From contig JASFYL010000009.1 of assembly GCA_030055575.1 (NCBI GenBank), positions 1-33,222 of the forward strand: a DNA stretch of 33,222 bases. Direction: 5' to 3'. Source of the DNA: Thermoproteota archaeon. Lineage in GTDB: Archaea > Thermoproteota > Methanomethylicia > Methanomethylicales > Methanomethylicaceae. Under the pieces are notes generated by a model, which had not been told where the DNA came from, searched no databases, and worked only from the letters and a program-made list of their open reading frames with translations. Shown one piece after another: positions 1 to 33,222 of this stretch. The position numbers and the translations under genes are program-made. Position 1 is the first letter of the stretch. Each line of letters opens with the position of its first letter.

Positions 1-270
1 TTCCCCTATCAGTTCATCCCCGCATGTGATCTTGATGTACGTACAGTTCGGCCAGACAAAGCTCCTGTCCGTTGCGCAAGCGTAAACCTTCTTCCTCTTT
101 AATGCCTCCCTAACGCCGACATTGATGCCTTGGCACAGCCCCATCAGCACGCCCTTTTCAGACTCACACTCAAGTCTAAGGACTTCCTCCTTTTCCTCTT
201 CTGTGAGCTCTTTAACACACACTATTCCGCCAATCTTCCTTATTCTATCTGCCATATCACCTTCTGACAT
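1..270 (-). CDS. Partial hypothetical protein (C-terminus cut by window edge), N-terminus MSEGDMADRIRKIGGIVCVKELTEEEKEEVLRLECESEKGVLMGLCQGINVG...
   Basis: My reverse-strand translation is open from ATG at 270 to the window edge. The ATG overlaps the stop region of the upstream ASKHA gene by 14 nt, which suggests translational coupling. Confidence 0.7.
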   Translation of the reverse strand, partial: MSEGDMADRIRKIGGIVCVKELTEEEKEEVLRLECESEKGVLMGLCQGINVGVREALKRKKVYACATDRSFVWPNCTYIKITCGDELIGE

Positions 271-2152
271 AGCGCCTTACCACCCTCGGTGCCTTGATGA
301 CCCCCGCAGTCTCCGGAAATTCCTCTAGCCTGCTGTTGGGTATGTACATAGCATTTACGTATTCTTCTTCAAATATTGGTTTTGCTGCTAACTCTATATA
401 CTTTATTTTTGAGGCGACCAGCTGGGCCTCGGTCCTCATTTCTACCGACTTGAGACATAGCCTGGCACCAGACCCTGCTGTGTTCCCAGTAAAAGATATC
501 CTGTCTAATGGGATTTCGGGTATCATTCCAATAGTCCTTGCGCTCCTTGGGTCAATATAATTTCCAAAAGCACCAGCTATAACCACCTCTGAGAGGGAAT
601 TCCTGTCGAAGCCCCCTTCACGCACGAGGGTCATATAACCGGCATAAATCGCGGCTTTTGCTTTTTGGATCTCCCTGATGTCGTCCTGAGTTATCACGAG
701 GTCTTCCTTGCCCGTCTCTGTCTCCTCTTTCCCAACCAATACAAATTCCTTCCCGCCCTCCCCATCCCTGACGCCTCCTCTTTCCAAGATCCTCCCTGAG
801 GTATCTATTAAACCAGCCTTTAGCATCTCGGCCACGGCGTCAATCATCCCGGATCCGCATATCCCCCTGGGCTTCTTGTCGTCGATCGTCTTGTAGGAGA
901 CCCGAAGATCCTCATCGTCGATCCATACCTTCTCGATTGCCCCACTCGCGGCCCTCATGCCGCACCTTATGTGGGCGCCCTCGAAAGCGGGTCCTGATGC
1001 GGTTGAGCATGCCCAAATCCCGTTCTTGTCCCCCAGCATCACTTCGGTGTTTGTCCCTACGTCCATCAGGAGGGTGAGCCTTTCCTTCTCATGGAGCTTG
1101 GAGGCAAGGATATCTGCTATGGCATCCGCGCCCACAAATCCCGCCACGTTGGGGAGGAAGTGCACATTGCCCGAGCGGTTTATCCCTATCCCCACGTCCC
1201 TTGCCTTCGCGTCGAAAGCCCTCCCCATCCCGGCAGCGTATGGCGCCAGTCCAAGGCTCTTCACGTCGATCCCAAAGATGAGGTGATGCATTGCTGTGTT
1301 CCCGACCACGACCGCTTCATATATCTCGTTTCTGTCAATCTCAACGCTCGCAGTACCAGAGCCTATCAACTGGTTTACCCCTTCGAGAACAGCGCTGCGT
1401 ACCTCCTCGAGCTTCTCAATACCCTGCGACGCGTAGTTGATCCTTGTGATCACGTCCTCCCCAAACCTTATCTGCGGATTCATGATTCCATCCGCGTATA
1501 CTATTGATCCATCGTTGAGGTCAACTATGAATGCTGCGAGCTTCGTGGTTCCGACATCCACTGCGAGCCCGTACTTCTTCGCTGTCGTGTCGCCTTTCTC
1601 CAACGCAGTTACCTCTCCCCTACCAGTCACCACGGCAGTGACCTTCCACCCCCCCTCCCTGAATACCCTCGGGAGTTCTCGCGCCACGTGGGCGTCGATC
1701 TTCAGCCCTCTGTATCCCATCTCGGATAGCTTTCCTAGGAGCCTTTCGTCGTCAGCCGAGGGGTCATTCAGTGTTGGGGGTTCAAGCTCGAGGAAGATCT
1801 TTTCAACATTGCACTTCAGCTCTATCATCGGCTCCTTTCCCATTATTACTAGCCTCTGTTTGCCCACTCTGCTCTGGTCTGGCACTCTGACGGTTACCTC
1901 GCCCTTGACGTACGCCTGGCAGGCGAGCCTGTAGTTCTTGTCCCTTTCCCCTGTGATCCTCTTCTTTTCTTGTTCTGTGGGAGGGGAGACCTTTCCATCC
2001 ACAATCTCGATGAGACACTTCCCGCAGTAGCCTTTCCCCCCACAGATGGCAGCGAGATCCACACCACACAGCTGCGCAGCAGACATCAGGGAGGTGCCTT
2101 CTCGGATCCTACATCTCTTCCCTTCCGGAAGGAACCTCACCTCAAAACTCAA
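257..2152 (-). CDS. [2Fe-2S] ferredoxin plus ASKHA/DUF4445 ATPase-domain protein, RACo/RamA-like reductive activator
   Basis: N-terminal plant-type ferredoxin cysteine pattern (CGVDLAAICGGKGYCGKC...C). Long ASKHA-like body with GLAVDVGTTKLAAFIVDL, LLMDVGTNTEVMLG and VVIAGAFGNYIDPRSA. TTG start overlaps the atwA stop by 11 nt. Confidence 0.85.
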   Translation of the reverse strand: MSFEVRFLPEGKRCRIREGTSLMSAAQLCGVDLAAICGGKGYCGKCLIEIVDGKVSPPTEQEKKRITGERDKNYRLACQAYVKGEVTVRVPDQSRVGKQRLVIMGKEPMIELKCNVEKIFLELEPPTLNDPSADDERLLGKLSEMGYRGLKIDAHVARELPRVFREGGWKVTAVVTGRGEVTALEKGDTTAKKYGLAVDVGTTKLAAFIVDLNDGSIVYADGIMNPQIRFGEDVITRINYASQGIEKLEEVRSAVLEGVNQLIGSGTASVEIDRNEIYEAVVVGNTAMHHLIFGIDVKSLGLAPYAAGMGRAFDAKARDVGIGINRSGNVHFLPNVAGFVGADAIADILASKLHEKERLTLLMDVGTNTEVMLGDKNGIWACSTASGPAFEGAHIRCGMRAASGAIEKVWIDDEDLRVSYKTIDDKKPRGICGSGMIDAVAEMLKAGLIDTSGRILERGGVRDGEGGKEFVLVGKEETETGKEDLVITQDDIREIQKAKAAIYAGYMTLVREGGFDRNSLSEVVIAGAFGNYIDPRSARTIGMIPEIPLDRISFTGNTAGSGARLCLKSVEMRTEAQLVASKIKYIELAAKPIFEEEYVNAMYIPNSRLEEFPETAGVIKAPRVVRRYVRR

Positions 2153-3821
2153 TGCCTTCCTCCTCCAGGAGTCTCTTCACAACCGAGGACGGATCTCCGT
2201 CCATGACAACCCTCCCGTTCAGCATCAGTATTGCACGATCCGAGACCTCCTCTAGGAGATCCAGCTGGTGGCTGACGAGCACAATTGCCGGTCTGAACTT
2301 CTCCTTCACCATCTTGAGCGAGTTGGCAACCGTCCTGAGCGTTATGGGATCCAGGTCCCCAAAGGGCTCGTCGAGGATAAGTACCTTGGGGTTTGCCACG
2401 AGAGACAGCGCCAAGGCTACCCTGATCTTCTCCCCCCCGCTCAGCTCGTAAACATGCCTCTCAAGTATGTTTGTGCCGAGCCCTACAGCCTCAAGCACAG
2501 CTACGGCGACGCTTTTCGCCTTCTCGGGGTCTTTGGTTTTGAAGAGTTCTCTCAGCAGATCTTGGCTCATTCCCATCTCGTCGAGCTTTGCCTTCATCTC
2601 CCCCTCAGGCAGCTCAGAAACCCTGCTCAGTGCGTCAACTACTTCGTCGGAGATCCCGCTCCTTTCAGCCCTTTTCAGCGCAGCCAAAAGTGCCCCGTAG
2701 TCCTTTAACCCAAGCTTCGCTGCGAAGAGGTCCAGCACCTTGGCAAAGTGAGGCAGGTCGAACTCCTGGTGCAGAATCCCGATCCTCCTCCGGGCCATCA
2801 GGTTCTTCCTGCCGAGCCTGCCCAAGACGACCCATTCCCCCTTGTAGGTTATCTTGACCTCCCCCTTGTCTGGGATCTCCAATCCGGAGAGCATCCTGAG
2901 AATTACGGTCTTTCCTGCCCCGGATGGACCGACGATGCCCGTGATCTCCCCCCTCTTGAACTCCAGGTTAGTTTCGGTCATCTCGAAGACCATTCCGTAT
3001 GGGATCAGCTTGTAGACCTTACTTGCCCCCTCCATCTTCAGGACGACCTTGCCGTCCAACTTTACCTTCCTTACAGGAGCCTCCAGCCTGGATAGGAACT
3101 TGGAGAGGACTGCCTCGGTCTTGCCGTCGTCTACCACCCTGCCCTTGTCGATTAGGATGGTCCTCACGGAAAGAGACCTGTGAATTTGCGGATTGTGGGA
3201 GGCGAAGAGGATCGCAGTCCCGAGCTCCCGGTTTGCCCGCTTCAGGGCGTCTAGTAGTGCTTCCCTGGTTGCTGGGCAGGTCATGGTGCCAGGCTCGTCT
3301 AGCAACAGCAGTCTGGGCTTCCTGGCGATCTGACGGGCGATGATCAGCCTCTGCTTCTCTCCACCGCTGAGCACCTCAGACCAAAGCTCGGCGCGCCTTT
3401 CCAAACCAACTACCTTCAGTATCTCCATGGCTCGTTCGCGGTATTCCCTGTACTCTCCCTCCCCCTCTGGGATGGTCTCTTGGAATCCGTCGGAGTACCT
3501 TATCGCCCTGATCACGTTGTCGACTGCACTGTCTGGCCAGAGCCCGAAGCTCCTCTGCAACTGTATTGCAGTCAGCTTCTGGAGCTCGAGAAGATCGCTC
3601 TTTGGCGAGTTTGGGCTGATTTTCAGGTTATCGAAGGAGATGGTCCCAGAATCGAAGCTCTCCACTCCTCTCAAGATCTTCAACAATGTGCTTTTACCTG
3701 CGCCGCTCTCGCCTGCAATGCCAAGTATCTCCCCTTCTTCCATTGAGAATGTTACCCCTTCCAGGGCGATCACGCCATGTTCAGGGTACTTCTTTGTTAA
3801 GCCGTTCACTTCGAGCAACAC
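2142..3821 (-). CDS. atwA: Methyl-coenzyme M reductase system component A2 (tandem ABC ATPase)
   Basis: Two ABC modules, with Walker A motifs GESGAGKST and GPSGAGKT and signatures LSGGEKQR and LSGGEKIR. Position in an mmp cluster. Confidence 0.9.
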   Translation of the reverse strand: MLLEVNGLTKKYPEHGVIALEGVTFSMEEGEILGIAGESGAGKSTLLKILRGVESFDSGTISFDNLKISPNSPKSDLLELQKLTAIQLQRSFGLWPDSAVDNVIRAIRYSDGFQETIPEGEGEYREYRERAMEILKVVGLERRAELWSEVLSGGEKQRLIIARQIARKPRLLLLDEPGTMTCPATREALLDALKRANRELGTAILFASHNPQIHRSLSVRTILIDKGRVVDDGKTEAVLSKFLSRLEAPVRKVKLDGKVVLKMEGASKVYKLIPYGMVFEMTETNLEFKRGEITGIVGPSGAGKTVILRMLSGLEIPDKGEVKITYKGEWVVLGRLGRKNLMARRRIGILHQEFDLPHFAKVLDLFAAKLGLKDYGALLAALKRAERSGISDEVVDALSRVSELPEGEMKAKLDEMGMSQDLLRELFKTKDPEKAKSVAVAVLEAVGLGTNILERHVYELSGGEKIRVALALSLVANPKVLILDEPFGDLDPITLRTVANSLKMVKEKFRPAIVLVSHQLDLLEEVSDRAILMLNGRVVMDGDPSSVVKRLLEEEGIEF

Positions 3822-3834
3822 AGCTTCGACCCCC

Positions 3835-4740
3835 TCAGAACATCGACCTAGGAAGCACTTTCACTAAAATATAATTCCTCATAAGCGATCTCTTGATGAC
3901 CGCAACCTCTGAGAGGCTGCGCCCTTCGATGTTTACCTTGCCTATCCTTTCCTTGTAATCATCGTAAGGTAGCTTGACCCTGATCCCATCTATCTTTAAT
4001 GTGACCGGATTAGGTGAGAGTGCCTCTGCGGCCTCAGGCACCTGCCTCTCTACTTCGTTCTTAACAACAATCGGCTCAACGACCAGTGGATCCATGTCCA
4101 TCTCCCTCCTCCTCTGCTCCACGATTACGCCTGCAAGCCTTGAAACCTCTTTCAGCTTTTCGATAGCATCTCCCGTTCTCGCTCTCTCAGGGTACCTTCC
4201 AATCCCGCCAACGTAGCCTTCGGCGCCTGACAGCCCTCCTATAATGGGTCCCCCAGTCACAATCACCGGGACCTCGATCTCCTGGAAGAGTTTGGTCTTC
4301 TTCAAAAGGCAAGCCTCGAAGTTACCGAGGGTGAATACCGCGAGGTCGTGTTCCTCTATCAGCTCCTTCTCCTTCATTGTGGTGTGGACTATCTTCTGAC
4401 CCACTCCCCTTGAAAGCCCTATTATGTTAGTTTTAGCCCCGTGCCTTCGTAGGTTCTCAGCAATGTCGCACGCAGGATGGGGAAGGTGGTGCCTTGAGAG
4501 CGTGGGTGCGATTACCCCGATCTCAGTGCCTATGAGGGGGGCCTCTGTGATCTTGCCCTTCAACTCTGAGACGATGGTCTTGAGCATTTCCAATTCCTCC
4601 TCCGGGACGGCTATGTTCATTATTAGGTCGAGGCCAACCACTGTCTTCTGGACCACGAATCCGCCCACGTCCTCGAGGAACTCGATTATCCTCTCGTGCC
4701 TATAGAGGCCCCCCTCGAAGAGCAGGAACTTAAGCACCAC
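3835..4740 (-). CDS. mmp7: Methanogenesis marker protein 7
   Basis: ORF given as 3835..4803. The family-like start is probably VVLKFLLFEGGLYRHERI (GTG at 4740 or 4737), just past the mmp17 stop. Mmp7-like sequence and synteny with mmp17 and atwA. Confidence 0.85.
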   Translation of the reverse strand: MVLKFLLFEGGLYRHERIIEFLEDVGGFVVQKTVVGLDLIMNIAVPEEELEMLKTIVSELKGKITEAPLIGTEIGVIAPTLSRHHLPHPACDIAENLRRHGAKTNIIGLSRGVGQKIVHTTMKEKELIEEHDLAVFTLGNFEACLLKKTKLFQEIEVPVIVTGGPIIGGLSGAEGYVGGIGRYPERARTGDAIEKLKEVSRLAGVIVEQRRREMDMDPLVVEPIVVKNEVERQVPEAAEALSPNPVTLKIDGIRVKLPYDDYKERIGKVNIEGRSLSEVAVIKRSLMRNYILVKVLPRSMF

Positions 4741-5275
4741 TCCCCCCTCCCATTTGCGCGGCGAGCGCTTTCCACTCCTCTTTGATCGGATCCTCGGAGG
4801 CAATTATCGTGAGAGTGCCCTTTCCCCTCGTTGCGCTCCTGACCCTGAATCCTTCTGGGATTATCCTAGTGGCTAGCTCGTTGATCCTCGACTCGAGGTC
4901 GTACCCCTTCTCGCTCAGCCTTATCCCCTTAACCTCGTCTGGGTCTGCCCCAGAGACGAATATCTCGAGCCTGCCTATCTGCTCCACCCTGTCCCTCCCG
5001 TACTTGGACCAGAGTGCCTTGAGCGCATCGCCAAGGAAGATCTCGCTGCTCAAGGTCACCCTTATTCCATTCTTCCTAGAGTCGATATACGAAGCCTCGC
5101 CAAGTGTGCTCTTGCCAGAGAGTTCTTTGTACTTTATCCTGATGATGAAGACAGGCTCCCCGACCTTTATCTTAATCTCGATCGACTCTATGCTTCCGCC
5201 TAGGCCGAGATCCTCTACGCTCTTCTCTGCTATGTACCTGTATTGCTGCCCTCCTAGTTCCTCATCAGCGTCCAC
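4730..5275 (-). CDS. mmp17: Methanogenesis marker protein 17
   Basis: Mmp17-like sequence (GGQQYRYIAEKSVEDLGL...ALWSKYGRDRVEQIGRLEIFV). Synteny between mmp6 and mmp7. The start codon is uncertain (see findings). Confidence 0.8.
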   Translation of the reverse strand: MDADEELGGQQYRYIAEKSVEDLGLGGSIESIEIKIKVGEPVFIIRIKYKELSGKSTLGEASYIDSRKNGIRVTLSSEIFLGDALKALWSKYGRDRVEQIGRLEIFVSGADPDEVKGIRLSEKGYDLESRINELATRIIPEGFRVRSATRGKGTLTIIASEDPIKEEWKALAAQMGGGSGA

Positions 5276-5282
5276 GAAGATC

Positions 5283-5684
5283 TTAACTGTGTGCCACCTC
5301 CGATTCTATTATCTCCTTGAGCTTACCTACCTCCAGCTTCCCCTTCTTCCTCTTAGCAGGCGCTTCGCCTTCTTCCTCAAGGGCTCTGGAGACATTCCTA
5401 AGGACTTCCCTCTCGGCGCTGAGCATATGATATCCTGGTCTCGGCCCCCCGCCCCTCTTTGCCCTGCAGATTCTCTCGTCCCCTATACGGTACCCTCTTT
5501 GCTTATAGAAGATCCTCTTCGGATCAAGTGCCCTAAGCTCGGCCAAGGCCCTCTCGACGTTTTCTACTTCTCCTTCAATGAGAATACCGTAGCATGTCTC
5601 CTTGTATTCTATCCCTTCAAACGAAGCCGCCTTTTCTGCTAGCATCGATGGCGTCAAGCTAGAATCTGGAGAGAGCACAACCAA
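5283..5684 (-). CDS. mmp6: Methanogenesis marker protein 6
   Basis: Mmp6-like motif QRGYRIGDERICRAKRGGGPRPGYHMLSAE. Located between mmp3 and mmp17. Confidence 0.87.
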   Translation of the reverse strand: MVVLSPDSSLTPSMLAEKAASFEGIEYKETCYGILIEGEVENVERALAELRALDPKRIFYKQRGYRIGDERICRAKRGGGPRPGYHMLSAEREVLRNVSRALEEEGEAPAKRKKGKLEVGKLKEIIESEVAHS

Positions 5685-5692
5685 GAATGTCT

Positions 5693-7222
5693 TTATCGTG
5701 CTCCCACCTCCTGTAAATAGATTTCATCGCCTTCCTTCACGCCTTTAAGCAGAGTGAGCCCTCCGACCACCTCTCCGATGAGGTTGGTTCCGTCAAACCC
5801 TTCGGCAGTGGGACCGAATCTGTCGCTGTCAGTCAGCCTTACCCCGATCATCCCAACGAACTTCTTGACGGTGTTCGTCAGCCCTATCTGCCCTGAGCGT
5901 ACCCTTTCGGTTGGCACATTCTCTGGCGTCAGCCCCTTAGCGATCCCCCCATCCCCCCTGAAGAGCACCATCTCCATCTTGGGGTTTGAGAAGTATACCC
6001 TTAGCTTTCCGTAGGTCTTACGTTCGAGCCCCGTGACCGCCCTGAAGTACTTGACCGAACGCGGTGCGTCTTCGTAGTATAGCCTAACTTTGAGGATCTT
6101 CTCAGGGGACGTTGTCTTGCAGACGACCTCTCTCTTCTTGTAGATCTCGAGAGTGTTCTGGGGCATATGCTCGACTATTATTCCTTCCCTTTCATCACCC
6201 TCTAAGAGCACTTTTATATTCAGTTCCCTGAGGAGCTCCTGGGCCTCGCTGAAACTCTTCCCCAAGATCCTTATCCTTTTCGGACGTGGCAGAACGGAAA
6301 GTACGTCTCCTTCCTCTGCGAGGTCTACGAGCTCCATGCCGCTCAGAACTTTTCCCACGATCGTGTGGGATTGGGCGAGCGGGACGTCCTTCTTGTATAT
6401 GTAAAGCCCACCGACATTCTCGCCGCTATTCCGTACAGTAACAGTCCCCCTTCTTCTTTCCCCCATCTTCTCTGCAACGAGGGATGTCACCTTTAACTCG
6501 TTGCTGCAGATGTAACTGCTGGCATCTGAAGTCACCTTTATGATCCCCTGATCAAGCATGTTATAGGCATGCTCTCCGCAGACTGGTGAGTCGTATTCCA
6601 GGGATAGCTCAACTCGGGTGAAGATCTTGTCAGACTCCTCGAGGATCATCCCGGGCTCTCCCCTCAATAGCGACTTTGTTCTTTCCCTAACCTCCAAGAC
6701 CGGTTTGACTGAGAGTATCTTGTCTCCCATCTTGAGAGAGCCGATCAAGTGTCTCCCATATACGACCCTCCCTAATGCGGCGCACCCCCTTGGCGGATAG
6801 TAAGACGCCAAGTGGGGTCTCTTGGAGAACACGAGGTGGGCATTTTCCCTGCTGAGCCCTGAGAGGCTTATTGTCACTTCTGTTCTGGCGAGTGTTACTG
6901 GTTCGAGCGAAGGTTCTGCGTCAAAGAATGACGGACCAAAAACTACCGCGTCCTTGGTCACCCACCTGACGCCTGAACCCTCGAATCCATGATAAGCCTT
7001 CTTCCACACCTCCAGAAGTACCTTGCAGTCGACCTTGATAATCATACGCCCCTGTGTCGTCTGAAACTCGAACAGATCCGTCTCTATGCTCTCTTCACTG
7101 ACCTTTCTCCTGACCGCTATGAGTCGCCCGTCGGTCGCCCCGAGTCCTGCCTTACTCAGGATCGATCCTAGGCTCTCACCATTCTCTGCCTCGAACTCTT
7201 CCCCATCGATAGCGATCTTCAA
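5693..7222 (-). CDS. mmp3: Methanogenesis marker protein 3
   Basis: 509 aa Mmp3/UPF0288-like protein. N-terminus MKIAIDGEEFEAENGESLGSIL, internal FGPTAEGFDGTNLIGEV, and position in the cluster. TTG start. Confidence 0.87.
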   Translation of the reverse strand: MKIAIDGEEFEAENGESLGSILSKAGLGATDGRLIAVRRKVSEESIETDLFEFQTTQGRMIIKVDCKVLLEVWKKAYHGFEGSGVRWVTKDAVVFGPSFFDAEPSLEPVTLARTEVTISLSGLSRENAHLVFSKRPHLASYYPPRGCAALGRVVYGRHLIGSLKMGDKILSVKPVLEVRERTKSLLRGEPGMILEESDKIFTRVELSLEYDSPVCGEHAYNMLDQGIIKVTSDASSYICSNELKVTSLVAEKMGERRRGTVTVRNSGENVGGLYIYKKDVPLAQSHTIVGKVLSGMELVDLAEEGDVLSVLPRPKRIRILGKSFSEAQELLRELNIKVLLEGDEREGIIVEHMPQNTLEIYKKREVVCKTTSPEKILKVRLYYEDAPRSVKYFRAVTGLERKTYGKLRVYFSNPKMEMVLFRGDGGIAKGLTPENVPTERVRSGQIGLTNTVKKFVGMIGVRLTDSDRFGPTAEGFDGTNLIGEVVGGLTLLKGVKEGDEIYLQEVGAR

Positions 7223-7250
7223 TCGATCTACGCTCCAGCGGCAGCACTAC

Positions 7251-7276
7251 ATTATTAAATCCCTGATTAATTTATA
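7251..7276. promoter_or_regulatory. Divergent promoter region between mmp3 (-) and mcrD (+)
   Basis: AT-rich TATA-like elements attattaaat (7251-7260, usable on the minus strand) and ttaatttata (7267-7276, about 16-25 nt before the mcrD ATG). They lie in a 69-bp divergent intergenic region. Confidence 0.5.
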
Positions 7277-7291
7277 GGTTAGTGATCCGAG

Positions 7292-7618
7292 ATGTCTCAG
7301 TCACCTCACCCTAGAGAGATCGAGGTCATGCCAAGGAGACTGATGAGCTCCAAGAAAGCGACGGATCTCTCTGCTATAATGCGCGAGACCGATGGAGTAG
7401 AAGAGGTTCTTACACACACAATCAAGTACTCGGGGGGAGGAGCCGTAACGGGGAGGTTCATACTCGTCCTCAAGGAGGGATTCAAACCCGAGGATGTGAT
7501 TGAGAAGATAAGACCTGTTTGTGAACAATCGATGCCATATGGCTATGACATCAGGGTGGGTCAGTTCACCAAGCCAAGACCGACTGTTAAGGACTACCTC
7601 CGCGGGCTCAAAAGGTGA
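7292..7618 (+). CDS. mcrD: Methyl-coenzyme M reductase operon protein D
   Basis: McrD-like sequence IEVMPRRLMSSKKATDL...PYGYDIRVGQFTKPRPTVKDYL. Followed directly by mcrC. Confidence 0.85.
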   Translation: MSQSPHPREIEVMPRRLMSSKKATDLSAIMRETDGVEEVLTHTIKYSGGGAVTGRFILVLKEGFKPEDVIEKIRPVCEQSMPYGYDIRVGQFTKPRPTVKDYLRGLKR

Positions 7619-8304
7619 AACATTTGCAGGATTCGATCGGAAGGGACGTCCAGATTGTCGATTGCCGGGAATCTATGGGCATAGGCGAAGGTGGGGGTCT
7701 TGCCCAGCGCGGTACGATCTCGGAGTCCGAAAGCTTCGAAGTAGTTGCTGTAGCGATGTCTCCCTCGAAGCGGCACATAACAAAGCCTATCTGCGAGATC
7801 ACCTATGGGTTGAGGGAGCAGGGGATACGTACCAGCGTGCTTGTACTGGAGTCCGGGGCGGGTGTCCCTCCCGACTCCCCTTACGGGGGGGCCCCTGGCG
7901 GGTCTATGGCAGGAATCAACGAGAAGGAAGTCTTCCAGATCAGAAGGTTCAAGCTTGCTTTGATGCACCTCGGTGGCATAAGCGGTCATGTAGTACACAA
8001 GGCTAAGTCTTTCTTGAGGTATGTTGACATACCTGCTATTATAGTGTGCGAGGCACCCGTAGACTATGAGGACTTTGCCAAAGTCGGCATAATCACCAGG
8101 CTTGTACGCCCGCCCCCCGGAAAGGTGGAGTGCGCAGGGGTAATACTAGACCTCGTCACTGGGGTGGTCAGGGGTGTAAGCTGCCCGAGGGACAAGCTGA
8201 ATGAGATAGTGATAAAAGTAAAGTTCTGGCTGAGTAAGATCAGCGCTGATGAAGTGATGCTTGGGAGGAACGAGATTGGCAAAGGTATTCATATTCCCGC
8301 CTAA
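7615..8304 (+). CDS. mcrC: Methyl-coenzyme M reductase operon protein C
   Basis: Strongly McrC-like: VDCRESMGIGEGGGLAQRGTISES, AVAMSPSKRHITKPICEITYGLR, LRYVDIPAIIVCEAPVDYEDFAKVG. GTG start overlaps the mcrD TGA (GTGA). Confidence 0.93.
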   Translation: MKHLQDSIGRDVQIVDCRESMGIGEGGGLAQRGTISESESFEVVAVAMSPSKRHITKPICEITYGLREQGIRTSVLVLESGAGVPPDSPYGGAPGGSMAGINEKEVFQIRRFKLALMHLGGISGHVVHKAKSFLRYVDIPAIIVCEAPVDYEDFAKVGIITRLVRPPPGKVECAGVILDLVTGVVRGVSCPRDKLNEIVIKVKFWLSKISADEVMLGRNEIGKGIHIPA

Positions 8305-8740
8305 CAGCCTAATCCTCTATGATCTGGTGACGCGCGAGGGTCATAAGCCCTTAGGTCTGGGCGAGGAGGTATCAAAGAACCTCTCCAAGCCGGAGATCGA
8401 CTCCCCCCCTATGAACATAACCCCTGAGTTTCCGAGGCGTGGACTGAAGTACGCGGCGATAGAGGTCCCTTCAGGGGTGAGGGGCAGGCTGGCACTGATT
8501 GGGCCCCTTATCGAGGAGGCAGACGCAGCCATAGTCGTTGAGGATCCCGAGGCACTGTTCGGATGCGCTAGCTGCGGCAGGACAAACGAGTTCATCCGAT
8601 ACATAATTAAGCGGAAGGGCCTCCCAGTGGTTACCGTTCCCTACCCCAGAACAGAGGAGGATGCGAAGATAATGGTGTCCAAAATAAGGTCATTCCTGAA
8701 ATCTTTGGGTGATAAGAATGGTATGCCTAGTGGTAGATGA
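8261..8740 (+). CDS. mmp5: Methanogenesis marker protein 5
   Basis: Mmp5-like: VFIFPPNSLILYDLVTREGHKPL, RGLKYAAIEVPSGVRGRLALIGPLIEEADAAIVVEDPEALFGCASCGRTNE. TTG at 8276 is an equally plausible start. Confidence 0.88.
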   Translation: MGGTRLAKVFIFPPNSLILYDLVTREGHKPLGLGEEVSKNLSKPEIDSPPMNITPEFPRRGLKYAAIEVPSGVRGRLALIGPLIEEADAAIVVEDPEALFGCASCGRTNEFIRYIIKRKGLPVVTVPYPRTEEDAKIMVSKIRSFLKSLGDKNGMPSGR

Positions 8741-9224
8741 TGATAGACTCGCAGGAACCTGTAGCGCTCTCTTGGACGAAAAGTCCAGAGAAGTACTGCT
8801 GTCCCTTCAAAAGGGTCCGCTTACCCTCGACCAGTTGTCCGAGATGCTTATAATAAGCAAGAAAGACGCGAAGGACCGCATAGAGCGCCTCACTGAAGCG
8901 AAGCTGGTCAGGAGGACTCCTGGGATAGCAGGAGGTCCAGACCTATACTCGCTAGAGTTCTCCATGGAGATAGAAGGAGCATGCCCAGATCAGTCCCTGG
9001 TCGAAGAGCTGTACCAAGAGATCGGCAACTCCTTCTTCTCTTTCCTAGAGAAGAACTCTGATAAAATATCTGCACTCTGCGACTCTATGGGAGCTTCCCT
9101 CGGAAGGGCAGTGGAACAAGTATTTCTCAGCTCAGTCTCGAGGGTGGTGAAGGATCTTCAGATCGAGATTAATGAAGAGGACAGGCGGCTTAGCGCCCAC
9201 CTCGGCACAATCCAGCCTACATGA
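8709..9224 (+). CDS. Winged-helix (ArsR-like) DNA-binding domain protein with C-terminal helical domain
   Basis: LDEKSREVLLSLQKGPLTLDQLSEMLIISKKDAKDRIERLTEAKLVRRTPG reads as a winged HTH. Overlaps the mmp5 3' end. ATG at 8718 is an alternative start. Confidence 0.7.
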   Translation: MIRMVCLVVDDDRLAGTCSALLDEKSREVLLSLQKGPLTLDQLSEMLIISKKDAKDRIERLTEAKLVRRTPGIAGGPDLYSLEFSMEIEGACPDQSLVEELYQEIGNSFFSFLEKNSDKISALCDSMGASLGRAVEQVFLSSVSRVVKDLQIEINEEDRRLSAHLGTIQPT

Positions 9225-9498
9225 ACCTCTTCAGCATCTCGTTCATCTTTTTTACAATAAACTCCTGCGCCTTTTCGAGGCTCTCCCTGCTCCCCACCAG
9301 TATCCATGCCATTGGGGCCGCCTCATTCTCCCCGATCCCTGGGACTCTGACTTCTCTCTCTCTTAGCTCTACCCCGAAAGTATTGACTGCCTCTGCTATC
9401 ACCGAATACGGAGTCCCAGCTGGGACCGGCAGACAGTAGATCCCATCCTCTCTTTCCCCTCTCTCTCTTCCCACATCCTCGCGGTCTCTATTCCCCAT
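9217..9498 (-). CDS. Hypothetical small protein (93 aa)
   Basis: ORF with plausible alternating alpha/beta pattern (PYSVIAEAVNTFGVELREREVRVPGIG...MAWILVGSRESLEKAQEFIVKKMNEM). Convergent with the winged-helix gene, 8 nt overlap. Confidence 0.55.
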   Translation of the reverse strand: MGNRDREDVGRERGEREDGIYCLPVPAGTPYSVIAEAVNTFGVELREREVRVPGIGENEAAPMAWILVGSRESLEKAQEFIVKKMNEMLKRFM

Positions 9499-9682
9499 AA
9501 TTCAAGGATCAACTGACTTCGGTTTATCTCCTTTTCGGAAAGTCTGAATGCCTGGAGTGTTCGGTTATTGTATGCCGAGATCGTTCTGTCTTTCTTTTTG
9601 TTCTGGCAGCGTCCCCACCATCCCGCGGCGCCTAATTCGGTGGCGCTCTACTGATCAGCGCAAGACCCCTTCATTCGATCCG

Positions 9683-10258
9683 CTATCTGCTCGGGTTAAA
9701 TAGGACCTCGCGTAGTAGATCACTTATCTCGGCATCGTGGATCTCATCAATTAATTTTCCCACCTCTGATTCGCAGGAATCCAGGATGTCCGACACCTCA
9801 AAACCTCTTTTGCGGTATTCTTCCGCCTGTCTTAGCGTTGCTAGCAAATCTGCCAATTTTACTATCTTTGCTTCGATAGTCTTTCTCGATATGTACTCGG
9901 AGAAGAGTTCCAACAGCCCATCCCACCTTTCCCCGATATCCCGAAGCAATTCAAATTCTATCCTCTCCTTCTCTTCCTGTCCCAACACCTTAGACAGGTT
10001 CTTCGGCATGTCTCCGGAAATCGCCTCCGCCAAGTCGTGGATCATTCCCATCAAAATCATTTTTTTTCCGTCTACCTTGTCTTCCTTCGAGGAAAGGCGT
10101 AGGGTAATGAGGCTGAGGATCGCTGTGACCTTGAAGGTATGCCCGGCTATGGTCTCCGCTTCGAAACGAGGGACCCCCCTCTGGAGCCATCCAGTCCTGG
10201 GGATGTTCTCCAAAACAGAAAATATATGCAAAATCCTCTTGGTTTCCACACTTACCAC
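9683..10258 (-). CDS. HD-domain phosphohydrolase (YfbR/5'-nucleotidase-like)
   Basis: AGHTFKVTAIL ... MGMIHDLAEAISGDMPKNL HD motif arrangement. Confidence 0.82.
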   Translation of the reverse strand: MVSVETKRILHIFSVLENIPRTGWLQRGVPRFEAETIAGHTFKVTAILSLITLRLSSKEDKVDGKKMILMGMIHDLAEAISGDMPKNLSKVLGQEEKERIEFELLRDIGERWDGLLELFSEYISRKTIEAKIVKLADLLATLRQAEEYRKRGFEVSDILDSCESEVGKLIDEIHDAEISDLLREVLFNPSR

Positions 10259-10454
10259 CTTGATGACTCTCGAGCGTTTCTATTTAAAAGCAACTCCAGA
10301 ACTCGTGTCAATGATCTCCAGGTAAGTGGGTGCTGATCTACCGAATAATCTAGCGAGGGTCCTTTGGATTCAGATGCTCCATGTTTATCTCGAACGAATG
10401 AGGTGAGGGTAAGGAGCAGACGCTCGCCCTAGATGCTGCCATTGATTTACCCTT

Positions 10455-11723
10455 CTATTTGCTGTTACCTCCCCTCCTTATCTCTCCAATGATCTCTTTG
10501 GCCCTCGAAAGCCTGATGTTCTTCTCAGCTATCATGATCTGAGCAACTTTTTCGATCTCTATACCCTCTGCTCCAGCCATCACGGCGATATTCCTGGAAT
10601 GCAGCCTCATGTGCCCCTTCTGTATCCCTTCGCTCACCAGTGCCCTTAGCGCGGCAAAGTTTTGGGCAAGCCCAACGGCACACATCACCTCGGCGAGCTC
10701 GTTCGCCCCGCCCACGCCGAGGATTTTCAATGCCACCTGGGCTACCGGATGCACCTTGGTAGCGCCCCCAACAGTCCCGACGGCTAACGGCAACTCAAGC
10801 TCTCCCACTAGATCGCCATGCTCGTCCCTCCGCCATCTTGATAGGGGCTTATATCCGCCCGAGAGCGCAGCGTAGGCATGAGCACCAGCCTCTACCGCCC
10901 TTGCGTCGTTTCCTGTAGCGATGGCTACGGCGGTAATACCGTTCATGATGCCCTTGTTGTGGGTCACAGCCCTATAAGGGTCTGACAGGGCAAAGTCATA
11001 AGCCGCCAGAACCCCCTCGACCACTTCCTCTCCTATGCGGTCTCGCCTGTATACCACGCTCGCTCTGGAGATTCTCTCTGTAGCTAGGTTGGAGATTATC
11101 CTTAGGAGGCTCCTCCCGCCCGTCAGCTCTTCGAGCTTCGGCGCAATCCCCTCTGCTATTGTGTTGATTGCGTTGGCTCCCATCGCATCTCTGCAGTCAA
11201 CATAGAGTTCGACAACCAGCATTTTGCGGGGTGAGTCATAAGCCTTGACTCCGATGTCAATCGCCCCCCCGCCCAGCTTTGGGAGAGACCCTGCGTATGC
11301 GTTCGCCTCATCGAGGATCTCCTTTCTTGCGGAGAGCACATTCCTTGCGCTACCTTCGAGGTCTTCCAAACCGATAATCTGAACCTGTCCTCGCACTATG
11401 GGTCTGGTGCTGGTTGCGATGAACCCGTCTGGAAGAGCAAGCTTAGCGGCATGGCTCGCCGCCGCAACAACCGACGCCTCTTCAGTTGCCATGGGCACAA
11501 GGTAATCCCTGCCGTTCACTCGAAAGTTCGTTGCAATGCCCAGGGGAAGCTGGAACATCCCTATTACGTTCTCGACCATCGTATTGGCTAGTTCGATAGG
11601 GAGCCCCTCCCTCAGCTTACTGAGGTCCTCTTCGCTTAGCCCGGCTATTTTCTTGACAATCTCGAGCCTTTCTTGTAATCCCATCCTGTAAAAACCGCTG
11701 ATCGCTGGTTTATCCACGATCAA
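10455..11723 (-). CDS. mvaA: Hydroxymethylglutaryl-CoA reductase, class II type
   Basis: ENVIGMFQLPLGIATNFRVNGRDYLVPMATEEASVVAAASHAAK, YRAVTHNKGIMNGITAVAIATGNDARAVEAGAHAYAA. These class II (Pseudomonas mevalonii-type) motifs are read by eye. Confidence 0.9.
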   Translation of the reverse strand: MIVDKPAISGFYRMGLQERLEIVKKIAGLSEEDLSKLREGLPIELANTMVENVIGMFQLPLGIATNFRVNGRDYLVPMATEEASVVAAASHAAKLALPDGFIATSTRPIVRGQVQIIGLEDLEGSARNVLSARKEILDEANAYAGSLPKLGGGAIDIGVKAYDSPRKMLVVELYVDCRDAMGANAINTIAEGIAPKLEELTGGRSLLRIISNLATERISRASVVYRRDRIGEEVVEGVLAAYDFALSDPYRAVTHNKGIMNGITAVAIATGNDARAVEAGAHAYAALSGGYKPLSRWRRDEHGDLVGELELPLAVGTVGGATKVHPVAQVALKILGVGGANELAEVMCAVGLAQNFAALRALVSEGIQKGHMRLHSRNIAVMAGAEGIEIEKVAQIMIAEKNIRLSRAKEIIGEIRRGGNSK

Positions 11724-12989
11724 TCACCACTGCCAGAGCCGTATTTGAGTATGTTTGAGTAGAGCTGTATGTGGTCATCTGCCCCCCGCTTTGTAGAGAA
11801 ATGCTTTTCGTAAATTTCCTTGCTCCTCCTGCCCATCTCCTCGGCTAGGATTGGGTTTTTAATTATGTGCTTGATCGCACCTGCAAGGGATCCTGGATCG
11901 TTCGGTCTGACCAAGTACCCGTTGATTCCAGGCCAGATCTGGCTCGGGATCCCTCCTACTGCAGTACCTATCACTGGTTTCCCAAACGCCATCCCTTCAG
12001 AAATCGCAAGTCCGAACCCTTCATGTAGGGACGGGAGTACTACAAGGTCACACTCCTTATACGCAGCCATAAGCAGCTCGCGGTCGATCGCCCCAGCCAA
12101 AATCACCCTCCCCCCATAAATTGGTTGGTTAGCCCTCTCGCGGAGCTCACTCCTGTATTCCTCTTTGTCTTTAACCCTCAAAATATCCTTACTAAAAGAA
12201 CCATTTCCTATGAAGACAAGCCTGTAACGAAAGTCTAGCTTTGCTGCAGCCTCCAGAAGAATGTCCTGCCCTTTGAATCTGTCTATCCTAGCAACACAAA
12301 TGATCAGTTTCTCATCCCAACCTATCCCAAACTTCTCCCTGAAACTGAGTTTGGGCTCCTCGACATCTATGAACGGGGGTATCACCGTTACCCTGTCAAA
12401 GGGAATACCTGACTTTATTGCTGCACTAACGTAGTGCTTGGTAGAGAAGACAGAGCTGGCGCAGTGGCTTATGTGTCTGATTACAAACTCCCTCCAATCG
12501 TGGTGTATCTCCTCAGTGAATGGTATGTGCCAGGTGAAAACTAGGGGCAAATGTATGCCTTTGAGGAGCGCCACGCTCGAAAGTAGCTGGAAGTCGTGGA
12601 CATGTATGATATCGGGATCTTCCGATCTGATCACCTCCAAAATCCTCTTATGAAATGCCTCGTTGACCTTGATATAATCGTTGAAACCGTATAGGTGTTT
12701 GTTGTAAAAAGTCTCTAATGGGACTTTCTTGTTATGGAAGACCTTTAGAACGATCTCCTTGAATTCTGTATACCCCTGCAGGGTCTCCTTCCCAAACTCA
12801 CCCTCTGCAGGGACCCTGAATACCTTGAACCCTGCAATTGACTCGATCGCTTTCCCCCTTGGGGGCTTCATGTTAACGAAAACCACCTCGTGACCTAGCT
12901 CCTTCAACCTTCTCCCTAGCCATGCCAAGTAGTAGGAAACCCCGCCGGTGCTGGGTAAGAATGACTGACTTGCGTACAATATCTTCATT
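11720..12989 (-). CDS. Glycosyltransferase family 4 protein
   Basis: ORF given as 11720..13054. The start MKILYASQSFLPSTGGVSYYLAWLGRRLKELGHEV lies at ATG 12989. ADLVVLPSLHEGFGLAISEGMAFGKPVIGTAVGGIP-like EX7E region (CDLVVLPSLHEGFGLAISEGMAFGKPVIGT). Confidence 0.87.
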
Positions 12990-14619
12990 TGGCGCCCACT
13001 GCCCTCACATACGACAGCTGGAAGTCGTTTATAACCCGCATAGTCCTCAGGCACTCGGCTGCCGTAATTATCCTGTTCCTGTTCTCTGGAGACAATAAGT
13101 CAAAGGTTTCCCTCGCTTTGAAAAGCATTGTCGAGAGCAACTCCCAATTGCCCTCGATATACCTCAGACCGTTCCTTACTAGCGATGTCGCCCTAACGCT
13201 CTCGACCTTCCCCTTTTCACTGAAAAAGATTTGGGGCTCCACTGCGTCGAACTTGCCCTCGGTTGAGAAGAGATAAAATGGAATCTGGAGGAGACTGACT
13301 TCCTCCTTCGATTCTCCTTCGTCGTTTAGCATGAATGACTCGATATTCCAGCAGTCGCTCTTTACTTTACAGAGTATGAACTCCAGATATTGCCTCTCTC
13401 TTTCGAACTTGAGTCTCTCGTTTGCCTCTTGGGCTCTTATTTCAATGAGACCTCGCTCTTTCTCCTCGCTCAAGTTCAAGAGCTGCCTGACCAGCGCCTC
13501 CCTCCTCCCGGTGAAGCACTTGTGGAGGTTGTTGAGTTCATCCTCCTCCTTTGCAGGGAGGAGCCTCTCCTTTTCAAGTATGGTTTTAATCTCTTCATCG
13601 GTTCTATTTGCCTCATCCCTGAGCCTTCCTATCTCTGTAGAGATCTCGTTGAATCTCTTGACACAGCCCTCCAATCCATTGCTGAGCTTCCAGAGTTCCC
13701 TGCTATGTTTCTCCCTGGATCTTACGCTCTCATTGACCTTGCTAGGTAAGTCCCCTGCCTCCAGCACCTCGACCTTATTCTTTTCGATTGCCTCTCGCAG
13801 ACGGTCAATCCTCTTTGATATCGACTTTTTTTGAGAAAGGATCTTCTCCTTTTCAGCCTCAAGCTCGTTAACCTTTGTTCTCAAATCAGCCGCCTTCCTT
13901 TCAAGCACTTCCCTCTCCTGCCTGAGTTCTTCTCTCCTTTTAGCAAAATTCATCTTGAGCTCCTTTGCAACGGCTCTCTCTTTGTAGGTCTCAATGCCCT
14001 CGATCTCAAGGTTCTTCAGCGAGATCTTCTTGTCAAAGTCCTCGAGAATGGACCTGTACTCTTCAGCGAGCTCGAGCTGAACCTTGTTGTGCCGGTCGTT
14101 GAGGGATGCGAGTTCCTTCTCCAACAACCCGATCACACCTCTGTTCGAGTCTAGAATATTCTTTATCCGGAGGGCTATCTTCTGGGCATCCTCCTTTGAG
14201 ACTGCTGGGGGCAGGGCTATTCCGTTGCGCACACCCTCCACGGAGGAGGAATTTTCATTCCAGGTCCTGAGCCAAGGGCATAGGTCGGTGCCTAGAATGG
14301 GCAGTACGTACATCTTTGAGACGAGCCCCTCTTCAGACAAGCTGTCCTCGTAGAGGTACGTCTGGTTCATGCCGAGCCCATCGACAGGGATTATGTGCCC
14401 CTCGCACCTGACGAGGTAGAGTGGATAATAGATCCTGAATATAAAATCCGTCCGGCGCCCTTCTTCTCTAAACACTTTGAGGGCGCTTGTCCATCTTCTC
14501 CTTAGTGCACCAGATGCTTCTAGGATCGCGATCACATCGCTAAGGTCGGGAGTTAGAGCCCTTGTAATGCCGTCCTTGTCTTTTGCGTAGGCAAAGTTCA
14601 GCAGAAATATCGTCATCAC
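12985..14619 (-). CDS. Hypothetical protein: N-terminal globular domain, long central coiled coil, C-terminal globular domain
   Basis: 544 aa. Roughly residues 165-430 are rich in E/K/R/L heptads (KRREELRQEREVLERKAADLRTKVNELEAEKEKILSQKKSISKRIDRLREAIEK). Stop overlaps the GT4 start (ATGA). Confidence 0.78.
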   Translation of the reverse strand: MMTIFLLNFAYAKDKDGITRALTPDLSDVIAILEASGALRRRWTSALKVFREEGRRTDFIFRIYYPLYLVRCEGHIIPVDGLGMNQTYLYEDSLSEEGLVSKMYVLPILGTDLCPWLRTWNENSSSVEGVRNGIALPPAVSKEDAQKIALRIKNILDSNRGVIGLLEKELASLNDRHNKVQLELAEEYRSILEDFDKKISLKNLEIEGIETYKERAVAKELKMNFAKRREELRQEREVLERKAADLRTKVNELEAEKEKILSQKKSISKRIDRLREAIEKNKVEVLEAGDLPSKVNESVRSREKHSRELWKLSNGLEGCVKRFNEISTEIGRLRDEANRTDEEIKTILEKERLLPAKEEDELNNLHKCFTGRREALVRQLLNLSEEKERGLIEIRAQEANERLKFERERQYLEFILCKVKSDCWNIESFMLNDEGESKEEVSLLQIPFYLFSTEGKFDAVEPQIFFSEKGKVESVRATSLVRNGLRYIEGNWELLSTMLFKARETFDLLSPENRNRIITAAECLRTMRVINDFQLSYVRAVGAK

Positions 14620-14914
14620 CTCTAAACCGTACCCGTCCTATTTAATCCGATCTTTTTTATCCTTAACGGACAACCTCTCAAGGGTCTGGGGCATCCTACG
14701 CTTTTCTGATTTCTGTCGGGATCTTGCCCAAGCGGGCATCCGGCCGAACCTTCTCCAGTTTACTGCCGCTTCGCTAATGCTGGATCGTCTGTGGTGACGA
14801 TAATTGACTGATATTCTATAATCCGCTCTTCAGCGAACTGCTTACTTGCGTTGACCTACTGGGACGCGTAATGCTTTTTAACAAGGCTTGATTATCGAGT
14901 AGCAGGTGCCACCT

Positions 14915-15061
14915 ATGGCAAATTATCTGTGCGAAAAATGTGGTAAGGTTATCAAAAGCGAAGACCTGATCGGTCTTCCCGGCATAAGGTGTCCGTCGTG
15001 CAGCCACAGGATCCTCTACAAGTCCAGATCGCCCATAATAAGGGAGATTCGAGCCCGCTGA
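14915..15061 (+). CDS. rpoP: DNA-directed RNA polymerase subunit P (Rpb12-like)
   Basis: 48-aa ORF MANYLCEKCGKVIKSEDLIGLPGIRCPSCSHRILYKSRSPIIREIRAR, zinc ribbon CxxC...CxxC and typical RILYK/ReiRAR ending. Below the length cutoff of the supplied ORF track. Confidence 0.88.
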   Translation: MANYLCEKCGKVIKSEDLIGLPGIRCPSCSHRILYKSRSPIIREIRAR

Positions 15062-15067
15062 GGTATC

Positions 15068-15952
15068 TCATTTCCGCTTCATCATCGTGCAGATCTCGAA
15101 TATCATTTTAGAAGCTAGCAGAGCCGTGATGCCCATATCGTACTTTGGTGCAACTTCCACTATGTCGAAGCCGACGACCCTTTCGTCTATCACCTCTTGG
15201 AGCATATCGAGGAGCAGGCTTGGGTGAATCCCCTCTGGCTCAGGGTTGCCGACCCCAGGGGCATAAGAGGGATCGATGACATCCATGTCGATCGTGATGT
15301 AGACCTTTTCCGAGCCCTTCAGCGCCTCCCTCAACCACGAGGAGGAAGATTTGGTTCCTTCCCTTAATAGGTCCCTCGAGGTCATGAACTTGATTCCGTT
15401 CTCCTTGACCCACCTCAATTCCTCCCCGAAGGTCGCCCTCACCCCGCAGAAGATTACTCTGTCCTTCCCTTCCTCCTCCATCACCCTCCTCATAACGCAG
15501 GCATGAGAGAGCCTGTTCGAGAGGTACTCGTCCCTGAGGTCAAAGTGCGCATCAAAAGATACGAAAGTGCACCCTTTGATCGCCTTGGCTGCCCCGAGCG
15601 TCATGAGATGCTCCCCTCCAACCATAATCGGGATCTTTCTCGTCGAGACGATGTCTTCGACAGTGTCCCCGACCCTCCTTATCGTCTCCCCTGCATCGCC
15701 GTGGACGACTGCTAGGTTTCCGAGGTCGTGAAGCCTGAGTTCCTCAAAATCAGTTCCGGTTCTCCATGACCACGTCTCTATGTTTGCCGAAGCCTCCCTG
15801 ATCGCATCTGGACCGAAGCGCGATCCCGGTCTATAGCTGGAGGTACCGTCAAACGGGACCCCAAAAAGCGCAAAATCCGACTCTGCATAATCCCTTTTGA
15901 ACCCTCCAAAATATGCTGGGCGGTCGTCAAGATAGAATGGAATATGCGGCAT
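15068..15952 (-). CDS. speB: Agmatinase (ureohydrolase family)
   Basis: GGEHLMT, FVSFDAHFDLRDEY and ITIDMDVIDPSYAPGVGNPEPEG metal-binding motifs. Confidence 0.9.
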   Translation of the reverse strand: MPHIPFYLDDRPAYFGGFKRDYAESDFALFGVPFDGTSSYRPGSRFGPDAIREASANIETWSWRTGTDFEELRLHDLGNLAVVHGDAGETIRRVGDTVEDIVSTRKIPIMVGGEHLMTLGAAKAIKGCTFVSFDAHFDLRDEYLSNRLSHACVMRRVMEEEGKDRVIFCGVRATFGEELRWVKENGIKFMTSRDLLREGTKSSSSWLREALKGSEKVYITIDMDVIDPSYAPGVGNPEPEGIHPSLLLDMLQEVIDERVVGFDIVEVAPKYDMGITALLASKMIFEICTMMKRK

Positions 15953-16055
15953 TTTTCCAGCGCCTCCATTGACATCTAGCTTCTATGCCTGAGGGCGTGG
16001 TATATATATTGAGCTGCTTTCCGTCATGCAGAGCTCAGAGAATCGTCTGAAAAGA

Positions 16056-16071
16056 GAATATACATATATTC
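16056..16071 (+). promoter_or_regulatory. TATA-like palindrome GAATATACATATATTC upstream of glyS
   Basis: Perfect 7-bp arms with a 2-nt spacer, 38 nt upstream of the ATG at 16109. May simply be a strong TATA box. Confidence 0.5.
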
Positions 16072-16108
16072 CCTTAACCATCATTTTCTGGTTCAAGAGG
16101 GCTTTCCT

Positions 16109-17827
16109 ATGGACAAGTATGATAAGGTGGTCGAGCTGTGCCGCCGGAGAGGCTTTTTCTGGCCCTCCTCCGAGATCTACGGCGGTGTGGCCGGTTTCTT
16201 GGACTTCGGGCCGATGGGCACAATGCTCAAGAGGAACATCGAGAGGCGCTGGCGGGAAACTTTCATACAAAGCCACCACGGGCTCGTCTACGAGATCGAG
16301 ACGCCTGTGGTTATGCCGGCGCGAGTATTCGAGGCCTCTGGACATGTCGAGAACTTCACCGATGTAATCGTAGAGTGCCTCCAGTGCCACAAGCGCTTCA
16401 GGGCCGACCACCTGATATTAGAGCAGGCTGGGGAGATCCAGGGGATCGAGGGCATGTCCACGAAGGAGCTGGACGAGCTGATCTCTGAGAAGGGAGTTAG
16501 GTGCTCGGAGTGCCGCGGTCCTTTGGGCAAAGTGTCAAGATTTAACTTGCTCTTCAGGACCAACATCGGACCTTATTCTGAAAGTGTTGCCTACCTTAGG
16601 CCTGAGGCAGCACAGGGAATGTTCGTCAACTTCAAGAGCATCTTCAACGCCATGAGGGAACGCCTCCCGATGGGACTTGCACAGATAGGCAAGGTGGCTA
16701 GGAACGAGATCTCCCCTAGGCAGGGGCCGATCAGGCTCAGGGAGTTTACTATAATGGAGGTTGAGTTCTTCTTCGACCCGAAGGCTCCAGGTTGCACGTT
16801 GATAGATGAGGTGTCTGATGTCAGGCTTAGGCTTCTCACCGAGGATATGGTAAAAACCAAGACTGAAGAACCTATGGAAGTTCGAGTCGCTGAAGCACTG
16901 AAAGAGGGGTATATCAAGACTGAATGGCTCGCCTACTTCATGGCCCTCTCGACACGGTTCATATCCGAGCTAGGCGCCCCGACAGCATCACAGATGTTCG
17001 TTGCGAAGCTCCCGGACGAGCGGGCACATTACTCTGCTCAGACCTTCGACCAGCTGGTTAGACTCGATAGGTGGGGGTGGGTTGAAGTTTCGGGGCATGC
17101 CTACCGTACAGATTACGACCTCTCGCGCCACATCCAATATAGCGGCCAAGACCTCTCAGCGTTCAGGAAATTCCAAACCCCGCACCCAGTAAGAGTTACC
17201 GTCGCAAAGCCGAAGGTGGAGAGGATAAGCGCTGACTACGGTAAGGAAACCGGAAAAATCCTCTCAGCGATTAAGGGGATTGACCCTGGCGCACTCAAAT
17301 CCAGGCTATCCTCTGGTCCAGTCGAGGTAGACGGACTCATCATCCGATCAGAATATGTGGAGTTTTTGGAGAAGGAGGAAACTCTAAGCGGGGAACGGTT
17401 CGTTCCGCATGTGGCTGAGCCATCTTTCGGAGCTGACAGACTAACCTACCTGGCGCTCGAATGCGCTTACACGGAGCGGGAAGACCGAGTGGTTCTGAAG
17501 CTCCCTCCCTCGATTGCCCCTGTCCAAGTTTCGGTTTTCCCGCTTGTCAACCGGGACGGCATCTGGGAGAAGGCCTTCTCAATACACGACTTAGTCAGGC
17601 GCGCCGGCATGATATCGGAATTCGACGACTCCGGTTCTATCGGCAGGCGGTATGCGAGGGCTGATGAGATCGGATGCCCATTTGCTGTGACTGTCGACTA
17701 CCAGACAATGGCCGATGATACGGTGACCGTCAGAGACCGCGACTCGTGGGAGCAGACGAGGGTGCCTGTGAATGGACTTAAGGAGTTCCTCTGGAGCCGT
17801 CTTGCTCCGTTACGCTTTATAACATGA
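16109..17827 (+). CDS. glyS: Glycyl-tRNA synthetase (class II, alpha2 type)
   Basis: RGFFWPSSEIYGGVAGFLDFGPMG, FNLLFRTNIGP, YLRPEAAQGMFVNF, LPMGLAQIGKVARNEISPRQG, PSFGADRL. Confidence 0.95.
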   Translation: MDKYDKVVELCRRRGFFWPSSEIYGGVAGFLDFGPMGTMLKRNIERRWRETFIQSHHGLVYEIETPVVMPARVFEASGHVENFTDVIVECLQCHKRFRADHLILEQAGEIQGIEGMSTKELDELISEKGVRCSECRGPLGKVSRFNLLFRTNIGPYSESVAYLRPEAAQGMFVNFKSIFNAMRERLPMGLAQIGKVARNEISPRQGPIRLREFTIMEVEFFFDPKAPGCTLIDEVSDVRLRLLTEDMVKTKTEEPMEVRVAEALKEGYIKTEWLAYFMALSTRFISELGAPTASQMFVAKLPDERAHYSAQTFDQLVRLDRWGWVEVSGHAYRTDYDLSRHIQYSGQDLSAFRKFQTPHPVRVTVAKPKVERISADYGKETGKILSAIKGIDPGALKSRLSSGPVEVDGLIIRSEYVEFLEKEETLSGERFVPHVAEPSFGADRLTYLALECAYTEREDRVVLKLPPSIAPVQVSVFPLVNRDGIWEKAFSIHDLVRRAGMISEFDDSGSIGRRYARADEIGCPFAVTVDYQTMADDTVTVRDRDSWEQTRVPVNGLKEFLWSRLAPLRFIT

Positions 17828-17855
17828 ACCCCGTATCCTCTTTACTGGTGATGGC

Positions 17856-18116
17856 ATGTCGAGGACTCCTGAAAAACGTCTAAGGCTGAGGCGAAAGGAC
17901 GATAATGATAAGGGCGTGGGGAAGCTGAGCGCTGCTACCGCGAAATACCTACAGATTGATGATAAGTTCGAAGTAGTGGTGGCAGGGAAGAAAAAGATGG
18001 AGCTGAAGGCGATTCCGCTGCCTGACATCCCAGAGAACGAAGTCTGGGTTAACACAGAAGAGATGCGCGCACTCGGTCTTGCAGACAACTCAATAGCTAC
18101 TATAAGGAAAGCCTAG
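17856..18116 (+). CDS. Hypothetical small beta-rich protein (86 aa)
   Basis: ATG start, tight spacing after glyS, plausible beta-barrel-like sequence (GKLSAATAKYLQIDDKFEVVVAGKKKMELKAIPL). Confidence 0.65.
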   Translation: MSRTPEKRLRLRRKDDNDKGVGKLSAATAKYLQIDDKFEVVVAGKKKMELKAIPLPDIPENEVWVNTEEMRALGLADNSIATIRKA

Positions 18117-18127
18117 CGGCAAGCGGA

Positions 18128-19036
18128 TCACACATTTTTTGCATACTCTGCGGCATTAATCCCTGCTGCTGCACCCTGCCCAGTAGCCACTATTATCTGG
18201 TGGCTTCTCCCAGTGCAGTCTCCTGCTGCGAAGATGCCCTTGATATTCGTCTCCAGATTGTAATCCGTCACGATGTACCCGTCTTCATTAACATTTATCC
18301 CTGCCCTCTTGACCAGCTCTACCGTAGGGACCGAGCCTATGGCAATGAAGACTCCGTCCGCCTCTATTTTATCCAAGTAACCGTTTTTCTCAAAGACCAG
18401 TCCTTCTACCTTTTCCCCGCCTATCATCTCCCTAACTTTCGCTCCAGTGATTGGAGCGATGCCCAGATCCCTTATCCTCTTAAGGTATGCCTCCTCTGCC
18501 CTGATCTCTTTGTCTTCGGATATCCACACGATCTTGTCCGTCAAAGAGGCGAGATACAAGAGGTCGCTCGCTGCCTCATTGCCACTGCCAATAACTACAA
18601 CCCTCTTGTTCTTGAAGAAGAAACCGTCGCATGTGGCGCAGTACGAAACGCCCTTGCCGAGAAGCCTCTCCTCCCCAGGGATGCTGAGCTTTCTCTGCCT
18701 CAATCCGGTCGCAATTATGAGAGATTTTGCTGAATAAATCCCGCCCTTAGTTACCACTTCCTTGACTTTCCCTTGGATTCTGAATTCTAAGGCAGCTTCC
18801 CCTTGCCTGATCACAGAGCCGAACTTCTCAGCTTGCTTCGCAAACCTTCCCATTAGCTCCATCCCGGATATCCCTTCTGGAAAGCCGGGGTAGTTGTCTA
18901 CATTATGCGCGTATCCAGCCCTCCCCCCAACCATCGCCTCTTCCAAGACGATCGTTCTCAAGCCGCTTCTTGCAGCATAAATTGCAGCAGCCAGACCTGC
19001 AGGTCCAGCACCGACTATGAGCACATCACAATCCAT
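18128..19036 (-). CDS. trxB: Thioredoxin-disulfide reductase
   Basis: FAD motif [21 protein letters not shown], redox [13 protein letters not shown](P) motif [39 protein letters not shown]. Confidence 0.93.
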
Positions 19037-19378
19037 TGAGACAATGCCCCCTAAGTTCTAAAACCGGAGCGGTTCCTAATTCTTACTATTGCTTTGGAGT
19101 ATCTAAGATTAACTCGCAGTTCAGATAAGCCCCCACTACCTCCTCAATCTTCCACCAATTCCTTTCTAGTCTAAATGTAGGCAAACCGCTCGGTGCCTGT
19201 CTCCCCTAGATAGTCTATACGCATCCACGCGTCATTTTCCATACAAATCTGTGCTAGTAGTCAAAAGTAATCTGTCTTATTACAAAGTAGTATTTTAGGT
19301 GTTTTTTTAATGTGGCGTTTTTGTAACTAAAACTTTATTAAAGACTATGGCTTTTCTTAGCGCGACCTTTAGGGGAGA

Positions 19379-20056
19379 TTGGATTTGACCTTCCAGAGAG
19401 AGGAGCTGAGCGACCTCGAAAATAGGGCATACAGGAGATCACTCGACCTACTCGCCGACCATGCCAGAAAAGTTCAGGACGCAATAAGAGAACTAGTATT
19501 TATGGTTGAAGAATTCGTAAATGGAAAAGATATCCAGAGGCATTATGAGAGGATCACAAAGCTCGAAGAAGAAGCAGACGAAATAAAGATAGAGCTCATC
19601 GACATGCTCACAAAATCGGCGCCAGGCTTCCTCTATAGAGAGGATTTTCTCAGGCTGATATTCAAGGTTGAGAAGATAATAGAGGTCGCCCATACCATCT
19701 CGAGGTTCGTACTGAAGCTCTCAGCCAACAAGATAAAGTTTGAACCATGTTTTGGGAAGGCGCTCGCAGAATTGGCGGCAGAATCGCTATCAGCTTACGA
19801 GAAGCTGAGGGACTGTATCATGGCCCTCGCAATGAATCCCATGAACGCCCTCAAGCTAGTGGGCGAAGTCCACACCGCTGAGAGCAACTTTGACCTCTCC
19901 CAACAGGACTTGGATCTGAGGATTATCACGGAGGTGCAAGACCCGAGTCTGGTCTTGATGTGCAGGGATCTGATCTCTAACCTCGAATACATGGTAGATG
20001 CCATGGAAGACGCCTCTGACGATGTCAGGGTCCTTGCGCTGCACCGTGTCCTGTAA
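19379..20056 (+). CDS. DUF47 (PhoU-like) family protein
   Basis: All-helical sequence with DUF47-like DLLADHARKVQDAIRELVFMVEEFV...ITKLEEEADEIKIELIDML...YREDFLRLIFKVEKIIEVAHTISRF. TTG start. Confidence 0.8.
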   Translation: MDLTFQREELSDLENRAYRRSLDLLADHARKVQDAIRELVFMVEEFVNGKDIQRHYERITKLEEEADEIKIELIDMLTKSAPGFLYREDFLRLIFKVEKIIEVAHTISRFVLKLSANKIKFEPCFGKALAELAAESLSAYEKLRDCIMALAMNPMNALKLVGEVHTAESNFDLSQQDLDLRIITEVQDPSLVLMCRDLISNLEYMVDAMEDASDDVRVLALHRVL

Positions 20057-20348
20057 ACGATAGACAGACGATATCCTGAGTCATGGTCATAGTTCGCCAT
20101 TTGGAAGACAATGGAAAGGCATACGCAAGGAACAAGGATATAAAGGCAGGGAGATGTGTCGAAGACAATTTCATAATTTCTTCTGACTCAAACACAAAGA
20201 GAGGCAGAGAATGAATTGAAGCTACTCTCCTAGCAGATGCAGGATCAAACACGCGATTAGTACACGCTATTAAGTTGGCTCTGGTTCGGGAATGCAAATT
20301 CTAAAGCCCGGTTAGGTTACTGGAGCTCCCTTAAAGCATCAGGAATCA

Positions 20349-20438
20349 ATGATGGCTAACTATTGCTCTATCTGTCGGGAAGAAATCGCTCACGGATCCA
20401 ACTTCTGCTGCTATTGCAGACCTCGTTATACAGCCTGA
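20349..20438 (+). pseudogene. Truncated zinc-ribbon remnant MMANYCSICREEIAHGSNFCCYCRPRYTA*
   Basis: CxxC...CxxC zinc ribbon typical of the N-terminus of larger proteins, ending after 29 aa. Sits in an otherwise non-coding stretch. Confidence 0.45.
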
Positions 20439-20684
20439 ACCAAAGCGTTAGAACATATGTTGTGCTTCGAGGTAATGGTGATGGTGAATGGCTCTTCCTT
20501 GGGCGGACTAAATTTTCGTTTTTACCTATCCTTAATTTTGTTCTTTGTAGCGAGTGCTTCATACATATGACCTTGAGTTGGCTTTTTTCACAATTCTACG
20601 AAGGGATTATTCGATTTGCCGCAAAGTTTAGAGGAATTTGATATATGAAATCGAAGAACGCAAGTCAATTGGTGTTTGATAGAA

Positions 20685-21081
20685 GAAACTCCAGCAAACC
20701 TTCCTTCCGAACTCGCGGTGTTCAAGGACAGAGCAGCCAGAGCCAACACCGCCATCTTTGAGGTCCTCGATAAAGAAAGCTCCCCTACCATGAAGCAACT
20801 CCTCAAACAAGCCGATACCCAGGCTTAGATGAAACCTGCTACGCGAGCCTAACCAAACGCCTACACGCGCTGTAAGAAGCAGGCTACATCAAAGAAACCA
20901 AAACAACCCGAGAAGGCACAAAAACACAAACACGCCACGAGCTGAAACCTAAAGCCTACCTCGCCATGCAACTCAAAAAAACACCATGTAAGACATAATC
21001 GACAAAGCCACAGACACACAAGCAGCACAAATATTGCTCGCTTTGTTAAACGTTTTTTCTAATGAAAAAGATGGAACATAG
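20685..21081 (+). pseudogene. Degraded winged-helix regulator
   Basis: Frames can be stitched as ETPANLPSELAVFKDRAARANTAIFEVLDKESSPTMKQLLKQ // DETCYASLTKRLHAL*EAGYIKETKTTREGTKTQTRHELKPKAYLAMQLKKTP // DIIDKATDTQAAQILLALLNVFSNEKDGT*. This needs at least two frameshifts and has an in-frame stop. Confidence 0.7.
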
Positions 21082-21261
21082 TATTGGCACTTCACACGAC
21101 CTTAAAAAATCAATCTAAAAGATTAGAGTAAACGCGAGAGCTTTTATGGTAAGATTATACATAGATCTTGAAATGTACAGTACAAAAAAGAAAATCCTTT
21201 GTAATATATATCTTTCCTACTGTAAATATTTGATTATTTAACTCACATGCAAAAATCGGAT

Positions 21262-22545
21262 TTACCTTTTCTTTCTAAGATAAACAACAATACCTAAAAC
21301 ACAAATAGCAAGAAAGATAACTATAGCAATTATTAAGAATGTATTATTTAGCAAGAAACCAAAAATGCCTCCATATAACCCCTCGCTTTGTTTATCAGGC
21401 AGATAATCCTTCCAACTTTCAACCTCTGCTTGCACATCAAAAGAGGTTTTGCTGCCCAAGCCCTGGCTTGTCGCAGTAACCTTCTCTCCCTCACCTACAA
21501 TTATGCTCGCGCCAGAAGTTTTGCTCCTAAATTCCACTGTTCCCTCAATAACTTTGATTGTTGATTGTCCGTTTTTCTCTTCAAGAACAAAAGTAGTTCC
21601 CTTAATTCCAGCAACAGCCTGACCCATCTCAATATCCATCTGTCCCTCAATTACCATTTTCTTCATATTCGACCATAATCGCCCGCCAAGCAGCTTAAGC
21701 ATGTTATCAGAATCTGGAGTGGCCTTCCCAAGTATTACTGTCGTGTCCTCTTTCAGAACAAAAGTACTCATGTCTCCAAAAGAAAGTATAGCTGAACTCC
21801 TATCTGATGTTCTGATTTTTGTTCCATACGGCAATTTCATATCAAGCTTTGCAAAACTCCATTCATCCTCCCCCTGATAGACTGGGTTTCCATCACTATC
21901 ATAACCTGAAGGCAAACAAATCTCAACCTGCCCAGCTAAATCAGAAAATTTAGCGCCTGAATCAGGAAAATCATCACCTGCCTGCTCACTGATTGTAACC
22001 CGATAGGGCAAATATATCTCTCCTAAAGCATAATCCATAACCGAATGCTTTACAGTGCCGCTCTGAGGATCGACAAAGACGTTTCCGCCGTCACCGAAGC
22101 ATCGTAGGCTACCTTCCAGATTGTTTTTGGTAATTTTCTTATCTGAAATAGTTAATTCATAATGCACTTTTATTGCTGGGTCCTGCGTGCTACTTTGACC
22201 GAATATTGCTCCGGATAGAATACCTGTTTGCTGATTGTAATCTATTGTGATCATGAGGTATACTCTGTTGAAATCAAGGGTTTCTTCAGAAAAGTGGCCA
22301 TTAATAGTAGATGGGGCGTTGGCGCTTCGTAGAAAACCTTTGCCTCCAACAACCTCCACTGTTTTTGCTGAAAGCCAAGTTATTGGATAGGGAAGGTTTT
22401 CACCAAACGTTATGTCAAAGGTGGCGGGCAAATTTTCTTCTGCTGCTTGAGTTACAATCAAAAGAGCTGATGAACTTAATAAGAAGACAATTAGCAAAGA
22501 GAGCGCAGTTTTAAACATACCGTAATTAGAAAGAAACTCTCCCAT
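21262..22545 (-). CDS. FecR-domain protein with N-terminal signal/TM segment and C-terminal TM helix
   Basis: FecR-like LPYGTKIRTSDRSSAILSFGDMSTFVLKEDTTVILG...GQAVAGIKGTTFVLEEKNGQSTIKVIEGTVEFRSK. C-terminal hydrophobic helix followed by LRKKR. Confidence 0.82.
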   Translation of the reverse strand: MGEFLSNYGMFKTALSLLIVFLLSSSALLIVTQAAEENLPATFDITFGENLPYPITWLSAKTVEVVGGKGFLRSANAPSTINGHFSEETLDFNRVYLMITIDYNQQTGILSGAIFGQSSTQDPAIKVHYELTISDKKITKNNLEGSLRCFGDGGNVFVDPQSGTVKHSVMDYALGEIYLPYRVTISEQAGDDFPDSGAKFSDLAGQVEICLPSGYDSDGNPVYQGEDEWSFAKLDMKLPYGTKIRTSDRSSAILSFGDMSTFVLKEDTTVILGKATPDSDNMLKLLGGRLWSNMKKMVIEGQMDIEMGQAVAGIKGTTFVLEEKNGQSTIKVIEGTVEFRSKTSGASIIVGEGEKVTATSQGLGSKTSFDVQAEVESWKDYLPDKQSEGLYGGIFGFLLNNTFLIIAIVIFLAICVLGIVVYLRKKR

Positions 22546-22625
22546 TTAAGAATTTGCATTTCAAAGGCTTTGTCTCTTCCTATTTTGCCCAGCTACCTAG
22601 TTTAGGTTTACGATAAATAGTCATT

Positions 22626-22790
22626 CTACTCACTATTCCTCAGAGCAGCGCCTATTCGGATTGCCTCACATAACTTAGGCATATTAGACGATAAAACAAA
22701 AGTTCTTCCAACCTTGACTAAAAATTCTTCACATAAAAGGACTGCGTTAGCTATGGCTTCTTTTGAGGGCTTACCAGTCTCCGTGCGCTA
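22626..22790 (-). pseudogene. ORF remnant without start codon: RTETGKPSKEAIANAVLLCEEFLVKVGRTFVLSSNMPKLCEAIRIGAALRNSE*
   Basis: Protein-like stretch in one minus-strand frame with no plausible start. Adjacent to a hydrophobic remnant in another frame. Confidence 0.35.
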
Positions 22791-22953
22791 TAAGAATCAT
22801 CAGATAAAAAGGCATCGAGTTCCCAAGAAGCATATACATCTCTTTAGGCTTAAGCAACAAGCCAAGCAATAGAATCAGGAAGATCGACGCGCTCAAAGAA
22901 ATAATCCGTGCATGGGGACTGAACTCAGAAATCCTAACACGCCAAGCCTTCAC
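22771..22953 (-). pseudogene. Membrane-protein remnant (two hydrophobic segments)
   Basis: 60-aa ORF MKAWRVRISEFSPHARIISLSASIFLILLLGLLLKPKEMYMLLGNSMPFYLMILIAHGDW. It could also be a real small protein. Confidence 0.35.
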
Positions 22954-23093
22954 GTAGCCGCACTTAACGGTAATGGACCGCAGCCAGCTTTAGCAGAGTC
23001 AGCTGCATCAGCTTAGCCAAGCTTTGAAACAGCAGTTGCTTAAGGAAATCCACGAATCCAAAAACGAAAAAGTATGAATTCAAGCTTAAGCGT

Positions 23094-23169
23094 TGGTAGC
23101 CCGGGAGAGATTCGAACTCTCGTCGGCGGGTCCAGAGCCCGCTATGCTTGGCCGCTACACCACCGGGCT
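23094..23169 (-). tRNA. tRNA-Gln (anticodon CTG at 23133-23135), CCA encoded
   Basis: Reverse complement AGCCCGGTGGTGTAGCGGCCAAGCATAGCGGGCTCTGGACCCGCCGACGAGAGTTCGAATCTCTCCCGGGCTACCA. It has a 7-bp acceptor stem AGCCCGG/CCGGGCT, anticodon stem GCGGG/CCCGC and T-arm GAGAG-TTCGAAT-CTCTC. Confidence 0.96.
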
Positions 23170-23365
23170 GAATATTCCAGACTGGTTGGATAATTTATTT
23201 TTATCGGAGACTGCACGCTTGGCAGACGGGCGACAAAAGTTAGATTCTCCACCTAAGCAAAAGGTTTAATTACTGGGTTTTGCTCTGTTTAATAAGCAAA
23301 TCGAAATGTATATATATTAGCAGTAACTAACTCTTCAACCCTCAAGATCTGTTTAACATAAAAGG

Positions 23366-24361
23366 GTGGAATTGTTGTCGCAGCTAGAGACGAAGGACGG
23401 CAAACCCTCGAGCAGGCTGAATACTTCGGACGCCGACGCAGAAAACGGGTCTGCTTCAATGAAGTGTCCCGGCTGCGGGGGTTCGAATTTCGTAAGGAGC
23501 TTCGAGAGGGGGGAGGTTACCTGCACGAACTGCGGTCTCGTTGTGACCGAGAAGATCATCGACCGGGGTCCTGAATGGCGGGCGTTCACCTCCGAAGAAC
23601 GTGACAAGAGAAGCAGGGTCGGATCTCCTCTTTCTCCCACGGTTCACGACCGGGGTCTCTCAACAATAATTGACTGGCGTGATAAGGACGCGATGGGGAG
23701 GAAGCTGGAGCCTAAGAAGCGGATAGAGATTCTGAGGTGGCGGAAGTGGCAGATAAGGACCCGGGTTCACAGCTCTATGGACAGGAACCTCGCCCAGGCG
23801 ATGAGCGAACTCGACAGAATAAGCTCGCAGATAGGTCTCCCTAAGAGCGTCAAGGAGGAGTCCGCCGTAATATACCGGAGGGCTGTCGAGAAGGGTTTGG
23901 TTCGGGGGAGATCCATCGAGTCAGTAATGGCTGCTGCGATCTACGCAGCCTGCCGCACTCAGAAGGTCCCAAGAACGCTGGACGAGATAGCGAGGTACAC
24001 AAAGGCAGGGAGGAAAGATGTTGCCAGGTGCTACCGGCTACTCCTTAGGGAAGTGGATGTCAACATCCCGATAGCCGATCCGATTGACTTCATCACTAGG
24101 ATAGGCGGGGCCCTGGACTTGAGCGGCACGACCCAGCATAAGGCAGCAGAGATAATCCGTGAAGCAAAGAAGATGGGGATCACTGCAGGAAAGGACCCTG
24201 CCGGTCTGGCGGCAGCTGCTATATACGTGGCATCACTGCTGGAGAACGAACGGAGGACCCAGAAAGAGATCGCGCAGGCTGCCCAGGTTACTGAGGTCAC
24301 CGTCAGAAACAGGTACAAGGAGTTGATGAAGGAGCTGAACATCGAGGTCCCCCTCCAATGA
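23366..24361 (+). CDS. tfb: Transcription initiation factor IIB
   Basis: Zinc ribbon [28 protein letters not shown]-reader [14 protein letters not shown], two cyclin folds. Upstream TATA tgtatatatatt near 23308. Confidence 0.95.
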
Positions 24362-24362
24362 G

Positions 24363-24677
24363 CTACTCCCCCTCCCTTTCTTCCTCATAACCGCTTACTT
24401 CTTCCATGTAGTTTTTATCTCCTTCCTTTTCGGTCGGAGCCTCGCTTTCTCCTTTCCCCCCAAGGGTCTGTCTAAACTCCTTCACATCCTTCAGATCCAG
24501 CTCGGGGAATATCGTGCTCTGGTAACCGCACTTATTGCATACATACGAGGGCTGGGTGATGTAGCCCGTCATCGTCAGTGGAGAGATGTCTATGCTCCCG
24601 CATTCAGGGCAGACTTTCGCTGTGCGCCCTCTCTTCAGGGAGGAGATGGTGTTTCTAAAGTCTTCGATGGGACCCAT
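24363..24677 (-). CDS. Zinc-ribbon hypothetical protein
   Basis: KVCPECGSIDISPLTMTGYITQPSYVCNKCGYQS zinc ribbon. Co-oriented with and adjacent to aIF1. Confidence 0.7.
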   Translation of the reverse strand: MGPIEDFRNTISSLKRGRTAKVCPECGSIDISPLTMTGYITQPSYVCNKCGYQSTIFPELDLKDVKEFRQTLGGKGESEAPTEKEGDKNYMEEVSGYEEEREGE

Positions 24678-24681
24678 TTCA

Positions 24682-24990
24682 TCACTCTACATCTATGTTG
24701 TTGCTCGGGAAGCCGCTCTCGACGAGGATCTCCGCGGCCCTCTCCCTGTGGTCTCCCTGGAGCTCGATCCTCCCGTCTTTGTCTGTCCCTCCACATGCCA
24801 GCTTGCTCTTGAGCCTACCCGAGAGCTCCTTAAGGTTGATGCTCTTTTCATCGATGCCTTCTATGATGGTGACGTCTCTCCCCCACTTCCTCTTTTCCAA
24901 AAAGACTCTTATCCTCTGTTGCTCTTTGACTATTGCTTCACAAACACACAGATCCTTTGGAAGTCCACACTTAGAACATATCTCGCTCAA
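24682..24990 (-). CDS. Translation initiation factor aIF1 (SUI1 family)
   Basis: CSKCGLPKDLCVCE...VFLEKRKWGRDVTIIEGID...LKSKLACGGTDKDGRIELQGDHRERAAEILVESGF. Confidence 0.93.
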   Translation of the reverse strand: MSEICSKCGLPKDLCVCEAIVKEQQRIRVFLEKRKWGRDVTIIEGIDEKSINLKELSGRLKSKLACGGTDKDGRIELQGDHRERAAEILVESGFPSNNIDVE

Positions 24991-25116
24991 GTTTGTGTTT
25001 CACCTGAATGTCAGTGATTTTATCTGCTATCGCCATATTTATAAAACGATCGGATTATCCAACGTTATCTACCCTTCAGCGGGGAAAAGGAATATCGTTC
25101 GAGAGGAAGGAGATCC

Positions 25117-25332
25117 ATGCAGTATGCTGTGTTTTTGTGCAGGAAATGTGGCTATTTGTGCGCCACCAAGGAAGGCTCTAAGACTTTCAGATGTGTAAAG
25201 TGCGGTTCAAGGAGCGAGACCTCCAGAAGCGTTCTCGTCGCCAGCGGCATCAGCTCGAGCGATGTCCCTCGGTTAATGGCGAAGCTGAAGGAGGATCAGG
25301 CTCGGCGGACTCTTGGCACAGGAAGAGATTAA
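25117..25332 (+). CDS. Small zinc-ribbon protein (DUF1922-like)
   Basis: YAVFLCRKCGYLCATKEGSKTFRCVKCGSRSETSRS. Confidence 0.72.
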   Translation: MQYAVFLCRKCGYLCATKEGSKTFRCVKCGSRSETSRSVLVASGISSSDVPRLMAKLKEDQARRTLGTGRD

Positions 25333-25356
25333 TCGCCCATTAGTCCAGTCTCTAAT

Positions 25357-26391
25357 ATGGATCGAAGGATCATTTGGGGCGTTATAATAGTCGCAGTGCT
25401 GATAATCGGGGCAGTCGCCGGGGTGTTCTTGTTCTATAAGCCGCCCTCCATGAATATGAAGATAGGGTACCTTCCGGCAGCGAGCTATGGCCTCATCTGG
25501 GTCGCATACGAAGGAGGATTCTTTGAGCATGAGGGGCTGAACGTTACCCTTATTGAATACGGGAGTGTCGCCGACCTAGTCGCGGCACTTTCGAGGGGAG
25601 ATATAGACGGTGCGCCGGTGACCTCTGTGGCGATAGCTGGCTTCATCAGGAATTTGGATGCCGTCGTCGTGGCCGGCAACTCTTTGGATGGAACCGCCCT
25701 AGTCTCAACAAAGGGCTCCAGCATAGGCTCCCTTTCCGACCTCAGCGGGAAGAGGGTTGCAACAGTCCTGTACGTGCCGGGCGACTTCATATTCAAAAAA
25801 CTGCTCGGCGAGTTGGGCATCGCTGTCAACTTCTCGTCATACATGTCTCCAGCCGATGCGCTCTTGGCGCTCGAAGGCGGTCAGGTCGATGCTGCTTTCC
25901 TATGGGAGCCTTACTCCTCGCTTGCCGCGTATCGGAACCTGGAGATCGTGTTGTGGGACAAAGAAGTATACCCAGTGGATTACCCGTGTTGCCTCCAGGT
26001 ATTCCGGTCATCGTTCGCCTCCTCGGATCCGGATGCCGTCACGAAGTTCGTCAAGGCACTCATAAAGGCAGAGGTCTTCGCCTATAATAAACCAGACGAG
26101 TCTCTTCCAATGGTAAAGAAATATCTCCCTGCTCTTTCGTACCCAATAATCTACGACAGCATCATCGGTCTGGAGCCGCGCATAAATCAGTCTAGGAACC
26201 CTCTTAGCGGGTACTTCAATGTAACTGAACTCCAGCAATTCTTCCAGCTCCTGATACCATCGATCCTGTCCTTGAACGATTACAACCAACTCGTGACGAA
26301 GCTTGATACCCGATACTACAACGCTGCCCTCTCAGAACTGAAAAGGGAGGGTTTTAATCTGCCATCCATATACACAAAGAAAGTAGGGTGA
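25357..26391 (+). CDS. ABC transporter substrate-binding protein, NMT1/SsuA-like, membrane anchored
   Basis: N-terminal TM segment, then MKIGYLPAASYGLIWVAYEGGFFEHEGLNVTLIEYGSVADLVAALSRGDIDGAPVTSVA. Confidence 0.87.
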   Translation: MDRRIIWGVIIVAVLIIGAVAGVFLFYKPPSMNMKIGYLPAASYGLIWVAYEGGFFEHEGLNVTLIEYGSVADLVAALSRGDIDGAPVTSVAIAGFIRNLDAVVVAGNSLDGTALVSTKGSSIGSLSDLSGKRVATVLYVPGDFIFKKLLGELGIAVNFSSYMSPADALLALEGGQVDAAFLWEPYSSLAAYRNLEIVLWDKEVYPVDYPCCLQVFRSSFASSDPDAVTKFVKALIKAEVFAYNKPDESLPMVKKYLPALSYPIIYDSIIGLEPRINQSRNPLSGYFNVTELQQFFQLLIPSILSLNDYNQLVTKLDTRYYNAALSELKREGFNLPSIYTKKVG

Positions 26392-26397
26392 GACGCC

Positions 26398-26718
26398 TTG
26401 CTATCAACAACGATCTACTACTTTGTAAACGACCTCTTCCGTTTGCGGGGACAGCGCATCACTGTCAAAGACATGGAGGAGATAGAACAGAAATACGGCG
26501 CGAAGATCTCACTGCATCCAGATAAGGTGGGGGCGCCTGGCCCTATGTCTAGGATCCTGCTTAAGGCATATGCAATTGACATTATGCGGATAACAATCGA
26601 AGCCGAGAGCGAGGAGCAGATACGCGCGTCGCTATCAGCGATTAAGAATCTATACGGACCATACGAAACTTTCCTCGGAAAGGAGAGTTCTATCGCCAGG
26701 AAGTACAAGGGCGCTTAG
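26398..26718 (+). CDS. Hypothetical protein (106 aa) coupled to the substrate-binding protein
   Basis: TTG start 6 nt after the upstream stop codon. Alpha/beta-like ITIEAESEEQIRASLSAIKNLYGPYETFLG. Confidence 0.62.
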   Translation: MLSTTIYYFVNDLFRLRGQRITVKDMEEIEQKYGAKISLHPDKVGAPGPMSRILLKAYAIDIMRITIEAESEEQIRASLSAIKNLYGPYETFLGKESSIARKYKGA

Positions 26719-26735
26719 CTCTCCGTGATCACATG

Positions 26736-26753
26736 TTTTCGTTAATACGAAAA
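26736..26753. promoter_or_regulatory. Candidate operator 1: TTTTCGT-TAAT-ACGAAAA
   Basis: Perfect 7-bp inverted arms, 4-nt spacer, directly upstream of the TATA-like cttatatac (about 26755-26763) before the DtxR gene. Confidence 0.6.
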
Positions 26754-26764
26754 ACTTATATACT

Positions 26765-26782
26765 TTTTTGGAACACCGAAAA
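26765..26782. promoter_or_regulatory. Candidate operator 2: TTTTTGG-AACA-CCGAAAA
   Basis: Same 7-4-7 architecture, 6 of 7 arm pairs, directly downstream of the same TATA box. Centre lies 29 bp from operator 1. Confidence 0.6.
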
Positions 26783-26794
26783 CTGTGAAGTCAG

Positions 26795-27229
26795 ATGATT
26801 CAACGCGAGCACAAGAACCCTGATGATTACCTTGAACTGGTTTACGTGCTTTCCGAGGAGTCCTCGAAAGGTCTTGTCAGGGTGAAGGAGATCTCTTCAG
26901 TATTGAAGGTTTCTCCGTCAACGGTAACAGAGATGATGCAGCGCCTTTCTGAGAAGGGTCTTGTGATAAGAGTTGACTATGAGGGAGTTAGGCTGACCGA
27001 GATGGGGAGATCCTCTGCAAGGGCAGTGCTGAGCAGGCACCGCATATTGGAGTGCTTCTTCTACCAGTTCCTCGACATGAAGCCCGAAGAGGTGGCTGAG
27101 GAGATCTGTGGCATCGAGCACCATATAAGCGACCGCGTACTTTTGCGGCTTTACGAGAAGCTGGGAAGACCGAAGGTCTGCCCTCATGGGAAGCCCATAC
27201 CCATCAACCTTGAGGTATGTTTTGACTGA
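26795..27229 (+). CDS. DtxR/MntR-family metal-dependent transcriptional regulator
   Basis: PDDYLELVYVLSEESSKGLVRVKEISSVLKVSPSTVTEMMQRLSEKGLV, then RHRILECFFYQFLDMKPEEVAEEICGIEHHIS, and CPHGKPIP. Confidence 0.92.
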   Translation: MIQREHKNPDDYLELVYVLSEESSKGLVRVKEISSVLKVSPSTVTEMMQRLSEKGLVIRVDYEGVRLTEMGRSSARAVLSRHRILECFFYQFLDMKPEEVAEEICGIEHHISDRVLLRLYEKLGRPKVCPHGKPIPINLEVCFD

Positions 27230-27323
27230 CTGCTAGAATGAGCGTCCCTTACCTTCCCTTCTGATTGAGCAAGGAGATCCGTGGTGGGACGGGTTCGCTC
27301 AGGATAAGTTCAGAACCTTCAGG

Positions 27324-27647
27324 GTGAAAAACGTGTCCGGAACAAATCCAAAGAATGGGACGAAGATTGTGGACGAATACTACCGGCTCTCAAAACGGAG
27401 CAAGTACCCAGTCGAAGAGCTGGTGCCCCTCTCTAGCCTGAAGCAGGGTCAGAAGGGAAAGCTGGTCTTCGCACTGGGCGAACCAGGGACGATTAGGAGG
27501 CTTTGCGATTTGGGGCTTATCCCGGAGACAGAGGTACGCGTACTGAAAAAAGGTTCGGCAGGAGGTCCAGTCATGCTCGAGGTCAGATCCTCCGAGATCG
27601 TGATTGGAAGCGAGATAGCCTCAAAAGTGCTGGTAAAGCCCCTCTAG
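27324..27647 (+). CDS. feoA: FeoA-domain protein
   Basis: VPLSSLKQGQKGKLVFALGEPGTIRRLCDLGLIPETEVRVLKKGSAGGPVMLEVRSSEIVIGSEIASKVLV. The true start is uncertain. Confidence 0.85.
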   Translation: MKNVSGTNPKNGTKIVDEYYRLSKRSKYPVEELVPLSSLKQGQKGKLVFALGEPGTIRRLCDLGLIPETEVRVLKKGSAGGPVMLEVRSSEIVIGSEIASKVLVKPL

Positions 27648-27663
27648 CGAGAGGTGCCTGAAT

Positions 27664-29631
27664 ATGGCCCAACACCGCCGGTGCGAGAAGGAGATGCTAG
27701 TGATAGCGCTCGTAGGGAACCCCAACGTGGGTAAGAGCACGCTCTTCAACCAACTGACTGGTCTTAACCAATCTGTTGGGAACTGGCCAGGAAAAACTGT
27801 TGAGATAGCTGAGGGGAAGCTGGTATTCAAGGGGCTCCAAATAAAAATAGTAGACCTCCCGGGCATCTACTCCCTCTCTTCATATTCCGACGAAGAGGTA
27901 GTCACCAGGGACTATCTTCTTTCCGGGTCGTCCCATGTTGTGGTAAATGTAATAGACGCCTCTGCATTGGAACGCAACCTATACCTTACGCTCCAGCTAC
28001 TGGAGCTGAGGATCCCTCTGATAGTTGCGCTCAACTTCATGGACGATGCAAAGAAGAAGGGGGTAGAGATCCAAGCCTTGGCTCTCTCGAAGGAACTTGG
28101 AGTCCCTGTAGTCCAAATAAACGCTTTCTCTGGCGCTGGGCTTGCAGAGCTCGTCGAAGTTGCCACCGCTCAAGCCAGGGCCCCACCGCCTAAGAGGGTA
28201 AGGTACGGAGGGGGCGTAGAAGTGCATCTCTCACGCCTCTCTGATGCCTTCAGAAACGGCGGGTTTGTGCTCCCTCCAAACCTCAACCCTGAGTGGGTAG
28301 CTATCAAACTGATCGAAGGAGATCAAGTCCTTATTGAAAGGTACCCTGTGCCTGCTTCTCTTCGTTCCGTTGCATGTGAGGTTTGTCGTTCCATTGAGTC
28401 TATCCATGGCGAACCGAGCGGGGTAGTTATGGCGTCAGAGAGGTATGCTGCGATCCACAGGATCGTTTCTTCCTCATCCAAGTTCTATCCCACACCCGTT
28501 AGGACTACTTATGAGAAGGTCGAGTCCGCATTGACCCATCCAGTTTTGGGGTACCTTGTGCTCCTTCTCGTTCTCGCAGCCTCGTTCTATTCGATATTCG
28601 CAATAGGTGGCTTTCTCTCCACATACGTTGAGAGCCTTTTTCTCAATCTGATCCTGTGGGCAGATGGGGTGCTTTCCGCCTCTGTAACCGATCCGTTTAT
28701 CTCCGACCTGCTACTCAATGGCATCCTTTTCGGGATGGCTGCAGCTATTTCGATAATCGTCTCCTACATCTCCGCTTTCTATCTCGTGATGTCGATCCTC
28801 GAGGACACAGGCTACCTCCCTAGGGCTGCCTTTCTGCTTGATTCCATAATGCATAAGGTCGGTCTCCACGGAAAGGCTTTCATCCCTCTGCTTTTGGGTT
28901 TCGGGTGCAGTGTGCCTGCCTGCATCTCCTGCAGAATAATGGAGACCAAAAAAGAGAGGTTCATCCTAGGGGCACTCGTGGTGCTCGTACCGTGTTCTGC
29001 GAGAAGCGTCATCATATTTGGGATGGTGGCTGAGTACCTAGGCCCTCTTTTCGCTGTCGGGATCTATGCTTTAGACATCCTGGTCGTGCTTGCTCTGGGT
29101 CGTTTTTTGTTCAAAGTCATGCCTGGGGAGTCGGTCGGACTGATAATGGAGATGCCCCGCCTCCGGCTCTTCAAGCCTCTCTTCGTCGTCAAAAGGACTT
29201 GGATAAGAACGAGGGAGTTTCTGTTTATCGGTTTCCCACTGATCGTGGTCGGTTCAGTCGTCGTAGAGTCCATGCGGCTGCTAGGACTCTTGGATCCTTT
29301 CATAGACGCGATCTCACCGTTCACCTCTGGTCTACTTGGTCTCCCAGCCGTCGCCGGGGTCGCTCTAATATTTGGCATCCTGAGGAAAGAGATGGCACTC
29401 GTAATGTTGGCGACCTACGCCAACTCATTCGACTTTGCCTCATTCATGAGCCCAATCCAGATGGTAGTATTCACTACATTCATGGTGTTCTATGTGCCAT
29501 GCGTGGCGACAATCGCAGCCTTGGTGAAGGAGTATGGACTGAAAGGTACTGTCTTCATGGTTGTAATCAGCATACTCACGGCTACTGCCATAGCCACGAC
29601 AGTTAGGCTGATTCTCTGCCTCTTTCTCTGA
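27664..29631 (+). CDS. feoB: Ferrous iron transport protein B
   Basis: G1 GNPNVGKSTLFN, G3 DLPGIYSLSSYSDEE, LNFMDDAKK. Multiple TM segments with FeoB-type GFGCSVPACISCRIMETKKERF. Confidence 0.95.
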   Translation: MAQHRRCEKEMLVIALVGNPNVGKSTLFNQLTGLNQSVGNWPGKTVEIAEGKLVFKGLQIKIVDLPGIYSLSSYSDEEVVTRDYLLSGSSHVVVNVIDASALERNLYLTLQLLELRIPLIVALNFMDDAKKKGVEIQALALSKELGVPVVQINAFSGAGLAELVEVATAQARAPPPKRVRYGGGVEVHLSRLSDAFRNGGFVLPPNLNPEWVAIKLIEGDQVLIERYPVPASLRSVACEVCRSIESIHGEPSGVVMASERYAAIHRIVSSSSKFYPTPVRTTYEKVESALTHPVLGYLVLLLVLAASFYSIFAIGGFLSTYVESLFLNLILWADGVLSASVTDPFISDLLLNGILFGMAAAISIIVSYISAFYLVMSILEDTGYLPRAAFLLDSIMHKVGLHGKAFIPLLLGFGCSVPACISCRIMETKKERFILGALVVLVPCSARSVIIFGMVAEYLGPLFAVGIYALDILVVLALGRFLFKVMPGESVGLIMEMPRLRLFKPLFVVKRTWIRTREFLFIGFPLIVVGSVVVESMRLLGLLDPFIDAISPFTSGLLGLPAVAGVALIFGILRKEMALVMLATYANSFDFASFMSPIQMVVFTTFMVFYVPCVATIAALVKEYGLKGTVFMVVISILTATAIATTVRLILCLFL

Positions 29632-30175
29632 ATCCTTTTCTTATCCTCTCGAGCGTCCGCGAGAGGTGCTCGGGCATCACCTTTACAGAAGATAAGACAG
29701 GCATGAAGTTAGTGTCCCCTGACCACCTGGGCACTATGTGGAGATGAATGTGGTCGAATCCCGCTCCTGCAGCCTTGCCTATATTGAATCCAATATTGAA
29801 TCCGTCTGGACGCATCTGTTCTCTGAGCACAGCCACGGCGTCCTTAAGCAGCCCCGTCAGGTCGTCCCACTCTTCCTTCTCGAATCCTTCGATAGAAGTT
29901 ATGTGCCTGTATGGTGCAATCATTATGTGCCCCGTGTTGTATGGGAACTTATTAAGCATACCGAATACCTTTGACCTCCTCTCGAAGATCAGGTTCTTCT
30001 CATCCTCTTGCTCGGACGCACTGAGGCAGAATATGCATCCCTCTTTATTTCCCTCGCCTCCTGTAACAAACTCCACCCGCCAAGGCGCCCAGAGTATCTT
30101 CTCCATACTCCGGAGTCTTTCCTGAAGCCTTTTAACTTTTTCTCGGCGAAGGTTATCTGGAGCAAGCCATAACAT
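29603..30175 (-). CDS. HIT-family protein (Ap4A hydrolase-like)
   Basis: HIT motif DHIHLHIVPRW, GHIMIAPYRHI, CIFC. The likely true start is MEKILWAPWRVEFV at 30106. Confidence 0.9.
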   Translation of the reverse strand: MLWLAPDNLRREKVKRLQERLRSMEKILWAPWRVEFVTGGEGNKEGCIFCLSASEQEDEKNLIFERRSKVFGMLNKFPYNTGHIMIAPYRHITSIEGFEKEEWDDLTGLLKDAVAVLREQMRPDGFNIGFNIGKAAGAGFDHIHLHIVPRWSGDTNFMPVLSSVKVMPEHLSRTLERIRKGFRERGRESA

Positions 30176-30254
30176 TATGAAGTGTCGTTGTCATCGTTAG
30201 GTTCGCAGTTTAAGAGCATGCTTGACTGCTTGCCGTCCTTCGCCTCGGATCCAT

Positions 30255-31268
30255 TCATCCCAGAATTAATCTGCCGAGAAGCGCGCTCAACTCGAAATTC
30301 GAGTTACAGAATGCTGTTTCTACTGCCTTCCCTGCGTCTTCAATTGACCTGAATGTTTTGCCTCCCAGTGTTAACACGCTCCTGAGGAGGGTATTCTTCT
30401 CCTTCCCTGCAAACCTTCCCTTCTTTATGGTGTTGCCATCCAAGAAACCGCCGAGCTCAAGAAACCTTCTGCACACCTCATTACTGCAAGTCATCAGATA
30501 GGAGGTGCCCTTGTATCTTTTGTCCGCATAGCTCTTGAAATTTAGGGATAGCGACTCTGTCAAGATCTGATACTCCTCGCAAAGTCGTGCTGGTATGGAG
30601 GCGCCCAGACCCAGCTTTGGGTAAACCACAAAGCCGTGGGGACCATGCCTGAACGACAAATTGATCCAACCCGAAACAGACATTATGACCCTGATCGATT
30701 CCTCCCTCACGCTTCTGTCTCCCTCGGTGATGTAAGCGATCGTAGGGGCTCCCCCCTTCCTCTGATTTGTTTCTGGGGACAGCTCCTTGATCTCGACCAC
30801 TGCGTCCTTGCAATAGAGTTGAGTGACGTACGTGTTCCTGTCGGAGATGTGCAATGTAGATGGCGAAGCCTGATACAGCTCGTAGGCGAGCCCCGAGAAG
30901 ACCTTGTGGAGCGTATAGTCTTTCCCATAGAATCTTATACAGTACTTTCCGCCCCTGTCATAGACCGAACCCCCAGAGACGACCATCCCCAGGAAAAGCC
31001 TCTTTAGATCTGCTCGAGTAAACTTCCTTGAAACTCTTCTGACATAGTCGTTGTCATAGTTAAGCAGGATCCCTGAAGCAGAAGCACCGAGTATCTGTCC
31101 CAGCATCTCCATATAAGGGGTCGGTGGCATTGCTGTCTCTCGACCACACTCCACTACTACGGCTCCTTCTACAGAAATCGTCATCGCGATCGTTTCCAAA
31201 CAGGCGAAGATGAGTAGCACAATCCCTATCAGCCTAAGCGCTTTCGACCATTCTGCCGCCAAATTCAC
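30255..31268 (-). CDS. LAGLIDADG-like protein with degenerate catalytic motifs
   Basis: Repeated LAGLIDADG-fold pattern: DLKRLFLGMVVSGGSVYDRGGKYCIRFYGKDYTLHKVFSGL and a C-terminal half ending RRFLELGGFLDGNTIKKGRFAGKEKNTLL. The GTG start lies close after the JAMM stop; ATG at 31184 is an alternative start. Confidence 0.55.
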   Translation of the reverse strand: MNLAAEWSKALRLIGIVLLIFACLETIAMTISVEGAVVVECGRETAMPPTPYMEMLGQILGASASGILLNYDNDYVRRVSRKFTRADLKRLFLGMVVSGGSVYDRGGKYCIRFYGKDYTLHKVFSGLAYELYQASPSTLHISDRNTYVTQLYCKDAVVEIKELSPETNQRKGGAPTIAYITEGDRSVREESIRVIMSVSGWINLSFRHGPHGFVVYPKLGLGASIPARLCEEYQILTESLSLNFKSYADKRYKGTSYLMTCSNEVCRRFLELGGFLDGNTIKKGRFAGKEKNTLLRSVLTLGGKTFRSIEDAGKAVETAFCNSNFELSALLGRLILG

Positions 31269-31274
31269 TACCGA

Positions 31275-31652
31275 TTATTCTGTGGTGAAATCTATCTTAA
31301 TTCCCTTGCTGTTGTAAGCGGCAACACTCTTACTGTCATAAGGGTAGGCTGCTATAAGCATCAACCTCCCGAAGAAGTTGTTCAAATCTTCGTTCGAAGG
31401 ACTTGCATCCCCTGAGGGGTGTGAGTGGGCGACCCCGATAATACTCAGGTCGAAAGGTATCATGAACGTCGAAAATGATGAAAACCCATCCCCATATGTA
31501 GAAAATGGAGGTATCAAGAACTCCTTGATCTCAGCGCAGCCACCCTTGATTCTACCACGAATGAGCATAATGTTCTCCCTCGGGAAGACCTCCCTGCACA
31601 TCTCGAGGAATGTCTCAAGGATCTCTTTTTTCACCCTCGCTCTCAGCAACAA
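31275..31652 (-). CDS. JAMM/MPN-domain metallopeptidase (Mov34/JAB1 family)
   Basis: Zinc motif GVAHSHPSGDASPSNEDL (HxHPS...SxxD) with an upstream acidic residue in PRENIMLIRGR. Confidence 0.85.
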   Translation of the reverse strand: MLLRARVKKEILETFLEMCREVFPRENIMLIRGRIKGGCAEIKEFLIPPFSTYGDGFSSFSTFMIPFDLSIIGVAHSHPSGDASPSNEDLNNFFGRLMLIAAYPYDSKSVAAYNSKGIKIDFTTE

Positions 31653-33105
31653 CTTCCGAGCCCACCTGTGCCTCTCTGATCTTCCTTGCGCCCTCCAAGT
31701 TCTTTTCGAACATTCCTAATATAGCATATGTTGCAGTTGAGATAATCAGCGTCCACAGGTTTGTCGGGAGTCCCATTGGGCTAAGTTTTAGGTAGTAGAG
31801 CGTCACTGCGGTTGCGAAACCTACTATTAGAGCCATGGAGGCCGAGACTTTCCCTCCCCTTTCCCATACAAAACATCCGAGGACGACTGGAGCTATTGGC
31901 AACAGCAGAGAGGATGACAAGACAGCAAGGTCGACGATAAGTCCCGGTCTGGAGAGTGAAAACAGGGCACAAGCCGCCGCTAGGGCAACCATCACTGCCC
32001 TTCCCACTGCCACCTGCGCCTTCTGGCTCATCTTTGGCATCCGTGGTATGAATAGATCCCTTATGGACATCGAGCTCAATGTGAGTATGATGCTGTCTAT
32101 CGTTGAGATCGAAGCGGCGATGATTGCCACCAGCCCTATGACACTCAGCCACAGCGGTACCATCTTTAGCAGAGTGGGCGTCACCGAGTCCCTGTATGTG
32201 ATCAAGGGGAAGCCCCCCGCCTCGGTCGCGCCCCTGATCATGATCCCGAGGGCGCAAACCAGGACTGTGAAGAAGAGCCCATAGAACCCAAACCAGATGA
32301 TCATCCCTTTCTGGGCTTTTTTGCTCTTTGGCGCGAAAAGTCTCTGGACGACCTGTGGGTTCGTAATCGCAAAGAAGAACCATGGTATGGTCATGTTCAG
32401 GAAGTTCTGTGGTGTCCAGTAACTGTTGGGAACGCGGCTGATCTCTCCTGAGAGGAATGTAAATGAAGGCATCTTTGTTGCCCAGTCAACTACCCACGCG
32501 AGGACGACCACTCCTGCTGAAATCATGAGTATTCCTTGATAGACATCCGTCCACCCTACGCTCCATACTCCTGCTATAATCGACCAGATGAGCGCCAGTG
32601 AGACCGCTATGAGGACAGCCAATACGAAGGGGACCGCCCCCCCCGATGCCCCCTCGGCTGCGGATGCTATGCCAATTATTTGCGAAGAGGAGTAGGGGAT
32701 AAGCGCCACGAGTGATATCATGGTTGCGATAGCGCCGACGGCAGGGCTTCCGTACCTGTCGGTTAGGACCTCAGCCGGAGATATATACCCGTGTTTCATG
32801 TGGAGCGAGTAGTACTTGGGTGCCAAGTAGTATAGTAGGAAGAGCGTGCCTACGAAGTAGACCAGTTCGAATCCAAGCGTTCCGACACCCCACTGGTAGC
32901 TCAGACCCACGAGACCGATAAACATGAACGCACTATACGTCGTTGCAGCATACGAGAGGGCTACGACCAGAGTCCCAAACCTGCCCCCCGCGGTGTAAAA
33001 GTCCCTCACGTCCCTTTGAAGGTGCCTCTTTGCAAACCAGGCTATTGCGGTTCCCATGGCAATATAAACCACAATGGCTAAGTACGTTGAGAGGGCTTCC
33101 ATCAC
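31615..33105 (-). CDS. Sodium:solute symporter family transporter
   Basis: About 12 hydrophobic segments. SSS-like YTAGGRFGTLVVALSYAATTYSAFMFIGLVG, HGYISPAEVLTDRYGSPAVG, SASISTIDSIILTLSSMSIRDLF. Confidence 0.92.
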   Translation of the reverse strand: MMEALSTYLAIVVYIAMGTAIAWFAKRHLQRDVRDFYTAGGRFGTLVVALSYAATTYSAFMFIGLVGLSYQWGVGTLGFELVYFVGTLFLLYYLAPKYYSLHMKHGYISPAEVLTDRYGSPAVGAIATMISLVALIPYSSSQIIGIASAAEGASGGAVPFVLAVLIAVSLALIWSIIAGVWSVGWTDVYQGILMISAGVVVLAWVVDWATKMPSFTFLSGEISRVPNSYWTPQNFLNMTIPWFFFAITNPQVVQRLFAPKSKKAQKGMIIWFGFYGLFFTVLVCALGIMIRGATEAGGFPLITYRDSVTPTLLKMVPLWLSVIGLVAIIAASISTIDSIILTLSSMSIRDLFIPRMPKMSQKAQVAVGRAVMVALAAACALFSLSRPGLIVDLAVLSSSLLLPIAPVVLGCFVWERGGKVSASMALIVGFATAVTLYYLKLSPMGLPTNLWTLIISTATYAILGMFEKNLEGARKIREAQVGSEVVAESEGEKRDP

Positions 33106-33222
33106 TTACTGCCTCCTCAATGCGAACCATACAAAAGCCAAATACGCTCCAGAGAGACAAACCCAGAATAGTGCTGTGTAAGGTCCCTCAACTGTACTAA
33201 GGATTGTAAAAGGCACAATGAA
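33106..33222 (-). CDS. Partial small membrane protein, C-terminus ...FIVPFTILSTVEGPYTALFWVCLSGAYLAFVWFALRRQ*
   Basis: Open frame to the window edge, ends immediately before the symporter start. Consistent with the small TM partner ORFs found next to SSS symporters. Confidence 0.6.
   Translation of the reverse strand, partial: FIVPFTILSTVEGPYTALFWVCLSGAYLAFVWFALRRQ

Follow-up and report, generated by a model that had tools for sequence, protein, structure and literature searches.

A RACo-type reductive activase gene in the MCR activation operon of Methanomethylicia, with a probable role in corrinoid reactivation

MCR makes nearly all biological methane. How the nickel of F430 is reduced in vivo, and which electron donor serves that reduction, is a still-open question (PMC12176620). 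The MCR activation complex of M. maripaludis contains McrC, Mmp7, Mmp17, Mmp3, A2 and a DUF2098 protein, with no RACo; its physiological electron donor is unidentified, the authors suggesting a ferredoxin and citing corrinoid activation as an energetic parallel (PMC12176620). Corrinoid activation proteins themselves are known from archaea, as in the mtrH-mttB-corrinoid-corrinoid activation protein clusters of Culexarchaeia (PMC9723716).

We examined a window of 33,222 nucleotides, the entire contig C97 of a 1.36-Mb Methanomethylicia assembly (88% complete) whose nearest named relatives are Candidatus Methanosuratincola. In it, a RACo-type activase is encoded together with Mmp3, Mmp7, Mmp17 and A2 as a single conserved gene block (Table 1). 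In the literature searched, mostly without subscription papers, we came across no paper that places a RACo gene in an MCR activation operon, in line with a reading made earlier from the sequence only, which knew of no such coupling as a described system. The conserved RACo-A2 arrangement and the downstream gene ORF1 appear to be undescribed in that literature, their component proteins being of known kinds.

Table 1. Features of the activase gene, its operon and the divergent genes beside it (window coordinates)
Feature	Coordinates	Strand	Basis
ORF1, first 90 aa of a protein of about 181 aa, cut by the contig start	1..270	-	14-nt overlap with the end of RACo; no Pfam/NCBIfam family
RACo-type reductive activase, [2Fe-2S]/linker/middle/ASKHA ATPase, 631 aa	257..2152	-	Pfam, PDB 3zyy, conserved ligands
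C-terminal ASKHA ATPase domain (RACo_C_ter), residues 359-615	308..1078	-	PF14574
N-terminal [2Fe-2S] (Fer2) domain, residues 10-83	1904..2125	-	PF00111; ligands conserved
A2/RACo overlap, 11 nt (A2 stop 2142, RACo start 2152)	2142..2152	-	Spacing conserved across the order
MCR activation component A2-like (atwA), twin ABC ATPase	2142..3821	-	PF00005 twice; TIGR03269 below cut-off
Mmp7	3835..4803	-	TIGR03274 above cut-off
Mmp17 (DUF2113)	4730..5275	-	TIGR03291 above cut-off
Mmp6 (DUF2102)	5283..5684	-	TIGR03272 above cut-off
Mmp3	5693..7222	-	TIGR03268 above cut-off
McrD-like, divergent from the operon	7292..7618	+	PF02505 above gathering; TIGR03260 below its cut-off
McrC	7615..8304	+	TIGR03264 above cut-off
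Mmp5 (DUF2112)	8261..8740	+	TIGR03271 above cut-off

The activase and its operon

The activase frame begins with a TTG codon, and this start is supported because homologues begin at the same residue and the overlap spacing recurs. PF00111 (Fer2), PF17650 (RACo_linker), PF17651 (Raco_middle) and PF14574 (RACo_C_ter) all score above gathering, so that what the sequence-only reading had called a [2Fe-2S]-ASKHA protein is a full-length RACo-type protein with the domain set of that family. Its best solved relative in a PDB sequence comparison is RACo itself (3zyy, E=6e-125, residues 3-614). The [2Fe-2S] cysteines C37, C43, C46 and C78 are conserved across a 44-member family alignment, as are the ASKHA motifs. 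The best NCBIfam match is AcsV (NF040756), at 502.8 bits against a curated cut-off of 800. Identity with RamA was considered and rejected: the RamA model TIGR04270 gives 150.7 bits against a cut-off of 500, and a Pfam search did not find the C-terminal dicluster 4Fe-4S domain that is present in the genome's true RamA. Firm grouping inside RamA, together with predicted binding to corrinoid proteins only, had been named beforehand as an outcome that would refute the proposed coupling, and the protein does not group there.

On the minus strand the operon reads mmp3-mmp6-mmp17-mmp7-A2-RACo-ORF1. The gene order through atwA and the overlap of atwA with the activase gene had been read correctly from the sequence; that reading did not mention ORF1, which lies downstream and overlaps the activase gene. 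For the A2-like protein the component A2 model TIGR03269 is the best NCBIfam match, reaching 319 bits of a curated 517; we call it A2-like because of its twin ABC domains, its gene neighbors and this sub-cut-off match. The Mmp7 and Mmp17 frames as listed overlap by 74 nt (window 4730-4803), and judging by this overlap and by relatives the true Mmp7 start probably lies a little downstream.

In a class-wide search, RACo and Mmp7 were both found in all 23 genomes of the Methanomethylicia order (families f1 and f2). The two genes are about 2.8 kb apart in 22 of these; in the remaining one (G022) RACo stands at the end of one contig and Mmp7 on another. Sixteen named Methanomethylicia loci have the same order mmp3-mmp6-mmp17-mmp7-A2-RACo, some being cut at contig ends; named loci and numbered genomes are partly identical genomes, and their counts are not additive. 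The A2/RACo overlap is 11 nt in 14 of 19 distinct readable loci, counted after removal of two duplicate entries, with a spacing of -14 in two, +1 in two and +50 in the deepest member, and the RACo/ORF1 overlap is 14 nt in most loci. Euryarchaeal atwA neighborhoods were covered through control genomes and a scan with the window protein.

Because gene order is conserved across the entire order, a chance arrangement is excluded. The possibility that the linkage belongs to this genome only, raised earlier as a potential refutation, was likewise rejected, RACo being linked to Mmp7 and A2 in 22 of the 23 genomes. The conserved overlaps argue strongly for a single unit linked in translation. Synteny of this kind could also be inherited from one ancestral insertion, carrying no regulatory or mechanistic meaning whatever the target of the activase: one event in one order would suffice, and the atwA-linked proteins need one change on the tree. 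We regard such neutral inheritance as unlikely, since the RACo-A2 linkage is kept in all eight genera of the order although ORF1 has been lost or moved in two genomes, and since the exact 11-nt and 14-nt overlaps are retained in most loci.

Candidate targets of the activase

The AcsV/RACo annotation would make the protein an activator of the CODH/ACS corrinoid iron-sulfur protein (CoFeSP), in keeping with AcsV as its best model match and with the RACo genes of three genomes (G003, G004, G007) that lie in CODH/ACS operons, at most 1.2 kb from CdhD. The AcsV score stays under its cut-off, however, and on the tree the CODH/ACS-linked RACo proteins stand apart in a clade with strong support. The Wood-Ljungdahl pathway is absent from Methanomethylicia (PMC10033731). 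No intact CdhD was found in any of the 23 genomes, apart from one weak partial match in G018, and the cognate CoFeSP (CdhD/CdhE) was not found in the 88% complete source assembly. We therefore rejected CoFeSP as the target; with CoFeSP absent this reading is already largely refuted, and we give it almost no credence.

Methyltransferase corrinoid proteins are encoded in every one of the 23 genomes, at 1-10 per genome, and RamA in 11. The window-type RACo is the only PF14574 protein in ten genomes (G009, G011, G012, G024-G030), which span genera g3, g5, g6, g7 and g8 and encode 1-6 corrinoid proteins each; it is likewise the only one in G015 and G018, incomplete genomes from RamA-bearing genera. 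Unless an unrelated activator exists, the sole RACo of the ten would be what reactivates their corrinoid proteins. The true RamA of the source genome (G000:C24) adjoins mtaBC and mtaA, and a division of labor between RamA and RACo is therefore plausible in Methanosuratincola.

Relatives outside the operon were also examined. Most relatives in the same class neighbor corrinoid, mtrH or CODH/ACS genes: besides the three in CODH/ACS operons, five RACo genes have a corrinoid gene no more than 2 kb away (G001, G006, the second copy of G010, G037 and G038), and that of G039 adjoins mtrH. The second RACo of G010 (L133, G010:C18, 108-3190) follows a corrinoid protein gene and one for a 116-aa unidentified protein. 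On the haloarchaeal plasmid NZ_CP100467.1 (L146), genes for a corrinoid protein, an ASKHA activase and a DUF1638 protein stand in a row. Among 400 genomes of the phylum RACo occurs in 134 and Mmp7 in 28, so the RACo family, taken overall, does not depend on MCR.

We consider it probable that this RACo is the order's general ATP-driven corrinoid reactivator, embedded in the MCR activation operon. Its targets would be the corrinoid proteins, methylamine-type and other short ones, that belong to the substrate methyltransferases. It would return their oxidised Co(II) corrinoid to Co(I) as RACo does, the electron coming from the [2Fe-2S] domain and the ASKHA domain coupling the uphill step to ATP. 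Such corrinoid proteins feed methyl-CoM to MCR in these methyl-reducing methanogens. With the activase at the operon end, overlapped by 11 nt on the A2 side and 14 nt on the ORF1 side, the machines that start up Co(I) and Ni(I) would be co-expressed, and the arrangement suggests that the cell starts both metal-based halves of its energy pathway together, which may be the purpose of their co-expression. The earlier proposal that shared expression ties corrinoid activation to MCR activation fits these data well: no CoFeSP, corrinoid proteins in every genome, a sole activase in ten, and relatives next to corrinoid, mtrH or CODH/ACS genes.

Several observations speak against a corrinoid target. 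The operon contains no corrinoid gene of its own. On the tree the atwA-linked proteins group together (100/100 for 16 of 17 rows; support for the placement of the deepest member, G009, is only 78/31), and they occur only in MCR-bearing genomes, a distribution that leaves room for a shift to MCR. The group shares a 100/99 clade with the RACo of one genome of family f9 that has MCR genes, unlinked to that RACo. The retention of this RACo in genomes with RamA could point to a target other than a corrinoid protein. Throughout the order MCR is accompanied by both corrinoid proteins and RACo, and the two targets cannot be told apart there by distribution alone. Corrinoid proteins are favored by the need of the RamA-less genera and by the neighborhoods of relatives, MCR by operon position alone.

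The activase might instead serve MCR exclusively, its [2Fe-2S] domain passing low-potential electrons to the Fe-S clusters of McrC, Mmp7 and Mmp17 for reduction of F430 to Ni(I), while A2 does the conformational work. This would account for the order-wide place in the operon with its conserved overlap with A2, for the retention of RACo beside RamA or a second RACo, and for the separate sequence group; the physiological donor of the M. maripaludis complex is also yet to be identified, and its authors themselves draw the comparison with ATP-driven corrinoid activation. Yet that co-purified complex activates MCR in vitro without RACo (PMC12176620). Moreover, Mmp3/6/17/7, McrC and A2 are present in the MCR-bearing sister family f9 with no RACo beside them, and in M. 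jannaschii Mmp7 is present and no PF14574 protein was found. Two Mmp7-bearing f9 genomes, only 67-72% complete, have neither RACo nor corrinoid proteins. RACo thus does not accompany MCR activation genes in MCR-bearing archaea generally, and under an exclusive MCR role ten genomes would be left with no corrinoid activator of the RACo/RamA family. We judge that role improbable. The earlier suggestion that the protein supplies electrons to MCR activation fares poorly for the same reasons, operon membership being its only support against f9, M. jannaschii and the M. maripaludis complex.

One activase could also reduce both the methyltransferase corrinoid proteins and the MCR activation complex, joining the genomic need for a corrinoid activator with the operon linkage. 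We know of no precedent for two such targets among characterised RACo/RamA proteins, and think this quite improbable. Taken more broadly, RACo, perhaps with ORF1, might donate electrons to the nitrogenase-like Fe-S relay in the MCR activation complex, whether exclusively or in addition to corrinoid service; we hold this to be doubtful, if worth keeping in mind. If it were true, a corrinoid activator would have gained a nickel-tetrapyrrole target and would be the electron donor that has been missing for MCR activation in Methanomethylicia.

ORF1, a conserved neighbor

The remainder of ORF1 is at G000:C79:1-363, contig C79 beginning with it, and a further ORF1 locus is L003:11886-12431. The family occurs in all 23 genomes of the order and in none of 17 other genomes of the class. 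ORF1 has no Pfam, NCBIfam or PDB sequence match. Its AlphaFold model is confident (pLDDT 88.5); the best Foldseek match is the FMN nitroreductase-like FbiB (E=0.26, TM 0.35), and no fold was assigned.

An ORF1 paralogue (28% identity) adjoins RamA in the mtaB-mtaC / RamA / mtaA locus of the source genome (L063), and paralogues stand beside RamA in nine of 11 RamA loci: L063, that of G010 (L140) and seven more at the same distance. This placement makes ORF1 a probable partner of such activases in reductive activation. In L063 (G000:C24:50000-69000), positions 7236-15217 hold mtaB-mtaC, a divergent RamA, the ORF1 paralogue, a 337-aa protein of no family, a CobW-like GTPase frame and mtaA, a gene set that recurs in G010.

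G029 and G030 have no ORF1 after RACo in the MCR operon. Elsewhere in these genomes an ORF1-family gene is followed by one for a 193-aa corrinoid-like protein (L147, G030:C20, 5506-6646; L148, G029:C12, 6476-7616). Distant homologues of about 25% identity are found at L149 (G024:C1, 6200-6832) and L150 (G010:C15, 4919-5536), with no activase or corrinoid gene nearby.

Comparison with known activation systems

For the question of MCR activation, the conserved translational overlap offers an ATP-driven electron-transfer protein as a concrete candidate. If its target is corrinoid, methyl-reducing methanogens would have both of their metal-reactivation machines in a single unit of expression, and the genera without RamA would have an assigned corrinoid activator. 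ORF1 represents an undescribed family, which in these genomes accompanies RACo as well as RamA, and it may be a component so far missed in such activation systems.

The window protein has in common with RACo/AcsV of Carboxydothermus and Moorella (PDB 3zyy, 4c1n) the four-domain layout over its full length, the [2Fe-2S] ligands and the ASKHA motifs. It differs in scoring below the AcsV cut-off, in belonging to an MCR activation operon and in having ORF1 as a conserved neighbor, and the classic RACo/AcsV target, CoFeSP, is missing from its order. RamA (TIGR04270) shares the middle and ASKHA domains; it has no N-terminal [2Fe-2S] domain but two 4Fe-4S motifs at its C terminus, and the window protein is the opposite on both counts. 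The target that we propose, methyltransferase corrinoid proteins, is nonetheless the one that RamA serves. In the Culexarchaeia clusters (PMC9723716) and on the haloarchaeal plasmid an archaeal RACo/ASKHA gene is next to corrinoid genes, whereas the window activase adjoins MCR activation genes. Four subunits of the M. maripaludis complex (PMC12176620), namely Mmp7, Mmp17, Mmp3 and A2, are operon neighbors of the activase, and McrC is encoded divergently here; compared with that complex, which has no RACo-type subunit, the operon adds Mmp6, RACo and ORF1.
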